A DNA stretch of 64,000 bases from Deferribacterales bacterium Deferri_01. GTDB taxonomy: Bacteria; Chrysiogenota; Deferribacteres; Deferribacterales; Geovibrionaceae. Positions within the stretch are counted from its first letter, which is position 1. Every line of letters starts with the position of its first letter. The stretch lies in NCBI GenBank assembly GCA_001603805.1, contig LUZY01000011.1, positions 62,001-126,000 of the forward strand. Reading direction: 5' to 3'. The notes beneath the pieces were generated by a model. That model was not told the DNA's origin. It saw only the letters and a list, made by a program, of their open reading frames with translations, and searched no databases. The position numbers and the translations under genes were made by a program. Positions 1-64,000 of the stretch are shown in pieces.

Positions 1-17
1 GGGAACTGTAAGAAATA

Positions 18-1043
18 TCAGAAGTAAAAGGGTACGAGAGACCAATTCTCACCTCTGAAAAACATTGCCACAGCCGTAAGGGCAATTACTGCCGCACACA
101 TAAAAAGCGTTATGCCCCAGACAGGAATGTCTTTTTTTGAAAACCATTCAGTTCTTTCCGGTTTATAGTTTCTGCGGAAATCCGGCAGAAAGAAAAAGAG
201 TATGAACAATACGGCAAAAGGGTTGAACAACCAGGCTTTCCAGCTCACTATCTCCTGAATCCACAGCAGGAACCATGCACTTTTCGCAGGGTTAGGAGGC
301 AGTACCGGATCTGCGGGTTCTTCCAGCGGCGCACCGGAGAAAACTGCAAAAGCAGCGGGGATAAGTACAGCCGCAGCAGCTATGAGCCATGTGAGATTAA
401 AAAGATACGGATCGCTTTTTGTTTTTATGCTGTTCATCGGCGGATGAAGCCCGCCGTCTCTGCGTACATTATAGAGGTGCGCCGACATCAGAAACACGCA
501 CAAAAGCGGTATGAGGGCTATGTGCATGGCAAAGAAACGGATAAGAGTCAGTCTGCCGCCAACATCGTCAGGTGTGAGCAGTCTGCGGATAAACTCGCCG
601 AAGGGGATAACATTCACAAGCTCCATCCCTGTTTTGGTTGCCCAGTATGAAAGCTGATCCATAGGGAGCAGAACCCCTGTATAGGCTTCAAATACCAGAA
701 GCCCGAAAAGGATGTAGCCCAGTTTCCAGTTGGAAGCTCTCACAGCGTAAGTCCCTGTGAATATTGTCCGTATCATATGCAGAGCAAGGGTGATGAGGAG
801 AATATGGGAACTCCATAGGTGCATCGCTCTGATGAAACGCCCTCCGAAGACCTTTTCCTCCAGATAAATTATGGAGCTGTAAGCTGAGGAGCTTTCCGGA
901 GAATAGTAAAAAAGCAGGAGAACTCCCGTTATACATAAGCTGATGAACAAAGCGGTTATCAGCCCGCCCATAAGGAGAGTTCCATGCACCGCCGACTTGC
1001 TGAATGTTTTGGGATAAAGATGAACCAGATAACGTTTAATCAC
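18..1043 (-). CDS. Cytochrome b (b6-type) of a Rieske/cytochrome b complex
   Basis: A 341-residue membrane protein that should carry two b hemes and oxidise or reduce quinol in a bc1/b6f-like complex. Candidate heme ligands are visible as His75/His89 in one helix and His174/His189 in another. The 14 residues between the second pair are the spacing of cytochrome b6, as opposed to 13 in mitochondrial cytochrome b. The N-terminal four-helix heme domain is followed by about three more helices resembling subunit IV, so both parts are fused in one chain. Its start overlaps the end of the upstream Rieske gene by 4 bases (ATGA), so the two are translationally coupled. No cytochrome c1 or f gene is visible in the window; it could lie downstream, beyond the left edge. 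Confidence 0.9.
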   Translation of the reverse strand: MIKRYLVHLYPKTFSKSAVHGTLLMGGLITALFISLCITGVLLLFYYSPESSSAYSSIIYLEEKVFGGRFIRAMHLWSSHILLITLALHMIRTIFTGTYAVRASNWKLGYILFGLLVFEAYTGVLLPMDQLSYWATKTGMELVNVIPFGEFIRRLLTPDDVGGRLTLIRFFAMHIALIPLLCVFLMSAHLYNVRRDGGLHPPMNSIKTKSDPYLFNLTWLIAAAAVLIPAAFAVFSGAPLEEPADPVLPPNPAKSAWFLLWIQEIVSWKAWLFNPFAVLFILFFFLPDFRRNYKPERTEWFSKKDIPVWGITLFMCAAVIALTAVAMFFRGENWSLVPFYF

Positions 1044-1456
1044 GCATTCACCTGTTTGAAAACGGTTATCAGCCCGTCTTTAGTTTCTGTTCTGTATGTG
1101 TCAAGCCTGCGTTCCGCCGGTCCTTTGATCACTGTTCCGTCAAGGGCGAAGATGCTGCCGTGGCAGGGGCAGGCGAACTTATCGCCGTCAAGCGCTATGG
1201 TGCATCCCAGATGTGTGCATACGAGGGACATCGCAGTGAGAGCGCCGTCCATCCGCATCAAAGCTATGTGCTTATCAGGGAAAATAACTGCTCCGCCTTC
1301 CGGTATGTCCGCTTCAGAGGCTTGTATGAGGATATCCCCGCCGGAATCTTCCGGTGTGAGAAATCTGTAAATAAACCAGAAGGAAAAGACAGAAGCCGCA
1401 ATTCCTGCGATTCTGCCGAGAAAACCCCTTCTGGAGAGGTTGTTCTTTTTTGTCAT
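1040..1456 (-). CDS. Rieske [2Fe-2S] iron-sulfur protein
   Basis: A 138-residue membrane-anchored Rieske protein, the electron acceptor from quinol in the cytochrome bc/b6f complex. The two cluster-binding boxes CTHLGC and CPCHG are intact, giving the Cys-His / Cys-His ligand set. The N-terminus has a twin-arginine motif (SRRGFLG) followed by a hydrophobic stretch, as expected for a Tat-dependent, uncleaved signal anchor. It is followed immediately by the cytochrome b gene. It lies about 80 bases downstream of the NrfD-like gene across a strong terminator, so its expression probably depends on read-through, or on a promoter I cannot clearly see. The ribosome site before the ATG is weak. Confidence 0.93.
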   Translation of the reverse strand: MTKKNNLSRRGFLGRIAGIAASVFSFWFIYRFLTPEDSGGDILIQASEADIPEGGAVIFPDKHIALMRMDGALTAMSLVCTHLGCTIALDGDKFACPCHGSIFALDGTVIKGPAERRLDTYRTETKDGLITVFKQVNA

Positions 1457-1500
1457 TAAAACAATCCTGATTGATGATTCTGTGCTGAGACAGTGAAAAA

Positions 1501-1531
1501 AACCGCAGGCGGGGGATGCCCGCCCGCAGTT
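1501..1531 (-). terminator. Intrinsic terminator between nrfD-like and Rieske genes
   Basis: A 13-bp stem with a 5-base loop. Read on the minus strand, every position pairs (two as G-U wobbles) and the hairpin is followed by a run of seven T. Read on the plus strand two pairs become mismatches, so it is built to work in the direction of the reductase operon. Confidence 0.85.
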
Positions 1532-1539
1532 TTCAGGTT

Positions 1540-2475
1540 TTAGTAATGAATCATAATATAGTCGGTAAATTTCTGAGTGTAAACACCTGCGTGAAGTATC
1601 AGATAACGCAGGAAGTATCCGCCCACGAGAACAAGCAGCTCAAAAAATACCAGCTTGCCGCCGCTTACGTGCATTTTGCCCGCCTCAACAAAGGCGAATA
1701 CGAAAGCAGGTACAACCAGTCCGAGAAGAACAAGGAACACCCAGAACTCAACCGCAAACTCGCCAGTAAGGAGAGTAAGAGCGGAAAATTTCATTTCGGG
1801 CACGCCCTGAAGCGCTATGAGAAGCATACCTATAAGGAGGAGAATCTCAAGCATTATAAGGTAGAAGTGCGTAGTCTCAATCTTTTCAAGATGCGCTTCT
1901 TCCTTAAAGAAAAGCTCTTTCACCACCATTGCTCCTGAAATGCCTGTGGATGAGGCGGAGATGATGAAGAGTATTGGCAGTGATGTCTGGTGCCAGAAGG
2001 GAATAGCCTTTAAAACACCGAGAAGAACTGCCGTATAGCCCGCTGTGAGTATACCCGTGATAATCAGAGACCAGTTCATGAAGCGGCTTGCCGCAATGGG
2101 TCTGAAGATTTTTACAAATCCCATTTTTTTGATGAACCAGTCAAGTATGCCGAGGTTATACACACCGTACAGGAGTGAAAGCACTGTGAAAATAGTAAGT
2201 ATCAGCGTACCCCACATGATAGCCGAGGTAGGGTTCACAAACAGCAGCAGAAGGAGCCACGGCTTGTACATACCCTGACCTAGGTCAATGTAGAGGAATA
2301 ATATACCTATAGTGACAAGCGGCATGCCTATCACGCTTGCCGCTTTTATGAATGATATGTATTTCTGTCTGTCATAAATGTCGGCAAGGGACGCAACAAC
2401 TATTGAACCGGCGCCGACACCCGCTAGGAACAGATAAACCGCTATGTACCAATGGAAACCTGTTTGAAATTCCAT
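1540..2475 (-). CDS. NrfD/PsrC-family quinone-interacting membrane subunit
   Basis: A 311-residue integral membrane protein of the NrfD/PsrC family with about eight hydrophobic segments. Such subunits carry no heme or cluster and pass electrons between the quinone pool and the adjacent four-cluster ferredoxin subunit. The N-terminal pattern with a Gly-rich first helix (FLAGVGAGS) is typical of the family. It is the third gene of the minus-strand operon after the molybdopterin and ferredoxin subunits and lies 9 bases after the latter, so a PsrABC-like complex is a straightforward reading. Substrate cannot be read from this subunit. Confidence 0.9.
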   Translation of the reverse strand: MEFQTGFHWYIAVYLFLAGVGAGSIVVASLADIYDRQKYISFIKAASVIGMPLVTIGILFLYIDLGQGMYKPWLLLLLFVNPTSAIMWGTLILTIFTVLSLLYGVYNLGILDWFIKKMGFVKIFRPIAASRFMNWSLIITGILTAGYTAVLLGVLKAIPFWHQTSLPILFIISASSTGISGAMVVKELFFKEEAHLEKIETTHFYLIMLEILLLIGMLLIALQGVPEMKFSALTLLTGEFAVEFWVFLVLLGLVVPAFVFAFVEAGKMHVSGGKLVFFELLVLVGGYFLRYLILHAGVYTQKFTDYIMIHY

Positions 2476-2484
2476 TTTGTCCTC

Positions 2485-3060
2485 CTACTTCTGAATGTAA
2501 TAAATATTCGGCTCTGTGCCCAGATCCTTACGGAGTGTCCAGACCCTGTACCTGTTATCGGCAGCGTCTTTGAGAGCCTTTGAAATTTCGCTTTCAGGAT
2601 CATTAATATCGCCGAAAACCCTTGCCTTGCCGGGGCATGTGGTAACGCATGCAGGCATGAGACCGTCATAGATCCTCGGAAGACAGAATGTGCATTTGTC
2701 CGCAACGCCGAGTTCATTGTTGAAGAACCTTGCGTTGTAAGGGCATGAGGGGATGCAGTAGCGGCAGCCGACACACTTGCGGTTGTCTATGTCCACAACA
2801 CCGTCCTCTCTCTTGTGACTTGCCTTTGTGGGGCATACGGTAACGCAGGGAGCATCGTCACAGTGGTTGCACTGATGGGGAAGAAAGTGCATGCTGAGTC
2901 TGTCCGTTGCTGCCGGAGCTATGCCTGTGTCGATATGCGTGCGGAAATCGTTGTCCGGAATCTGCCATTCAGCCTTGCATGCCACCATGCATGCTTTGCA
3001 GTCCACGCATCTGTCCACAATATATGCCATTGCGAATTTTTTAGTTTTAGTTGCATTCAT
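2485..3060 (-). CDS. Four-cluster [4Fe-4S] ferredoxin subunit (PsrB/NrfC-like)
   Basis: An electron-transfer subunit linking the membrane NrfD-like protein to the molybdopterin catalytic subunit. Sixteen cysteines fall into four ferredoxin motifs, starting with CVDCKACMVAC near residue 18, then CNHC...CVTVCP, CVGCRYCIPSCP and CTFC...CVTTCP. I placed the start at the ATG preceded 8 bases upstream by AAGGAGG, nine codons inside the longest frame; this start clears the end of the upstream gene by 13 bases. There is no signal peptide, so it probably crosses the membrane together with its Tat-tagged partner. Part of the operon with the flanking genes. Confidence 0.93.
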   Translation of the reverse strand: MNATKTKKFAMAYIVDRCVDCKACMVACKAEWQIPDNDFRTHIDTGIAPAATDRLSMHFLPHQCNHCDDAPCVTVCPTKASHKREDGVVDIDNRKCVGCRYCIPSCPYNARFFNNELGVADKCTFCLPRIYDGLMPACVTTCPGKARVFGDINDPESEISKALKDAADNRYRVWTLRKDLGTEPNIYYIQK

Positions 3061-3073
3061 CTCTGCTGCCTCC

Positions 3074-5278
3074 TTAAGCGATCTCAACTTTCACAAAGCC
3101 GTTGTGAAAGCCTGCCGCGCCGCTTATAGGGTCTGTCAGGTTGGATGTGAAGTCGGATGTTCTGGCTCCTTTACCTGTAATCCTTGTGAGACCTTTGGTT
3201 TCATGACCGAATCCGTAGGGAAGGAAAACCGCCTGAGGATGTATGTAGTCAACAACTCTTGCGGTACAGGGGTTGCTTTTGAACCCTTCCTTTACGAGAC
3301 GTACGGACATGCCGTCTTTAATTCCGAGTGCTTTCGCCTTTTCGGTGTGGATCCACAGGGGTACTTCCGATTTATGAAGAGCAAGCAGCCATGCGTTGTT
3401 CTGTGTACGTGCGTGGGTATGGAAGCTTAATCTGCCGAAGAGAAGCCTGAACTCACCTTCCGGCGGAACCGGGTTTTCCTCGTAGGAGGGCATTGGCGGA
3501 TATGAGAAATGCTCACATATATTGCTGTAGAATTCGGCCTTTCCTGAAGGTGTTCTGAATGAAGGTTCTTCGCCTTCATCCTCAACAGGGTAGGGGGTGT
3601 TCTCATTGGCAACCCATACGCCATGCTTTTTCATGTATTCTTCTGTGATGCCGAGCGTTTCAAATGCCTGCCTGTTGTACTCCTGCACATCAAGGAATTC
3701 ATTTTCATGTCCCATGGCGCCGGAGAGGATTTTTGCTATCTCCCATCCGCCTTTTGTATCAAACACGGGAGAAACGGCGGGCTCTCTGAACTGGATGTAG
3801 CCTTTCCTGCGTCCTGTGCTGATTACGGGGTCATACCGCTCAAGGTATGTTGATTCCGGAAAAATGACATCTGAGAGCCATGCGGTATCTGTCATATAAA
3901 TTTCACATGTGACAAGAAGTTCAGTGTTCTCCAAAGCCTTTTTCACCATTTCTGTGCTGCCGTGATGGTGAAGGGGGTTACATCCGTAAACGAACATTCC
4001 CTTAAGGGGGTAAACATCCTGATTTGCTATATGTTCCATGAGTTTATTGGCGAAGCCGAGGTTTTTTGGTCCGAGAGGAAATTCCTCAGAACCTGCACCG
4101 TCTGCTCTGTCTGCATAGGGCTTGTCAAAATGAACCATGTGCGGAGCATCGTATTTAAAGCCGATGGTGCGGTAGATTCCGCCTCTGACTTCCCAGTTCC
4201 CCATGAGCATGTTGAGACATGCAACTATTCTGGTGAACTGTGTATCGTTGCCGTATCTTGTGAGCCTTCTGCCGGGGTGGATATAACAGTGGGGTGCAGC
4301 TTCACAAAGCTTTTCCGCAGCCTTGATTATTTCTTCCTGCGGTATTTCAGTTTCCTTAGATGCCCACTCAACAGTGTAGCCTGCTACATGTTCCTTAAAC
4401 TGGTCAAAACCGTAGGTGTAGTTTTCTACAAACTCTTTATTGTAGATCTCTTTCTCTATTATATAGTTAATCATTCCGAGAAGCAGAGCTGAATCTGTTC
4501 CGGGTTTAATCATCATGTACTGGTTTGCCTTTGCCGCTGTTTTTGTGAAGCGGGGGTCAACATAGATTACATGTGCGCCTTTTGCCACACCTTCCACAAA
4601 ATCCTGCATTTCGCCGACGTGGAGTGCCTCAACTATGTTTCTGCCGAGAAGCATCATGCATTTTGAGTTCTGGGAGTCAACAGGTTCTTTGCCGCCAACC
4701 GGTTTGCCGTAAGAAAGTGCCCAGCCGATGTCACGGCTGCCCGTACACTGTGCGTATGACGGGATGCAGTAGTTGGGTGAACCTATGATTTCAACAAGCT
4801 CAACAAATGAATGCTCGCCTGAACCGTGAGCGAATATGCTGAAGGTTTCAGGTCCGTACTTTTCCTTAAGCTCGTTAACTTTTTGTGCCACATAAGCTGC
4901 TGCTTCTTCCCATGTGGCTTTTCTGAATTTGCCCGAACCTCTCTCACCGTCTCGGATGAGTGGGGTCTTCAGCCTGTCAGGGTCATAAAGCTGAAATACG
5001 CCTGCGTTTCCTTTGGCGCAGAGTTTGCCGTAGTTGCTGGGGCAGTCGGGCTGTCCCTCAAGTTTTCTCACTTTTCCGTTTACCACTTTTGCGGTGAGAC
5101 CGCACTTCCAGAAGCACATTTCACACCAGTTCTGGGCAAATGTCACTCCCTGCTGGGGTTCAGCAACTGCTGATGAACCGCCGGTAAGCAGACGGAAAGA
5201 TGACATGGACGCAAGCGCTGCGCCCACTGAGGCCGTTCCCTGAATAAAACGTCTCCGGGAGATTCTGCATTTTGTCAT
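3074..5278 (-). CDS. Molybdopterin oxidoreductase, polysulfide/thiosulfate reductase-like catalytic subunit
   Basis: A 734-residue Tat-exported catalytic subunit of the DMSO-reductase superfamily, closest by eye to PsrA/PhsA. The Tat motif is SRRRFIQG at residues 7-14. A [4Fe-4S] motif follows at C52, C55, C59 and C87 (C-x2-C-x3-C-x27-C). A cysteine that could ligate molybdenum lies in YAQCTGS (C178, with C171 nearby). The C-terminal part has the expected molydopterin-dinucleotide-binding domain. Genes for ferredoxin and NrfD-type subunits follow, so the complex should exchange electrons with quinones at the outer face of the membrane. Polysulfide, sulfur, thiosulfate or tetrathionate are the reasonable substrates; arsenate is less likely. 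The direction (reduction or oxidation) is open because a Rieske/b pair follows in the same orientation. Start has GAGGGA 6 bases upstream. Confidence 0.9.
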   Translation of the reverse strand: MTKCRISRRRFIQGTASVGAALASMSSFRLLTGGSSAVAEPQQGVTFAQNWCEMCFWKCGLTAKVVNGKVRKLEGQPDCPSNYGKLCAKGNAGVFQLYDPDRLKTPLIRDGERGSGKFRKATWEEAAAYVAQKVNELKEKYGPETFSIFAHGSGEHSFVELVEIIGSPNYCIPSYAQCTGSRDIGWALSYGKPVGGKEPVDSQNSKCMMLLGRNIVEALHVGEMQDFVEGVAKGAHVIYVDPRFTKTAAKANQYMMIKPGTDSALLLGMINYIIEKEIYNKEFVENYTYGFDQFKEHVAGYTVEWASKETEIPQEEIIKAAEKLCEAAPHCYIHPGRRLTRYGNDTQFTRIVACLNMLMGNWEVRGGIYRTIGFKYDAPHMVHFDKPYADRADGAGSEEFPLGPKNLGFANKLMEHIANQDVYPLKGMFVYGCNPLHHHGSTEMVKKALENTELLVTCEIYMTDTAWLSDVIFPESTYLERYDPVISTGRRKGYIQFREPAVSPVFDTKGGWEIAKILSGAMGHENEFLDVQEYNRQAFETLGITEEYMKKHGVWVANENTPYPVEDEGEEPSFRTPSGKAEFYSNICEHFSYPPMPSYEENPVPPEGEFRLLFGRLSFHTHARTQNNAWLLALHKSEVPLWIHTEKAKALGIKDGMSVRLVKEGFKSNPCTARVVDYIHPQAVFLPYGFGHETKGLTRITGKGARTSDFTSNLTDPISGAAGFHNGFVKVEIA

Positions 5279-5301
5279 GGATTCCCTCGTTTGAAGTTTA
5301 T

Positions 5302-5317
5302 ATGCGAATTAACGCAT
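5302..5317. promoter_or_regulatory. Inverted repeat ATGCG-N6-CGCAT in the reductase leader
   Basis: A perfect 5+5 bp inverted repeat with an AT-only centre, 24-39 bases upstream of the reductase start codon and just downstream of its predicted transcription start. It is a candidate operator for the divergently encoded ArsR-type protein. Confidence 0.4.
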
Positions 5318-5345
5318 GTTTGAACTGTAAATAAACATTAAAAGT

Positions 5346-5374
5346 AGATTAGTTCCGTGAGTAAAAAGTGTCAA
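5346..5374 (-). promoter_or_regulatory. Sigma-70-type promoter of the reductase operon
   Basis: On the minus strand TTGACA (5374-5369) is followed after exactly 17 bases by TAATCT (5351-5346). This predicts a transcription start near 5339 and a leader of about 60 bases before the molybdopterin subunit gene. Confidence 0.6.
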
Positions 5375-5386
5375 TAAAAAGTGACA
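5369..5386. promoter_or_regulatory. Inverted repeat TGTCA-N8-TGACA over the -35 box
   Basis: A perfect 5+5 bp inverted repeat that coincides with the -35 hexamer of the reductase promoter. Its position suits a repressor or a CRP/FNR-type protein, but the 8-base spacer does not match the standard FNR or CRP site. Confidence 0.4.
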
Positions 5387-5469
5387 AAATAATCACGATT
5401 ACGGCAGGTAATAACTAAAATTGAACATGTCTATCAAATATTCTTATATTTTGAGGTATAACAAAATAA

Positions 5470-5498
5470 TTGACTCTCCTATATATATATTATATAGA
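5470..5498 (+). promoter_or_regulatory. Promoter of the ArsR-type gene, possibly giving a leaderless mRNA
   Basis: TTGACT (5470-5475), a 17-base AT-rich spacer and TATAGA (5493-5498). A start point 7 bases after the -10 box would be position 5505, the A of the ATG that best fits the protein. No Shine-Dalgarno sequence precedes that ATG. Confidence 0.5.
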
Positions 5499-5504
5499 AA
5501 ATAC

Positions 5505-5819
5505 ATGGCATTAAGAGATCTCAACGATAAAGAACTTGACGAAGTGCTGGGTATATTCAAAGCGCTGGCAAATCCTGTCCGCTTACGCATAGCCAGAATG
5601 GTGTGCGAGAGACCCCGCTACGGATACGAAATCGAAGAAGCCTTCGATTGTGAAAGAACCAATATTACAAAGCATGTTAATCTGATGAAAGATGCCGGAC
5701 TGCTGAAAGCTTATAAGGAAGGCAGAAAAACGCTTTTTGTGCTTCAGACCGGGTACATCAAAAACAGTCTTCTGGGATGCGTTGAGCATGACAGAGTGGC
5801 TGAAAACTCAAAAGCTTAG
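5505..5819 (+). CDS. ArsR-family winged-helix transcription regulator
   Basis: A 104-residue regulator with the core of the ArsR/SmtB family: helices around LGIFKALANPVRLRIARMV, the recognition region CERTNITKHVNLMKDAGLL and the wing KEGRKTLFVL. I start it at the ATG with protein sequence MALRDLNDKE; the upstream TTG at 5421 would add 28 residues with no recognisable homology or ribosome site. It is transcribed divergently from the reductase operon and is its most likely local regulator. Cysteines occur in CERPRYG, FDCERTN and LGCVEHD, but the classical metal box ELCVCDL is absent, so the ligand is unknown; a sulfur species sensed by cysteines is possible but is inference. Confidence 0.85.
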   Translation: MALRDLNDKELDEVLGIFKALANPVRLRIARMVCERPRYGYEIEEAFDCERTNITKHVNLMKDAGLLKAYKEGRKTLFVLQTGYIKNSLLGCVEHDRVAENSKA

Positions 5820-6421
5820 TGATTTTATAGGTTTTTTTACTTATTTGGCATTCTGATTCTCAATAACTGAACAACAGTTTATGCACTGAAAGAACACCCA
5901 AATTTAAAACAAGTATTATTGATTAATCTAATCCGCTGTATTCTTAATAATTTATCACTAAAAACAACTATGCTGCAGTATATGTTATATACTTCAGTTT
6001 CTCTTCTGTTAGGAACTTGTTCTCATTAATATTATGTTTTATGTGATATAAAGCTCACATATTGTTTGCTGTTATTATTCTTGTTTCGTATAGTTGTTCA
6101 GCGGTTAGGTTTTATCTGTTTTCTATGTTGCGGGGAAGACTTGTGAACATTTTATGACCTATTCATAGACTATGTTTTAATTATTATATTTTGCTTCGTT
6201 TCCGTGTTTATATATTTGTCTATTGGTATTAGTAATTAACTACTTATTAGATATGAATTGAATATTTGACTTTTACTGTGTTCATTTTTTTTCAGAAATA
6301 TAACCAGATTAACAGATGATGAAATGAATGCTGTGCTGTTGAGCGTTTTTTTCATTATCTTGTGTTGCGTATTAGTGCAATCCCATGATAATCATCATAT
6401 AACACCTATGGAGGAAAGAAC
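5820..6421. other. AT-rich gene-free stretch
   Basis: About 600 bases that are strongly AT-rich with no open reading frame, RNA-gene signature or convincing hairpin. The only clear element is the ribosome site TGGAGGA just before the nitroreductase start. It may contain that gene's promoter, but I cannot single one out. Confidence 0.6.
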
Positions 6422-6940
6422 ATGATTGAACTGCTGAGAAAGAGAAGAAGCGTCAGAAAATATACAGATAAACCAGTGGAGAAAGAGAAAGTTGAACTTC
6501 TTTCCGAGGCTCTTTTAAGATCCCCCAGCTCCAGGGGCAGGAATCCGTGGGAATTTATTCTTGTGGATGATAAAAAAACCATTATCAAACTTGCAGAGGC
6601 AAAAAAGCACGGCTCGTCCTTCGCTGCGGAAGCAACGCTCGTTTATGTTATCACCGGAGACAGGGATGTGAGTGATATGTGCATTGAGGACTGTTCAATA
6701 GCTGCAGCTACTCTGCATTATGCGGCAGCGTCTCTCGACCTTGGAAGCTGCTGGATTCAGCTCAGGGGCAGGGAAAAGGATGATGCAACATTATCGGAGG
6801 ATTACGTCCGCAGGCTGCTTGGCATACCGGACAGTTATCTTGTTCTTGCTATGATTGCAATAGGCTACCCCGCTGATGCTCCGGAACCTCACCCTGAAAA
6901 TTATCTCCGTAAGAGTAAGATACGCCTCAACCGGTTTTGA
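6422..6940 (+). CDS. Nitroreductase-family FMN protein
   Basis: A compact 172-residue flavoprotein of the nitroreductase family. The N-terminal signature LLRKRRSVRKYTDKPV and the motif SPSSRGRNPWEF (FMN phosphate and ring contacts) are diagnostic. The C-terminal IAIGYPAD segment is the usual end of the FMN-binding fold. These enzymes reduce nitro groups, quinones or flavins with NAD(P)H; the physiological substrate cannot be told. A good ribosome site (GGAGGA) lies 7 bases before the ATG. It is a single-gene unit, closed by a hairpin shared with the convergent tautomerase gene. Confidence 0.88.
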   Translation: MIELLRKRRSVRKYTDKPVEKEKVELLSEALLRSPSSRGRNPWEFILVDDKKTIIKLAEAKKHGSSFAAEATLVYVITGDRDVSDMCIEDCSIAAATLHYAAASLDLGSCWIQLRGREKDDATLSEDYVRRLLGIPDSYLVLAMIAIGYPADAPEPHPENYLRKSKIRLNRF

Positions 6941-6948
6941 TAGTACGC

Positions 6949-6974
6949 CGGAGCATACATAAGAGTATGCTCCG
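6949..6974. terminator. Bidirectional terminator hairpin
   Basis: Perfect 10-bp stem CGGAGCATAC / GTATGCTCCG with a 6-base loop, placed between the convergent nitroreductase and tautomerase genes. The T tracts are weak on both sides. Confidence 0.65.
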
Positions 6975-6983
6975 TTAATCTGC

Positions 6984-7184
6984 TTACTGTTTTTTGCGAA
7001 GTTCGGTTATGGATTCTCCGCCCACTCCCCAGTTATCGGTTTCCACTTCGTCTATGATTACAAAAGTGGTTTTAGGATTCTTTCCCAGCACATCCACAAG
7101 CAGGTCTGTCACTCCCTGAATAAGTTTTTCTTTCTGTTCCTTGGTTGCTCCTTCCTTTGTGATTCTGATGTTTACGAACGGCAT
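6984..7184 (-). CDS. 4-oxalocrotonate tautomerase family protein
   Basis: A 66-residue protein beginning Met-Pro-Phe-Val-Asn; after Met removal the N-terminal proline is the general base of the tautomerase superfamily. The length and the ITKEGATKEQKEKLIQGVT helix are typical of 4-oxalocrotonate tautomerase-like proteins, which usually form hexamers. The start has a strong AAGGAGG 6 bases upstream and overlaps the end of the MFS transporter gene by 13 bases, so the two are co-expressed. No meta-cleavage pathway genes are present here, so the substrate is unknown; it may act on an enol compound taken up or exported by the coupled transporter. Confidence 0.9.
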   Translation of the reverse strand: MPFVNIRITKEGATKEQKEKLIQGVTDLLVDVLGKNPKTTFVIIDEVETDNWGVGGESITELRKKQ

Positions 7185-8329
7185 TTTTTCCTCCTTGTTA
7201 TATATGCTGCTCCCGCAAGGGCTGTGAGAGCTGCCCCGGCGGCTACATTTACAGATGAAAAGATGAGCGGTTCGGCGAAGCTGCCGGATTTATATGCCAT
7301 CAGTCCGCCGATCCATGGGCTGATTATCTGTCCGACTCCGTAAAAAACCGTGAGGTACGGAGCAGTATTTGCTTTCGGGAGCATTTGTCTTCCGCATGCA
7401 AATGCCAGTGCAACAGCACCGAGGAATGTTCCGCCGAAAATGACAGCGAAAATATAGGCTGCCCAGACTGAATTACTGAATGCAGGCAGAAGCATACCGG
7501 CCGCCTGAAGTATATAAAGAATCACAAGCACTCTGAATAGACCGAACCTGTGACCTGCCCATGACCAGATAAAGTTTGAGAAAACTGCGGCAAGCCCTGC
7601 CAGAGCCCACCCCGTGAATCCGGCAGAAACGGAGCCGGATGAAGACTTAATTATATCCACAAGGAAGGTTCCTGCAATTATATATCCCGAACCTTCAAAA
7701 AGATAAGCAGCAGCAAGCAGAAGAACCGGCAGGCTCCATATGCCTTTATTGTCTATCTCTGCTTTACCTCTTGTGGCGGCTGATGTGCCTCCGGCAAGAA
7801 GGTATGAGACTGTGGCGGTTATAACGCTGACAGCGCCGATGAAATACCACGGTGTCTGCCAGCTTCCGTATGACGCAGCGAAGGGCACTGACCATGAGGA
7901 AAATGCTATGCCTGCGCCGACGCCGCTGAAGAGAAGACCTCCAAGGTTCTGTTTGTGGTTTGCATAAAGAGAGGTGTAAACTTTTTCTGCTGCACATATA
8001 AAAACCGCAGCACTGTAAAAGCCGGAGAGCAGACGGATTATGCTCCACCATATCATTGTTTCTGAAACAGGCATGAGAGCCGTAGTCAGAACGCTTAAAA
8101 CAAGCGATATTTCAAAAGTATGCTTATTTGGTGTTTTTAATGTGTAGAACAGCGCACCAAGCAGATAGCCGGCGTAATTTGCCGATGCAATAAAACCTGC
8201 CTGTGCTGTGTTCATAACACCTGCTTCGAGCATGAATGTGATTGCAGGTGTATAGGCGAATCTGCCGATACCCATTGCGGTGAACATTGCAGCAGCACCG
8301 CCTAAAAGAACAGCTCCGTAATGCTTCAT
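7172..8329 (-). CDS. MFS transporter, YbfB/YjiJ family
   Basis: A 385-residue, roughly twelve-helix major facilitator of the YbfB/YjiJ type. The N-terminal motif MGIGRFAYTPAITFML is a hallmark of this group. I chose the ATG with GGGGAGG upstream, which opens directly on the first helix, rather than a start 15 codons earlier. It is the first gene of a two-gene unit with the tautomerase. Substrates of this family are poorly defined; the coupling suggests a small organic acid or enol compound, which is inference. Confidence 0.88.
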   Translation of the reverse strand: MKHYGAVLLGGAAAMFTAMGIGRFAYTPAITFMLEAGVMNTAQAGFIASANYAGYLLGALFYTLKTPNKHTFEISLVLSVLTTALMPVSETMIWWSIIRLLSGFYSAAVFICAAEKVYTSLYANHKQNLGGLLFSGVGAGIAFSSWSVPFAASYGSWQTPWYFIGAVSVITATVSYLLAGGTSAATRGKAEIDNKGIWSLPVLLLAAAYLFEGSGYIIAGTFLVDIIKSSSGSVSAGFTGWALAGLAAVFSNFIWSWAGHRFGLFRVLVILYILQAAGMLLPAFSNSVWAAYIFAVIFGGTFLGAVALAFACGRQMLPKANTAPYLTVFYGVGQIISPWIGGLMAYKSGSFAEPLIFSSVNVAAGAALTALAGAAYITRRKKCRS

Positions 8330-8390
8330 TCCCCGTTCCTCCCCTTTGTGTTGAGATATTATCATATACTGCAATCAAAACAACCTTTAA

Positions 8391-8424
8391 GAGTCTGAAA
8401 ATCGTTTTCACCGGTTTCAGACTC
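8391..8424. promoter_or_regulatory. Perfect 10-bp inverted repeat upstream of the MFS gene
   Basis: GAGTCTGAAA and TTTCAGACTC separated by 14 bases, 62-95 bases upstream of the transporter start. It is either an operator or a leader hairpin of the minus-strand transcript. The rest of the 423-base gap 8330-8752 between the divergent MFS and LysR genes holds a second looser repeat, TTATCA-N20-TGATAA (8662-8693), in the position expected for LysR autoregulation. Confidence 0.45.
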
Positions 8425-8752
8425 TATGGAAGTATTTTTATTCTGTGCAGAAAAAAGAAAACATGTATGCCCTTTTTTGAAAAAACGGAGCTATACTTGT
8501 TCGGCTGCTAACAAATTATGCTGATATTCGGAAATATGAGATAAATACCGGATAGTCTTTCCCGTGTAAACGCTTGCCGTTGTGTTTGTATCTTTTTTGG
8601 TATGTTTTTTATTCGTTAATACAGCTTGCAAGGCTTTGCATAAAGTTCATTTTTAGCGATATTATCATATGTTTACATCAATACAAGTGATAACAATTAT
8701 TACGCCATAGATATATCATATGTCACAAAATATGCTTATTTCATGGTGGTGT

Positions 8753-9601
8753 ATGGACTTAAACGAGTTAAGGATTTTTCTGGAGGTTTACAGGACAGGA
8801 ACAATTTCATCTGCGGCGGAGAAGCTGAATACTGTTCAGTCAAACGTTACTGCACGTCTCAAAAAACTTGAGGACGAGCTTAATGTTTGTCTGTTTTACC
8901 GCAAGAGCAGAGGGGTGGAAATAACATCTGACGGCAAAAGGCTTTTGCCGTTCGCTAAAAAAATAATGTCTGCAGCAGCGGATATAAGCAGTGAATTCAA
9001 ACTGAAAACAGCCGCCAAGGGTGAGATCAGAATAGGGCTGACAGATACAACATTTTCCGAGTGTCTTCCTGCTGCTATGTCTGCATACAAAAAAAAATAT
9101 CCTGAAGTGGAATTGACAATCAAGACAGATTCTTCCGCAGCGCTTGTGGAGGATATAATGGCATACAGGCTGGATGGAGCATTTACAGGCGGTGTGGGTT
9201 TTAATGAGAATATTGAGTCGGTCAGGCTGGGTGAGGTTAATGCTGCTTTAGGCGGCATTAAAAAGGAGATAAGAGATCCTTCCGCTCTTATTGTTTTCCG
9301 TAAAGGCTGCTCATACAGAGATGTTCTGGAGAAGTGGGCGGCTTCTGCTGATTTGCAGAACGTCAAGGTAATAGAATTAAGCACTCTTGAGGGGATACTT
9401 GGCTGCGTTCGTGCCGGACTGGGAGTGACTTGCATGCCTGAGAGGTTACTGAAAAAATATGATGTTCCGTATGAAGAACTTGAGGATAACTACAGACTGG
9501 TGGAAACAAATTATATATACAGGAGAGACATAAAACAGCCGGCGGCGGCTGATGCTTTTGCTGCGCTGATCAGGAAAAACTTTTTGACTCAGACTGAGTG
9601 A
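8753..9601 (+). CDS. LysR-family transcription regulator
   Basis: A 282-residue LysR-type regulator. The N-terminal winged helix runs MDLNELRIFLEVYRTGTISS with the recognition region AEKLNTVQSNVTARLKKLE, followed by a periplasmic-binding-like co-inducer domain (IRIGLTDTTFSECLPAAM onward). The chosen ATG gives the canonical LysR N-terminus; an in-frame ATG 33 bases earlier adds residues foreign to the family. The end of the gene is 40 bases before a UbiD-family decarboxylase on the same strand, which may be its target or partner. The divergent MFS transporter is the other candidate target. The co-inducer is unknown. Confidence 0.92.
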   Translation: MDLNELRIFLEVYRTGTISSAAEKLNTVQSNVTARLKKLEDELNVCLFYRKSRGVEITSDGKRLLPFAKKIMSAAADISSEFKLKTAAKGEIRIGLTDTTFSECLPAAMSAYKKKYPEVELTIKTDSSAALVEDIMAYRLDGAFTGGVGFNENIESVRLGEVNAALGGIKKEIRDPSALIVFRKGCSYRDVLEKWAASADLQNVKVIELSTLEGILGCVRAGLGVTCMPERLLKKYDVPYEELEDNYRLVETNYIYRRDIKQPAAADAFAALIRKNFLTQTE

Positions 9602-9641
9602 ATGTTGTTAAATAGGGCATAAAAAATTATACGGTGATGGC

Positions 9642-11480
9642 ATGGGTTACAGAAATCTTAATGAATGCGCTTCAGACCTTGAAAAGAAAGGAATGCTTGT
9701 CAGGATAAACACAGAGCTTGATCCTCATCTTGAAATAGGGTGTGTTCAGAGAAGAGTATATGAAAACGGCGGTCCGGCACTTTTGTTCACTAATGTAAAA
9801 GGAAGCCGTTTTCCCATGTTGGGAAATCTTTTTGGTACCATGGAGCGGACGAGATATATTTTCCGGGACAGCCTCAGGATAATCGAGGCGATGGTTAAAA
9901 TGAAAATAAATCCGAAGGAAGCCCTGCTTGATCTGCCCTCATTATTTAAGGCTTTTGCAGGTGCATACAGACTGCTCCCCGCCGGGAAAAGTAACCCCGC
10001 CGTAATGACAAACAGATGCTCTTTAAGGGAGCTGCCCCGGCTTGTATCATGGCCGATGGACGGCGGAGCTTTTGTTACTCTTCCCCTTGTTTACACAGAA
10101 AACCCCTCTTCAAAAGGTTTTCGCTCGTCTAATCTCGGCATGTACAGAGTACAGATTTCCGGCAATGACTATTTGGAAAACGAAGCAGGGCTTCACTACC
10201 AGATTCACAGAGGAATAGGAGTTCACCACAGAGAGGCTCTGCAAAAGGATGAGCCTCTTCCTGTGAATATCTTCATAGGCGGTGCGCCTGCGCTTACTGT
10301 GGCGGCGGTAATGCCCCTGCCGGAGGGTATGCCGGAGCTTGCTTTTGCAGGTGTATTAGGCGGAAGACGGATAAGCTACGGCAGGACGCCGAACGGACTT
10401 CCTGTCCCTGCGGAGGCTGATTTCTGCATTTCAGGGTACATTTACGGAAATGAAACCAAGCCGGAGGGTCCATTCGGTGATCACATAGGCTATTACAGTT
10501 TGAAGCATGATTTCCCTGTGATGAAGGTTGACGCCGTTTACCACAGAGACGGAGCAATATACCCCTTCACCACTGTGGGCAGACCCCCGCAGGAGGATAC
10601 GAGTTTCGGCGAATTTATTCACGAACTCACAGGAGGGCTGATTCCGGAGGTTTTGCCGGGGATAAAGGCAGTTCATGCAGTGGATGCTGCTGGTGTTCAT
10701 CCGCTTCTGCTTGCAGTGGGCAGTGAAAGATACGCCCCCTACGAAGATAATCCACGCCCGAAGGAACTGCTCACACAGGCAAATGCAGTGCTTGGTCAGG
10801 GGCAGCTTTCTCTGGCTAAATATCTTTTTATATCAAATTATTATGACAACAAAGAACTTGATGTGCATGATGCTGAGGCTTTTTTGGTTCATATGCTTGA
10901 AAGGGTTGACTGGCGGAGAGACCTGCATTTTCAGACATCGACAACAATAGACACTCTGGATTATTCCGGCAGCGGGCTTAATGAGGGCTCCAAAGTTATT
11001 ATTGCCGCCTGCGGAGCAAAGGTCCGTGAACTGTCTGCTGAGATAAAAGGCGGGCTCAGTCTTCCGGAGGGGTTCAGCGAACCCAGAGTTGCGATGCCCG
11101 GAATCCTTGTTGTTCAAGGTAAAAAAGCTGATTCTCCGAGGGGTGCGGAGGATGAGGCAATTCACTCGTTTGTTCGCTCGTTTAATGCAGAGCATCCTAT
11201 AAACCGTTTTCCGCTTATTATAATTGCTGATGACAGCGAGTTTACTGCGAGAAATTTGTCAAATTTTCTGTGGGTTACATTTACCAGATCTAATCCTGCA
11301 AGTGATATTTACGGTATAGGTGCCGAGACCGTCAGCAAGCATTTCGGGTGCAGTGGTTCATTGGTGATAGATGCACGCATTAAACCCCACCACGCTCCGC
11401 CGCTCATAATGGACAGTGAAGTGGAAAAGAGGGTTGATGTGCTTTTCTCCAGAAACGGAGTATTAGCTGGGCTGGGTTGA
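9642..11480 (+). CDS. UbiD-family prenylated-FMN decarboxylase
   Basis: A 612-residue UbiD-family (de)carboxylase, which uses prenylated FMN to remove carboxyl groups from aromatic or unsaturated acids. Recognisable stretches are LGMYRVQISG followed by GLHYQIHRGIG (cofactor binding) and PEGPFGDHIGYY, the acidic active-site segment of the family. At over 600 residues it is longer than UbiD (about 490) and close to the versions thought to act in futalosine-route menaquinone synthesis. No UbiX-like flavin prenyltransferase is nearby. It might equally degrade an aromatic acid under control of the upstream LysR gene. Only 10 bases separate its end from the convergent response regulator gene. Confidence 0.9.
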   Translation: MGYRNLNECASDLEKKGMLVRINTELDPHLEIGCVQRRVYENGGPALLFTNVKGSRFPMLGNLFGTMERTRYIFRDSLRIIEAMVKMKINPKEALLDLPSLFKAFAGAYRLLPAGKSNPAVMTNRCSLRELPRLVSWPMDGGAFVTLPLVYTENPSSKGFRSSNLGMYRVQISGNDYLENEAGLHYQIHRGIGVHHREALQKDEPLPVNIFIGGAPALTVAAVMPLPEGMPELAFAGVLGGRRISYGRTPNGLPVPAEADFCISGYIYGNETKPEGPFGDHIGYYSLKHDFPVMKVDAVYHRDGAIYPFTTVGRPPQEDTSFGEFIHELTGGLIPEVLPGIKAVHAVDAAGVHPLLLAVGSERYAPYEDNPRPKELLTQANAVLGQGQLSLAKYLFISNYYDNKELDVHDAEAFLVHMLERVDWRRDLHFQTSTTIDTLDYSGSGLNEGSKVIIAACGAKVRELSAEIKGGLSLPEGFSEPRVAMPGILVVQGKKADSPRGAEDEAIHSFVRSFNAEHPINRFPLIIIADDSEFTARNLSNFLWVTFTRSNPASDIYGIGAETVSKHFGCSGSLVIDARIKPHHAPPLIMDSEVEKRVDVLFSRNGVLAGLG

Positions 11481-11489
11481 TAGGCAGTG

Positions 11490-12530
11490 TTATATGTGAT
11501 TATGGTTGTTGTATATTTCAACTATCCGGTCTATGCCTTCCATAAATGAGTCAACCGCTTTGGGGTCAAAGTGTGTGCCTTTTGCATCTAATATATAGGC
11601 TACCGCATCCTCAAATGCCCATGCTTTTTTATAAGGGCGCTTTGACGTGAGGGCATCAAAAACGTCAGCCAAAGCAACTATACGGGCATCCAGGGGTATG
11701 TCTTCCCCTTTGAGCCCTTCGGGGTAGCCTGTGCCGTCATATTTCTCATGGTGGTAACGTGCAATTGCCGCCCCTCCTCTGATGTACGGGGAATCAGCGT
11801 TCTTCAGTATGTCGCATCCGAAGACGGTGTGCTTTTTCATTATTACAAATTCTTCGTCTGTAAGTTTTCCGGGTTTGTTCAGTATAGTATCGCTTACTGC
11901 TATTTTGCCTATATCATGCAGGGGTGCGGTGTGAAGTACCTGCTCACAGAAATCCGGTTCGCATCCCATGCCTTCTGCTATGATCCGTGCATAATTGCCG
12001 ACACGGAGTATATGTTCGCCTGTTTCCTCATCTCTGTATTCCGCCACACGCCCGAGAAGGGCTAATGCCTCAAACTCTCTGGCACGGATAACTTCTGTGG
12101 CTTTTTCAACTTCAGACTGAAGATGAAGCGCCCGTTCACTGAGCATTTTCCTGTATTTTCTTATGGTGAGAATATTATTCAGGCGTGCTTTGAATTCTGT
12201 GGTGTCAATGGGTTTAGTGAGAAATTCCGTAGCGCCGGATTCAAAGGCACCTATTTTCACTGTATTGTCGTCATTAACCGCTGTTATCATGATAATGGGA
12301 ACATCCGGCTGAATGCTTTTTATGGTTTTGGTAAGTTCAATTCCGTTCATGCCGGGCATCATGTAATCAACAAGAGCCACGTCTATTTCATTATTTCGGG
12401 TATATTCCAGAGCTTCCAAGGGGCTTGAGAAGCTTTTAACCTTGTGCCCTATTGCCCCTGCAAGGTGTTCTATGAGCATCAGGTTAACTTTATTGTCGTC
12501 AACAGCAATAATATTGAAGATAAAATCCAT
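11490..12530 (-). CDS. Response regulator with HD-GYP output (c-di-GMP phosphodiesterase, RpfG-like)
   Basis: A 346-residue protein with a receiver domain (residues 1-125; acidic pocket DD near residue 11 and phosphoacceptor Asp in VALVDYMMPG) joined by a helical linker to an HD-GYP domain. The metal and signature motifs HTAPLHDIGKIAVSD and HHEKYDGTGYPEG are intact, so it should hydrolyse cyclic-di-GMP. It is transcribed divergently from the FIST-domain hybrid kinase, with 124 bases between starts; the kinase is the obvious candidate to phosphorylate it. Together they would tie sensing of a small molecule to c-di-GMP turnover. Confidence 0.93.
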   Translation of the reverse strand: MDFIFNIIAVDDNKVNLMLIEHLAGAIGHKVKSFSSPLEALEYTRNNEIDVALVDYMMPGMNGIELTKTIKSIQPDVPIIMITAVNDDNTVKIGAFESGATEFLTKPIDTTEFKARLNNILTIRKYRKMLSERALHLQSEVEKATEVIRAREFEALALLGRVAEYRDEETGEHILRVGNYARIIAEGMGCEPDFCEQVLHTAPLHDIGKIAVSDTILNKPGKLTDEEFVIMKKHTVFGCDILKNADSPYIRGGAAIARYHHEKYDGTGYPEGLKGEDIPLDARIVALADVFDALTSKRPYKKAWAFEDAVAYILDAKGTHFDPKAVDSFMEGIDRIVEIYNNHNHI

Positions 12531-12654
12531 CCAAGATCCCTAGTATTAATGACTATTACACAGTATAATCTATGTATTGTTACATTAGAACTAGTCTTTT
12601 ACAATGATTTTATGCTTGTGCGCCACTAAAAAGCGGACAGCCTCAGGGGAAAGT

Positions 12655-15600
12655 ATGAGGATTTTCAATTTCAGCTGTACCGATGCCGTTGAACTTAATA
12701 AAAAGCTTAAAGATATTTCTTTTTATGAAAATGGAAACCGCCTTGTCCAGATTTTTGGCGGAAGCGGGAACACGAAACAGATCATGAGCATCGCCGCCGC
12801 CGCCGGGGAAATAGAAAACTCCTGCGTAATTGGCTGCACCAGCGCAGGTGAAATTCTCGAAGGTGAAATACTCGAAGGTTCTGTTGTTGTTTCCATAGCC
12901 GATTTTGAATTTTCCCATGTAAAATCTTTTTTCTTTTCAGGCAATGACATGGTACACGCAGCAGATGAGATAATAAAAAATATTATAACTGAAGATACAA
13001 AAGGACTGATTATTTTCTCCGACGGGCTCAAAAGCGATGGACAGGCTCTGATTACACGGCTGGGTGAGGCTGCTCCTCATGTTTTGATTGCCGGTGGTAA
13101 AGCAGCGGATGATTATTCATACTCTAAAACTTTTGTTTTTACTGATAAAGACCTTGCCGACTGCGGTGTTGTCTGTGCAGCACTCAGCGGTGAGGAGCTG
13201 ATACTCCACACTGATTATCTTTTCAACTGGGAAGCCGTGGGGGAAATGATGACTGTTACCCGCTCCGAAGGGGGAAGGGTTTACACAATTAACAATACCC
13301 CCGCTGTTGAAATCTACAGCAAGTATCTGGGGCATGAAATTGTAGAAAGCCTGCCGGATGCGGGGATGGAGTTTCCTCTGATCTCCTTACGCAGAGGCAT
13401 AGATGTCGCCAGAAGCCCTTTGGCAAAGTTTGATGACGGTTCAGTGCTTTTCGCAGGCGATATTGAAGAAGGGTGCAAGGTTCGCTTCGGCTTCGGTAAT
13501 CTTGAGTTTGCAGACTCAGGCTCGCATATTAATTATGACGCCATGAACGGCGTTCCTGTGGAATGTATTTTTGTATACACTTGTTCAGGTAGACGTTTTT
13601 TTATCCGTTACGGTATGGAAACCGAAATACGCCTTTTGGCATCTATGGGAAGCTCTGCGGGTTTTTTTACATACGGCGAGTATTTTCACAAAAACCGATG
13701 CAATGAACTGCTTAACATAACCACAACATTTATGACCTTAAGCGAATCCAAAGATGCTGTCAGAATACACGAAATTAGAAGCAGACGAAAACCGAACCGA
13801 TCACTGAAAGCCCTTACCAATCTGGTACGTACCACCTCTGCCGAGCTGAATTTTGAAAAGGAACTCACCTCTGTGATACTGGATAATCAGGAAAGCATAG
13901 TTGTTCTCCGATCTGATGCTGAAGGCGATGTTAAAATCAACCGTACTTTCTTCGACCTGTTCGGATTTGAAAACCTTGAAGACTTCAAAAAACAGCATAA
14001 GTGTATAAGTGAACTGTTTATTTCGCAGGAAGGCTATCTGGATCAAGGCTGTTTTGATAATGTTGATATTATAATAAATGAGAAATGCAAGCTGCGCGAT
14101 CCCAAAGGGCTCGTGCGTGTTTATAAGGTGCGTGCATCAAAGCTGGATTTCGGTGAAACACCCTACATGCTGATCACGTTGAATGACGTTACCGATCTTG
14201 AGAACGCTGTGAATACTGCGGTATTCGCCGAAAAGGCAAAGTCTGACTTTCTGACTAACATCAGCCATGAGATCAAGACACCTCTCGGCGGTATGCTTGG
14301 TTTTCTGGATATATTGGGACAAATGGAGACCGCCCCCGAAAAAAAAGAGCTTATTGCAGTGGTAAGGGAAAACGGTGCAAGCCTTCTTTCTGTTATTAAC
14401 GACATCCTCGATTATTCAAAGATAGATAACGGGCGCATGGAAATACGCTATATGCCGTTTAAGCTTGAGTATGAGCTTAAGGCGGTGATTTCCACATTTA
14501 AAACCAAAGCCAGAGAGAAAGATATCGAACTTACTCTCCATCGGGATGAGAATATTCCTGTTTATATGGTGTCTGATCCTCTGCGCCTTAAGCAGATCTT
14601 GTGCAATCTCATAAGCAATGCGCTTAAATTTACTCCCAAGGGTGGCAGGGCGGAACTGAGGGCTGATTATCTTCCTGAAGAAAAAAAAGTACGTTTCAGC
14701 ATAACTGATAATGGTATAGGGATTCCTAAGGACAGCCAGAAGAAGATATTCAGATTTTATGTTGATATTAATTCGGATATTTCCACAAAACCACAGGGCG
14801 GCACAGGCTTGGGGCTTGCTATCTCATCCAGCCTTGTAGATATGATGGGCGGCAGGCTTGAGGTAGAAAGCGATGAAGGAAAAGGGAGCAGGTTCTTTTT
14901 CTCTCTTGATGTGAATGATTTTCTTCTTCCGGAAGGATACGGCGGAACAAGGGGAGCAGAGCAGTCGGAAAGACTTACCGGAAGCTTTAAGGGCAGGATT
15001 CTGATAGCCGATGATAATGAAACCACTGCCAAACTTGTGCAGCTTATTCTGGACTCTTACGGTTTGGAGCATGTCTGGGCAAAGGATGGAAGGGAGGCTG
15101 TAAAAGAATTCAGTGAGGATAGGTTCGATTTGATTCTCATTGATGAAAACATGCCTGTGATGAGCGGATGTGAGGCTGTGGCAGAGATAAGAAAGCTTGA
15201 GGCACGCCGCAATGCGGAGAGAACTCCTATAGCTGCCTTTACTGCTAATATAGGGCTTTTTGTTGATGAAAATTTCCGTAAATACGGTATGGATGAATTT
15301 TTGCCAAAGCCACTTGACTTTGCGGAACTGCACGGTTTGCTTCACAAATATCTTAGTGAGTCGGCTGACGGACTTGAGACCATGCGTCAGAAGCGTGCCT
15401 ATCCCACAGCGGGGATGGGAGCAGGCACAGAGCTTATTGCAGACGTTATCGACGGTTTGAGGCTCAAAAAAGAAGACGTTATTATACTTCTGAGCAATTT
15501 TATAGAACAGTTCAAAGAGCAGTATGAAAACCTTGAGCATGCGTTTACTGAAAAGGATTTCACCAAGATAGCAGCAACTTCTCACAGCATATACGGAGCA

Positions 15601-15753
15601 GCAAGTAACCTGCGCCTGAGGCGGATTGCAGAGAAAGCCAGAGAGATTTCAGAGTGTGCAAAAAACAGTCAGGAGTGCGAATATCCCTTCATGTTTGAAT
15701 ATCTGGCTCTTCAGGTAAAGTATCTTGAAGCTGCACTTGGCTCAATTAAATAA
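12655..15753 (+). CDS. FIST-domain hybrid histidine kinase with receiver and Hpt domains
   Basis: A 1032-residue cytoplasmic sensor. It begins with FIST N and C domains (about residues 1-370; note GCTSAGEILEG and the later FFTYGEYF), predicted small-ligand sensors, possibly for amino acids. A PAS-like segment follows (about 410-515), then a HisKA domain with phosphoacceptor His near 537 (ISHEIKTPLGG), a HATPase domain (SNALKFTPKGG; GGTGLGLAIS), a receiver (ILIADDN near 781, Asp in LILIDENMP near 829) and a C-terminal Hpt-like domain (ATSHSIYGAASNL near 973). The start is the ATG with AGGGGAAAG upstream. No transmembrane segment is seen. The divergent HD-GYP regulator is its likely output; the Hpt domain would relay the phosphate. 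Confidence 0.93.
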   Translation: MRIFNFSCTDAVELNKKLKDISFYENGNRLVQIFGGSGNTKQIMSIAAAAGEIENSCVIGCTSAGEILEGEILEGSVVVSIADFEFSHVKSFFFSGNDMVHAADEIIKNIITEDTKGLIIFSDGLKSDGQALITRLGEAAPHVLIAGGKAADDYSYSKTFVFTDKDLADCGVVCAALSGEELILHTDYLFNWEAVGEMMTVTRSEGGRVYTINNTPAVEIYSKYLGHEIVESLPDAGMEFPLISLRRGIDVARSPLAKFDDGSVLFAGDIEEGCKVRFGFGNLEFADSGSHINYDAMNGVPVECIFVYTCSGRRFFIRYGMETEIRLLASMGSSAGFFTYGEYFHKNRCNELLNITTTFMTLSESKDAVRIHEIRSRRKPNRSLKALTNLVRTTSAELNFEKELTSVILDNQESIVVLRSDAEGDVKINRTFFDLFGFENLEDFKKQHKCISELFISQEGYLDQGCFDNVDIIINEKCKLRDPKGLVRVYKVRASKLDFGETPYMLITLNDVTDLENAVNTAVFAEKAKSDFLTNISHEIKTPLGGMLGFLDILGQMETAPEKKELIAVVRENGASLLSVINDILDYSKIDNGRMEIRYMPFKLEYELKAVISTFKTKAREKDIELTLHRDENIPVYMVSDPLRLKQILCNLISNALKFTPKGGRAELRADYLPEEKKVRFSITDNGIGIPKDSQKKIFRFYVDINSDISTKPQGGTGLGLAISSSLVDMMGGRLEVESDEGKGSRFFFSLDVNDFLLPEGYGGTRGAEQSERLTGSFKGRILIADDNETTAKLVQLILDSYGLEHVWAKDGREAVKEFSEDRFDLILIDENMPVMSGCEAVAEIRKLEARRNAERTPIAAFTANIGLFVDENFRKYGMDEFLPKPLDFAELHGLLHKYLSESADGLETMRQKRAYPTAGMGAGTELIADVIDGLRLKKEDVIILLSNFIEQFKEQYENLEHAFTEKDFTKIAATSHSIYGAASNLRLRRIAEKAREISECAKNSQECEYPFMFEYLALQVKYLEAALGSIK

Positions 15754-16339
15754 TTTGTTGATTTTATAAACCTAGTGTTTCTGTCGGGTTGTATCGTAAT
15801 ACAGATAAGAGGTATCGTGTTATTAACATCTTGCTGAAATGAACGTAACATGGCAATCAATTGACATTTGTTTTGCTTTTTAATCTCAGAGCCGAAAAAA
15901 ATCGTGTTATAAGAAATTGTTCTGATAATTTTTCTTCAATAAATTTACACACCTTTGTTCGCATCAAAAATTGGTCAGATGACTTAGAGGACTTGATAAT
16001 TATTATTATCCATTTTCTGTTTTCCTGTTCATAATTTATTTCGTAACTCCCTTAGAAACATGATCTGTTTAGTTGAAATACTGGTACTGCTCTTTCATGA
16101 GTCTGCTCATAATGTGGGATCAAATGTTCAAAACAGGCAGGCTGCTTTTATGCCTGCTTTCCTGTGGAAAAAAATTAAAACAGAATTTTGAGAAGCTATA
16201 GGGTTACTCTATGGCTTGCATCAAAAAAATTAGTATGCAACTATAGCGCGTTTTAATTCATTTATTGGGTATTCTGTTAAGCACTAGTAATTTGTACAGT
16301 GCTAACTTTTAGGTTAGGTTTAAAGAATAGAGGTGTAGT
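15754..16339. other. Gene-free region upstream of the hydrogenase operon
   Basis: About 590 AT-rich bases without a convincing reading frame. Two elements stand out: a hairpin GCAGGC/GCCTGC (16137-16157) followed by TTTCC, and an inverted repeat just upstream of the hydrogenase, given separately. I searched for a sigma-54 promoter and found none with correct spacing. Promoters for the hydrogenase operon must lie here, but I cannot define one with confidence. Confidence 0.55.
16280..16303. promoter_or_regulatory. Inverted repeat AGCACT-N12-AGTGCT upstream of the hydrogenase
   Basis: Perfect 6+6 bp inverted repeat ending 36 bases before the small-subunit start. Position and symmetry suit an operator controlling the hydrogenase operon. 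Confidence 0.35.
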
Positions 16340-17443
16340 ATGAGCAGAAACAGCCTTTTCGGGGCTAATGTCTCAAGACGTGACGTGCTGAAATTCAGCG
16401 TAGGGGTTACGGCTTTGATGGGACTTCCTTATTCAATGCATACGGCAATAGCAGATGCGGCAACGTCCGATAACCGTCCGCCCGTCATCTGGCTCCATTT
16501 TCAGGAGTGTACAGGTTGTTCAGAGTCGCTTTTAAGGTCTGACCATCCGACCCCTGCGGCACTTATTCTCGATATGATATCCCTTGACTACCATGAAACT
16601 CTTATGGTGGGCTCCGGACATCAGGCAGAGAAATCTCTCCATGATTCAATGGAAGCAAACAAAGGCAAGTACATTCTTATAGTTGAAGGCGCAGTGCCTC
16701 TTGCCGAAAACGGTATCTACTGCAAAGTCGGCGGTAAAACAGCGAAGGACTCTCTCCTTGAAGCTGCAGCAGGCGCCGCTGCGGTAATCAACATCGGAAC
16801 CTGTTCATCATTCGGCGGTGTTCAGGCAGCTGCTCCCAACCCCACACAGGCGGTTTCAGCAGCAAGTCTTGTAAAGGACAAACCTGTAATCAATGTTCCC
16901 GGCTGCCCACCCAGCCCTTACAACCTGCTTGCTACAGTTCTTTATATTCTCACTCTCGGCAAACTTCCCGAGCTTGATGACAAACAGAGACCTGTTTTCG
17001 CATACGGAAGAAAGATACACGAACACTGCGAAAGAAGACCCCATTTCGATGCTGGCAGATTTGCTGAAAACTTTGACGACGAAGGTCACAGAAATGGCTA
17101 CTGCCTCTACAAACTCGGCTGCAAAGGTCCTGCAACTTTCGCTAACTGCTCCGTTCAGAGATTCAATGATATGGGTGTATGGCCTGTCTCTATGGGTCAC
17201 CCCTGCATAGGCTGTACTGAGCCCGATGTTATGTTCCACCTTTCCATATTCGACAAGGTACAGGTACATAACCCCACTCCTCCTGATTTCTACCCCAATG
17301 CCAATCCTGAAACCAGAGGCAAGGGCGCTGACCCGCTCACTACAGGTATAGTCGGTCTTATTGGCGGTGCTGCTATAGGTGCGAGCGCTATGGTCGCTGC
17401 TAACCTTCCCAAGGAGGAGAATGATGAAGAAGACGAGGCGTGA
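16340..17443 (+). CDS. hybO: [NiFe] hydrogenase small subunit (HybO-type)
   Basis: A 367-residue electron-transfer subunit of a membrane-bound uptake hydrogenase. The Tat motif SRRDVLKFS is at residues 12-20. Iron-sulfur ligands are recognisable: proximal C57/C60 (ECTGCSE) with later GTCSSFGG and GCPPSPYN, distal HEHCERRPHFDAG and LYKLGCKG, and medial NC...HPCIGCTEP. The proximal motif has Gly, not Cys, between C57 and C60, so it lacks the extra cysteines of oxygen-tolerant enzymes. A C-terminal hydrophobic segment (IVGLIGGAAIGASAMVAA) anchors the protein. Ribosome site AGAGGTG precedes the ATG. First gene of a hybOABCD-ordered operon. Confidence 0.95.
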   Translation: MSRNSLFGANVSRRDVLKFSVGVTALMGLPYSMHTAIADAATSDNRPPVIWLHFQECTGCSESLLRSDHPTPAALILDMISLDYHETLMVGSGHQAEKSLHDSMEANKGKYILIVEGAVPLAENGIYCKVGGKTAKDSLLEAAAGAAAVINIGTCSSFGGVQAAAPNPTQAVSAASLVKDKPVINVPGCPPSPYNLLATVLYILTLGKLPELDDKQRPVFAYGRKIHEHCERRPHFDAGRFAENFDDEGHRNGYCLYKLGCKGPATFANCSVQRFNDMGVWPVSMGHPCIGCTEPDVMFHLSIFDKVQVHNPTPPDFYPNANPETRGKGADPLTTGIVGLIGGAAIGASAMVAANLPKEENDEEDEA

Positions 17444-18350
17444 GTTTATTAAGCTCGCGGCTCTTGGCGGCGCAGGCATTGCTGCCGCTCCGCTTGCGGC
17501 GGAAGCTTCTGCTCCCATAGCCGCTCATGAAGATGCCGTGGGTATGCTTTATGACGCCACGCTTTGCGTGGGCTGTAAAGCATGCGTAGCGAGTTGTAAA
17601 AACGTCAACGACATGGATGCGGCTCCCGCTCCCAATGACGCTGACAGACTTTGGGATGCTCCCGAAGACCTCGACTACAGAACAAGAAACATCATAAAAC
17701 TCTATAAAGACGGAGAGGGCGATTTCTCCTACGTGAAGTATCAGTGCATGCACTGCATAAAACCTTCATGCGTTTCTGCCTGCCCGGTTGCGGCAATGCA
17801 GCAGGAACCGGGCAGAGGAATCGTTTTCTACGATAAAGACATATGTATCGGCTGCCGTTACTGCCAGGTTGCCTGCCCGTTCAACATTCCCAAGTTTGAA
17901 TGGCCCAAGGCTTTCCCTAAGATAGTAAAATGCGATCTTTGCAAATTTACCAACCTTAAGGAAAAAGGCATCCCCGCATGCTGTGAGGTTTGCCCCACTA
18001 AAGCGGTGATTTACGGTAAGAGAGAATTCCTCCTTGCTGAAGCAAAGAAGAGACTCGCAGAGCATCCTGAAAAATATCAGAAGGAAATTTACGGCGAGTT
18101 TGAAGTCGGCGGAACAAACGTTATCTATATTGCCGGCGAAAGCTTCGACAACCTCGGTTTCAGAGAGCTTGAGTTTGACTCAAACGCTGCTTTCTCCGAG
18201 AACATTCAGCACACGATTTACAAAGGCTTCGTAGCGCCTGTGGCTCTTTACGGTTTCCTTGCTTTCGTAGCTCTTAAAAACCGCAAAAACCATGGTCACG
18301 GTCATGGACACGATGCCAAACATGAGGGTAAAGATGGTTCCGAAAAGTAA
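17424..18350 (+). CDS. hybA: Hydrogenase ferredoxin-type subunit (HybA-like)
   Basis: A 308-residue periplasmic four-cluster ferredoxin that carries electrons from the small subunit to the membrane quinone reductase HybB. Tat signal TRREFIKLAALGG at the N-terminus; four Cys-rich motifs follow (CVGCKACVASCK, CMHC...CVSACP, CIGCRYCQVACP, CDLC...CCEVCP). A C-terminal hydrophobic anchor (VAPVALYGFLAFVAL) precedes a His-rich tail. There are two adjacent ATG codons; the second has the better spacing from AAGGAGG. The gene overlaps the end of the small-subunit gene by 20 bases, indicating coupled translation. Confidence 0.93.
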   Translation: MKKTRREFIKLAALGGAGIAAAPLAAEASAPIAAHEDAVGMLYDATLCVGCKACVASCKNVNDMDAAPAPNDADRLWDAPEDLDYRTRNIIKLYKDGEGDFSYVKYQCMHCIKPSCVSACPVAAMQQEPGRGIVFYDKDICIGCRYCQVACPFNIPKFEWPKAFPKIVKCDLCKFTNLKEKGIPACCEVCPTKAVIYGKREFLLAEAKKRLAEHPEKYQKEIYGEFEVGGTNVIYIAGESFDNLGFRELEFDSNAAFSENIQHTIYKGFVAPVALYGFLAFVALKNRKNHGHGHGHDAKHEGKDGSEK

Positions 18351-19533
18351 TGAATATATGGCTCTGCACCGTGAGAAGATTCTCACCCCTTCGTTTTGGG
18401 TGCTTCTCACGTTTACGGTAATCGGCTTTTACTGCATTGGTCTCCGTTATGTAATGGGTATCGGTGCGGTGAGTAACCTTTCGGACGGTTTCCCATGGGG
18501 TATCTGGATTGCTTACGACGTTGCCACCGGTACGGCTCTTGCCTGCGGCGGTTATGCTCTTGCGATCGTGATCTATATTATGAACGGCTGGAAATACCAC
18601 CCCCTTATCCGTTCTGCGATTGTTACCTCTCTTTTCGGTTATGCCCTTGCAGGCTTCTCCGTTATGGTTGACCTTGGAAGGTACTGGAACGCTTACAGCT
18701 TTTTCATACCTTCACGCTGGCAGGTAAACTCGGTAATGTTCGAGGTTGCAGTCTGCGTCATGGCTTATAACGTGGTTCTTGCGATTGAACTTCTTCCCGC
18801 AATTCTGGAAAGATTTGTTCATTCCACAAATCCCCGTTTTCCGAAACTGAAAGAGTTTGCCAGAAAAATATACCCGAAACTTGATAAAGTGCTTATTTTC
18901 TTCATCATTCTGGGTATTACTCTTCCCACAATGCACCAGTCTTCGCTGGGCTCTATGATGATAATTGCAGGTTCTAAGCTGAACCCTATATGGCAGACGG
19001 GCTTCCTCCCGATCCTTTTCCTCATTAACGCCATGTACATCGGCTATTCTGTAATTATTTTCGAGTCTACCCTTTCGTCTGTTGCTTTCGGAAGACCCTT
19101 TGAGAAAGAAGTAAGGATAATCGCCAAAGTTATCCCCTACCTTACTGCTGCATGGCTCATAATTCGCTTTGCAGATCTCTACTACAGAGGTCATCTTTCA
19201 ACAGCATTTTCAGGGGACTACTATTCCAAGATGTTCCTTGCCGAAACCCTGCTCATAGCAGGCGGTGCTTACATGCTGACATGGAAACATTTCAGAATGT
19301 CACCCAGATGGGTTTTTGTTTCCGCTGTAATGCTCTGCGTGGGCGGTTCATGGTACAGGTTCAGTGTTTACATCATCGGCTTCAACCCCGATAAGGGATG
19401 GGCTTACTTCCCCTCACTGCCTGAGTTTTTCATCACCCTCGGTCTCGTGGCTTTTGAAATTCTCGGCTACATGGTGCTGGTAAAAATGTTCCCGATCATG
19501 CCCAACCTTGAAGGGCACAAAAAGAGCGCTTAA
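18334..19533 (+). CDS. hybB: Hydrogenase membrane subunit, NrfD family (HybB-like)
   Basis: A roughly 400-residue polytopic membrane protein of the NrfD/HybB family, expected to hand electrons from HybA to menaquinone. About ten hydrophobic segments are visible, with polar conserved positions such as DLGRYWN and MHQSSLGSM that are characteristic of HybB. The start is the ATG with GAGGGTAAAG upstream, 14 codons inside the longest frame; it overlaps the hybA end by 17 bases. Hyb-type enzymes can be coupled to the proton motive force in E. coli; whether that applies here is inference. Confidence 0.92.
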   Translation: MVPKSNEYMALHREKILTPSFWVLLTFTVIGFYCIGLRYVMGIGAVSNLSDGFPWGIWIAYDVATGTALACGGYALAIVIYIMNGWKYHPLIRSAIVTSLFGYALAGFSVMVDLGRYWNAYSFFIPSRWQVNSVMFEVAVCVMAYNVVLAIELLPAILERFVHSTNPRFPKLKEFARKIYPKLDKVLIFFIILGITLPTMHQSSLGSMMIIAGSKLNPIWQTGFLPILFLINAMYIGYSVIIFESTLSSVAFGRPFEKEVRIIAKVIPYLTAAWLIIRFADLYYRGHLSTAFSGDYYSKMFLAETLLIAGGAYMLTWKHFRMSPRWVFVSAVMLCVGGSWYRFSVYIIGFNPDKGWAYFPSLPEFFITLGLVAFEILGYMVLVKMFPIMPNLEGHKKSA

Positions 19534-19553
19534 ATTTTTCAGGAGATTAAATA

Positions 19554-21236
19554 ATGGGAAAAAGAATAACGATTGACCCTATTACCCGTATAGAAGGACA
19601 CCTCAGAATTGATGTAGAGGTTGACGGCGGAAAAGTTACTAAGGCATGGTCCTCTGCACAGATGTGGAGAGGAATCGAAAAAATTCTTCAGGGACGTGAC
19701 CCCAGAGACGCATGGGTTTTTTCTCAGAGATTCTGCGGCGTTTGCACAACTGTTCACGCAATAAGCTCAATCCGCTCACTTGAGGCGGCTATGAATGTTG
19801 ATGTTCCTGTTAACGGTCAGCTTATAAGAAACATGATGATTGCACAGCACTCTGTACAGGATCATATTGTGCATTTCTATCACCTTTCAGCTCTTGACTG
19901 GGTTGATATAGTTTCTGCTCTTTCTGCAGATCCTAAGAAAACAGCTGCGATCGCTCAGAGCCTTTCTGACTGGCCCGGAAACAGTGTAACTGAATTTGCT
20001 GCTGTTAAGGAAAAACTTAAAAGCTTCGTAGCAACAGGCAAACTGGGAATATTCGGCTCAGGATACTGGGGACACCCTGCAATGAAACTCAGCCCCGAAG
20101 TAAACCTTCTGGCTGTGGCTCACTACCTCAAAGCACTTGACTACCAGCGCAAAGCTTCTCAGGTTGTTGCTATCCTCGGCGGTAAAGACCCGCATATCCA
20201 GAACCTCTGCCTCGGTGGCGTTGCTACTGCTATCAACCCTGACGGTATGGCTGCACTTAATATGGAAAGGTTTGCCCAGCTTCGTGCGCTTATGGTTGAA
20301 ACAAGAGACTTCGTTAAAAAAGTTCTCTACCCTGATGTTGTTGCAATCGGTTCCATGTACAAAGACTGGTTTAAATACGGTAAAGGCGTTAACAACTACC
20401 TTGCTGTACCCGAATTCCCTGTCGATGAAAAAATGACTCAGTTTGACATGAACGGCGGTATAGTCTTCAACAGTGATTTCAGTAAAATGAGAGTGATGAA
20501 AGATCACAAAGACTCTTACCTGCTTGAAAATACTACAGAGTCTGTTGCCCGTGCATGGTATAAAGACGACAAACCCAGAAATCCTTTTGATGGCGGAGAT
20601 GAACCTCATTACACTGATTTCGATGAAAACGGTAAATACTCATGGTCAAAAGCTCCGAGATTGTCAGATCTTCCTGTTCAGGTCGGACCTATTGCGCAGA
20701 TCCTTACATCATACTATAATAAAGATAAAGAAGTTGTTGACCTTGTTAACTCAACAATTAAGACCCTTGGCATCAGCCTAGGCGATCTTGAGTCAACTAT
20801 GGGAAGACATGTTACAAGAGCTATACGCTCAGTAATAATGGCTGAAAAGTCACTTAAATATCTTGATATGCTCATAGACAACCTTGCAAAAGGTGAAACA
20901 GCATATGCTAACCACGTTGAAATGCCTATGGGTGAATACAGAGGCGTTGGCTTCCACGAGGCTCCCAGAGGAACACTTTCACACTGGATAGTGATTAAGG
21001 ATAAGAAAATCGCCAACTATCAGGCGGTTGTTCCTTCAACATGGAACGCAGGTCCCAGAGATGAAAAAGGACAGGCCGGACCCTATGAGGCAAGCCTTGT
21101 TGGTAACCCTGTTGCTGATGCTCATCAGCCCCTTGAAGTTATCAGGACTATTCACTCATTCGACCCCTGCATTGCGTGCGCAGTTCATTCTGTTGACCCT
21201 GAAGGAAAAGAACTTACCAGCATAAAAGTTAGATAA
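19554..21236 (+). CDS. hybC: [NiFe] hydrogenase large (catalytic) subunit
   Basis: A 560-residue catalytic subunit that binds the NiFe(CN)2CO site and splits H2. The N-terminal nickel motif RFCGVCTTVH gives C61 and C64; the C-terminal motif DPCIACAVH gives C539 and C542 and ends at His545, leaving a 15-residue tail for cleavage by the HybD-type endopeptidase encoded downstream. The ribosome site AGGAGA is 8 bases before the ATG. It has no signal of its own and should be exported with the Tat-tagged small subunit. None of the hyp maturation genes lie in the window. Confidence 0.97.
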   Translation: MGKRITIDPITRIEGHLRIDVEVDGGKVTKAWSSAQMWRGIEKILQGRDPRDAWVFSQRFCGVCTTVHAISSIRSLEAAMNVDVPVNGQLIRNMMIAQHSVQDHIVHFYHLSALDWVDIVSALSADPKKTAAIAQSLSDWPGNSVTEFAAVKEKLKSFVATGKLGIFGSGYWGHPAMKLSPEVNLLAVAHYLKALDYQRKASQVVAILGGKDPHIQNLCLGGVATAINPDGMAALNMERFAQLRALMVETRDFVKKVLYPDVVAIGSMYKDWFKYGKGVNNYLAVPEFPVDEKMTQFDMNGGIVFNSDFSKMRVMKDHKDSYLLENTTESVARAWYKDDKPRNPFDGGDEPHYTDFDENGKYSWSKAPRLSDLPVQVGPIAQILTSYYNKDKEVVDLVNSTIKTLGISLGDLESTMGRHVTRAIRSVIMAEKSLKYLDMLIDNLAKGETAYANHVEMPMGEYRGVGFHEAPRGTLSHWIVIKDKKIANYQAVVPSTWNAGPRDEKGQAGPYEASLVGNPVADAHQPLEVIRTIHSFDPCIACAVHSVDPEGKELTSIKVR

Positions 21237-21244
21237 TACAAATA

Positions 21245-21276
21245 AAACAGGGCAGGCGGGTTCACCTGCCTTGTTT
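21245..21276 (+). terminator. Terminator after the hydrogenase large subunit
   Basis: 12-bp stem (one G-U) with an 8-base loop, followed by TTTT. It lies between the large subunit and its maturation protease, so it may reduce expression of the latter relative to the structural genes. Confidence 0.75.
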
Positions 21277-21319
21277 TTTCAGCGGCGGTTTATTCCGCAA
21301 TGATTAATACGGAGCAGTT

Positions 21320-21799
21320 ATGAACGTACTTGTATTCGGCGCAGGAAACATTTTGCTTGGTGACGAAGGTTTCGGAGTGCATATGATCCGCCACATGGAA
21401 GATAATTTCGAGGCATCGGAAAACGTGGAACTCTATGATGGCGGTACGATGGGTATTTTTGCTACTCATAAACTGGAAGAAGCCGAGCATATAATTATTA
21501 TAGACACTCTGGACACAGACGGCGAACCAGGGGAGATACGTACCTACGAGCTTGATGACATCAGGCTCAACAGGATTCCCGCCAAGATGTCTCCTCATCA
21601 GATAGGTTTGCAGGAAGTGTTGCTGATAAGCGAAGTGCGTGGTAAAGTGCCCGAAAGTGTTAAGTTTCTGGGCATAATCCCCAAATCGCTTGAAGGGAGT
21701 GTTGATCTCAGCCCTGAATTACAGGAAAAAGTTGCGGTCGTTGAAAAGCTCCTGCTTGTTGAACTTGCCACTTTCGGCATCACCCTGAAAAGGAAGTAA
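21320..21799 (+). CDS. hybD: Hydrogenase maturation endopeptidase (HybD-type)
   Basis: A 159-residue nickel-dependent endopeptidase that trims the C-terminus of the large subunit after NiFe-site assembly. The three metal ligands known from E. coli HybD (E16, D62, H93) fall at the same residue numbers here: GDEGFG (E16), IIDTLDTDGEPG (D62) and SPHQIGL (H93). It lies 84 bases after the large subunit behind a terminator, so it is the last gene of the cluster, expressed by read-through or from a small promoter. Weak ribosome site (GGAGCAGTT) before the ATG. Confidence 0.95.
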   Translation: MNVLVFGAGNILLGDEGFGVHMIRHMEDNFEASENVELYDGGTMGIFATHKLEEAEHIIIIDTLDTDGEPGEIRTYELDDIRLNRIPAKMSPHQIGLQEVLLISEVRGKVPESVKFLGIIPKSLEGSVDLSPELQEKVAVVEKLLLVELATFGITLKRK

Positions 21800-21826
21800 T
21801 TTCTTTTCAGAGCAATATAAGAACAT

Positions 21827-21858
21827 AAAACGGGCATTCCTGAGGGGATGCCCGTTTT
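21827..21858. terminator. Bidirectional terminator
   Basis: 11-bp stem AAAACGGGCAT / ATGCCCGTTTT with a 10-base loop, flanked by A and T runs on both sides. It serves the convergent hybD and DUF4412-like genes. Confidence 0.85.
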
Positions 21859-21863
21859 TGCGT

Positions 21864-22604
21864 TTACTGGTTTATAATCTGGCTCATCAGGTCTTTCATC
21901 TTCACCATATTAAGACCTGACGGAAGCTGAAATTTTTCTGAAGGTATGTTTCCTTTTTTTACGGAAGTGACTTCGCTCACATCATCTTTATTCCCTCCGC
22001 CAAAGTCAGGCAGGCGGCTCTTCTCAAATAAAGCGAACCCTTTGGAGGCGTATGAGGAGACCTCGTTTTCCACAACCTCTTCCGGATTCATAAAAAACGG
22101 GGGAGTATTATTAACAATACTCAGAAATGATGCTATATCCACCTCTTTGGCTATTTCATCCAGAAGCTGCTTTGAGTAGCAAAGTTCTGTTGAAATATTC
22201 ATTCCGGAGAGGGAGAGAAAAACACGTTCACAAGGGTAGCCCGCGTAAGTTCCTTTTCCTTTCTGCTCTGTCTTAACTTTGAGTTTTTTGATCTCTTCAT
22301 TCTGCTTTTTGTAATAATCGTCCTTAGTTATGTCCAGAATTTGTGCGGCAGCCATTTTCTGCATCTCTTTCATGTCATCAAATGTGCCGAACATTACCAT
22401 TTCACTTTCATAATCCACTGTGTAGACGATTTTTTTTCTGATATCTATCAGCGTGTCCAGTTTTCCGTCAGAAAAAGAGGCGATAAGTCCGTTTTGAAAA
22501 TAACTTACAGATTCTCCATCCGTGAGCTTTTCTGTTATAGTTATGCCTGCATGAACCTGAAAAGTGTACAAAAGCAGGAAAACAAGGAGCAGCGTTTTTT
22601 TCAT
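21864..22604 (-). CDS. Secreted protein of unknown function (DUF4412-like)
   Basis: A 246-residue exported protein. The N-terminus (MKKTLLLVFLLLYTFQVHA) is a signal peptide ending in an AHA-like cleavage site. The body has a pattern I associate loosely with DUF4412: short beta-rich repeats such as KIVYTVDYESEMVMFG, then a central Lys-rich helix and GYPCERVFLSLSG. I chose the ATG with GGAGG 7 bases upstream, which starts right at the signal peptide. Function is unknown and no operon partner is evident. Confidence 0.7.
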   Translation of the reverse strand: MKKTLLLVFLLLYTFQVHAGITITEKLTDGESVSYFQNGLIASFSDGKLDTLIDIRKKIVYTVDYESEMVMFGTFDDMKEMQKMAAAQILDITKDDYYKKQNEEIKKLKVKTEQKGKGTYAGYPCERVFLSLSGMNISTELCYSKQLLDEIAKEVDIASFLSIVNNTPPFFMNPEEVVENEVSSYASKGFALFEKSRLPDFGGGNKDDVSEVTSVKKGNIPSEKFQLPSGLNMVKMKDLMSQIINQ

Positions 22605-22699
22605 ATATTCCTCCGCAAATGAGCGCAATATTCCATCATATACTGCGTATTTTTCAGGTGCAAGGGGATTAAGGGGGATTTTTTACGTTTCTTGCAGGT

Positions 22700-24379
22700 T
22701 TATTGACTGTAAAATAGAAAATTTTCAATTCTCAAAGCATCATCACTTCTTCCACCGAAAGTGAAGCCAAAGCGGAAATTGTTCATCCTTTCGTCATCAT
22801 TGTCCATGCAGTAAAATGCAGACGGCTGCTCCTTTGTGTAGCTTTTAGTGGTATCTGAGCAGTTCTCACAGTCAACCCAGAGCTTCATCAGCATATAATT
22901 CCCGTCTGCGGACTTTGATGTACAGGAACCCTCTGAGTAGCCGGGATGAATTTCAAGACGCACAGGATGCGATTCTGTATCTTCAAGCCAGTTGATTTTG
23001 CGTGGCGTAGGAAAAGCACAGCCCGGATCATCGGGGCATGATGGAATCGCCGTATCAAGGTGTCTCCCCAGACAGATCTTTTTGCCGCCTGAGGGGAAAA
23101 TGCAAGGGACAAAAGCTATATGGTTTGGTGAAGGGGCAAGCATGTAATCCATAATTCTGTTCGGGAACAGATCCGTTTCCAGTATAATTCCGCTTCCGCC
23201 GAAACTTAAACCTCCATAACCCAGATCAGAGGAGCCGGACTGACCGCAGCCTGCATCCTCCGGCTTGTATTCGGCAGGAATAAAAGCCATGCCGAAGCCG
23301 GGAAAGGACGAGCCGAGGCTATGTGGGTCATTGTCAGTATAGAGCGTCCGCACCTCGTAGTAGAAGCTTATAATGCCATTTACAGCAAACTCCAATCCGT
23401 ACCATACACATTCTGATTCGGAACTGAGTGTCGAGTTGACCTGAAAGCTTGTAACTTCATCGTCATCGTTGGTTTCCAGACTGATATTTTCGCCTGTTCC
23501 GCCCGATTTGGTCAGCACAATCACATCGTTAATGTTCATTTTGGAGGCTTCTGCTGTTTCCTCTATTATAGCTTCAGGGTTGAATGGTACTGCAAAAACG
23601 GCGGTTGTCCGTCTGTCCGCCCTGAGTGCATGGACCTTGATTTCTCTGACTGACGGCGAGCTTATGTTCTGTGCAAAAGATGAGATGATAAATGATGGTG
23701 ACTCCGTGAAATCAGATTCAGCGGAGCAGCTTGTGCTTATATTGAGTATTGCTGAGGTTTCCTGATCAGCTTCGGCACACCATTTCTCCGCAGGAGGCAG
23801 GGAATGGATTTCTGCTGTGTACAGGCTTCCGCCGTTCACGGGAGGAATGTTCTCTGTTATAATTTTCAGCGGGCTGCCGCACCCTGCATAATTAATTACC
23901 TCATTAACAGATGTCCATGCGGCTTTGTCATCATTGGAACCGGGGAAAAACCTTACTGATGTCAAATCAGCAGACAGAGAAAATACTCCGTCCTGTCCGG
24001 CACTTATCGCAACAACTGCCGCATTGGTTAATATTTCACTGTCCGAGCAGTCTTCATTCTTACACAGTATAAGCGGTATGCCTTCAATGTTTGAGCAGAT
24101 ATCTGCTGAATCAGCGGTGACTATCTTTAGATTCCTGCCGTAACCATCCGTAGTGTCAGCAAAAAAGGATGCTGGGGGGATAATGCTGCCTGATGCCGCC
24201 TGTGCTGATGTTTTAAGAAGAATCTCACTGATAGCGGCTTCGGTTTTTCTTTCCGCTTCAAAATGCCGTGCGCTGTTTATCATTGCGTAGCCAAAGGATG
24301 ACAATGCTCCTATAACCGCAAGGACGAAAACCAGCTCTATAAGCGAAAAGCCTCTGGATGAAAAATGGTCGGCATTCAT
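22700..24379 (-). CDS. Large pseudopilin-like protein with a lectin-like C-terminal region
   Basis: A 559-residue protein with a type IV prepilin leader: 10 residues ending in Gly, then FSLIELVFVLAVIGALSSFGYAM, a standard N-methylation motif and hydrophobic stalk. It would be cut after Gly10 by a prepilin peptidase. Ordinary pseudopilins have 150-250 residues; this one adds about 350. The C-terminal half, with paired cysteines and stretches like SFPGFGMAFIPAEY and LRIENFLFYSQ, looks like a beta-sandwich of the concanavalin/L-type lectin class, so it may be a tip adhesin or minor pilin. It is transcribed divergently from another pseudopilin gene. No pilus assembly ATPase or platform gene is nearby. 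Confidence 0.75.
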   Translation of the reverse strand: MNADHFSSRGFSLIELVFVLAVIGALSSFGYAMINSARHFEAERKTEAAISEILLKTSAQAASGSIIPPASFFADTTDGYGRNLKIVTADSADICSNIEGIPLILCKNEDCSDSEILTNAAVVAISAGQDGVFSLSADLTSVRFFPGSNDDKAAWTSVNEVINYAGCGSPLKIITENIPPVNGGSLYTAEIHSLPPAEKWCAEADQETSAILNISTSCSAESDFTESPSFIISSFAQNISSPSVREIKVHALRADRRTTAVFAVPFNPEAIIEETAEASKMNINDVIVLTKSGGTGENISLETNDDDEVTSFQVNSTLSSESECVWYGLEFAVNGIISFYYEVRTLYTDNDPHSLGSSFPGFGMAFIPAEYKPEDAGCGQSGSSDLGYGGLSFGGSGIILETDLFPNRIMDYMLAPSPNHIAFVPCIFPSGGKKICLGRHLDTAIPSCPDDPGCAFPTPRKINWLEDTESHPVRLEIHPGYSEGSCTSKSADGNYMLMKLWVDCENCSDTTKSYTKEQPSAFYCMDNDDERMNNFRFGFTFGGRSDDALRIENFLFYSQ

Positions 24380-24467
24380 GTGAGCCTCATAGTGGATGAC
24401 AGGAAATAAGAATTATTATAAAATTAAACATTATCAGTCAATTAACGTTACGGGATACTGGTTTTCA

Positions 24468-25427
24468 ATGCGTTCAGAAACAAAAGGCTTCACGCTGATT
24501 GAGCTTGCGATAGTTTTGGTAATTATAGGTTTTGCCCTTGCTTCGGGGAGCAGTCTTCTTGCGCTCGCAGTTAAAAAGAAATCAGCAGAAACTGATTCTG
24601 CAAGACTGGTTTCCGCAAAAAATTCTCTTTTTTCCCACAGCGCCCTGAATGGAACACTGCCGGAAAAGGAAGGTTTCGCTCCGGCTGTTTCCTATTCATC
24701 CGACTTCGGCGGACGGGCAGTGGCATATATTTATGATGATACACTGACAGAGGAATCAGGCAGTGCAGAAGCCGTTTGCCGGAGAAGAACCTCAAAACTG
24801 GAACTAAGAAAATGCCGTGATGTCGGCTGCACAGATTACTCCGTTGTCCGCAATATCGCTTTTGTAACAGTAAGCGGCGGGGCGAATGCAAATATACAAA
24901 CCGGTGCTGATGAAGCAGGAATAGTCCGCATTTATGTTCAGGGAGACACAGTGGACGATTATCCTGCTGACGGTGTGAAGAAGCAGGCTTATGATGATAT
25001 TGCCGAATGGGTTACTCTGGGTGAGCTTCAGGCAAGGAGCGGGTGCGCCGGTTACAGGCTTAGGATTCTTAACAGCGAGCTTCCCGCTGCATATACCGCA
25101 AGAGCCTACAGGGCAAATTTTTTTGCTGACGGAGGTGTTCCCGCAAACGGACGCAAATACAAATGGTGTCTGGATGATTCAGGGCTTATGAGCGCCGGTG
25201 TTCTTAAATTTACATCTGCAAATCTGGATATAAAAATCTCCTCCGACTGCCGGAATGAAACTGAAGTCTCATGGACTTCAGGAGACAATGTCAGCATCAC
25301 AGGGACTCCGCCCTCCGGCAGCGGCGGTTCATATTATATCAGCGTCTGGGTAAGAGATAATAATGACCAGAGCGGCAACGATGACAGCATCGCTAATAAA
25401 AGATTTGTCCTCACCATATCCGAATAA
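24468..25427 (+). CDS. Pseudopilin-like protein
   Basis: A 319-residue protein with a short prepilin leader (7 residues, ending ...TKG) then FTLIELAIVLVIIGFALASGSS, the class III signal of type IV pilins and pseudopilins. I placed the start at the ATG that yields this short leader; a longer frame would put 24 unrelated residues in front. Six cysteines in pairs (AEAVCRRRT, LRKCRDVGC, SGCAG, YKWCLDD, SSDCRNE) suggest disulfides. The C-terminus with WTSGDNVSITG...SYYISVWVRDN resembles an Ig/cadherin-like fold. The divergent partner has the same class of leader, so the two may be minor components of one pilus or secretion pseudopilus. Confidence 0.78.
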   Translation: MRSETKGFTLIELAIVLVIIGFALASGSSLLALAVKKKSAETDSARLVSAKNSLFSHSALNGTLPEKEGFAPAVSYSSDFGGRAVAYIYDDTLTEESGSAEAVCRRRTSKLELRKCRDVGCTDYSVVRNIAFVTVSGGANANIQTGADEAGIVRIYVQGDTVDDYPADGVKKQAYDDIAEWVTLGELQARSGCAGYRLRILNSELPAAYTARAYRANFFADGGVPANGRKYKWCLDDSGLMSAGVLKFTSANLDIKISSDCRNETEVSWTSGDNVSITGTPPSGSGGSYYISVWVRDNNDQSGNDDSIANKRFVLTISE

Positions 25428-25520
25428 ATCCTGACTTTTCACACAAGATTTCTGTTTATAAAATTTCCCTTACATGTTAAAAATCAAACAATAATTTAAA
25501 TAATTGCTGGAGGAGATAGT

Positions 25521-26513
25521 ATGAAAGCCGTACTCTTAAGTGGATTTGGCGGAGTTGATGTTCTTAAGGTAGGTGAAGCTGAGAAACCTGTTCCGAAAGA
25601 GAACGAGGTATTGATAAAAGTGGCTGCCACTTCGATAAACAGACCTGATCTTGTACAGAGAGAAGGCAAGTACCCGCCTCCTCCCGGAGATTCTGAAATT
25701 CTCGGACTTGAAGTTGCCGGTGTTATAGAGCAGCTGGGTTCTCAGGTCACCGGCTGGAAGGTTGGAGACAGGGTAATGACCCTTGTGGGCGGAGGCGGTT
25801 ACGCCGAATATGCCGTTGCTTATGCCGAACACCTTATGCCTATTCCTGATAACATGAGCTATGAACAGGCTGCTTGCGTCTGCGAATCATACATTACCGC
25901 TTTTCTGAATGTTTTCATGATTGGAGGCTTTCAGGATGGTGAAACCGCAATTTTTCACGGAGGCGGAGGCGGTGTGAATACTGCTGCGATTCAGCTTTCC
26001 AATGCGCTTACCCCCAATTCAAAATACATAGTAACTGTTGCTCCCGATAAAGAGGCAAAGGTTAAAGAACTCGGTGCATCTCTCACGGTAAATTTCCGTG
26101 AAGTGTCTGATTTTTCAGATATGGTAAAGGAGTTTACGAATAAAAAAGGCGTAAACCTTATTCTCGATCATGTCGGGGCAAAGTATCTTTCTCCCAATAT
26201 GAATTCACTCGCCTATGCAGGCAGACTGGTTATAATCGGCGTTACCAGCGGCATAAAGGCTGAACTGAACCTTGCTCTTATGATGGTTAAACGCCAGCAG
26301 ATCATAGGTTCCGTTCTCCGCTCCAGACCGGTATCGGAGAAGGGTGATATAGTGAAGGAATTCACAAGAAGGGCTCTTCCCAAGTTCGCCGACGGCAGCA
26401 TCGTTCCCATCATCTATAAGGTTTTCCCCATAGAAGATATTGTGGAAGCACATAAAACTATGGAAGAGGACAAGCATTTCGGCAAAATCGTCCTCAAAAT
26501 AGCTGACTTATAA
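25521..26513 (+). CDS. NADPH:quinone oxidoreductase / zinc-type alcohol dehydrogenase family (PIG3-like)
   Basis: A 330-residue medium-chain reductase without the structural zinc cysteines, matching the quinone oxidoreductase/PIG3 subgroup. Signature segments are NRPDLVQREGKYPPPPGDSEILGLEVAGVI, GDRVMTLVGGGGYAEY and a Rossmann part FHGGGGGVNTAAIQL. (The first of these is quoted only as a reference point; its key residues are around 40-70.) Such enzymes reduce quinones or enones with NADPH. A ribosome site GGAGGA lies 8 bases before the ATG. The gene stands alone and ends at a terminator shared with the kinase gene opposite. Confidence 0.88.
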   Translation: MKAVLLSGFGGVDVLKVGEAEKPVPKENEVLIKVAATSINRPDLVQREGKYPPPPGDSEILGLEVAGVIEQLGSQVTGWKVGDRVMTLVGGGGYAEYAVAYAEHLMPIPDNMSYEQAACVCESYITAFLNVFMIGGFQDGETAIFHGGGGGVNTAAIQLSNALTPNSKYIVTVAPDKEAKVKELGASLTVNFREVSDFSDMVKEFTNKKGVNLILDHVGAKYLSPNMNSLAYAGRLVIIGVTSGIKAELNLALMMVKRQQIIGSVLRSRPVSEKGDIVKEFTRRALPKFADGSIVPIIYKVFPIEDIVEAHKTMEEDKHFGKIVLKIADL

Positions 26514-26525
26514 GTAGAAATAATA

Positions 26526-26553
26526 AAACCCTTCCTTGAAAAAGGAGGGGTTT
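26526..26553. terminator. Bidirectional terminator
   Basis: 12-bp stem AAACCCTTCCTT / AAGGAGGGGTTT (one G-U) with a 4-base loop, between the convergent quinone oxidoreductase and PAS kinase genes. Confidence 0.75.
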
Positions 26554-26558
26554 GTTTT

Positions 26559-28307
26559 CTATATCACAATGGTGAATTCAGCGCCTTCAAAGGTGTTTTT
26601 CGCTGTAATTGTTCCTTTAATATTCTTTTCTATTATTATCTTGGACATATAAAGTCCTATCCCTTGTCCGTCTGGTCTGGTGGTAAAGTATGGCTCAAAT
26701 ATCCGTTCCATGGCATTATGATCAATTCCGCCACCGTTGTCTGATATGCGGATCACTGTTTTTTCCCTGCCTGCTGTAATCCGTATTTCTATTTTAGGGT
26801 CTGTTATCCGGCGGATGGAAAGCACATCTTTGGCATTCTGGATAATGTTCAGCAGAACCTGACAGAACTCATTCCTGTATGTTTTAAGAAATATGTTTTC
26901 CTGAACCTTCATTAGCACACGTATCCCGTGAAAACGGAGATTCGGTTCAATAATTGAAATAACTTCTTTAAGGGCGGCATTTATACAAAATTCCTCAATC
27001 GGTTTTGAAGGGCTGAAGAAATTTTTAAAATCGTCAATGGTGCGTGACATAAACTTGAGGGTGGAGAATGCTTCATGGATAAGTGTTTCAGCTTCTTTTT
27101 TATCAATGAAACCCTGAAGAGTTCCCATTTCAAGATTTGTGAGGATGCCGGTTATCTTGCTTAAGGGCTGCCGCCATTGGTGTGCTATATTTGAGATCAT
27201 CTCACCCATGGCAGCCATTTTTGACTGATGGATAAGCATTTGTTCCTGTTCGCGCTGTTTTTTTTCGGTGGCGAGTCTCTGCGAAATATCCCGGGCGACA
27301 TCAATTGAAAACTTTCTGTTGTCTTCAGTTATAACCGAAGCTGTAATTTCTGCCGGAATTATATCGCCCTGCTTGGTCATGAAATCCAGGCGTACAGTTT
27401 CTTTCAACCCGAATCCTTCACGCTTGCGGACTATGTAATCCTTGATTTTTTCGTACTCATATCTTGGATGGAGCTGTTCAGGCATTAACTCCCGAAGCTC
27501 GTCCAGACTATAACCTGTCATTTTTCTGGCTGCTGCATTGGCATCGACTATGCTTTTTGTTCTCAGATCAAAGATGAAAATGGAATCAGTTGCGGACTCA
27601 AAGAGTGCCTTGTACCTTGTTTCGATACCTTTTACCAGTTTTTCCTGACCTTCCTTATAGTCTGTGATGTCACGGGCGATTCCCTCAACTCCGATAACTG
27701 TCCCGTAGCTGTTTTTGATGAAATGTGCCGATGTGGATACCCACCATATGCTTCCGTCTTTTCTGTAAAGCGGTGCGTCGAAGGCTGTGACTCTGCCTTG
27801 TGTGCCCATAAGCTCTTTAAACTTAATTCTTAATTCAGGGTTTACATAAAGGTCATTGCCCAGATTTTTTCCGATCAGCTCCTCCGGTGTGAAGCCGGAA
27901 TATATAAAAATAGAAGGGGAAACTGCGGTTATATTGCCATAAATATCTGATGTATAGTATATATCGAACATGTTTTCAATGAATTCGGCAAAGCTGCTGA
28001 ATGAGCTGCCGCCATCGGAGAGCGGGTTCAGATTCTTTATTTTTATCCCTGTTCTTCCTGCTGGCAGGGGTGCGGGGTTTATTTCTGTGAATATCCATTT
28101 GTTTCTTTCTGTAGGAATAAAACAGAAATCTTTTTCGCAGTTTTTAAGTGCTGCTGCAGCTCTACTTCTATATTCGGGTTTGAGGAGTTCAAGGAAAGAT
28201 TTTGCCTGATCACTGTTACCGCTGTATTGCAGTTTTTCTGCATATTCTGCGGAAATACTCAGGATATTGTAATCAGCATCCAGAATAAGGTCATATCCGC
28301 TTATCAT
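26559..28307 (-). CDS. PAS-domain histidine kinase
   Basis: A 582-residue soluble sensor kinase. A weak N-terminal PAS-like region is followed by two clear PAS domains with PAC tails (about residues 105-225, ending GVEGIARDITDYK; and 230-355, ending FSIDVARDISQR). A short coiled coil leads to a HisKA-like dimerisation helix with phosphoacceptor in NIAHQWRQPLSK and a HATPase domain (NIIQNAKDVL; IRISDNGGGI; GQGIGLYMSKII). There is no transmembrane segment, so it senses a cytoplasmic signal, perhaps redox. No response regulator lies beside it, so it is an orphan kinase. Confidence 0.92.
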   Translation of the reverse strand: MISGYDLILDADYNILSISAEYAEKLQYSGNSDQAKSFLELLKPEYRSRAAAALKNCEKDFCFIPTERNKWIFTEINPAPLPAGRTGIKIKNLNPLSDGGSSFSSFAEFIENMFDIYYTSDIYGNITAVSPSIFIYSGFTPEELIGKNLGNDLYVNPELRIKFKELMGTQGRVTAFDAPLYRKDGSIWWVSTSAHFIKNSYGTVIGVEGIARDITDYKEGQEKLVKGIETRYKALFESATDSIFIFDLRTKSIVDANAAARKMTGYSLDELRELMPEQLHPRYEYEKIKDYIVRKREGFGLKETVRLDFMTKQGDIIPAEITASVITEDNRKFSIDVARDISQRLATEKKQREQEQMLIHQSKMAAMGEMISNIAHQWRQPLSKITGILTNLEMGTLQGFIDKKEAETLIHEAFSTLKFMSRTIDDFKNFFSPSKPIEEFCINAALKEVISIIEPNLRFHGIRVLMKVQENIFLKTYRNEFCQVLLNIIQNAKDVLSIRRITDPKIEIRITAGREKTVIRISDNGGGIDHNAMERIFEPYFTTRPDGQGIGLYMSKIIIEKNIKGTITAKNTFEGAEFTIVI

Positions 28308-28398
28308 CTCATACTTCCCGCCCTGTTATTCAAATTATTTATCTTTAATTTTACCGCAAAAATAACAATAAGTCTTTGTTGTTTTATAAAAATAAAAA

Positions 28399-28423
28399 AA
28401 ACCGCCCCTTAATGAGGCGGTTT
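28399..28423 (-). terminator. Terminator after moeA
   Basis: 8-bp stem AAACCGCC / GGCGGTTT with a 9-base loop; on the minus strand a run of seven T follows directly. Confidence 0.8.
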
Positions 28424-28428
28424 AAATA

Positions 28429-29610
28429 TCAGGGAATTATTATAGTATCGGCTTCTGTTCCTGCCGGAAGCGAGCCTGTGTTTTCATCAATCAGCACAAG
28501 TGCGTTTACCTGTGCGAAGTTGATAAAATGAGATGTAAGCTGTGAACCGGGATCCGCTGCTGTGTAGCGGCCGTTCTCCACCGTTACGACAGCTCTGTCC
28601 AGATCCATGCGACCTTTTCTGGCCTTCATTTCTGTTTTAAGAATGGCTTTATGAACCTTGTTTTCAAAATCTATGACTCCAAGCGCCTTACGGAAAAGAG
28701 GAACTGCATAAAAAACAAAGTTTGTGAGAAAGGCAGCCGGATATCCGGGCATGCCCAGAAAAAGCTTATTGTCTCTTTTTGCAACCATAAGCGGACTGCC
28801 GGGTTTAATGCATGTTTTTTCGATAAAGAGTTCAAAATCATGCTCTTTAAAGACCTTTTTTACAAAGTCATATTTGCCCATAGATACTCCGCCGGAGGAG
28901 ATGATAATGTCATGGTCTTTGCACATCTCTTTGAAAGCGTTTGCAACTTCCGCCTCTGTATCACCTATGGGACCGAAGAAATCGGGCTTAATTCCCAAAG
29001 AGTTAAGGCAGCTCTCCAGAATACGCCTGTTGGTGTCAAACACCATTCCTTCTGCGAATTTTTCTTCAACTTCAAGTATTTCATCTCCGGTTACAAAAGC
29101 CGCAACACGGGGTTTTTTATAGACTTCGACTTCTGATTTGCCCAGATAAAACAGAGCAGGGTAGAGCCCCTTGTCTATAACAACACCTTTGCTGATAACG
29201 TGTTTACCTTTTTTAGCCTCTTCACCTGAAAGGTTTACAGAGTCACCTGCACCGACACTTTCAGGAATGGTGATCATGCCGTCATTATCTTCGCAGTCCT
29301 CAACTCTTGCTACAGTATCCGCACCGTAGGGAACAGTTCCGCCTGTCATTACAAAGATTGTTTCATCATCTTTAACTGATGCACCGCTTTTATCACCGGC
29401 GGCAACTTCCCCTGTGAGTTTGTAGGTTTTGCGTCCGTGCTTAAAAGCATAACCGTCCACAGCGGATTTATGTACATCGGGATAATCTCTCGGTACTGTG
29501 ATGTCTTCTGCCAGAGTTCTGCCCCAGCTGTCTCTTACTGAGACTTTTTCTATTCCGTAGGTTGTTGTAAGGCTGTTGAGAATCGCTTTTGCTTCCTGCC
29601 AGCTTATCAT
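28429..29610 (-). CDS. moeA: Molybdopterin molybdenumtransferase MoeA
   Basis: A 393-residue MoeA, which inserts molybdate into adenylylated molybdopterin. Domain order is as expected: N-terminal domains with AEDITVPRDYPDVHKSAVDG and the GEEAKKGKH segment, then the MoCF domain with GDEI, SSGGVSMGKYD and PGSPLMVAKRDNKLFLGMPGYPAA. (Key residues: Asp and Ser of the SGGVSMG loop.) I start it at the ATG with GGAGGGG upstream, which overlaps the stop of the upstream gene as ATGA, so both are translated together. It would serve the molybdopterin reductase at the left end of this window. Confidence 0.93.
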   Translation of the reverse strand: MISWQEAKAILNSLTTTYGIEKVSVRDSWGRTLAEDITVPRDYPDVHKSAVDGYAFKHGRKTYKLTGEVAAGDKSGASVKDDETIFVMTGGTVPYGADTVARVEDCEDNDGMITIPESVGAGDSVNLSGEEAKKGKHVISKGVVIDKGLYPALFYLGKSEVEVYKKPRVAAFVTGDEILEVEEKFAEGMVFDTNRRILESCLNSLGIKPDFFGPIGDTEAEVANAFKEMCKDHDIIISSGGVSMGKYDFVKKVFKEHDFELFIEKTCIKPGSPLMVAKRDNKLFLGMPGYPAAFLTNFVFYAVPLFRKALGVIDFENKVHKAILKTEMKARKGRMDLDRAVVTVENGRYTAADPGSQLTSHFINFAQVNALVLIDENTGSLPAGTEADTIIIP

Positions 29611-30632
29611 AAGCCGCCCCTCCCGAACGGACAGACGGGAAAGTGACATTTCTCACAGAAATGACACAGACCGCCGTGACCTGAATTTGCTATGTATTCT
29701 TTGGTAATTTTCTCTTTTGCCAGTATTCTGGGCAGGTATATATCAAGGGCAGTGGCATGGAAGAACAAGGCCGCCGCCGGTACGCATACCACAGTTTTTT
29801 CGCCTATATAGCCTATGGAGCAGTTATTGCCGGGCTGAATAGGATTGCCCTTGCATACAATTTCCACTCCTGCGTCTTTGATGGCGTCTGTGGTGACATC
29901 ATCAGGGTCAACGCTTGTTCCGCCTGTTGTCAGAACTAAATCTGCCTTTTCCAGCATTGTTTTTAGTTCACGGGTTATGTGTTCTCTGTCATCAGGGGCT
30001 ATTGCCGTTGCTGTCACTTCAACTCCGAGTGCCTTCAGTTTTGCTGAAAGTTTTGGGATAAAGCCTTCTTTTATGCGCCCTTCGTAGACTTCGTTACCTG
30101 TAACAAGGATGCAGGCAGTCTTTATTTTATATGGATTTACGCTGAGTATAGGTTTGTCTAGGATCTGCTTAACCGAGTTCATCAGCTCTTCGCTGCAGAC
30201 AAGGGGTATTATTCTGAAGGCTGCAACCTGTGCCCCTTTTTTAACAGGAAAACCGTCATGCAGTGTGGGCATAGAAGGAATTTCGAGGCTGTTTACTGCG
30301 AGCAGTTTTTCTTTATCAACATGGAATATTCCGTCTGTTTCGGCGTAAAAGGATACTTTGCCTTCGCTGGTTTCCTTGTCGTACGTGATGTTTTCTCCTG
30401 CTGCAAGAGGTGCTGTCATCCTTGCTGCATCATCTTCATGGACATCCGTATCCTGACCGTCCATTACAAAAATATTTCTGCGTCCGAGATTTTTCATGTA
30501 CTCTATGTCATTCGCACATATGACATGTCCCCGTTTGAATGCCCTGTTTTTAATTTTCTTTTCCAGACTTACTTCTGTGATGTCATATGCAAGAACCTGA
30601 CCTTCTGCATTGTCAATACTGATTTTTTTCAT
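29607..30632 (-). CDS. Molybdopterin-binding protein with C-terminal cysteine cluster
   Basis: A 341-residue protein sharing the MoCF fold with MoeA/MogA. The core region ACILVTGNEVYEG...DLVLTTGGTSVDPDDVT contains the TGGTS molybdopterin loop. The N-terminal half resembles a degenerate MoeA N-domain (GQVLAYDITEV). The last 25 residues carry five cysteines in the pattern C-x2-C-x2-C-x4-C (HFCEKCHFPVC), a zinc or iron-sulfur type motif not present in MoeA. It is translationally coupled to moeA downstream. Related proteins accompany molybdenum enzymes in anaerobes, but I cannot assign the reaction; a MoCo chaperone or a modified MoeA-like step are options. Confidence 0.82.
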   Translation of the reverse strand: MKKISIDNAEGQVLAYDITEVSLEKKIKNRAFKRGHVICANDIEYMKNLGRRNIFVMDGQDTDVHEDDAARMTAPLAAGENITYDKETSEGKVSFYAETDGIFHVDKEKLLAVNSLEIPSMPTLHDGFPVKKGAQVAAFRIIPLVCSEELMNSVKQILDKPILSVNPYKIKTACILVTGNEVYEGRIKEGFIPKLSAKLKALGVEVTATAIAPDDREHITRELKTMLEKADLVLTTGGTSVDPDDVTTDAIKDAGVEIVCKGNPIQPGNNCSIGYIGEKTVVCVPAAALFFHATALDIYLPRILAKEKITKEYIANSGHGGLCHFCEKCHFPVCPFGRGGL

Positions 30633-30809
30633 TGCGACTCCGCTGTGTGTTCAATAAAATTTAGACGCTGGGGATGTTTTTGTCAAGCAGACCGATTGCG
30701 GTGGAACTTGGCATGGCATTCTGGTATATTTTTTTATAAAATAAATGATAATTGCCGTAAGGTAAATCTGAGGTAAAGGTCTATAATCCCGTTTTTGGAG
30801 GTACTGGCT

Positions 30810-31499
30810 TTGGATAGGGAAGAACTGAGCAAGTTTGACGGAAAAGAAGGACGACGAGCTTACATAGGCTACAAGGGGCAGGTTTACGATGTTACGGACA
30901 GCAGGCTGTGGAAAAACGGACAGCATGTTAAAAGACACTTCGCAGGCAGAGACCTGACGGACGATCTGGAAAAAGCACCTCATACGGATGAGGTTTTTTC
31001 CCGCATTACACCTGTGGACGCACTGACAGAATCCGTTCCTCAGGTGCCGTCAGCAGCGGAAGCCAGAAAAGATATGCTGAGAGAGCTTTACCGGAAGCTC
31101 CATCCGCATCCGATGTTTATACATTTTCCAATGGGGCTTTTAAGCTTTGCCGTGTTTATGCAGGCATTGTTTTTGATTACCGGAGAGCCAAGCTTTGAAA
31201 CCACCGCCTTTCACTGCATGGCGGCTGGCGGTGTTGCTCTTATCCCCACTATTGCTTCCGGTTTTTTCAGCTGGTGGGTAAACTACCATTATGCAACATC
31301 CAACGTTTTTATAACGAAGATATCCTTTTCTGTCCTTCTGTTTTTGATGTGTGCAGCTGAAATGTGGCTTAGATTCAGCGAACCGGGTATATCGTCCGCA
31401 GGAACAGGCGTGGCAAATCTTTATAACGGTCTCTTGTTTTTAAACCTGCCGGTTATGGCTGTAATTGGCTTTAACGGCGGAAAGATTACATGGGGATGA
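30810..31499 (+). CDS. Cytochrome b5-like / DUF2231 membrane protein
   Basis: A 229-residue protein. The first 75 residues form a cytochrome b5-like heme/steroid-binding domain (AYIGYKGQVYDVT, then QHVKRHFAGRDLT and a later His in KAPHTDE). The rest is a DUF2231-like four-helix membrane domain starting LHPHPMFIHFPMGLL, with conserved histidines that could bind a b heme. This suggests a small membrane redox protein. It starts at TTG with GGAGGT 8 bases upstream; the in-frame ATG-less stretch before it has no other site. The gene is transcribed divergently from the molybdopterin-binding gene pair. Confidence 0.78.
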   Translation: MDREELSKFDGKEGRRAYIGYKGQVYDVTDSRLWKNGQHVKRHFAGRDLTDDLEKAPHTDEVFSRITPVDALTESVPQVPSAAEARKDMLRELYRKLHPHPMFIHFPMGLLSFAVFMQALFLITGEPSFETTAFHCMAAGGVALIPTIASGFFSWWVNYHYATSNVFITKISFSVLLFLMCAAEMWLRFSEPGISSAGTGVANLYNGLLFLNLPVMAVIGFNGGKITWG

Positions 31500-31511
31500 T
31501 ACAGCGCATGT

Positions 31512-31530
31512 CGGGGCATTAAATGCCCCG
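31512..31530. terminator. Hairpin between convergent genes
   Basis: Near-perfect palindrome CGGGGCATT / AATGCCCCG with a 1-base centre, between the DUF2231 and rmuC genes. Only short T runs follow. Confidence 0.55.
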
Positions 31531-31541
31531 GCTGTTTAGGC

Positions 31542-32696
31542 TTATTCTTCCGTGTCGTCTGTTTTGATATTTTCAAGCCCCAGAGAATCAAGTTTTTCAA
31601 GGGGTTTATCCAGCATTCTGCGGCGGGTTCCGCTTAATAACTCATACTCCTTGGCTGTGTCTTCAATCCTTTTGCCCAGAGTGTCCATTTTACCAGTAAA
31701 AAGATCCCACTGTTTGCGGAAAGTGCCCATGATTGTGAGAATTTCCGATGATGTCTGCTCCAGACGGAAGTTTTCTGCTGCCTGTCTGATTACTGCAAGC
31801 ACTGAAAAAAGAGATACCGGAGAGGTCAGTGCGACCTTTTTCTCGAAGGCAAAATCCAGAACATCGGGGCATTTTTCCATCATAAACCCGAAAATCTGCT
31901 CATTGGGTATGAAAAGCATGGCAAAATCCAGGGTGTTTTCGGCAGGGTCGATATAGTCTCTCCCTGAGACTTCCTTAATACGTTCTTTGACGTCCTTGGA
32001 GAAGGCGTTTGTTCTTGCCTTTGCCGCTGCTTCTTCTGTTTCCTCTAAATATTTCAGATAATTTTCCAAAGGGAACTTGACATCCATATTAAGAATGGCG
32101 CCGTTAGGCATTATGAAGGTATAGTCCGGCCTGCTGCCGGAGGTTTTCAGGGTCTTCTGCCTGTAGTAGTTGACATTCTCCATGAATCCGGCAGCTTTGA
32201 GGATATCTTCTGCCATGCGCTCACCCCAGCGCCCCCTTCTACCTGTGGAGGAAAGAGCCTCTTTGAGGGATGAGGTGACTCTGAAAAGCTCTTCGGCGTT
32301 TCTGGAAGTGTGCCGTATCTGTTCGGAAAGAGCCGAAAACTTTGATTCACGGTCTTTTTCAAACTCTTTAACAAGCTTTTCAACCTCGGTGAGTTCCTTG
32401 GTCATTTTATCGAGCTGTGCGTCTATCAGGGCTTTTTTGCCGTCAAGCTGTGCTGCGCCCGCCTTGCGTTCGCTTTCGATATGCTTCATAAGCTCTGCGG
32501 TGGTCTTTGAAAGAGCTTCAAGGGAAAGACCGGAAAAACTCAGCTTGAGTTGTTCGGCAATCCCTGCCACAGTTTTTTCCGCCTCAAGCTTCAGCCCAGC
32601 CTGCCTGCGGGCAAGGAGACTGAAAAAAACAGCGCACACTCCTGCGCCTGCTGCGAATCCGAGAAGAAATATTATAATAACAGATGAATTTTCCAT
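31542..32696 (-). CDS. rmuC: RmuC-family DNA recombination protein
   Basis: A 384-residue protein with an N-terminal membrane helix, a long coiled coil (about residues 25-135) and the RmuC nuclease-like domain. The latter is marked by GRRGRWGERMAEDILKAAGF and by DVKFPLENYLKY, which holds the acidic/Lys catalytic pattern. RmuC limits inversions at short inverted repeats in E. coli and is linked to anti-phage and recombination functions; the details are not settled. It is a single-gene unit convergent with the DUF2231 gene. Confidence 0.9.
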   Translation of the reverse strand: MENSSVIIIFLLGFAAGAGVCAVFFSLLARRQAGLKLEAEKTVAGIAEQLKLSFSGLSLEALSKTTAELMKHIESERKAGAAQLDGKKALIDAQLDKMTKELTEVEKLVKEFEKDRESKFSALSEQIRHTSRNAEELFRVTSSLKEALSSTGRRGRWGERMAEDILKAAGFMENVNYYRQKTLKTSGSRPDYTFIMPNGAILNMDVKFPLENYLKYLEETEEAAAKARTNAFSKDVKERIKEVSGRDYIDPAENTLDFAMLFIPNEQIFGFMMEKCPDVLDFAFEKKVALTSPVSLFSVLAVIRQAAENFRLEQTSSEILTIMGTFRKQWDLFTGKMDTLGKRIEDTAKEYELLSGTRRRMLDKPLEKLDSLGLENIKTDDTEE

Positions 32697-32791
32697 GATC
32701 TGAATTTATCAGAAAGAGGATATACGGGCAATATGGTTTGTTCTTTTACGGATTATGTTTTAAATTATATTCATCTTACAGGAGTGTTCCA

Positions 32792-33982
32792 TTGGTTTAT
32801 AAGGGTTTTACTTTTCTCATATGTGATGAGAGCGGACTTGTTCCCCTGACAGCCGTTCTCAGAAGACTGACTGTCGGAGGGGAGAGTATTTTTCCGTTTG
32901 TCCCTGTTCCTTTTTCACCCAGAATGTCCCATTCTCTTTGCGGAACAGGGGTTCCCGCAGATGCCTTTATGTTATCCCTTGCCTGCGGTGTTAATGCGTC
33001 TCACCTTATGTCGCTGCGTATAAAAGCGGGCACAATACCCGATTCGGATAGCTATGAAGAGGCGGTATGCCGTCTGGAAGATATTGCAGGAAGTGCGGAG
33101 TATGACCGTATTGCTCTTGTTCTGGATGCTGACTGCGGAGAATGGGGTGAAGAGCTGGCGGGAATGATATGCGGCGGTATTTTTCTTTGCGGCGGTAGTG
33201 CGGCTGTAAAAACAGTGTGGGATGAAGCCTCAAACGAGCTTAAAGCTATTATGAAAGGCGCTTTGCTGTCGGAAAAAAACTGGAGCTTTCTTTCCAAACC
33301 CCCTCTGCCTGTAATTGCATCAGTTCCTGACAATATGCCTGAGGCGGAGATTCTGCCTGATCTGTGCATTTTCGGAAACTCCGACGGTCTGAAAACAGGT
33401 GTTATTAACCTTCCTTCAATGGCAGACTGCAACGATGCTGTGCCTTTTCTTATGTCAATGGACTTCAGCACATCTCTGATATATGAACCTCATGAGGCCG
33501 ATAACTGCGGAATAATTATTGTTCCTTCCAGCGAAAACCCGAAAAGCGATCTTTTGTTTCTGGAAAAGAGGGGCTTTGATAAGAAGCTGCGTGAACTTTT
33601 CGGTAAAACTCCAATTGTTGCTTTCGGCACTGGATTTTCGATGATGGGCACTAGGTTCAGTTTTGAAAGCGGCACAGAATCGGGCATTTTTTCCGGTCTG
33701 GGTCTTAGTGATTATGAATCAGTTGTGCGTGGCGGCAAACGGCTTGCCTGTTCAAAGTTTCGCTTCAGCGGAGAAAAATGGCTTTATCATCCAATCAGCA
33801 TAAGCGAGGAGTTTCTCTACGCCGGAATCCCTTTCCACGGGGAGACAGCCAGCGAACCAGTGCGCAATTTACTTCATATGGCGCTAAAGATTAAGCCTGA
33901 TTTCTCCGAATATATCATAGCTGACAGAGCGCTCAGTGTTCTGGCAGAAAGGTGTATGGTAAAAAACAATAATATGTTCTGA
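32792..33982 (+). CDS. Degenerate cobyric acid synthase (CobQ)-like protein
   Basis: A 396-residue protein that follows the layout of CobQ end to end. The C-terminal glutaminase-like half is clearest: TGVINLPSMADCNDAVPF, IIIVPSSENPKSDLLFL, IVAFGTGFSMMG, FSGLGLSDYESVV and AGIPFHGETASEPVRNLL match CobQ blocks in order. In CobQ the block GICGGYQMLG holds the nucleophilic cysteine; here it reads AFGTGFSMMG, with no cysteine. The N-terminal P-loop GTSSDAGKST is also missing (CDESGLVPLT in its place). It should therefore be catalytically inactive as an amidotransferase. The start is TTG with AGGAG 7 bases upstream. The next gene is a truncated siroheme-synthase-like protein, so both are degraded relatives of tetrapyrrole enzymes. 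Confidence 0.72.
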   Translation: MVYKGFTFLICDESGLVPLTAVLRRLTVGGESIFPFVPVPFSPRMSHSLCGTGVPADAFMLSLACGVNASHLMSLRIKAGTIPDSDSYEEAVCRLEDIAGSAEYDRIALVLDADCGEWGEELAGMICGGIFLCGGSAAVKTVWDEASNELKAIMKGALLSEKNWSFLSKPPLPVIASVPDNMPEAEILPDLCIFGNSDGLKTGVINLPSMADCNDAVPFLMSMDFSTSLIYEPHEADNCGIIIVPSSENPKSDLLFLEKRGFDKKLRELFGKTPIVAFGTGFSMMGTRFSFESGTESGIFSGLGLSDYESVVRGGKRLACSKFRFSGEKWLYHPISISEEFLYAGIPFHGETASEPVRNLLHMALKIKPDFSEYIIADRALSVLAERCMVKNNNMF

Positions 33983-34003
33983 CGATAAACCGGAGGTTGA
34001 TGA

Positions 34004-34411
34004 GTGGTTCCGTTTATTTTTAATCTTACCGATAAAAAAATCCTTGTGGCAGGAGGAGGGGCAGAAGCGGAGGCTCTTCTTGTTTCGCTCCTTGGTCATG
34101 ATCCGGAGATTGTGGTTATTTCTCCGTCATGCACTGAAAACATTAAGCTTTTCAAAAAGTTCGGACGCATAAAATATGAAGAGAGATGGATAGAGGAAAG
34201 CGATGTGGATTCCTCATATTATTTCATATTTGCACTTACCGGAGATACAGAGGTGAACACCGAAGTTGCATCCTATGCGGCAAGGGTTCATGTCCCTGTT
34301 TTTGTGCAGGATAATCCTGCTCTTTCAGATTTCTGTCTGGAAAAGGAAGAGGAGAGGGAAGAAAGCGATTTTGACAGAATAAAGGACCTGCTCCGCACAA
34401 GGCGAGGCTAG
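34004..34411 (+). CDS. Truncated siroheme synthase N-domain-like protein (precorrin-2 dehydrogenase fold)
   Basis: A 135-residue protein resembling only the NAD-binding part of CysG/Met8-type precorrin-2 dehydrogenases. It opens PFIFNLTDKKILVAGGG, matching the usual dinucleotide loop, followed by IVVISPSCTE, FALTGDTEVN and QDNPALSDFCLEK, the equivalents of VVAP, ATDDxEVN and DDPxLCDF. The helical dimerisation and active-site part that normally follows (about 70 further residues) is missing. It begins at GTG with CGGAGG 8 bases upstream, 21 bases after the CobQ-like gene. Its stop shares the palindrome CTAG with the convergent DUF454 gene. Function unknown; siroheme formation is doubtful. Confidence 0.72.
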   Translation: MVPFIFNLTDKKILVAGGGAEAEALLVSLLGHDPEIVVISPSCTENIKLFKKFGRIKYEERWIEESDVDSSYYFIFALTGDTEVNTEVASYAARVHVPVFVQDNPALSDFCLEKEEEREESDFDRIKDLLRTRRG

Positions 34412-34767
34412 TCATGCAGAGTGGGCAGGCGGAGAAGGTAGAAGCTGACGCCTGCGCCCACGGCGGTGAGAATCATAAATACAGCGGCGCTGCCTGATAT
34501 TACTGATGAAAATATCAGCGAAAACCACAGGAGGAAAAGGGCACGCATTTTAATTCTGCGGCTTATGCCCAGCCCTTTTTCATAGTTTCTTACTATATCG
34601 CCGAAATATTTGTTATTTAAGAGCATTTGGTGAAATTTATCCGAGCTGCGGGCAAAGCACGCCGCCGCAAGCAGAATGAACGGCGTTGTGGGCATTACAG
34701 GCAGAAAAACACCTATAATGCCAAGAAAAAGTGATATGAAACCAAAAATAATAAGGATTATCTTCAT
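34408..34767 (-). CDS. DUF454 (YbaN-like) membrane protein
   Basis: A 119-residue inner-membrane protein with about three hydrophobic segments. The signature FLGIIGVFLPVMPTTPFILLAAACFARSS (quoted by its central PVMPTTPF) is typical of the DUF454/YbaN family. Function unknown. The chosen ATG follows GGGGAG; an alternative TTG start adds four residues. It is convergent with the siroheme-like gene. Confidence 0.85.
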   Translation of the reverse strand: MKIILIIFGFISLFLGIIGVFLPVMPTTPFILLAAACFARSSDKFHQMLLNNKYFGDIVRNYEKGLGISRRIKMRALFLLWFSLIFSSVISGSAAVFMILTAVGAGVSFYLLRLPTLHD

Positions 34768-34860
34768 CCGTCTCCCCAATGTTTACACTATAAAGAAAAC
34801 AGATAAAAAAACAATATAAGTTTATTTGATATATCCAACTCTTGAGTTTATATCAATTTA

Positions 34861-36825
34861 TCAGTATTTAAATTTTTCAACCGCCTGTCTCAGGGATTCC
34901 GCAGTGATTTCGAGGCTGTTAAGCGTTTCTGCTATTTCATCAACCGCTGCAGCACTTTGCTCAATTCCTGTGGATATTCCTGCTGTGCTTTGCCCTGTGT
35001 GCTGAATCGCTTCTGATTGTTCATTAACTGAAACAGTAATGACCGTGTTTTTATCAGAAGCGTCCATTACCGCTTTGCTTATACGCATGAATGAGTTTTT
35101 GGTATTTTCAGACTGGCTGACACATCTGTCTATGTTAGCAGAGGTTTTTTCAGCACCCTTTACAGCGTTCTCTGTCTCTGTGCGGAAAAGATTGACAATG
35201 TTGATAATTTCACCTGTAGCCGACTGGGTTTTCTCTGCCAGTTTGCGTACCTCATCAGCCACCACAGCAAAGCCTCTGCCTGCTTCACCCGCCCTTGCTG
35301 CTTCTATTGCCGCATTGAGGGCAAGAAGGTTAGTCTGATCTGCTATTTCGTTAATGACTTTGACTATATCACCTATCTCGTGAGACGTTTCACCCAGTTT
35401 TTTAATAGTCTGCGCCAGACTGTCGCTGTCGTATTTAACATCGGTGATGAGCTTAACAACGCTGTCTAGTTCCCTGCTCCCGTCGTCAATGCTTTCTGCG
35501 GCAGAATCTGCTGCTTTTTCAACGTCTCTGATATTACCCTCAATGGAGACAGCAGTTGCGCTCATCTCATTCATCGCAGCAGCTATGCCGCTTATCTCTT
35601 TTGACTGTTCCCCAAAAGTTACAGACAATTCTTCAACCGAGGCAGCAAGCTGTGTAGTACCTGATGCAACAACTGATACAGATCTTGCGGCGCCGCCGAC
35701 TAAAACCTGAATGTTTTCAATGAAGCAGTTGACGTTATCAGCGAGTTTGCCTATTTCATCCTTGTTTGTAACTTTAATACGCCTTGTAAGATCTCCGTCG
35801 CCTTCATTAAGCTGTGCTGTGAGATTTATCAGCATGCGGATATTTCCTATCACGGAAAGCAAAATAACGTAAATAAGAGATGCAAAGGCTATGAATCCCA
35901 CAACAGCGGCTGTGCCTGTGAGTATGAGCTGCCTTTTGGCGGAGTTAATCTGCCCGTTCATATATGATGTCATTGTTGCGGCAATAAGATCTTCTGTGCT
36001 TTTCATGGAATCAATTTTTTCTGTCATCAAACTGAACCACTTTCCGGCATCTTCATTCAAATCAGTTAACTTCTCTGCTGCTGTTTGCTCCATTTTTGCC
36101 GCTTCAATGCTGTACGAGGCATTTTCAGCAGTTTCGGCGCTTTCTCTGTATTGCTTGCGTGCAGTCCACACAAATGAGTCCATGTATGTTTTACGTTCGC
36201 TTGTGAGACGAAGATATTTTTCATACATACCATCGGTGAATTTGCCGTCCGCAAATACAGACGCCATAACAGCGCGCATCTGCCCTGTCAGTTCCTTTGC
36301 ATTCATGAAGTTAGTGTAGGAAATTATATCTTTAACTAGCTGTTGGTCGTCCATATCAGAAGAAATTTCCGAAACTGAGTTTATGAATAATTTATTTATA
36401 CCAGTATAATAGCTTATAATATCAGGAGAATTTGCTGTTCTGCTCATTGTGCTGGAGCGTACGGAATCAAGGTCTTTCAGGCTATTCATTGCTTTAACTG
36501 TATTTGAAGAACCAGAAAGCTTATTGCTTAAAATATCTCTGACCAGAAGCAGTGCTTTATCTGTAGATTCAAACTGCATTTCAAGATTTTCTTTAAAAAG
36601 TGCGTCACCGCCGGACATATATCCAGCAGAAAGTCCCCGTTCCTTCTGGAGTTCATGCACGAGAGCATTGACAGACACAGAAAAATCCACGATTTTTTGC
36701 AGTGATACAGTCTTCCTGAGCAGTACAGAATCCGTTACCACATTGGATATAGTGTAAAAGGTAAGCATAATGAATGGTATCAGGAGTGCTGACAACACTT
36801 TTGTTTTGATTGAAAAATTTTTCAC
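34861..36825 (-). CDS. Methyl-accepting chemotaxis protein with NIT sensor domain
   Basis: A 654-residue transmembrane chemoreceptor. After a first helix ([15 protein letters not shown]) comes a periplasmic region with the NIT signature [15 protein letters not shown], a domain associated with nitrate/nitrite sensing. A second helix near residues 315-335 ([20 protein letters not shown]) leads to HAMP and then the signalling hairpin with [21 protein letters not shown] (tip residues). Start is GTG with AAAGGTGAT upstream, giving a standard short N-terminal tail. A nitrate or nitrite ligand is inferred from the domain only; no nitrate-respiration gene is in the window. Confidence 0.93.
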
Positions 36826-36979
36826 CGCATCACCTTTATCAGAAAATAGTTTTTTGTAATATATATTACAAAAAATTAAAAGCAATTGATCAGTATCAAT
36901 TTATTTAATGTGAGTCAACGGCGTATTTGGGGTTATTAGTTTTTCTTCATGATGCTGATATCTCAAATTCATGCCGTTT

Positions 36980-37010
36980 GAAGCGGTGTTTATCTCAGCG
37001 TGAGCGTGTA
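36980..37010. repeat. 31-base repeat, copy 1
   Basis: Matches copy 2 (37075-37105) at 27-28 of 31 positions, beginning GAAGCGGTGTTTATC and ending GAGCGTGTA. It is followed at once by an inverted repeat. Both copies are in the gap between the chemoreceptor and citrate synthase genes. Confidence 0.8.
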
Positions 37011-37011
37011 A

Positions 37012-37040
37012 CCAAAATTTCTATGGAGAGCAAATTTTGG
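37012..37040. repeat. Hairpin following repeat copy 1
   Basis: Perfect 9-bp inverted repeat CCAAAATTT / AAATTTTGG with an 11-base loop, one base after repeat copy 1. Its arms differ completely from those after copy 2. Confidence 0.75.
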
Positions 37041-37074
37041 ATTATCGGATAGATGGGAAGTCGCCGTGCGAAGC

Positions 37075-37105
37075 GAAGCGGTGTTTATCACGGCGCGAGC
37101 GTGTA
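37075..37105. repeat. 31-base repeat, copy 2
   Basis: Second copy, 95 bases from the first. It also takes part in a 7-bp inverted repeat CGCCGTG / CACGGCG (37063-37096 region), which copy 1 lacks. Confidence 0.8.
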
Positions 37106-37136
37106 TCTCAATCCGGCAGGATGCACGGATTGAGAT
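37105..37136. repeat. Hairpin following repeat copy 2
   Basis: Perfect 10-bp inverted repeat ATCTCAATCC / GGATTGAGAT with a 12-base loop, directly after repeat copy 2. Confidence 0.75.
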
Positions 37137-37148
37137 GGTTAAAAAAGA

Positions 37149-37174
37149 AACAGGAAGCCCGAGGGCTTCCTGTT
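37149..37174 (-). terminator. Terminator of citrate synthase
   Basis: 12-bp perfect stem AACAGGAAGCCC / GGGCTTCCTGTT; on the minus strand it is followed by TTTCTTTTTT. Confidence 0.9.
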
Positions 37175-37210
37175 AACATATTATAGGTATTGCGTGAAGG
37201 ATTGCAGTAC

Positions 37211-38515
37211 TTATTTTTTGATTCCTGCTGCAGCTTCCAGCATGTCTGTGGTAACAGACTTCGGACGCTCAATGGGGTAGCCGAGAGCCCTGTCCCAAGT
37301 GATGTTTGCAAGAACGCCGATCGCTCTGCCCACACCGAAAAGAACAGTGTAGAAATCGTACTCTCTGAGACCGTAGTACCACTGGATAACACCAGACTGT
37401 GCATCCACATTGGGCCATGGGTTTTTAGCTTTTCCGTGTTCCATGAGGATATCGGGAGCAACTTCGTAAATCATTGAAACAACTTTGAAGAGTTCATCTT
37501 CAGGAAGGTATTTCTGGCAGTATTCACGCTGAGAAGTGTATCTGGGGTCAGTTTTTCTGAGAACTGCGTGTCCGTACCCGGGGATAACCTGACCGCTGTT
37601 AAGAGTATCCCAGAGGAATTTTTTGAGATCTTCTTTAGTGGGAACCTTTCCGCCGAGTTTAGCGTAAACGTCCTGAATCCATCCGAGAACTTCCTGGTTA
37701 GCAAGACCGTGAAGAGGACCTGCAAGACCGTTGATACCTGCTGAAAGTGAGTAGTACGCATCGCTGAGAGCGGAAGCCACAAGGTGAGTAGTGTGAGCGG
37801 AAACGTTTCCTGACTCGTGGTCGGAGTGGAGGATGAAGTACATTCTCGCAACATCATCATAAGGAGCATCGATGCCCATCATGTGAGCAAAGTTGCCGCC
37901 GAAGTCGAGGTTTTTATCAGAAGCGATGGGAGTGTCGCTTTTGTATTTCATTCTGTAGATGTAAGCCGCTATTTCGGGAAGTCTGGCGAGGAGGTCACAT
38001 GAATCTTCATACATGGGTTCCCATGCAGTCATTTTATTGAAGCCTTCTGCGTAGAATTTAGCGAATTTTGACTCACGCTGCATAGCAACTATAGCTGCGG
38101 AGAACATAGTCATGGGGTGAGAGTCTCTGGGCATAGCTCTGAGTATATCTATAACATACTGGGGAACCTGCGCTCTTTTTTTGAAGTCTTCAACAACTTC
38201 TTCGGCCTGAGCCTGAGTGGGTATTTCACCTGTGAGAAGGAAGTACCAGAAACCTTCTACATAAGGATAGTCTTTTCCTTTGGGTCTGGGGAGTTTTTCC
38301 ATAACTTCGGGTATTGTAAGACCGCGGAAACGGATACCTTCCATGGGGTCGAGATATGATATGTCAGTAACAAGGCACTTAACGCTTCTTGCACCGCCGA
38401 TAGCCTGACCGATTGTAACTTCACCAAGTTTTACATCGCCGAACTCTTTTGTGAGTCTGGCTGTTCTGGGGCGATGCTCATCAATTTTCTTCTTAAGAAC
38501 GTCCTTAAGTCCCAT
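37211..38515 (-). CDS. gltA: Citrate synthase, eukaryote (mitochondrial)-like type
   Basis: A 434-residue citrate synthase joining acetyl-CoA and oxaloacetate at the entry to the TCA cycle. Catalytic residues are in place: His in GLAGPLHGLANQE, His in PGYGHAVLRKTDPR and Asp in NPWPNVDAQSG. The sequence resembles the mitochondrial enzyme far more than the usual bacterial hexameric GltA; for example HSDHESGNVSAHTTHL and YYTVLFGVGRAIGVLA closely follow the animal form. This type is known from Geobacter. AAGGAGG lies 8 bases before the ATG. A sigma-70 promoter and a GntR-type operator are directly upstream. Confidence 0.96.
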   Translation of the reverse strand: MGLKDVLKKKIDEHRPRTARLTKEFGDVKLGEVTIGQAIGGARSVKCLVTDISYLDPMEGIRFRGLTIPEVMEKLPRPKGKDYPYVEGFWYFLLTGEIPTQAQAEEVVEDFKKRAQVPQYVIDILRAMPRDSHPMTMFSAAIVAMQRESKFAKFYAEGFNKMTAWEPMYEDSCDLLARLPEIAAYIYRMKYKSDTPIASDKNLDFGGNFAHMMGIDAPYDDVARMYFILHSDHESGNVSAHTTHLVASALSDAYYSLSAGINGLAGPLHGLANQEVLGWIQDVYAKLGGKVPTKEDLKKFLWDTLNSGQVIPGYGHAVLRKTDPRYTSQREYCQKYLPEDELFKVVSMIYEVAPDILMEHGKAKNPWPNVDAQSGVIQWYYGLREYDFYTVLFGVGRAIGVLANITWDRALGYPIERPKSVTTDMLEAAAGIKK

Positions 38516-38567
38516 TAGTATGCCTCCTTGTTATTATAATAATCTTCAATTTTATACCGCTGTTTAT

Positions 38568-38596
38568 TTTCTATCACTAAGACTATTCGATGTCAA
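38568..38596 (-). promoter_or_regulatory. Promoter of citrate synthase
   Basis: Minus strand TTGACA (38596-38591), 17 bases, TAGAAA (38573-38568). Transcription would start near 38561, about 46 bases before the ATG. Confidence 0.65.
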
Positions 38597-38603
38597 TAGG
38601 TAA

Positions 38604-38615
38604 ATTGTATACAAT
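38604..38615. promoter_or_regulatory. GntR-type operator ATTGTATACAAT in the gltA promoter
   Basis: A perfect 12-bp palindrome 7 bases upstream of the -35 box of gltA. Its 10-bp core TTGTATACAA recurs in the promoter of the GntR/FCD regulator at 41.8 kb, and T-GTATAC-A palindromes are typical sites for that family. Confidence 0.6.
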
Positions 38616-38949
38616 GTACATTAAAAAAAATTAAAAAGTGTCATAATAAAATAAGTGTTTTAAGAGTTTAAAGCCTTTTGTATCAGTGTTTAGGGGCTGA
38701 TTAAAATGGGTGGCGCCTGCATGATCCTGTCAGGATTAAATTATCTTTAGTTCAATTGTAAAAAATAAACAGAGATTTGATCACGGGTAACAAAAGAGGA
38801 TTATCGGTATAGTTTATAGATGTGAGGAGCATGGTGTTAAAACCTATTAACAATATCGGGTTTTAAAGATAAATTCTATTTCAGGTGCTTGAATATTTTT
38901 GAAAGTGCTGATAAAAATGAGTTTCACAGGCTATGACAGGGAGGAGTTT

Positions 38950-39789
38950 TTGACAGGTTTTATTTTCATTGTGTTCAGTGCATTATGCCACTCCATATGG
39001 AATGTGCTGTTGAAGCGTTCTTCTGATAAGTATGCATTTAATTTTTTCATGCACTTTATAAATCTTATATTCTTCACTGCGCTTTTCCCTGTATTCTTCA
39101 GAGAATATATGTATTTTGACAGGAACGCCGTAATATACGGATTGATTGGCGGAACATTTTTTACACTATATCATCTTTTTCTATCAACAGCTTACCGTTA
39201 CAGTGATGTTTCGTCCATATACCCGATCACCACATCTTCACCTTTTTTTATATTAATATGGGCAACTCTTTTTCTTGGGGAAAAACTTACTTTTTTTGGT
39301 ATAACAGGAATCATTATCACCGTTCTCGGCGGAATAACCCTGAACGGAACCAAAGGGCACCGCCTGAGACTCACAAAAGGAACGGTGTTTGCATTGCTGG
39401 CAGCTTTCTCTTATTCCTTCGGAGCCCTTGCGGATAAAGGGGGAGTAGGCGGCGGGAATATGATCTTCTATACTTACTGCCTCTGTTTTTTTATGACGTC
39501 ATATCTTGCTGTTTACTCAATAAGACACAGACCATTCAGAAAAGAGTTTGTGAGAGCAGAAAAAAAATATTTCATAACAGCAGGGGTGATCGTTTTTCTC
39601 TCGTTTACCTCCTACAGATACGGGCTTACTTTTATGGAGGTTTCCTACGCTGCCGCATTAAGGCAGGTAAATGCTGTGTTTGCCCTTGCTCTTGGGATTT
39701 TTGTGTTTAAAGAGGCATTCTCGTTGAGTAAGCTCACCGGAACTCTTGTTATTGTTGCGGGTATTATACTGATTAGATTTGGCATGTAA
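38950..39789 (+). CDS. DMT-superfamily EamA transporter
   Basis: A 280-residue ten-helix transporter with two EamA repeats (first around SALCHSIWNVLLKRSSDKY to GGITLNGTKG; second from GTVFALLAAFSYSFGALADKGG). Such proteins export metabolites or take up small solutes; the substrate cannot be told. I chose a TTG start preceded by GGGAGGAG at good spacing, which begins directly before the first helix; an ATG at 38917 is possible but has no ribosome site. The 334 bases between the gltA operator and this gene show only a small palindrome (ATCCTG-T-CAGGAT near 38720-38740) and no gene. Confidence 0.8.
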   Translation: MTGFIFIVFSALCHSIWNVLLKRSSDKYAFNFFMHFINLIFFTALFPVFFREYMYFDRNAVIYGLIGGTFFTLYHLFLSTAYRYSDVSSIYPITTSSPFFILIWATLFLGEKLTFFGITGIIITVLGGITLNGTKGHRLRLTKGTVFALLAAFSYSFGALADKGGVGGGNMIFYTYCLCFFMTSYLAVYSIRHRPFRKEFVRAEKKYFITAGVIVFLSFTSYRYGLTFMEVSYAAALRQVNAVFALALGIFVFKEAFSLSKLTGTLVIVAGIILIRFGM

Positions 39790-39811
39790 TTTGTTACTAT
39801 AAACGCAGGTA

Positions 39812-39874
39812 GTGGAACAACCACGCTCACTGAGAAGGATCTCGCAAGGGCCGGCGTAACAGCCGGCTTCCTTG
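39812..39874. other. Three consecutive hairpins after the EamA gene
   Basis: GTGG-loop-CCAC (39812-39824), GAGA-AGGA-TCTC (39832-39843) and a compound stem CAAGG-GCCGGC / GCCGGC-TT-CCTTG (39845-39874) follow each other. The last is strong enough to stop transcription from EamA but lacks a T run, so a structured RNA 3' end is the simplest reading. Confidence 0.5.
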
Positions 39875-39939
39875 ATCATGGGTACATATCATCCCCGTAA
39901 GCCTCTGACAGCCGTTTTCAATAAGATCGTTTTACATTG

Positions 39940-40043
39940 TATAATATTTTCAGTCGGCTGATCGCAAACTGCTGATCAGGAAAAATTTTCTGATCAGTGC
40001 GATCATTTCCGACCGGAATATTATGCCGGTCTAAAGATTTTTT
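39940..40043 (+). ncRNA. Candidate small RNA in the convergent gap
   Basis: A TATAAT box at 39940-39945 (weak -35) would start a transcript near 39952. It would contain a long two-part hairpin: TGATCGCA / TGCGATCA outside (39959-40005) and CTGATCAG / CTGATCAG inside. It would end at a terminator GACCGG / CCGGTC (40011-40031) followed by six T (40038-40043). No reading frame of note is present. This is a prediction from structure and signals only; the hairpins could instead be terminators for the genes on either side. Confidence 0.4.
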
Positions 40044-40408
40044 ATGAATCCGTTTATGAAGGTGTGATCTGTGAGTCCGAGGATTTCGCGCTGCTCTTTA
40101 TAGTCTCTTAGTGCCTTTTCTTTTGCTCTCTTTATCATGTCTATCTTTTCTGCCGATTTCGAGAATTTCTCTTTGAGGCGTTCTAGGATGCATATGAGCT
40201 GTCTGCGTTTCCTGCGTTTCAGATTGCCGCTGAGTTCATGCTCAGTTCTTTCAATCATGTTTTCCAGCCGTTCATGAAATCTTTCTTCACTGCCCAGCAT
40301 TTCACAGGCAATTTCAACCTTTCTGCCCAACCTGCTCAGGGTGTCTGACTTCATCTCAGCTATGTCATGCTCAAAACAGTTCATTCCGCTCATAGCGGAA
40401 CTATACAT
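40031..40408 (-). CDS. Hypothetical coiled-coil protein
   Basis: A 125-residue, highly charged, mostly helical protein (long runs such as RLENMIERTEHELSGNLK and AEKIDMIKRAKEKALRDYKE) without signal peptide, membrane segment or recognisable domain. A Cys is present near the N-terminus (NCFEHD) and another in QLICILE. Three in-frame ATG codons (40408, 40393, 40384) compete. A perfect inverted repeat TTCCGCT-CAT-AGCGGAA (40384-40400) spans them and could hide a start in the mRNA. It is transcribed away from rnpB. The function is unknown. Confidence 0.6.
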   Translation of the reverse strand: MYSSAMSGMNCFEHDIAEMKSDTLSRLGRKVEIACEMLGSEERFHERLENMIERTEHELSGNLKRRKRRQLICILERLKEKFSKSAEKIDMIKRAKEKALRDYKEQREILGLTDHTFINGFIKNL

Positions 40409-40474
40409 TGTTCATATATTAAATTGAAGCGAAATATGTTGCGTTTTGGTGCGTATGATATTAGGTTTCCAACT

Positions 40475-40853
40475 CGGTAAGGCGGTCGGGCAGTCGCCGG
40501 CGCAGCAATGTGCGGGAGGAAAGTCCGGACACCGCAGGGCAGAACGGTCGGTAACGCTGACGTGCCGTGAGGCAGGGAAAGTGCCGCAGAAAACAGACCG
40601 CCTGTTTCTTTAGGGGAGCAGGTAAGGGTGAAACGGTGGTGTAAGAGACCACCGCTCCGCCGGGTGACCGGAGGAGGCATGGTAAACCCCGTTCGGTGCA
40701 AGGTTAAATAGGTGATCGTTTAAGGGCTGCCCGCCCGACTATGCGTTCACGGGTGAACCGCTTGAGCATGCAGGCAACTGTATGCCTAGATTAATGACTG
40801 CCTCGGCTTTTAAAAAAGCTCAGACAGAATCCGGCTTACAGACCGCCTTACCG
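40475..40853 (+). ncRNA. rnpB: RNase P RNA (bacterial type A)
   Basis: The catalytic RNA of RNase P, which trims tRNA 5' ends. The diagnostic conserved blocks are present in order: GAGGAAAGTCCGGAC near the 5' end, AGGGTGAAACGGTGG in the middle, GGTAAACCCC, and AGACAGAATCCGGC near the 3' end. The ends are set by helix P1: 13 bases at 40475-40487 pair perfectly with 40841-40853. Length (379 nt) is normal for type A. Confidence 0.97.
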
Positions 40854-40857
40854 TTAT

Positions 40858-41547
40858 CTAAAACCGTTGTAAAAACGGCGCAAGGGATGCAATATCCTCC
40901 ACACAGTGACTTGCTGCTTCCTTAAGCTTAGTGTTTCCGCCAATGCAGACAGAATTTCCGGCTGTTCTGAACATTTCAAGGTCGTTTTCACCGTCACCGA
41001 AAACCCATGTGTTATCAGTTGCAAAGCCAGTCTCTTTCAGAAGAGTTTTTAGTCCCTCTCCTTTGTTAATATGAGAAGGGGTGAAATCCAGACAGTCAGA
41101 ATGATAATATGCCTTGATAAAATCAGTCTCAAACTGCGGGGCAAAAGAGTGGAGCGAGCATATATCCCTCGGATTCACCGGATAAAATGTTACATTGAGG
41201 TGATTCAGCTGAATCCATATTCTGCTGCCGAATTCCTTTCTGTAGGCTGCTTTTATGTCCTCAATATCATTTTCATGACCGGAAGGAACAGCCGCAAGGC
41301 GGAAACCGGAAGGTGGAAAAGATGCGTCCATGCTCACGGCGCCTCCGTTTTCGCCTATTACTGAGGCAGAAGTCAGCTCAAGCTGCCTGCAAAGACCTGT
41401 GATATAGGTAAATGGCTTGCCGGAGGCGATGGCTATCTTATGCGAAGAAGAGAGCCTTTTAAGCTCGTTCGCCAGCTCCGGAGCCACAAGCTTACCGATT
41501 TCGCATATGGTTCCGTCAATATCAAATACAAAAAGCATTTTTTTCAT
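40858..41547 (-). CDS. HAD-superfamily (Cof-type) sugar-phosphatase
   Basis: A 229-residue phosphatase of the HAD-IIB group, related to phosphoglycolate/sucrose-phosphate phosphatases. The nucleophile motif FDIDGTICE (first Asp near residue 9), motif II ASGKP, and the late motifs NKGEGL and FGDGENDLEMF are all present. Substrate unclear. The gene is convergent with rnpB; they are 5 bases apart. No good ribosome site is visible before the ATG. Confidence 0.85.
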   Translation of the reverse strand: MKKMLFVFDIDGTICEIGKLVAPELANELKRLSSSHKIAIASGKPFTYITGLCRQLELTSASVIGENGGAVSMDASFPPSGFRLAAVPSGHENDIEDIKAAYRKEFGSRIWIQLNHLNVTFYPVNPRDICSLHSFAPQFETDFIKAYYHSDCLDFTPSHINKGEGLKTLLKETGFATDNTWVFGDGENDLEMFRTAGNSVCIGGNTKLKEAASHCVEDIASLAPFLQRF

Positions 41548-41630
41548 GGGATATATTATTACACAAAGTTCCGAAGGGATAAAGAGTAATGATTGTTGTA
41601 ACTCTCTGAAATCAAAGATTTAACGACATT

Positions 41631-41658
41631 TTGACACGGATTGCATTTTGTATACAAT
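41631..41658 (+). promoter_or_regulatory. GntR promoter overlapped by the operator TTGTATACAA
   Basis: TTGACA (41631-41636), 16 bases, TACAAT (41653-41658). The palindrome TTGTATACAA (41648-41657) covers the -10 box, a layout that implies repression, most simply autoregulation. A second, imperfect palindrome with GTATAC lies at 41700-41708, and a second possible promoter (TTGACG-17-TAAATT, 41666-41694) sits between them. Confidence 0.55.
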
Positions 41659-41842
41659 GTTCTGTTTGACGAAAAAGAAAAAATAGTTTAAATTGAATAC
41701 AGTATACAGAATACAAAATGTTACCATTAGTAAAAAATATCTTCAAGATATTTATAGCATTCTGTTTATGTTACATCCATTTAATTGGACAGAAAATTAA
41801 TTTCTTTAAATATACGGCAAAAGATGATTAGGGAGCCGGTTT

Positions 41843-42508
41843 TTGAAGCAGGAAAACGTATTGGAAAGCAAACCCCTGAGAGAAAAAATCGCCGATAAAA
41901 TACGGGCAGATATCATAAAAGGAATTCACGCCGACGGCGAAAGGCTTGTTGAACCGAAACTTGCCAAAAGTCTGGGAATCAGCCGTACACCCATAAGGGA
42001 AGCTTTGCGGCAGCTTGAGACTGAAGGGTTTATTGAGATTGTTCCCCGTAAGGGTGCTGTTGTTAAAGCCCTTACTATTAAAGATATAGATGATCTTTAC
42101 GCAGTAAAAGCAAGCCTTGAAGGTCTGGCTGCGAGGCAGGCGACTCCTAATCTTAATGAGAAGGACATTGACCGCCTCCGGAAGATAAATGAAAAATTCC
42201 GTGATATAGCATACGAAAATCCAAATGTTATGGATGAATACCTTAAGTATAATGTAGACTTCCATAATGTCTTCATAACTGCTTCGGATAACAAGAAAAT
42301 TCTTGAAATTCTCGACAGTCTGGCAAAAAATTTCCAGAGGCTTAAAACTGTCCTGGTCTCAAACCGTGAGCGTGCGAAGCATGCCGTAGCGGAGCATCAG
42401 GAGATTATTGAGGCGTTTGCTTCCGGCGATCCTGATCTTGTTGAGAAAAAAGTGCGCTGGCACATACAGAACGCATGGGAATATCTGAAGCACAATATCA
42501 GAAAATAA
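41843..42508 (+). CDS. GntR-family regulator, FadR/FCD subfamily (copy 1)
   Basis: A 221-residue transcription regulator. N-terminal winged helix with PLREKIADKIRADIIKG and the recognition stretch GISRTPIREALRQLETEGF; the C-terminal part is an all-helical FCD ligand domain (metal/ligand histidines in VDFHNVFI, AVAEHQEII and RWHIQNAW). Starts at TTG with GGGAG upstream. It is followed after 48 bases by a close paralogue on the same strand. FCD regulators usually bind carboxylic acids; an operator in both this promoter and that of citrate synthase suggests control of central carbon flow. Confidence 0.92.
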   Translation: MKQENVLESKPLREKIADKIRADIIKGIHADGERLVEPKLAKSLGISRTPIREALRQLETEGFIEIVPRKGAVVKALTIKDIDDLYAVKASLEGLAARQATPNLNEKDIDRLRKINEKFRDIAYENPNVMDEYLKYNVDFHNVFITASDNKKILEILDSLAKNFQRLKTVLVSNRERAKHAVAEHQEIIEAFASGDPDLVEKKVRWHIQNAWEYLKHNIRK

Positions 42509-42556
42509 AAACGCCCAATGACGAAGCCTTTCGGGCGGTAAAAGCAGAGGTTCAGG

Positions 42557-43207
42557 ATGGGAGTCAGGGACATTAACATCGACAATACCCCATTAAGTGA
42601 AAGAATAGCCGAAACAATAAGAACAAACATCCTCAAAGGAGTTATAAAAGCTGGTGAAAGGCTTGTTGAACCGAAGCTTTCAGAACAGCTTGGAATCAGC
42701 CGGACTCCAATCAGAGAGGCTTTGCGTCACCTTGAGACAGAGGGCTTTATTGAGATAATCCCCCGCAGAGGTGCGGTGGTTACAGAAATTACCGATAAGG
42801 ATGTCGATGAGATCTTTGTCATTAAAATAAGGCTGGAAGCACTTGCTGCAAGGCTCTCTACAGAAAGGCTCACCAAAGATGATATAGAGAAAATGAAAGA
42901 GCTTGCCTCGAAGGTGAGGGAAGGTTCATCAAAAGTCGGTCACATGGTGAACTGGAATTCGGAATTTCATGATATTTTCATAAAAAACTGCGGAAACGAA
43001 CGCCTTATAAAAATTCTGGCGGGGCTTCAACAGCAGTTTAAGCGTGCCACAGTTTTTTCTTTCTCTGAAACAGGCAGAACTCAGGAAGTTGCAAAGGAAC
43101 ACCAGAGCATTATCGAAGCTTTGGAGCTGCGGGATAAAGACAGGGTGGAAAAACTTGTTGAAACACATATCCGCAACGGTTGGGAGTTTATTAAGTCAAG
43201 ATTATGA
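42557..43207 (+). CDS. GntR-family regulator, FadR/FCD subfamily (copy 2)
   Basis: A 216-residue paralogue of the preceding gene. The DNA-binding domains are nearly the same (LSERIAETIRTNILKG, GISRTPIREALRHLETEGF, then EIIPRRGAVVTEIT), while the FCD ligand domain is more divergent (SEFHDIFI, EVAKEHQSII, THIRNGWEF keep the histidines). This points to tandem duplication with retained operator and changed ligand or heterodimer formation. No independent promoter is apparent in the 48-base spacer. Confidence 0.92.
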   Translation: MGVRDINIDNTPLSERIAETIRTNILKGVIKAGERLVEPKLSEQLGISRTPIREALRHLETEGFIEIIPRRGAVVTEITDKDVDEIFVIKIRLEALAARLSTERLTKDDIEKMKELASKVREGSSKVGHMVNWNSEFHDIFIKNCGNERLIKILAGLQQQFKRATVFSFSETGRTQEVAKEHQSIIEALELRDKDRVEKLVETHIRNGWEFIKSRL

Positions 43208-43227
43208 TTACTTTCTGAATACTGTAA

Positions 43228-43812
43228 ATGAACAGAAATAAAATAATACTGAATGATTCTCTGAAGATCGGTTCTGGTTCGGAGAGGGACTGCTACCGAC
43301 ATCCCTCTGAATCGAAATTATGTATAAAAATCAAACATATTAACAGACCTCATAAGATGCCTCAGAACGAGGCAGACTTCGACTATTACGGTTTTCTTGA
43401 AAAAAAGAATATTTCATGGAGCAACCTTGCCCGATGTTACGGCTGGGTTGAAACAAATATGGGACCCGGTCTGGTGTTTGATCTGGTTACAGACTCTCAG
43501 GGAGAACCCTGTAAATCTTTGCAGTCCCTTGTTGACAGCGGAATACCTCTTTCAAAATTCAAACGGCAGATCGAGCTGCTTTACGGCTATCTTCTTGATA
43601 ATAACGTAATCCCTGCGGAGCTTCAGCTTGACAATATCCTGTATAAGCCCGACTTAGGCGGTGAGTGCTGTCTTGTTATAGTTGACGGGCTGGGGAACAG
43701 GAATTTTTTCTCATGGGCGGTAAACAGCATCAGCCTGTTAGCCAAATTACGGATACGTAAGAAATACAGACGTTTTCTCTTTAAGCTGAAAAGGGCGGGA
43801 ATACCGCTCTGA
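43228..43812 (+). CDS. YrbL-family protein
   Basis: A 194-residue protein of the YrbL (PhoP-regulated) family, a kinase-like fold. It opens with LKIGSGSERDCYRHPSE and a Lys in CIKIKH, reminiscent of a glycine-rich loop and catalytic lysine, and has AELQLDNILYKP, like the HxDLxxxNIL catalytic loop of protein kinases but with Glu in place of the HRD-type Asp. Function unknown. It follows the GntR pair after 20 bases and may be in their transcript. Confidence 0.8.
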   Translation: MNRNKIILNDSLKIGSGSERDCYRHPSESKLCIKIKHINRPHKMPQNEADFDYYGFLEKKNISWSNLARCYGWVETNMGPGLVFDLVTDSQGEPCKSLQSLVDSGIPLSKFKRQIELLYGYLLDNNVIPAELQLDNILYKPDLGGECCLVIVDGLGNRNFFSWAVNSISLLAKLRIRKKYRRFLFKLKRAGIPL

Positions 43813-43852
43813 GAAGCTTTTCCACTTAATCGTTTTATTCTCAAGTTTTCCA

Positions 43853-43881
43853 ATGACAATACGTTGCAAGTTTGGTATAAC
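43853..43881 (+). promoter_or_regulatory. Promoter of the pur operon
   Basis: ATGACA (43853-43858), 17 bases, TATAAC (43876-43881). It predicts a leader of about 90 bases before purS. Confidence 0.55.
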
Positions 43882-43895
43882 GGCTTAAAATTTCC

Positions 43896-43937
43896 GCCTT
43901 CCCCGTTTATTCTTAGCGGGGAGGCTGTTTTCGCCTC
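43896..43937 (+). promoter_or_regulatory. Mutually exclusive hairpins in the purS leader
   Basis: Stem A pairs GCCT-T-CCCCG with CGGGG-AGGC (43896-43925). Stem B pairs GAGGC with GCCTC (43921-43937). Both use 43921-43925, so only one can form. There is no proper T run, so control at translation or mRNA stability is as likely as attenuation. Neither matches the known purine riboswitch. Confidence 0.35.
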
Positions 43938-43977
43938 AGAAAATATCACGATATTCATAAATGAGCGGGGTTGTTTT

Positions 43978-44220
43978 ATGAAAGCACAAGTATTTGTAAA
44001 GTTTAAGAACGGGGTTCTCGACCCTCAGGGACAGACTATCCTCGGAGCTGTGAACCGCATGGGACACGACTTTGTGAAGGATGTGAAGGTCGGAAAGTTT
44101 TTCGAGATAGAAATCGAAAAATGCGAAAATGTTGAGGAAAAACTCAAAGAGATAGCCAATAAGGTTCTTGCAAACCCAATCATTGAAGAATTCAGAATCG
44201 AAATAGACGGAGATAATTAA
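43978..44220 (+). CDS. purS: Phosphoribosylformylglycinamidine synthase, PurS subunit
   Basis: An 80-residue PurS, the small scaffold that couples PurQ and PurL in bacteria with the three-part enzyme. It starts [18 protein letters not shown] and ends with [14 protein letters not shown], as in the family. The chosen ATG is that after GCGGGG; upstream frame is noncoding leader. Its stop overlaps the purQ start (TAATG). Confidence 0.95.
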
Positions 44221-44918
44221 TGAAAGCGGGAGTTGTTGTTTTTCCGGGCTCCAACTGCGATCACGACTGTTATCACGTTTTAAAGCATGTCCTCGGAATG
44301 GATACTGTTTTCCTTTGGCATAAGGATGCAGATCTCAAAGGAGTTGATCTGGTTGTTCTTCCCGGCGGTTTCTCATACGGCGATTACCTTCGCTGCGGCG
44401 CTATCGCCAAACATTCACCCATAATGCAGGAAGTAACAGAATTTGCTGATAAGGGCGGTTATGTTCTTGGTATCTGCAACGGTTTTCAGGTGCTTACCGA
44501 ATCAGGGCTTCTTCCCGGCGCTCTGCTCCGCAACAGAGAGCTGAAGTTTATATGCAAATATGTAAACCTCCGTGTGGATAACGCCGGAACAGCATTCACA
44601 AGCAGATATGCTGACGGTGAGATAGTGAGAATCCCCATTGCCCACGCCGAAGGAAACTACTTCGCATCAGAAGACGTGATAAAAGAACTTGAAGACAATA
44701 ACCGTGTTGTTTTCCGCTACTGCGATGAATACGGCGAAACATCCGAAGGTTCAAACCCCAACGGCAGCATAAACGGCATAGCCGGAATCATAAACAAAAG
44801 CGGAAACGTTCTGGGAATGATGCCGCACCCTGAAAGATGCGCAGAAGAGATCATGCAGACTAAAGACGGTTTTCATATTTTTGAATCTCTCCGCAAAGTA
44901 ATTAAAGGTGTTCTATGA
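44220..44918 (+). CDS. purQ: Phosphoribosylformylglycinamidine synthase, PurQ (glutaminase) subunit
   Basis: A 232-residue class I glutamine amidotransferase giving ammonia to PurL in the fourth step of purine synthesis. It shows [13 protein letters not shown] at the N-terminus, nucleophile Cys in [11 protein letters not shown], and the His/Glu pair near the C-terminus ([11 protein letters not shown]). It overlaps purS and purL by 1 and 4 bases, so translation is coupled through the operon. Confidence 0.97.
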
Positions 44919-47137
44919 GCATGTACGATACATTCAGATATCCCGAAGTGACCGCAGAGGCCGCCAGAGGCATGGGGCTCAAGCCGGAGGAATTTGAACA
45001 CGCCAAAAAGATTATCGGCAGAACCCCTAACTATATAGAACTGGGCATATTTTCCGCTATGTGGAGCGAACATTGCAGCTATAAAAGCAGCCGTATCCAC
45101 CTTGCCAAGCTTCCCACAAAGGCTCCGTGGGTTGTGCAGGGACCGGGGGAAAATGCCGGAATCATCGAAGTTGACGGCGATATATGTGCATGCTTCAAAG
45201 TGGAGAGCCACAACCACCCGTCATACATTGAGCCCTTTCAGGGTGCCGCCACAGGCGTAGGCGGAATCATGAGAGATGTGTTTACCATGGGCGCAAGACC
45301 CGTAGCCTCCATGAACTCACTGCGTTTCGGTAAAATAGACAATGAAAAAACAAGGTCAATTTTTGAAGGCGTAGTCGCAGGAATCTCCTTTTACGGAAAC
45401 TGCTTCGGTGTTCCCACGGTGGGCGGCGAAGTATTTTTCAATGACTGCTACGCCGGAAACCCCTTGGTAAACGCATTCAGCCTTGGTCTTGTTAATAAAG
45501 ATAAAATCTTCCTCGCCAAAGCGGAAGGGGAAGGAAATCCCGTGATATATGTCGGCGCTAAAACCGGCAGAGACGGTATCCACGGCGCTACAATGGCAAG
45601 TGAGGAATTCTCCGCCGAGAGCGAATCAAAGCGTCCCAATGTACAGATAGGCGACCCCTTCAAAGAAAAACTTCTTCTTGAGGCATGCCTTGAGCTTATG
45701 AAGGAAGACTGGGTTGTGGGCATTCAGGATATGGGTGCAGCAGGGCTTACAAGCTCCTCATTTGAAATGGGCGCCCAGTCAGGCGTTGTGCTGGATCTTG
45801 ATAAAGTCCCCACCCGTGAAAAGGGCATGACTCCCTATGAAATAATGCTTTCCGAATCACAGGAAAGGATGCTCATGGTTGTACGCAAAGGCAGTGAAGA
45901 TAAAGTTAAGGCTATTTTTGATAAATGGGATCTGGACGCCGAGGTTATAGGTCATGTTGCCACAGACGGCTATGTCCGCCTGCGCTGGCAGGGTGAAGAG
46001 GTTGCGGCGCTTCCTGCTGCTCCTCTCTCAAGCGAAGCTCCCAAATATGACAGACCGTACGCCAGAGGCGAATACATGGACGAGCTGAACAAGCCTGTGG
46101 ATGTTAAAGAACCCGACCACCTTAAGGGTGTTCTTCTCAAGCTTCTTGCAGCTCCGAACATCGCCTCTAAGAGATGGGTATATACGCAGTATGATCATAT
46201 GGTGAGGGTCGGAACAACGGTCCTCCCCGGCTCTGATGCTTCTGTGATACGTATTCCCGACTCTAAGAAGGGTATTGCTCTCTCCGCAGACTGCAACAGC
46301 CGTATCTGCCGCCTTGACCCCAGAACAGGGGGAATGGCAGCGGTGGCTGAATCTGCCAGAAACGTTGCCGTAAGCGGCGCACGCCCAAGGGCATTCACCA
46401 ACTGTCTCAACTTCGGCAACCCTGAAAAAGCTGATATTATGTGGCAGTTTGTAGAAGCTGTGGAAGGAATGGCTGATGCGGGCAAAGCACTCGATACTCC
46501 TGTTGTCAGCGGAAATGTGAGCCTCTATAACGAAACCGAAGGAAAAGGAATTTACCCCACACCCACCATAGTTATGGTCGGTGTTATAGATGATGTGGAA
46601 AAAGCTGTAACAAGCACTTTCAAGCTTGAAGGAAGCAATATTTTCCTTCTCGGTGAAAACACTGATGAAATAGGCGGAAGCGAGTATTTAAGTATTATTC
46701 ATGGTATTGAAAAAGGTACTCCGCCTAAAATAGACCTTGCGAAAGAGAAGTCTCTTATCAATCTTCTTGTGGAAGCGGCAGAAAAAAGCCTGATGCTTTC
46801 AGCGCATGACACCGCCGAAGGCGGTCTGGCTGTGGCACTTGCTGAAATGTGCTTCGGCGAGAAACAGATGGGCGTCAGGATCAACCTTGAGGATGACATG
46901 CGTACTGATCATCTTCTCTTTGCTGAAACACAGGGAAGGGTGATTGCGGAAGTGGGCGGGCTTAACTCAGCAGCATTTGAAAAGCTCGCTGAAAAGCACG
47001 GTGTTAAATGCACGCAGATAGGAACAGTGGAAGGTGCCCACATCGTTATCAAGCATCAGGGCAGAACCGTTATCAAGGCGGAAGTTCAGGAGGCAGCAGA
47101 CAAATTCCTGAACACTATCGGAGAGTGGATGAAATGA
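44915..47137 (+). CDS. purL: Phosphoribosylformylglycinamidine synthase, PurL subunit
   Basis: A 740-residue small-type PurL, converting FGAR to FGAM with ATP and ammonia from PurQ. Recognisable are [32 protein letters not shown] (ATP/metal site; Glu and His in ESHNH) and the later [14 protein letters not shown]. Full length for the class that works with separate PurS and PurQ. It overlaps the next gene purF as ATGA. Confidence 0.97.
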
Positions 47138-48525
47138 TATTAGATAAATTTCACGAGGAGTGCGGCGTTGCAGGCGTATTCGGATGCAAGGAAGCCGCAA
47201 ACCTCGTGTATCTCTCGCTTTACTCCCTTCAGCACAGGGGGCAGGAAGGAGCGGGCATTGCCGTCTCTGACCGTGACAAAATTGTATATGAAAAAGGGCA
47301 GGGGCTTGTGGCGGATATTTTCTGTGCAGACAAGATCGATGCCCTTGAAGGCGATATGGCTATCGGACATAACCGCTACTCAACAGCTGGAGAAAGCCAT
47401 ATCCGCAATATTCAGCCCTTTTGTGTGGAGATAAACGCCGGACCGGTGGCAATAGCCCACAACGGAAACATAGTTAATGCAGATGATGTAAAAAAGCAGC
47501 TTGTCAAAAACGGAGCTATCTTCAATTCAAGCTCTGATTCCGAAGTTGTGGTTCACCTCATTGCAAAAAGCGGCATAGACAACCTGATCGAATCGATTAT
47601 AGCCTCTCTGAAAAAACTTCAGGGAGCCTATTCGCTTCTCCTTATGACAAAAGATAAACTCATAGGCGTGCGTGACCCTCTGGGTGTACGTCCGCTTATT
47701 CTCGGTAAGCTTGTAAACGGTTATATTCTTGTTTCGGAAACAGTTGCCCTTGACCTCATTGGTGCAGAATTCATAAGAGAGATAGAGCCCGGTGAAATGG
47801 TTATAATAAGCGACTCCGGCATAGAATCCCTCCACCCGTTTGAGAAAAAGACTCCGAAACCTTGTATTTTCGAGCATATATACTTCGCAAGACCGGACTC
47901 AATGATATTCGGCGAGAATGTTTACGATGTCCGCAAAAGAATGGGCAGAATGCTTGCAATACAGCAGCCGGCAGACGCCGACATCGTGGTTCCTGTGCCT
48001 GACTCCGGAATAATAGCCACAATGGGCTATTCCGAACAGAGCGGCACACCCCTTGAAATGGGGCTTATCAGGAATCACTACGTCGGCAGGACATTCATTG
48101 AGCCTTCACAGTCGATCAGGCACTTCGGTGTTAAGATTAAACTGAACCCTGTAAAGAGCGTGATCAGCGGTAAAAAAGTTGTGGTTGTTGATGATTCAAT
48201 TGTCAGGGGAACTACAAGCCGCAAAATTGTTAAAATGCTCCGTGAGGCAGGTGCCAGGGAAGTACATTTCAGAGTATGTTCACCACCCACAAAGTTCCCG
48301 TGCTTCTACGGAATCGACACTCCCACCAGAAAAGAGCTTATTGCCTCAAGCCATAATATTGAGGAGATACGCAAGTTCATCACTGCGGATACTTTGGGTT
48401 ATCTTGATATAAACTGCCTTGAAGAGTGTGCTGGCGGCGGCGAATTCTGTAAGGCGTGTTTTAATGGAGAATACCCCATGATGTCCCTTGACGGCGGCGG
48501 AGATAACCCAAAGTCAGGATGTTAG
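47134..48525 (+). CDS. purF: Amidophosphoribosyltransferase PurF
   Basis: A 463-residue enzyme for the first committed step of purine synthesis. The N-terminus [17 protein letters not shown] has the catalytic Cys10 behind a nine-residue propeptide, as in the Bacillus-type enzyme. The phosphoribosyl-binding loop [14 protein letters not shown] is intact, and C-terminal cysteines (NCLEEC, FCKAC) suggest the Bacillus-type [4Fe-4S] cluster. The start is the ATG overlapping the purL stop. Last gene of the operon. Confidence 0.96.
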
Positions 48526-48562
48526 AAAAAGGTTAAAGTGCTTTAAGATTTCAGATATTTTC

Positions 48563-48597
48563 AAGGGGAAACTTTTTTAGTTAAAAGGTTTCCCCTT
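48563..48597. terminator. Bidirectional terminator after purF
   Basis: 10-bp stem AAGGGGAAAC / GTTTCCCCTT with A and T runs on both outer and inner sides, between purF and the convergent LysE-type gene. Confidence 0.85.
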
Positions 48598-48600
48598 TTT

Positions 48601-49230
48601 TTATGCACGCTTATACAGTGCGAGACTAAGACCAAGCCCCATCAGGACTGCTCCGGCAATTCTGTTCATAAGAGTACCCGCTTTCTCATGACGTTTAAGA
48701 TAATCGCCTATGAAACCTGCAAGAATACCGCATATTCCGAATACAATGAACGTACACACTATAAACACCAGCCCGAACACTGCCATTTGTGATGCAGCAG
48801 AACCGTTTTCCGCTCTTACAAACTGGGGCAGAAAAGCGATGAAAAACAGTGCAACCTTGGGGTTGACTACGTTAGCAGTGATGCTCTGTATAAAAATTGC
48901 TTTAGGAGAAAGGATCTTTGCATCTTTCCCGTCTAATGAAGTGCTTTTGGCTGTAAAAGTCTTCCAGCCGATATAAATAAGGTAAGTTGCGCCCAGAAGC
49001 TTTATGGCGGTGAAGATGGTTGCCGATGACATTACCACGGCAGAAAGACCAATCACAGCAAAAACAGTATGGGTTATGTTTCCCAGAGAAAAACCTGCTG
49101 CGGCTGCCATGGCTGACTTGCGTCCCTGTGTCATTCCCCGTGTGATTACGTAAAGAATATCCGGACCCGGAGTGACCGCAAGAATGGCAGAAGTTACTGC
49201 AAAAAGAAGAATCTGTTGAATATCCGGCAT
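48601..49230 (-). CDS. LysE/RhtB-family amino-acid exporter
   Basis: A 209-residue, about six-helix exporter. The N-terminal signature LAVTPGPDILYVITRGMTQG and the later ANVVNPKVALFFIAFLPQF (key residues TPGPD and NPKxxLF) are those of the LysE/RhtB superfamily. It probably exports a neutral or basic amino acid or homoserine lactone-like compound. The ATG with AAAGGTG upstream was chosen; the longest frame adds 26 hydrophilic residues without family match. Confidence 0.9.
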   Translation of the reverse strand: MPDIQQILLFAVTSAILAVTPGPDILYVITRGMTQGRKSAMAAAAGFSLGNITHTVFAVIGLSAVVMSSATIFTAIKLLGATYLIYIGWKTFTAKSTSLDGKDAKILSPKAIFIQSITANVVNPKVALFFIAFLPQFVRAENGSAASQMAVFGLVFIVCTFIVFGICGILAGFIGDYLKRHEKAGTLMNRIAGAVLMGLGLSLALYKRA

Positions 49231-49290
49231 GCTGCACCTTTGTGATTTTTTTGCGATAGTGGAATAAAAGGGGATGTGTGTCAAGAAAAA

Positions 49291-49320
49291 AGCCCCCGTG
49301 GAGATCACTCCGCAGGGGCT
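49291..49320 (-). terminator. Terminator after the PpiD-like gene
   Basis: Stem AGCCCC-C-GTGGAG / CTCCGC-A-GGGGCT with a 4-base loop; on the minus strand TTTTTTC follows. Confidence 0.85.
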
Positions 49321-49347
49321 TGGTGAGTTATTTCAGTTTAATACAGA

Positions 49348-51243
49348 CTAGAAAAGGTTCTGGTAAAAAGGGCTGACTTCGATTTTTGCATCAGCTTTTG
49401 CTGTATCAAGGTATGATTTAAGGGCTTCGTCAGACTTTGTGACTAAAAGCTCATTTTTAATCATATCTGCATAGTCCTTAAGCTCATCCATTGAAGGCTC
49501 AATGATTTCATTCACGTAGACAGCATATACTGTACTTCCGTTAATGAAGGGTCTTGCTATAAACTTTTCAGCGCCTGCTGCGAAGATCATATCATTAAGC
49601 TCAAGGTTCATGCCGATTCCGGGAATCTGCTGAACTCTTATGAACTGGGGTGTTGTGGTGTATGTTATTCCGGTTTTTTCCGAAGCGGCTTTAATATTAG
49701 CTTCTGCCATGGCTTCGGTTGCTTTTTCAGAGGCAATCTTAACTGCTTCTGCATTTACATAGTCTGTTGTCACAGCCTGACGGGCTTCGTCAAATTCAGG
49801 TATTCTTGACTCCTGAACATCTGCGACTTCAAATATGTAGCTTACGCCGTTTATCGTTTCAACCTGACTTACTTCGGACTTGGAAAGCCTGAAGAGCTTG
49901 GTCATTACATCAGGGTTGGCAGATATGGGCTCAACAATGTCTTCTGCGGAGAAAAAGCCTGTTTCTCTTACCGGAAGCTGTTTTTCTGCTGTGCTGTTGT
50001 ATGCTGTGATATTTGCTGCTTTTACTATTTCAGTGTATTTGCCGAAAACATATTCCCTGAACTCTGCTTCACCTGCCTGAGCAGTGAGCAGTTTTCTTAT
50101 GTCTTCCTTAACGTCTTCAAGAGATGCTTTGTTGGCTTCCTTTTTCTCTTCGGATTTGATTATATGGAAACCGTACATTGTTTTAACAACGCCGCTTATC
50201 TCGCCTGTGTTAAGAGCAAAGGCTGCTTCCTCAAATTCGGGAACCATCTGTCCTCTTGTGAATGTACCGAGGTCGCCGCCGTTAACAGCTGAAGAATCTG
50301 CGGAATATTTTTTGGCAGCTTCAGCGAAGTCAAGACCGCCTTTTATTTCATTCAGAACACTCTCAGCTTTGGCAAGGGCAGATTTAACCGCCTCATCGTT
50401 GTGCCAGTCTTCAACACGGATAAGAATGTGTCTTGCGTGTACCTGTTCGGGTGTATTGAACTGATCCTGATTACGCACATAGTAAGATTCCACATCCTGA
50501 TCGGAGATAACCGCTGTGGGGACAAATGTTGCGGGATCAAAGTAAGTGTATGTGACCTTTATACGTTTCGGAATGCGGTAGTTTTCAGAGTTTGCGGTAA
50601 AGTATTCCTTAAGAACGGCTTCTTCCGCTTTAACTTCATGGGCGAAGTTTTCGGCATGGAATGCCATGTAGGAAACTGATGCTTTTTTATTTCTGTATGT
50701 GTATTCTTTTGCAACTTCTTCATCGCTGACTGAAACTGATGCGGAGATGAGTTCGCGCATTTTTTCGGCTATTCTGTCAGTTCTCACTGATTCCTCAAAC
50801 TGCTGGGGAGTCATGCGGCTTCTGGCGAGTATAGTCTGGTAAGCCTCTTTATTGAACTGTCCGTCCACCTGAAAGGAGGGGATTGACATGATCATTGCGA
50901 GAACCTCGTCATCAGAAACGGTTATACCGTTTTCTTCAGCTTTCTGGATGAGAAGATATTTGTTTGTGATGTCTTCGATGACCTTTTTCTCAAGTTCGCC
51001 GTCCTGCGCGAGAGAGTCGAAGTTGTCTCCGAATATGCTTCTCATGTAGTTACGGGTGTTTTCAAGGGTTGTGGTGTATTCATCGTAGGAGACAGTCTGA
51101 CCGTTGATTTTCATGAGATAATTGGCGTTCGCAACTTTGTCACCCACACCCCATACAAGGAAGATTGTGACTACGAATGCAATGATGACAAACCAAAGAG
51201 CAAACTTGAGGACGGCTTTTTGTTTTCTGAAGCTGGTAAGCAT
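49348..51243 (-). CDS. SurA/PpiD-type periplasmic peptidyl-prolyl isomerase
   Basis: A 631-residue membrane-anchored chaperone. One N-terminal helix (AVLKFALWFVIIAFVVTIFLVWG, near residues 10-32) is followed by a SurA-N-like domain and a parvulin domain around residues 270-370 (QVHARHILIR ... YSADSSAVNGGDLGTF ... MYGFHIIKSEE). Length and layout match PpiD, which assists folding of proteins leaving the Sec channel. The start has CGGAG 8 bases upstream. Such genes are often sigma-E targets, but I see no sigma-E promoter here. Confidence 0.9.
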   Translation of the reverse strand: MLTSFRKQKAVLKFALWFVIIAFVVTIFLVWGVGDKVANANYLMKINGQTVSYDEYTTTLENTRNYMRSIFGDNFDSLAQDGELEKKVIEDITNKYLLIQKAEENGITVSDDEVLAMIMSIPSFQVDGQFNKEAYQTILARSRMTPQQFEESVRTDRIAEKMRELISASVSVSDEEVAKEYTYRNKKASVSYMAFHAENFAHEVKAEEAVLKEYFTANSENYRIPKRIKVTYTYFDPATFVPTAVISDQDVESYYVRNQDQFNTPEQVHARHILIRVEDWHNDEAVKSALAKAESVLNEIKGGLDFAEAAKKYSADSSAVNGGDLGTFTRGQMVPEFEEAAFALNTGEISGVVKTMYGFHIIKSEEKKEANKASLEDVKEDIRKLLTAQAGEAEFREYVFGKYTEIVKAANITAYNSTAEKQLPVRETGFFSAEDIVEPISANPDVMTKLFRLSKSEVSQVETINGVSYIFEVADVQESRIPEFDEARQAVTTDYVNAEAVKIASEKATEAMAEANIKAASEKTGITYTTTPQFIRVQQIPGIGMNLELNDMIFAAGAEKFIARPFINGSTVYAVYVNEIIEPSMDELKDYADMIKNELLVTKSDEALKSYLDTAKADAKIEVSPFYQNLF

Positions 51244-51279
51244 TTGGTGACTCCGAAGTTTTTTAATTAAACTTAAAAA

Positions 51280-51383
51280 GGCTCGACAGGGAAACTCCGG
51301 CACATAATTGCAAATGTTACCGTTGCTCCCTTCCGGGCCTGGCGGGGTTCACACAGCAACCATTGCAGAGGCCCCATCGAGCC
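51280..51383 (-). ncRNA. ffs: Signal recognition particle RNA (4.5S type)
   Basis: The small bacterial SRP RNA, about 104 nt. On the minus strand it contains the conserved tip motif with GTGTGAACCCCGCCAGG followed by CCCGGAAGGGAGCAAC. Its ends pair (GGCTCGA with TCGAGCC), closing the long hairpin. It targets inner-membrane proteins with Ffh. It lies between tRNA-Ser and the PpiD gene on the same strand. Confidence 0.96.
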
Positions 51384-51406
51384 ACTCTCTTGATCTTTAA
51401 AAAAAC

Positions 51407-51494
51407 GGAGAAGGAGGGATTCGAACCCTCGGTACGCTTTCACGCACATACGAGTTCCAGTCGTACGCCTTCAACCTGACTCGGCCACCTCTCC
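51407..51494 (-). tRNA. tRNA-Ser (GGA)
   Basis: An 88-nt class II tRNA. The acceptor ends GGAGAGG / CTTCTCC pair (one G-U), the anticodon stem TACGA/TCGTA closes a loop CTGGAAC with anticodon GGA, a long variable arm follows (GTGCGTGAAAGCGTAC region), and the T arm GAGGGTTCGAATCCCTC is standard. The 3' CCA is not encoded. Confidence 0.96.
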
Positions 51495-51655
51495 ATTAAG
51501 AGAGAACAGATATATCAGGCATATCCGCATATGTCAACAATAATCAATTAGTGTCTGAACCGTTTGAAAACTATCCTCCTGCGAATGAAAATAGCAGTAT
51601 GTATTAAGGCTTTATCAGGTCTTTGCCTTCTCTGATCCACGCAGGAAAAAGAGGC

Positions 51656-53005
51656 TCACATTCTGAGCTTGCGTGACAGGGTTGACTGTGAAAGCCCGAT
51701 AAGTGATGCAGCCTTTCTTTGGTTATTTCCTGAACGCCTCATTGCTTCATAAATAAGCTGATTGACAATCTCATTGACAGTGGGGAGGATGTTTTCTTCC
51801 GTGAAGGTGTTTGCAGGCATATTCAAACCGTTGTCCAAATGATGAAAGTCTTCTACTGTCAGTGTGCTGCCGCCCTTAAGCACTGCATTGTAAACAGCGG
51901 ATCTAAGCTCACGCACATTCCCAGGGAAGTCGCATTTCATAAGGAAATATATCAGCGAATCATCATAATGAGGTATTTCTATTGAGGTCTCAGAGGATAT
52001 TTCTTTTAAAAAATGCTCAAAAAGGAGCGGAATATCGTTTCTGCGCTCCCTGAGAGGCGGTATTGTCACACTGTGAGTGCTGATTCTGTAGAAAAGATCC
52101 TTGCGAAACAGCCCTGCTTCCTGCTTTTTTCTGAGATCATCGTTTGTAGCCAGTATGAAGCGGGCTTCCGAATGCCTGACATTATCTGAACCAAGCTGCT
52201 GGTAAACTCTTTCCTGAAGGAGATAGAGCAGCTTAACCTGAAGAGACATGGGCAGCTCTCCTATTTCATCCAGAAAGATCACTCCGTTTTCCGCCTGCTG
52301 TATCAAGCCTGTTCTGTTATGCTCCGCTCCTGTATAGGCTCCTTTTATATGTCCGAAAAGAGTATCGGAAAAGATTTGTTCATCGAGCCCTGCAATATTC
52401 ACTGAAACAAATGGTCTGCCTTTCCTCGCCACACTTGCGAATGCTTTTGCCAGAACACCCTTGCCGACGCCGCTTTCTCCGCATATAAGGACGGGCTCTT
52501 TGCTTGTTACTATTGCTGAGAGATATTTAAAAATGGTGAACATTTTCGGGCTGCATGTGACAAATCTGTCAAATTCGCCTGCGTGGTCGGAAAAGATGCT
52601 TTTTTTCAGAGCCTTATTCTCGGCAATGAGATCACACATGGCACCGACTCTTTTCACGCTGGCGATATGCTCTTCCACCGTGGCTGTTTTTACAAGGTAA
52701 TCGGCAGCACCTTCCCTCATACAGGTCACTGCGGTGAAGATATCGTTCATCCCTGTCATTATAACAACGGTCACTTCGGGAAACTCACTGCGTATCAGTT
52801 TAAGAACATCCTCTCCGTGTTCATTTTCAAGAATAAGATCAAGGAATACTATATTTATGTTCCGGTCAGACAGGATTTCCATTGCGGACGAACCGTTTCG
52901 GGCAGTGAAGATATTGTCTTCTGATGTTATTTTATAATTGGAAAGCACTTTCTTAAAAGATTCCATCCATTTTATTTCATCATCAATTAAAAGCACAGAC
53001 AGCAT
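51656..53005 (-). CDS. NtrC-family sigma-54-dependent response regulator
   Basis: A 449-residue activator. Receiver domain (residues 1-120; phosphoacceptor Asp in IVFLDLILENE), AAA+ domain with Walker A GESGVGKG and the sigma-54 contact loop GAYTGA, and a C-terminal Fis-type helix-turn-helix (NNQRKAASLIGLSQSTLSRK). It is directly adjacent to its kinase: the kinase stop TAA is followed by this ATG. It is the last gene of the flavocytochrome operon, which starts with a sigma-54 promoter, so it most likely activates its own operon. Confidence 0.95.
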   Translation of the reverse strand: MLSVLLIDDEIKWMESFKKVLSNYKITSEDNIFTARNGSSAMEILSDRNINIVFLDLILENEHGEDVLKLIRSEFPEVTVVIMTGMNDIFTAVTCMREGAADYLVKTATVEEHIASVKRVGAMCDLIAENKALKKSIFSDHAGEFDRFVTCSPKMFTIFKYLSAIVTSKEPVLICGESGVGKGVLAKAFASVARKGRPFVSVNIAGLDEQIFSDTLFGHIKGAYTGAEHNRTGLIQQAENGVIFLDEIGELPMSLQVKLLYLLQERVYQQLGSDNVRHSEARFILATNDDLRKKQEAGLFRKDLFYRISTHSVTIPPLRERRNDIPLLFEHFLKEISSETSIEIPHYDDSLIYFLMKCDFPGNVRELRSAVYNAVLKGGSTLTVEDFHHLDNGLNMPANTFTEENILPTVNEIVNQLIYEAMRRSGNNQRKAASLIGLSQSTLSRKLRM

Positions 53006-54949
53006 TTAAACCTCGTTTTTACTCACTGAAGGCAGGTACAGCGATACTACTGTTCCCTTACCCTGAATGCTTGAAAGCTCATGATAGCCTTTATGTTCTT
53101 TGACAATTCTGGATATAATGGCAAGTCCGAGCCCTGTTCCGCCCTGATTGCGCCGTGTTGTGAAGAACGGGTTCCATATATCATTAATGATCTCATTATT
53201 TATACCCCGCCCCTCGTCTGTGACGCTTAGTTTTACATATTTGTTATCTTCAGTGTTTTCAAGTGAGCAGACAATTTTCTGTTTTTTTTCAGTCAGAGCG
53301 TAGCAGGCATTCTGGATAAGGTTGATTACCACCTGCTCCATCTGAAAAGGATTGGCATATACTTTATTAAGATTGTCTTTTGCATCGAATACAAAGCAGT
53401 TGGTGTATTTTTTGGTAAAGAAGCCAATAAACTTCAGGGCGTCATTAACCGTTCTCTTTATATCAATTACTTCAAAGGTATTCGGCTTACTGACACTATA
53501 TGCTTTCAGCTCACGGATTACTGTTGTTATGCGCCTGAGACTTTCGCTTATGTTATCTTCAGCCTCTTCAAGTGTTTTTCTGGCAGATGTCCACCCGTCA
53601 ACATATTTGTCAAGATCACTGAAACCGTCAGGGTGGTCACTAACATAGCTGCCGATTCCGTTATGAATACGTTTGATTAAATCCATATTCAGACCTATCA
53701 GCGCAGTCGGGTTGTTTATTTCATGAGCCATTGTTGCCGCCATTTCCCCAATTGCAGCCAGACGGACAGCCATAAGAGCTTCATCCCTGAGTTTAACGTT
53801 TTCTGTTATTTCAGACATGATAACAAGCAGCCTGTCCTGCTGGTTGTCCAGATTAACAGCCACTATCCGCCATGAGCGTGCATCATTGGAAAGCCTGGTA
53901 AGGTCGAAGCATTTATTTTCATGTATTGCAGATTCTATTTCCTTCTGAATATTTTCCATTGGGTATGTTCTTTTCTGAGTATTATTAACGTTAGTCCATG
54001 AAACCTTCCCCTCTTTGCTGATCAGGTATATACATTCAGGCATGGCATCAAGAACCATCTGAAAAAGCGAGGACAGGCTTCTCAGGCTTGCTGTTTTTCT
54101 CTGAACCTGTTTTTTGAGCATCTTATTCCAGATCAGTATTATAAATGCAGCGACAATAACAGCAGCAAGAGCTATGAGAGTGTAGTAATACCATGATGGT
54201 GTGGAAATATCTCTTATGTGCCACTTTTTTATTATTTCAAAATATACTCCGTTGCGCTTGATTTCCTCCATAGCCTTGAGCATTTTTTCATAAAGTTCAT
54301 TGTTGTTTTTATTAACACAGAAGCCGTATATGGCGGGTATATTCGGTATGAAACTGCTGCGTATATTTTTTACGCCTATCTGGTAAGCGGAGTTTAGCGC
54401 CAGCTCCATTGTTGAGAGAAGTGCATCACCTTCGCCGTCTGATAAAGCCTGCATGGCTTCAGGGGAGGTGTCATAGGTGACAGTACGGATATTATATTCA
54501 TCTCCGTGTTCAACAAGATATGAGTGGCTGTATGTGTTTTTTACAACCAGAACTGTTTTACCCCTCAGTTCGTCCATATTTGTCAGGTAAGGCATATCTG
54601 TTCTGGTGAAAATAGACCTGTAAAGCACTATTGATGTGGGTATGTGCGCTGCAAATTTGTTTGCGGCACGCACAGGAGAGATGGACATCATATCTATTTC
54701 CCCGCTTTCAAGCTTATGCAGGTTATCCTTATAATTGCCGGGAACAATTTCATATGTGCATCCGGCGGCGTCTGTCAGAGCTTTCAGCAGATCAACATTC
54801 ATTCCCTTAGGCTGTTTATGGTCGTTAAGCCATTCGTAAGGTTTATATATTGACCACATGCCGTATATGATATGACAATCATCCGACGGGTATGAGTTAA
54901 AAACAGAGACTGACAAAAAAAATGAAATTAATAAAACGAGTTTTCTCAT
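53006..54949 (-). CDS. Histidine kinase with periplasmic solute-binding (SBP family 3) sensor
   Basis: A 647-residue membrane kinase. Signal peptide, then a periplasmic domain of bacterial solute-binding family 3 (residues about 25-250; KGMNVDLLKALTDAAG and ESGEIDMMSISPVRA are typical), one transmembrane helix (WYYYTLIALAAVIVAAFIILIW), a PAS-like region, HisKA with MAHEINNPTALIG and a HATPase (VINLIQNACYAL; TDEGRGINNE; GGTGLGLAIISRIV). It should sense an organic substrate outside the cell, plausibly the acceptor reduced by the co-encoded flavocytochrome, and signal to the NtrC-type regulator. Confidence 0.94.
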   Translation of the reverse strand: MRKLVLLISFFLSVSVFNSYPSDDCHIIYGMWSIYKPYEWLNDHKQPKGMNVDLLKALTDAAGCTYEIVPGNYKDNLHKLESGEIDMMSISPVRAANKFAAHIPTSIVLYRSIFTRTDMPYLTNMDELRGKTVLVVKNTYSHSYLVEHGDEYNIRTVTYDTSPEAMQALSDGEGDALLSTMELALNSAYQIGVKNIRSSFIPNIPAIYGFCVNKNNNELYEKMLKAMEEIKRNGVYFEIIKKWHIRDISTPSWYYYTLIALAAVIVAAFIILIWNKMLKKQVQRKTASLRSLSSLFQMVLDAMPECIYLISKEGKVSWTNVNNTQKRTYPMENIQKEIESAIHENKCFDLTRLSNDARSWRIVAVNLDNQQDRLLVIMSEITENVKLRDEALMAVRLAAIGEMAATMAHEINNPTALIGLNMDLIKRIHNGIGSYVSDHPDGFSDLDKYVDGWTSARKTLEEAEDNISESLRRITTVIRELKAYSVSKPNTFEVIDIKRTVNDALKFIGFFTKKYTNCFVFDAKDNLNKVYANPFQMEQVVINLIQNACYALTEKKQKIVCSLENTEDNKYVKLSVTDEGRGINNEIINDIWNPFFTTRRNQGGTGLGLAIISRIVKEHKGYHELSSIQGKGTVVSLYLPSVSKNEV

Positions 54950-54986
54950 AGTACAATTATAGCATAAGTAGTTTATAATGGAAAGG

Positions 54987-55008
54987 ATCCCTCCCGTTAG
55001 GGAGGGAT
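54987..55008. terminator. Hairpin between cytochrome and kinase genes
   Basis: Perfect 9-bp stem ATCCCTCCC / GGGAGGGAT with loop GTTA, without a T run. It may hold back transcription or protect the 3' end of the flavoprotein-cytochrome message, giving less kinase and regulator than enzyme. Confidence 0.6.
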
Positions 55009-55013
55009 AAACT

Positions 55014-55376
55014 CTATGGAACTTTTATTGCAAAATTATGGCACTGGTCACAGAGCAAAACTGATTTTTCGTGCGATTTATGGCAATTGTTGCAGGGGAG
55101 CGGGCCATAGTGGCTTGCATGGGGGTTTATTTCCTCCTCCGGGTTTGCAGTCAGGGCTGCAAGGTCTTCGTAACTGCCGTGACAGTCGAGGCATTTTTCT
55201 GTTTCAGGAGCGCTTGAGGGAGCATCTGTCGAGTGACAGTCCGCACATGAGCTGCCATGTTCGGAGAGATGCCGGTCCGCCAGTCTGTTGCTGCCTTCTG
55301 ACGGTGATTTCTGCACCGATGCAAAAACTGAAAACGTCAGTATTAGTATAAATACCAATAAGGTTGAGATTTTCAT
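55014..55376 (-). CDS. Periplasmic tetraheme cytochrome c (flavocytochrome c heme subunit)
   Basis: A 120-residue secreted cytochrome with a signal peptide (MKISTLLVFILILTFSVFAS) and four CxxCH heme sites: CADCH, CLDCH, CNNCH and CDQCH. Spacing and size match the heme domain of Shewanella fumarate reductase Fcc3. It follows the flavoprotein gene by 80 bases and should pass electrons to it. The pair is thus a split flavocytochrome c. AAAGGTGG lies before the ATG. Confidence 0.93.
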   Translation of the reverse strand: MKISTLLVFILILTFSVFASVQKSPSEGSNRLADRHLSEHGSSCADCHSTDAPSSAPETEKCLDCHGSYEDLAALTANPEEEINPHASHYGPLPCNNCHKSHEKSVLLCDQCHNFAIKVP

Positions 55377-55405
55377 TATCCACCTTTAATAAATTATAAT
55401 TTGAG

Positions 55406-55430
55406 TTCCCCCCTGTATCACAGGGAGGAA
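55406..55430. promoter_or_regulatory. Hairpin in the flavoprotein-cytochrome spacer
   Basis: TTCC-C-CCCTGT / ACAGGG-A-GGAA with loop ATC, just after the flavoprotein stop region. Without a T run; likely an mRNA processing or stability element. Confidence 0.45.
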
Positions 55431-55456
55431 CCTGACACTTGCTGGTTTTGGTATTA

Positions 55457-57172
55457 TTACAGAGCTTTTTCTCCAGCGGCATTTCTGCCTGCTTCACGTC
55501 CCATTACCACACATTCTGTAATATTACCGCCGCCCTGATAGACGAACTTAAGGGCAGATGATATTTCCCCTGCGGTATAGAGGCGTGGTATAACTTTACC
55601 TGTCCACTCAAGAACCTGACGTTTTGCATTGCACTTTATTCCGCCTTTGGTGTTGGGACCGCCGGCATAAAGCGGCATTGCATAGTAGGGTGCTTTTTCA
55701 ACGGGCTTCAGAGTCGCTTTACGACGTCCGAACTCTTTATCTTCTCCGGCAGTGCATGCTTCATTAAACTTATTCACTGCCATTTTAAGGTTTTCAGGTA
55801 CCATCTGTTCTTTATTTTCCGGATGATTTTTAATCATTTCGGCAAGCTCTTCAAGAGTATCTGCCTTCATGATCCATCCGCGTTTGATTGCATCCTGATT
55901 ATCTTTTGTCCATGGCAGGAAGTCATAAGCTGATGTTGATATAGCCATATTTGTCAGAGGACCGGCGTCTATTATCTGCTGGTCCATGATCAGCCATGAC
56001 GGGCTGTTGGGGTAGCGGAGAGTGTCTATATCAAAGTGAACTGCTTCTTTATATGAAAAATAACGGCTGGGGTCGTCTGTTATTTTAGTTTCAGCAAGGT
56101 ACCTGTTGCCGAAAGCATTAACCATTATAGAGTGAGGGCGCCCCACAGCCGGGGTGATGATTCCTATTTTCATACCGTTGTGGCGTACAGGAGGAGCAGC
56201 GATCAGGCGGGAAGCAGCTTTACCGACTTTGGCAAGACCTGCACCAACTTTCATTGCCATGGATATGCCGTCGCCTGTGTTTGCTGTTGTGCCGTAAAAT
56301 GCCCAGCCTTCAGTTCCCTGACCCTCAAGGAAAGCTCTGCGCATTTCAAAGTTATATTCATAACCGCCGCAGGTAAGAATTACAGCTTTTTTTGCTTTAA
56401 CAGCTATAGTTTTGCCTTTGTATTCTGCTAGAACGCCTATTATTTCACCTTTTTCATTAGGAACAAGGTCAACTGCCGGTGCTTCATAAAGAACTTTGAT
56501 TTTGTCTTTGCGGTCAACAACACCTTTTTTAAGCAGGGCGAAGAAGGCTTCTCCGTTTTCTTTCTGAAGATAGGGGAGGTCTTTTGTGGCTGTCATTGAG
56601 CGTGTGTATCCGGTGAATGAGCTTGAGTGTGTTGAGTAGCCTGATTCTTTCGCACCGGGAAAATTAGGGAAAGAGGCTCCCTTGCCCAGAAATGATCCCA
56701 TTGTCGGGCTGAATGCCGGATCGATTGACTGAAGCCATGGGATGATGCCCGGAATATAGTCAGCCCAGAGATCAGCCAGACCTTCTGCAACTACCGGGTC
56801 TTCTTCGCTTTCCAGTTTCCACGGCAGGTTCTGACCGGAAAACAGAGCAAGCGCATACTGTTTGAGTGCCTCACGGTTATATTCTTTTTTAGTTGAGTGG
56901 AATATGCCGCCCGACATGCGGGTATTTGAGTAGTGTGTTTTCTCGACCTGTTTTTCGAGAATAATTGATGAAGTTCCTGCATTTGCCGCTTCAATTGCAG
57001 CGCATGCGCCTGCGCCTCCGAATCCCACCACTACTATTTCAGTTTCGTAATCCCATTTTCTGGGAACCTGAACGGGAGCAGCGTTTACTGCACCCGGCAG
57101 CATTGCTCCGATAGTTGCCGCACCTGCAACTACTGTGGCTTTTTTAATGAAGTTTCTTCTTGAGATAGACAT
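55457..57172 (-). CDS. Tat-exported FAD-dependent reductase of the flavocytochrome c / fumarate-urocanate-methacrylate reductase family
   Basis: A 571-residue periplasmic flavoprotein. Tat signal SRRNFIKKATVVAGAA, then an FAD Rossmann motif VVVGFGGAGACAAIEAANAG, and a C-terminal FAD segment RLYTAGEISSALKF ... GGGNITECVVMGREAGRNAA. The family reduces a carbon-carbon double bond at the end of a respiratory chain. In fumarate reductase Fcc3 the sequence before Gly-Gly-Asn is Asn-Arg-Leu, and that Arg binds substrate; here it reads Tyr-Gln-Gly, so the usual carboxylate-binding Arg seems replaced. Fumarate is therefore doubtful; another unsaturated substrate is more likely. AGGAGG precedes the ATG. 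First gene of a four-gene operon. Confidence 0.93.
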   Translation of the reverse strand: MSISRRNFIKKATVVAGAATIGAMLPGAVNAAPVQVPRKWDYETEIVVVGFGGAGACAAIEAANAGTSSIILEKQVEKTHYSNTRMSGGIFHSTKKEYNREALKQYALALFSGQNLPWKLESEEDPVVAEGLADLWADYIPGIIPWLQSIDPAFSPTMGSFLGKGASFPNFPGAKESGYSTHSSSFTGYTRSMTATKDLPYLQKENGEAFFALLKKGVVDRKDKIKVLYEAPAVDLVPNEKGEIIGVLAEYKGKTIAVKAKKAVILTCGGYEYNFEMRRAFLEGQGTEGWAFYGTTANTGDGISMAMKVGAGLAKVGKAASRLIAAPPVRHNGMKIGIITPAVGRPHSIMVNAFGNRYLAETKITDDPSRYFSYKEAVHFDIDTLRYPNSPSWLIMDQQIIDAGPLTNMAISTSAYDFLPWTKDNQDAIKRGWIMKADTLEELAEMIKNHPENKEQMVPENLKMAVNKFNEACTAGEDKEFGRRKATLKPVEKAPYYAMPLYAGGPNTKGGIKCNAKRQVLEWTGKVIPRLYTAGEISSALKFVYQGGGNITECVVMGREAGRNAAGEKAL

Positions 57173-57206
57173 ACATGTCCTCCTGTAAATAAACTAAAGA
57201 CTAAAA

Positions 57207-57223
57207 AGCAAAGGGTATGCCTA
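57207..57223 (-). promoter_or_regulatory. Sigma-54 promoter of the flavocytochrome operon
   Basis: On the minus strand AGGCAT-ACCCT-TTGCT: GG at 57221-57220 and GC at 57209-57208 are exactly 12 bases apart, as required for -24/-12 promoters. Transcription would start near 57196, 24 bases before the ATG. The only mismatch in the core is A for T at the first position, plus T for C after GGCA. Confidence 0.7.
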
Positions 57224-57274
57224 AGTGTAAAATGTTTATTATCAGGTGTTTATGTGATAAGCGGATGCGGTGTT

Positions 57275-57299
57275 ATTCATAATGCAATTCATAATGAAT
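57275..57299. promoter_or_regulatory. Tandem palindromes, candidate enhancer sites
   Basis: ATTCAT-A-ATGAAT (57287-57299) is a perfect palindrome and ATTCAT-A-ATGCAA (57275-57287) a near copy 12 bases away. They lie about 80-105 bases upstream of the predicted sigma-54 start, the normal place for NtrC-type activator binding. Confidence 0.5.
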
Positions 57300-57446
57300 A
57301 TGATTGATGCAAAATGAATTATATTGAGAGCTGGTTTTATTAACATATTAAAACAGAAAGTTCGGCTATTTGGTTTAAAAAGAGATAGGGTTCAAATGGG
57401 GCGGAAAGAGGGAAACGGACAGCCATTTCTGACTGCCCGTGCTGTT

Positions 57447-58442
57447 TTATTTCATTTCGTATTTCAGTCCGGTCATGCTTACCAGTTCATCGACTGTGCC
57501 GTTCATCATGCTACTGAGCATTATCTGCTGAAGGCTTACCGGCTCTGCGGGGTTCATGGTCACAGTGATTTCTTTTTTGCCTTCGAGTATAAAGTTTTTC
57601 ATATCCTCTGAGAACTGTTTTTCAAAAGGAGATTCAATTGCCGCTATTTTTTCATCGGCTCCTTCCATGAGTTTCTGTCTGCGTTCCTCAATGGTGGAGT
57701 TATCTCCTTCTTCAGGCTGAAGGAAAAGTTTTTCCATAAAACCTTTGTCTGTGAGTTCGACCTTAAGGCTGTTTATCTTAAGCTTAGATATATCTTCCTG
57801 AACTTTTTTGCTGAACTCTTCATTATTCTGAAGAGAATCAGGGTTTGCCGTGCTGTATTTTGAGTAGCTTTTTATATCCACGCCGCTGAAAGTAAGGTTC
57901 ATCTTCATGTCGCCCAGACCTTCTGCCAGAAAGTTAAGCTTGCTGTATTCATAAACCATATTTTTGAAATCTGCATTTGTGGAAATCTGGATATCCAATG
58001 TGACTTCATCTTTGCCAAGCTTGCTTTTTATCTCTTCATCACTTATGGGCAGGTGGAGAGCAGTAACATTTATATCAACGGATTTGGGCACTCCGTCCTC
58101 TTTTTCAAACTTAAGAATATCGATTTCATCAATATTTATAGTTTCCTCACCGTTAGCCACAGAAAGGTTTGATATTCTGCCTTTGTTGCTGAGTACATTG
58201 AAGCTGAACTCATCTGCATTAAATTTGAGTTCGGTGTCATTAAAGGAAACCTGCTTAAGCTTACCGCTCATAGAGACGGGGTTTACGCTGAGAGATTCAT
58301 ATTTTATCTCTTCACTGAAGCCTGCTGATGCAGTGAAATCATTGATTTCAGAGACTATTCTCTGTTTGATATAAGCAGATGCCCCGACATAAAGGACAGC
58401 AAGAAGAATGATTATTGCAACCGGTATAAATTTTTTGTTCAT
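57447..58442 (-). CDS. Membrane-anchored hypothetical protein (AsmA/DUF945-like)
   Basis: A 331-residue protein with one N-terminal membrane helix (FIPVAIIILLAVLYVGASAY) and a long beta-rich, probably periplasmic domain with alternating hydrophobic pattern (ISGKLKQVSFNDTELKFNADEF-like repeats). It reminds me of AsmA-type or YdgA/DUF945 proteins, but I do not see a decisive motif. I chose the ATG giving MNKKFIP; the longest frame adds 25 residues. It stands between the flavocytochrome promoter and the rpoE promoter and has no operon partner. Confidence 0.6.
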   Translation of the reverse strand: MNKKFIPVAIIILLAVLYVGASAYIKQRIVSEINDFTASAGFSEEIKYESLSVNPVSMSGKLKQVSFNDTELKFNADEFSFNVLSNKGRISNLSVANGEETINIDEIDILKFEKEDGVPKSVDINVTALHLPISDEEIKSKLGKDEVTLDIQISTNADFKNMVYEYSKLNFLAEGLGDMKMNLTFSGVDIKSYSKYSTANPDSLQNNEEFSKKVQEDISKLKINSLKVELTDKGFMEKLFLQPEEGDNSTIEERRQKLMEGADEKIAAIESPFEKQFSEDMKNFILEGKKEITVTMNPAEPVSLQQIMLSSMMNGTVDELVSMTGLKYEMK

Positions 58443-58610
58443 AATATTATCAGCTCCGTAATTGATTAGCCTTTTCACAGCTTTTGTATAGTCTATTGAT
58501 CCCTGTGCCAATATCAAGTAGAATAAATGTTTAGGCAGTCTTTTTTTTGTAAAGACAGTAGAACGCCTTGCGATATTCAGACCGAAGGAATAAATTTTTT
58601 TTACGGCAAT

Positions 58611-58637
58611 GAACTTTTAAAGCCGATGCTTATCAAA
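58611..58637 (+). promoter_or_regulatory. Sigma-E-type promoter of the rpoE operon
   Basis: GAACTT (58611-58616), 16 bases, TCAAA (58633-58637), the consensus bound by RpoE/AlgU sigma factors. A start point near 58643 would leave a leader of about 13 bases, with AGGAGG almost at its 5' end. Confidence 0.7.
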
Positions 58638-58655
58638 GTAAGCAGGAGGACATAA

Positions 58656-59231
58656 ATGGGAGATGCTCTCGTAGTAGAAAAGGTAATAGGCGGGGACGCA
58701 GCGTCGTACGAGCTGCTCATCCGTAAATACCAGTCCAAGCTTTTCAGCACTGTTCTTCATATGGTGAAAAACAGAGAACTGGCAGAAGATATTGTACAGG
58801 AAAGCTTTTTAAGAGCTTTCAGAAAGCTGGACACCCTGAATAACCGCTCCCAGTTTTATCCATGGATAAAACGTATCGCCCTTAACATGGCGCTGAACCA
58901 CTTTGAAAAAGAAAAGCGTGTTCTTGATGTGGAGTCGGATGATGATGAATCCAGCTTCTTTGAAAACATATCCTCCGGCGAAAGTCCGGAAGAGCTTACA
59001 CTGAAAGAGGAGATGAAACGTTATGTCCGCATGTTCGTTGACTCTCTGCCGGACAGACTCAGGGTGGTGATTATCCTCCGTGAAGTGGAGGACATGAGCT
59101 ATGAAGAAATAGCGGAAATGCTCAATATTCCGCTGGGAACAGTCAGAAGCAGGCTGTTCAACGCACGTAATATTATAAAAGAAAGACTCATAAAACAGGG
59201 GCTTGCAGATGGACTGTACAAAACATCGTAA
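58656..59231 (+). CDS. rpoE: ECF sigma factor (RpoE/AlgU type)
   Basis: A 191-residue sigma factor. Region 2 (YQSKLFSTVLHMVKNRELAEDIVQESFLRAF; key residues around 28-60) and region 4 (LPDRLRVVIILREVEDMSYEEIAEMLNIPLGTVRSRL) are complete. It is followed by an anti-sigma factor, an RseB-like regulator and a DegP protease, so this is the envelope-stress sigma factor of the organism. A GAACTT/TCAAA promoter upstream suggests that it drives its own operon. AGGAGG is 7 bases before the ATG. Confidence 0.95.
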   Translation: MGDALVVEKVIGGDAASYELLIRKYQSKLFSTVLHMVKNRELAEDIVQESFLRAFRKLDTLNNRSQFYPWIKRIALNMALNHFEKEKRVLDVESDDDESSFFENISSGESPEELTLKEEMKRYVRMFVDSLPDRLRVVIILREVEDMSYEEIAEMLNIPLGTVRSRLFNARNIIKERLIKQGLADGLYKTS

Positions 59232-59658
59232 ATTGTTGTCAGCTTATGTAGACGGTGAATGTTCGCAGTTTGAGTCCGCCGCTGTGGAAGCGCACCTTAA
59301 GAAATGCGCTCCATGCAGAAACGAACTTTCGGAGTTTTACACTCTGGGTTCAATGATTACGGAAAGCTTTACAGTAACAGAAGAAGTGGACTTCACTTCC
59401 TCAATTATGGCTTCCGTGATGTCGGACTCCGGCGAAGCTGTTGTACCTATCGCCAAAGGCAGGAAAAAAGTCATAGGATTCAGTTCTGTGGCGGTTGCAC
59501 TTCTTGCGGGGCTTATGGCTTTTGCAGTGATGAATCCGCTTGAGGCAGAAACTGTGGCATCGGGCAACGAAAAACTGGAACGTTACGTATTTGAGCATGT
59601 CGCCAGCACATATGACGGCTCAAACGAAGAATTCGGAGTAGTCAACTTCGGACAATGA
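59209..59658 (+). CDS. Anti-sigma factor with zinc-finger-like N-domain (RseA-like)
   Basis: A 149-residue single-pass membrane protein. The N-terminal cytoplasmic part has a ZAS-type motif (HLKKCAPC with an upstream Cys in MDCTKH) that binds the sigma factor; one transmembrane helix (VIGFSSVAVALLAGLMAFAVM) leads to a short periplasmic tail. It overlaps the end of rpoE by 23 bases and the start of the next gene by 4 (ATGA). I took the ATG with AGGGG upstream. Regulated proteolysis upon envelope stress would release RpoE. Confidence 0.88.
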   Translation: MDCTKHRKLLSAYVDGECSQFESAAVEAHLKKCAPCRNELSEFYTLGSMITESFTVTEEVDFTSSIMASVMSDSGEAVVPIAKGRKKVIGFSSVAVALLAGLMAFAVMNPLEAETVASGNEKLERYVFEHVASTYDGSNEEFGVVNFGQ

Positions 59659-60371
59659 CAAAAATTATTTTTTTGATCCTTCTTATACCTTTTGTCTCTT
59701 ATGGCGGCGATATGAAGGTTTTCTTCAAGATCGCCGTGGACGAAAGGGCTTATTCGACCTTTCTTCTTGAAAATCTGGGTGCGGGGCATTCCGCTCTTCA
59801 CGATCTCGCGTCCAGACTCAAGGAAAAACATCTGGAACTGGATAAGGTGCAGAAGGACTATTACAACATTAAAATCGATTACGGCATGAAGTATAACGGG
59901 CATGATGTCGCTCAGTATGACATTACCCCTTTGCTGCCGGACAGGTTCAGGCACGTTCTCCTTGTTGATGAGAAGTGGGACCAGATTCTCCGCAGGGAGG
60001 TTTACGACCCTGACGGTAAATTGATCTACGCTTACAGCTTTGAAGACAGGGATGGTGAGCTTAAGCCTGTAATCGAAAGACCGCAGCCCGCTTTATCCGC
60101 CGGAAGAGATGAATTCCCCGGTTTCCGGGCGGTGTTCAAAAAAGAACTGGATGACGGAACAATTCAGACACTCTACTCTGACGGATTAAACAAGTTTTCC
60201 GTTTTTATAAGTAAAACGGAAGCACAGATAAAAGATTCCGCCCGTATTTTATACGGAAATTATGTTTACAGAAAAAAAGTTGGTGACATCCTTTATACAG
60301 TGGTGGGAACAATACCTTTTCCTCAAATGGAAAAAGTTGTCGCCAGACTTGCCTTCAAGGAGGAACAATAA
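59655..60371 (+). CDS. RseB/MucB-like periplasmic regulator (short form)
   Basis: A 238-residue exported protein (signal peptide MTKIIFLILLIPFVSYGG). The C-terminal half is RseB-like: TLYSDGLNKFSVFI followed by RKKVGDILYTVVGTIPFPQME are the counterparts of the DGLxxxSVF and VTVVGEIP blocks. RseB is about 320 residues and binds lipoprotein signals with its LolA-like N-domain; this one is some 80 residues shorter, mostly in that domain. It is coupled to the anti-sigma gene by ATGA and lies one base before degP, matching algU-mucA-mucB-mucD order. Confidence 0.75.
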   Translation: MTKIIFLILLIPFVSYGGDMKVFFKIAVDERAYSTFLLENLGAGHSALHDLASRLKEKHLELDKVQKDYYNIKIDYGMKYNGHDVAQYDITPLLPDRFRHVLLVDEKWDQILRREVYDPDGKLIYAYSFEDRDGELKPVIERPQPALSAGRDEFPGFRAVFKKELDDGTIQTLYSDGLNKFSVFISKTEAQIKDSARILYGNYVYRKKVGDILYTVVGTIPFPQMEKVVARLAFKEEQ

Positions 60372-60372
60372 T

Positions 60373-61740
60373 ATGGTAAAAAAAATTACCGCCCTTTTGA
60401 CAATGCTGATTGTTTTTTCAACTGCCGCAGCGGTTTATGCCGCGCCCGAAAGCTTTTCCGAAGTTGTTAAGAAAACCCGTGACGGTGTTGTGAATATATC
60501 GACCACAAAAACTGTGACCAGAAAAATGCCTGACATGTTTCATGATGACTTTTTCAGGAAATTCTTTGGAGACCAGTTTAATATGCCAGACAGCGGCGGA
60601 AAGCCGAGAGAATATAAAACAAGCGCTCTGGGTTCAGGTTTCGTTATTGATGCTGCGGGGCTTATAGTCACAAACAACCACGTTATTGACGGCGCTGACG
60701 AGATAGTCATAAAGCTTAATGATAAACATGAATTCAAGGCTGAAGTTGTGGGAAAAGACCCGATGACAGACCTTGCCCTTATTAAAATTGACCCTAAAGG
60801 CGTTAAGCTGACCGCTCTTAAGCTTGCAGATTCAGATTCTGCGGAGATAGGTGACTGGGTTGTTGCGATAGGGAATCCCCTCGGGCTGGAATGGACAGTT
60901 ACAGCAGGCATAATCAGCGGCAAGGCGAGAGCCCTCGGCAGCGGTCCGTATGATAACTTCATGCAGACTGACGCCTCCATTAACCCCGGAAACTCCGGCG
61001 GTCCTCTTCTTAATCTTAACGGTGAGGTAGTGGCTATCAACACCGCAATAATCCCCTCCGGTCAGGGGCTGGGATTTGCTGTTCCTGTGAATATGCTTAA
61101 AGACATTCTGCCTAAACTGAAAAAAGGCAAGGTTGACAGAGGCTGGCTTGGAGTTACTGTTCAGTCACTTGATGAAAAGATAGCTCAGGGGCTCGGACTT
61201 GAAAATGACGAAGGTGCGCTCATTGCTGATGTGGTTAAAGGCGACCCGGCCGACAAAGCAGGGGTGAAAGCCGGAGACGTGGTTGTGGCTATCAACGGCA
61301 AACCAATTAAAGATAACAGAGAACTGATAAATATAATCGGGGGCTATGAACCTAACACCACCGTTAAGCTCACTGTTATCAGAGACGGTAAAAAACGTGA
61401 GATTCCCGTTAAGCTCGGTGTGAGAAAAGACGGTGCAAGCGGAAGTGTATCACCTGCTGAACCTGATGTTTCCAGACCCATAGCCGTTAAAGAGGTCGAT
61501 GAAGCCACTGCCAAAAAATTCGGTGTGGAAGGCGGTGTGGTTGTTACATCTATAGATGAAACAACAAACGCTTTTAATGCCGGTCTTCGTAATGGCGATA
61601 TCGTTCTCTGGATTAACAGGCAGTCTGTGAAATCAGCGGAAGACTTCTATGCCAAATATGACAAAGTGAAAGAGGGCGACGTTGTTTTCCTCAAAGTTGT
61701 CAGCAGAGGCAGCGGAAGATTCATCGCTTTCGATAAATAA
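60373..61740 (+). CDS. degP: Periplasmic serine protease DegP/HtrA family (MucD-like)
   Basis: A 455-residue protease/chaperone. Signal peptide (residues 1-23, ending VYA), catalytic triad His103 (TNNHVIDG), Asp133 (MTDLALIKID) and Ser208 (NPGNSGGPLL), then two PDZ domains (around 260-350 and 375-450). It removes misfolded envelope proteins and is a classical member of the sigma-E response. The chosen ATG has AAGGAGG 9 bases upstream; longer frame is a shadow of rseB. Last gene of the operon, followed by a terminator. Confidence 0.96.
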   Translation: MVKKITALLTMLIVFSTAAAVYAAPESFSEVVKKTRDGVVNISTTKTVTRKMPDMFHDDFFRKFFGDQFNMPDSGGKPREYKTSALGSGFVIDAAGLIVTNNHVIDGADEIVIKLNDKHEFKAEVVGKDPMTDLALIKIDPKGVKLTALKLADSDSAEIGDWVVAIGNPLGLEWTVTAGIISGKARALGSGPYDNFMQTDASINPGNSGGPLLNLNGEVVAINTAIIPSGQGLGFAVPVNMLKDILPKLKKGKVDRGWLGVTVQSLDEKIAQGLGLENDEGALIADVVKGDPADKAGVKAGDVVVAINGKPIKDNRELINIIGGYEPNTTVKLTVIRDGKKREIPVKLGVRKDGASGSVSPAEPDVSRPIAVKEVDEATAKKFGVEGGVVVTSIDETTNAFNAGLRNGDIVLWINRQSVKSAEDFYAKYDKVKEGDVVFLKVVSRGSGRFIAFDK

Positions 61741-61764
61741 ACTGAGTAAATCCCTTAGATATAT

Positions 61765-61791
61765 AAGGCGGAGCTTCGGCTCCGCCTTTTT
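61765..61791 (+). terminator. Terminator of the rpoE-degP operon
   Basis: Perfect 10-bp stem AAGGCGGAGC / GCTCCGCCTT with a TTCG tetraloop and TTTTT. Confidence 0.95.
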
Positions 61792-61875
61792 ACGTTATCC
61801 GGTTATGCAATTATGTATTTGAAAATCATGGCATACACGGATATAATAAAGGGTTAATATATTTCGGAGGACATT

Positions 61876-62367
61876 ATGCCATCTTTTGACGTGGTCAGCG
61901 AAGTTGACGGTCAGGAACTGGACAACGCTGTAAACATCCTTAAGAAGGAGATCGACAACAGGTACGATTTCAAAGGTTCAAATACAACCATTGAGCTTAA
62001 TAAAAAGGATAAAAAGATTCACATGGTCACAAGCGATGACATGAAGATTAAGGCTCTCCGTGAGATGCTTATCGGCGCCGTGATTAAACGCTCCATAGAC
62101 CCGGACTGTCTGAATTTTAAGGAACCTGAGCCAACCGGCAACAGGCAGTTTAAAAGGGATGTTGTTGTTAAGGAAGGGCTTGATAAAGAAGTAAGCAAAA
62201 AGATCGTTAAAATGATCAAAGACTCTAAGCTTAAGGTTCAGGCTTCCATCATGGACGACAAGGTCAGAGTGCAGGGCAAGAAGATTGATGACCTTCAGGA
62301 GGTTATCCAGTTTCTGAAATCTGCTGATATAGGTATGCCCCTTCAGTATGTAAACATGAAGAGCTGA
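61876..62367 (+). CDS. yajQ: YajQ-family nucleotide-binding protein
   Basis: A 163-residue YajQ (DUF520) protein, beginning MPSFDVVSEVDGQELDNAVN and containing the RYDFKGS and KKIVKMIKDSKLKVQASI blocks of the family. Some members bind cyclic-di-GMP and act as effectors; others bind nucleic acids. GGAGGA is 9 bases before the ATG. The carbonic anhydrase gene follows after 5 bases. Confidence 0.95.
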   Translation: MPSFDVVSEVDGQELDNAVNILKKEIDNRYDFKGSNTTIELNKKDKKIHMVTSDDMKIKALREMLIGAVIKRSIDPDCLNFKEPEPTGNRQFKRDVVVKEGLDKEVSKKIVKMIKDSKLKVQASIMDDKVRVQGKKIDDLQEVIQFLKSADIGMPLQYVNMKS

Positions 62368-62372
62368 TACCT

Positions 62373-63002
62373 GTGAAAGAGCTGTTTGACGGCGTTGTCC
62401 GCTTTCGTGACGAAGATTACGCAGACCACCGTGAGCTGTTTGAAAACCTCGGCAGCAAGCAGAATCCCCACACTCTTTTTGTGGGGTGCTCTGATTCGCG
62501 CGTGGTTCCTAATCTTATTACCCGCACTATGCCCGGTGAGCTTTTCGTTGTCCGCAACATAGCAAACATGGTTCCCCCATACAGGGAAACTTCTGACTAT
62601 GTTGCCACAACAAGTGCTGTGGAATACGCCGTCAATATACTCAACGTTCAGAATATAATAGTTTGCGGGCACTCCAACTGCGGAGGATGTTCTGCTCTTT
62701 ATCAGTCAGAAGAGTCTTTGGTGAATGTGCCAAAGGTTAAGAAATGGCTGGAGTTGGCTGCCCCCGTCAAGAAAAAAGCCGCTGAAATATGCGGTGATGA
62801 TGCGGGCAGGCGTGAATGGGTCACGGAGCAGGTGAATGTAATCCATCAGGTGCGCAACCTTCTCACATACCCGTATATCAAAGAAAGGGTGAACAAGGGT
62901 GAGCTTACTCTCTACGGCTGGTATTACATAATATCCACCGGGGAGGTATATAACTATAATTTTGAAACAGGTTATTTTGATTTGATAAGCAATGAGCAAT
63001 AA
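62373..63002 (+). CDS. Beta-class carbonic anhydrase
   Basis: A 209-residue zinc enzyme interconverting CO2 and bicarbonate. Zinc ligands are Cys in VGCSDSRVVP, and His and Cys in CGHSNCGGCSAL; the Asp-Arg pair of CSDSR is intact. It starts at GTG, 5 bases after yajQ; its end overlaps the next gene by 11 bases, so the three genes form a unit. Confidence 0.95.
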   Translation: MKELFDGVVRFRDEDYADHRELFENLGSKQNPHTLFVGCSDSRVVPNLITRTMPGELFVVRNIANMVPPYRETSDYVATTSAVEYAVNILNVQNIIVCGHSNCGGCSALYQSEESLVNVPKVKKWLELAAPVKKKAAEICGDDAGRREWVTEQVNVIHQVRNLLTYPYIKERVNKGELTLYGWYYIISTGEVYNYNFETGYFDLISNEQ

Positions 63003-63876
63003 AACTGCCGGGCTGTATGCCGGTCTGGCATCATATATATTCTGGGGTCTGAGCCCTGTTTTCTGGAAGCTGTTTGACCAGTCTTCCGGCGTTGAGGTGC
63101 TTGCACACCGCCTTGTATGGTCGTTCTTTTTTCTTTTTCTCATAATTCTTGTTCAGCACAGGTTCGGTGAACTGATAGCTGTATTTACCGACAGGAAAAC
63201 CTTCTTTCTTCTTTTCCTTTCATCCATTGCCATAAGCATAAACTGGGGTGTTTTCATAATTTCTGTGAATACTGGACACATACTCCAGGCGAGTCTCGGT
63301 TACTACATGAATCCGTTTGTCAGCATGCTGTTCGGCATTCTTATTTTTAAGGAAAAACTTAATAAACTTCAGGTTACAGCAGTAGTGCTTGCCGCAGCAG
63401 GGGTTATTATTTATGCCTCTGGTCTGAAGAGTTTCCCATGGGCATCAATAAGCCTTGCGTTCAGCTTCGCAGCTTACGGTGCTCTGAGAAAACATGTTAA
63501 GGTTCTGCCCGTTCCCGGTCTTCTGGCGGAGACTCTTATGATGTTTCCTGTCGCATTGGGTTATCTGATTTATCTTGAAAGAGTGTCAGCAGGGAGTTTT
63601 GCTCATTTTTCAGGCATGTATGATTCCTTGTTCATTCTTTCCGGAATAGTTACTTCTGCGCCGCTTTTGGGGTTTGCATTTGCTGTGAAGAGGCTAAAAC
63701 TTATAACAATAGGAATTTTTCAGTTTACAATACCGACCCTTCATTTACTTATCGGAGTGTTTGTCTATTCCGAGCCGTTCACACCGGTCCATGGAGTAAC
63801 TTTCGGGCTGATATGGGTTTGCGTGGGTCTTTTTGTGGCGGATGCCGTTATTAACATGAATAAAGGCAGGGGATAA
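62992..63876 (+). CDS. rarD: RarD-type EamA transporter
   Basis: A 294-residue ten-helix DMT-superfamily permease. The beginning GLYAGLASYIFWGLSPVFWK and the segment WGVFIISVNTGHILQASLGYYMNPF are typical of RarD (key residues NxGHxxxxSLGYYxNP). The substrate is unknown. It overlaps the carbonic anhydrase gene by 11 bases. Confidence 0.92.
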   Translation: MSNKTAGLYAGLASYIFWGLSPVFWKLFDQSSGVEVLAHRLVWSFFFLFLIILVQHRFGELIAVFTDRKTFFLLFLSSIAISINWGVFIISVNTGHILQASLGYYMNPFVSMLFGILIFKEKLNKLQVTAVVLAAAGVIIYASGLKSFPWASISLAFSFAAYGALRKHVKVLPVPGLLAETLMMFPVALGYLIYLERVSAGSFAHFSGMYDSLFILSGIVTSAPLLGFAFAVKRLKLITIGIFQFTIPTLHLLIGVFVYSEPFTPVHGVTFGLIWVCVGLFVADAVINMNKGRG

Positions 63877-63907
63877 CGGCGGGAAAAGGATTTTATATCC
63901 GCACAGC

Positions 63908-63929
63908 GCAGCCCCGCTGGGGGGGCTGC
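63908..63929. terminator. Hairpin after rarD
   Basis: 8-bp stem GCAGCCCC / GGGGCTGC with a 6-base loop between rarD and the minus-strand gene at the right edge; no long T run. Confidence 0.6.
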
Positions 63930-63949
63930 TATTCCATGCGCTATCTTTA

Positions 63950-64000
63950 CTATTTCTTCAGAAAAGCTATAAGTTTGTCGAAATCAGGGCTGGAAGTAAC
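63950..64000 (-). CDS. 3' end of a gene running off the right edge
   Basis: The last 16 codons (VTSSPDFDKLIAFLKK, then TAG) of a minus-strand reading frame open to the window edge, convergent with rarD. Too short to identify; the reading frame is only supported by its position before a hairpin and by sensible amino acids. Confidence 0.5.
   Translation of the reverse strand, partial: VTSSPDFDKLIAFLKK

Follow-up and report, generated by a model that had tools for sequence, protein, structure and literature searches.

A predicted sigma-54-controlled flavoprotein–cytochrome module with its own sensor kinase and an atypical flavoprotein active site

Four consecutive genes on the minus strand of the window (the whole 64,000-nucleotide stretch analysed here) probably encode a periplasmic respiratory reductase that is inducible and has its own dedicated regulation; the kinase and regulator would be expressed mainly from a promoter of their own, and the substrate would not be of the fumarate type. 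The probability of this overall reading is put at roughly 0.62. In the proposed mechanism, the periplasmic solute-binding domain of the kinase would bind a small organic compound, probably either the acceptor itself or something related to it, and the ligand-bound kinase would phosphorylate an NtrC-type regulator. The regulator would then bind paired ATTCATnnTGAAT palindromes lying approximately 97 and 117 bp upstream and drive sigma-54 RNA polymerase at 57223-57207, leading to production of the flavoprotein and the tetraheme cytochrome. Electrons derived from quinol would pass from the cytochrome to the flavoprotein and on to the acceptor, which would be hydrogenated in the periplasm. A sigma-70-type promoter at 54984-54956 would supply most of the kinase and regulator, so that both are present before induction, and read-through may add some more of them.

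Gene set, promoter and upstream palindromes

The positions of the open reading frames and their Pfam domains agree with the sequence-only reading of this DNA, according to which a flavoprotein, a cytochrome, a kinase and a regulator follow one another on the minus strand. The first gene (55457-57172) encodes a Tat-exported FAD-binding flavoprotein of 571 aa (Pfam FAD_binding_2) with a noncanonical active site and the twin-arginine start SRRNFIKK at its N-terminus. It is followed by the gene of a Sec-exported tetraheme cytochrome c of 120 aa (55014-55376; Cytochrom_c3_2, four CXXCH motifs), which resembles the heme domain of Fcc3 (match to the heme domain of PDB 1d4c, E=7.8e-14). The claimed split into a flavoprotein and a cytochrome is thus borne out by two adjacent genes with the domains of each. 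The proposal of a dedicated external sensor and activator also holds at the domain level. The membrane histidine kinase (647 aa, 53006-54949) has a signal peptide, a periplasmic SBP_bac_3 domain, the H-box MAHEINNP, ATPase motifs and an HATPase_c domain. The NtrC-type response regulator (449 aa, 51656-53005) combines a receiver, an AAA+ domain and a Fis-type HTH (Response_reg, Sigma54_activat and HTH_8), and its AAA+ loop reads GAYTGA. A terminator-like hairpin with a T-run is seen in the sequence at the regulator stop codon (51654-51668, minus strand).

Two related genomes were used for comparison: G002, from the same genus (flavoprotein 92% identical), and G016, from the same order but a different family (flavoprotein 56% identical), where the activator loop is GAFTGA. 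A -24/-12 promoter, TAGGCATACCCTTTGCT, lies at 57207-57223 on the minus strand, with an exact GG-N10-GC arrangement and a GG-to-GC spacing of exactly 12, as had been claimed. The distance of 24 bases to the first gene given for this promoter is, instead, that of the predicted transcription start (57196), which is 24 nt ahead of the flavoprotein ATG at 57172, while 36 nt separate the -12 element from this ATG. In the window and in the relatives alike, predicted starts were placed 12 nt past the C of the -12 GC. The best -24/-12 score within the 275 nt of upstream sequence has a P of about 0.013 under a first-order null. Conservation in related genomes had been proposed as a check on the promoter, and the site is kept in both G002 and G016, which places it well beyond chance. 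The genome has a single rpoN, and strict -24/-12 matches are enriched genome-wide (14, versus 2 for a reversed control pattern).

Upstream of the promoter, the 13-bp palindrome form ATTCATnnTGAAT occurs with centres at -117 and -97 from the predicted start, with a half-match at -85. Putative activator site 1, ATTCATTTTGCAT (57307-57319, minus strand, centre -117), has its counterparts at -116 both in G002 (GTTCATTTTGCAT) and in G016 (ATTCATTTTGAAT). Putative site 2 (57287-57299, minus strand, centre -97) is the perfect palindrome ATTCATTATGAAT, with counterparts at -96 in G002 and -97 in G016. The half-matching site 3, TTGCATTATGAAT (57275-57287, minus strand, centre -85), is identical in G002, at -84, and was not found in the G016 upstream region. 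The exact pattern ATTCATNWTGAAT is present at just two places in the 2.85-Mb genome, the other one being within the coding sequence of an ABC-transporter ATPase; in G016, two of its three occurrences are at this promoter. On these genome-wide counts, chance was rejected as the origin of the palindrome. The pattern, together with the linked regulator, makes it likely that the palindromes are the predicted binding site of that regulator. As the promoter and palindromes recur at equal distances in G002 and G016, and rpoN is present in the genome, the predicted control of the module by sigma-54 and its linked regulator, proposed earlier, is well supported.

Active site of the flavoprotein and candidate substrates

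The flavoprotein had been related to reductases of fumarate, urocanate, methacrylate and similar acids. This label was rejected on residue comparison. In an alignment with Fcc3-type proteins and UrdA, the window flavoprotein has R322, T365, N507 and Y545 at the positions of Fcc3 H365, R402, H504 and R544, and thus all four of the acid-binding or proton-donor residues checked are absent. The proton donor of UrdA is Arg411, whose replacement by Ala abolishes all activity, and the carboxylate is held there by His520 and Arg560 (PMC10882135). The proton-donor Arg (R402/R411) is T365 in the window protein and is not Arg in any close relative aligned; the carboxylate ligands His504/His520 and Arg544/Arg560 are replaced by N507 and Y545. 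These two residues are, along with T508, invariant among six aligned relatives. None of the characterised respiratory reductases compared has an active site that fits this one.

Profile and fold comparisons point towards a different group of enzymes. The best solved relative of the family profile is a 3-oxosteroid 1-dehydrogenase (7p18), narrowly ahead of UrdA. The AlphaFold model is closest to 3-ketosteroid dehydrogenases (KSTDs; TM 0.63/0.69); cyclohexanone dehydrogenase scores about 0.60 and Fcc3 mostly about 0.47, although this ranking is indicative only, the model having a mean pLDDT of 65 and being weak in the presumed active-site loops. Overall, KSTDs (4c3x, 7p18) and cyclohexanone dehydrogenase (8am3) are the best profile or fold matches of the window flavoprotein. 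To our knowledge, none of these dehydrogenases is a Tat-exported, cytochrome-coupled respiratory enzyme. At an overall identity of approximately 20%, Y545 is aligned with the KSTD catalytic tyrosine. Equivalents of KstD1 Tyr487 and Gly491, that is, a Tyr with a Gly at +4, are present in the window, G002, G016 and G022, while relatives from Mailhella and Natrinema keep the Tyr but not the Gly. In KstD1, these two residues promote keto-enol tautomerisation (PMC5348764). In the regions of KSTD Tyr119 and Tyr318, the alignment and the model are weak, and equivalents were not placed. Given the KSTD-like Tyr, the fold ranking and the missing acid residues, an enone-like carbonyl compound, cyclic or open-chain, would be the better guess for the substrate. 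The enzyme is most likely a periplasmic quinol-fed reductase for such an enone-like or another atypical acceptor.

Nevertheless, there is some chance, clearly short of even, that regulation is as described above while the substrate is a carboxylate after all, held by other residues, as could occur in so divergent a family. Part of the evidence for this comes from the sensor, since its solute-binding Arg, of a type that usually holds a carboxylate in solute-binding domains, is kept in the window and G002. The G016 sensor lacks this Arg, which is consequently no guide to the class of the ligand. In amino-acid-binding proteins, amino groups are bound by an acidic residue, and this residue appears to be absent from the sensor. 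We infer that the kinase senses the substrate of the enzyme. Neighbouring genes also bear on a carboxylate substrate. A relative from Mailhella (31% identical) is encoded near a TRAP transporter, and one from a Natrinema zhouii plasmid (51% identical, unexported and with an in-frame stop) near SLC13 and tripartite tricarboxylate transporters, but these transporter genes are not directly adjacent in either case. Furthermore, the proton-donor Arg that is missing here is required in UrdA and Fcc3 (PMC10882135), and the residue in place of R544 is a Tyr, as in KSTD. It is unlikely that the flavoprotein acts instead as a periplasmic dehydrogenase, oxidising a cyclic ketone or a similar compound and passing electrons to the cytochrome, for although its nearest folds are KSTD and cyclohexanone dehydrogenase, it is paired with a tetraheme cytochrome of the type of the Fcc3 heme domain, which in known cases feeds electrons to the flavin, and the genome has many such pairs, one of them fused and canonical.

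Expression of the kinase and regulator

According to the sequence-only reading, the regulator switches on the whole operon, including itself, which would make positive feedback. Two observations go against this proposal. In G016, the kinase and regulator genes come first, followed by the palindromes and the promoter and then by the genes of the flavoprotein, the cytochrome and a 188-aa protein that belongs to no known family. Thus, the regulator lies outside the sigma-54 transcript there, and its inclusion in this transcript is not a conserved trait. In the window, the kinase has a conserved putative promoter of its own, a sigma-70-type TTTCCA-17-TATAAT with an extended -10 TG (54956-54984, minus strand), which matches 10 of the 12 consensus bases. 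Its support comes from conservation between two genomes of the same genus, that of the window and G002, which share an identical run around the -10 in the cytochrome-kinase gap. This gap is 82% identical to that of G002, as compared with 59% for the flavoprotein-cytochrome gap and 32% for the sequence past the regulator. Sigma-70-type matches of this kind are not clearly more frequent than in shuffled sequences (16 found, versus a mean of 12.7 and an sd of 3.9).

The -10 of the putative internal promoter ends 6 nt ahead of the kinase ATG, and no Shine-Dalgarno sequence is found ahead of this ATG, while the other three genes have one. This placement and the lack of a Shine-Dalgarno suggest that the kinase has its own, leaderless transcript. 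Of 109 genes surveyed in the genome, six have a -10-like hexamer whose end lies 5-8 nt upstream of the ATG, and all six lack a Shine-Dalgarno, but no clear positional peak of such hexamers was found among the 109. The survey is, accordingly, no more than suggestive of leaderless starts in this genome.

It is improbable that a single sigma-54 transcript covers the four genes, with a self-amplifying regulator and an enzyme that reduces a fumarate-like unsaturated acid. The genes are co-directional and separated by short gaps (80 nt between flavoprotein and cytochrome, 64 nt between cytochrome and kinase, and 0 nt between kinase and regulator), and the spacer hairpin lacks a strong T-run, so read-through would be possible. 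By contrast, the position of the G016 kinase and regulator upstream of the promoter, the conserved putative internal promoter and the kinase start without a Shine-Dalgarno all argue against one transcript, and the four missing Fcc3/UrdA residues argue against the acid. Both spacers of the module carry hairpins on the minus strand. The one in the cytochrome-kinase gap, ATCCCTCCCTAACGGGAGGGAT (54987-55008), is terminator-like, and its stem is kept in G002; in the flavoprotein-cytochrome gap (55377-55456), there is a 13-bp hairpin whose pairing persists in G002 while its sequence differs. Under the preferred reading, with an own promoter for the kinase and regulator, read-through from the sigma-54 promoter into these two genes is still possible in the window.

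Known systems, distribution and related modules

The module is a variant of known split flavoprotein-cytochrome reductases, of which Mrd/Mcc and Cgr1/Cgr2 are examples. In the parts of the Mrd/Mcc description used here (PMC4427408), this system of Geobacter sulfurreducens AM-1 likewise consists of a co-encoded Tat flavoprotein and a separate Sec-exported multiheme cytochrome c, both periplasmic, with a terminator-like hairpin between the two genes, and close relatives are reported in Deferribacteres. Mcc is, however, larger than the window cytochrome and has 7 CXXCH motifs, and those parts of the paper mention no linked kinase/NtrC pair, unlike what is found in the window; the likeness drawn here is one of architecture. 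The cardiac glycoside reductase Cgr1/Cgr2 of Eggerthella lenta, likened here by its description, also pairs a Tat flavoprotein with a separate cytochrome and lacks the fumarate/urocanate reductase residues; it is induced by its substrate and acts on an unsaturated lactone (PMC5953540). It differs from the window system in its host, in its LuxR-type putative regulator and in the requirement of Cgr2 for [4Fe-4S] cluster(s) (PMC5953540). With Shewanella Fcc3 and UrdA, the window proteins share the FAD_binding_2 fold and the likeness to the heme domain. An Fcc3-type tetraheme cytochrome partner is present and would donate electrons. Unlike those enzymes, the window system is split into two proteins and has R, T, N and Y at the acid-site positions. 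Its regulation resembles that of NtrC-family two-component systems of the DctB/DctD type, with an external-sensing kinase, an AAA+ activator, a -24/-12 promoter and upstream palindromes, but the 13-bp operator candidate is assigned to no known regulator.

Close relatives of the flavoprotein are rare. At E<=1e-50, it was found in only 4 of the 385 genomes searched, most of which belong to other phyla, and a single-sequence scan of the genome collection returned only four distant matches. The patchy pattern of close relatives suggests horizontal spread. As a tentative extension, the flavoprotein might represent a class of periplasmic reductases that is rare, has spread horizontally, draws its electrons from a cytochrome and has a KSTD-like active site, serving the respiration of enone-type compounds detected by the dedicated external sensor.

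Besides the window flavoprotein, the genome encodes at least nine further members of this flavoprotein superfamily, the majority of them adjoining a multiheme cytochrome. Of these paralogues, only the fused flavocytochrome c of locus L034 has retained the residues of fumarate reductases at the positions of H365, R402 and R544. Its gene comes after a second SBP-kinase/NtrC pair and is provided with a separate -24/-12 site; the repeat there is a different one, GTTATA..TATAAC, as expected for a different regulator. The L034 module and the window module side by side indicate that sensor and activator, sigma-54 promoter and flavoprotein are, as far as gene content and promoter sequence can tell, a repeated design in this genome. 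Such orphan flavoproteins are easily mislabelled as fumarate reductases, and with several such modules in the genome, solving one of them would help to assign many. The window system, with a sensor, a likely operator and a promoter defined to the base, could be used in reverse, so that the inducer reveals the likely substrate. A gene for a NapC/NirT-family cytochrome, a possible electron donor on the quinol side, is found elsewhere in the genome.

Sensor and activator loci elsewhere in the genome

The locus at 9604-14676 of stretch L034 (G000 C9:143000-162000) holds another pair of an NtrC-type regulator and a kinase with a solute-binding domain, the second in this genome (G000). After this pair comes a -24/-12 site, TTGGCATATGCATTGCA, 62 nt upstream of a fused tetraheme flavocytochrome c that retains the canonical fumarate-reductase residues.

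At 6007-11077 of L036 (G000 C11:148000-163000), genes for a Tat flavoprotein, a tetraheme cytochrome and a Phenol_MetA_deg outer-membrane protein are divergent from that of a XylR_N/V4R sigma-54 activator, a type that senses aromatics, and a -24/-12 site lies 135 nt upstream of the flavoprotein. Possibly, an aromatic compound is respired here. At 7047-12542 of L030 (G000 C11:184000-200000), a dCache-PAS-sigma-54 activator of 1042 aa, apparently membrane sensor and activator in one protein, is encoded divergently from a flavoprotein and a cytochrome.

The flavoprotein-cytochrome hairpin

Between the flavoprotein and cytochrome genes (55377-55456 in the window; L069, 10108-10179, in the same-genus genome G002), a hairpin preserves its pairing in both genomes despite different stem sequences. 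This hairpin may have a role in mRNA stabilisation or processing.

Relatives in other genomes

In genome G022 (L071, 8968-12756), a tetraheme cytochrome gene lies between two tandem flavoproteins, both of the same clade; a regulator gene was not found on this stretch, which stops at the contig end. On a Natrinema zhouii plasmid (L075, 11983-13590), a haloarchaeal relative of the flavoprotein, 51% identical, unexported and with an in-frame stop, adjoins an MFS transporter gene and a cysteine-dioxygenase-family gene.
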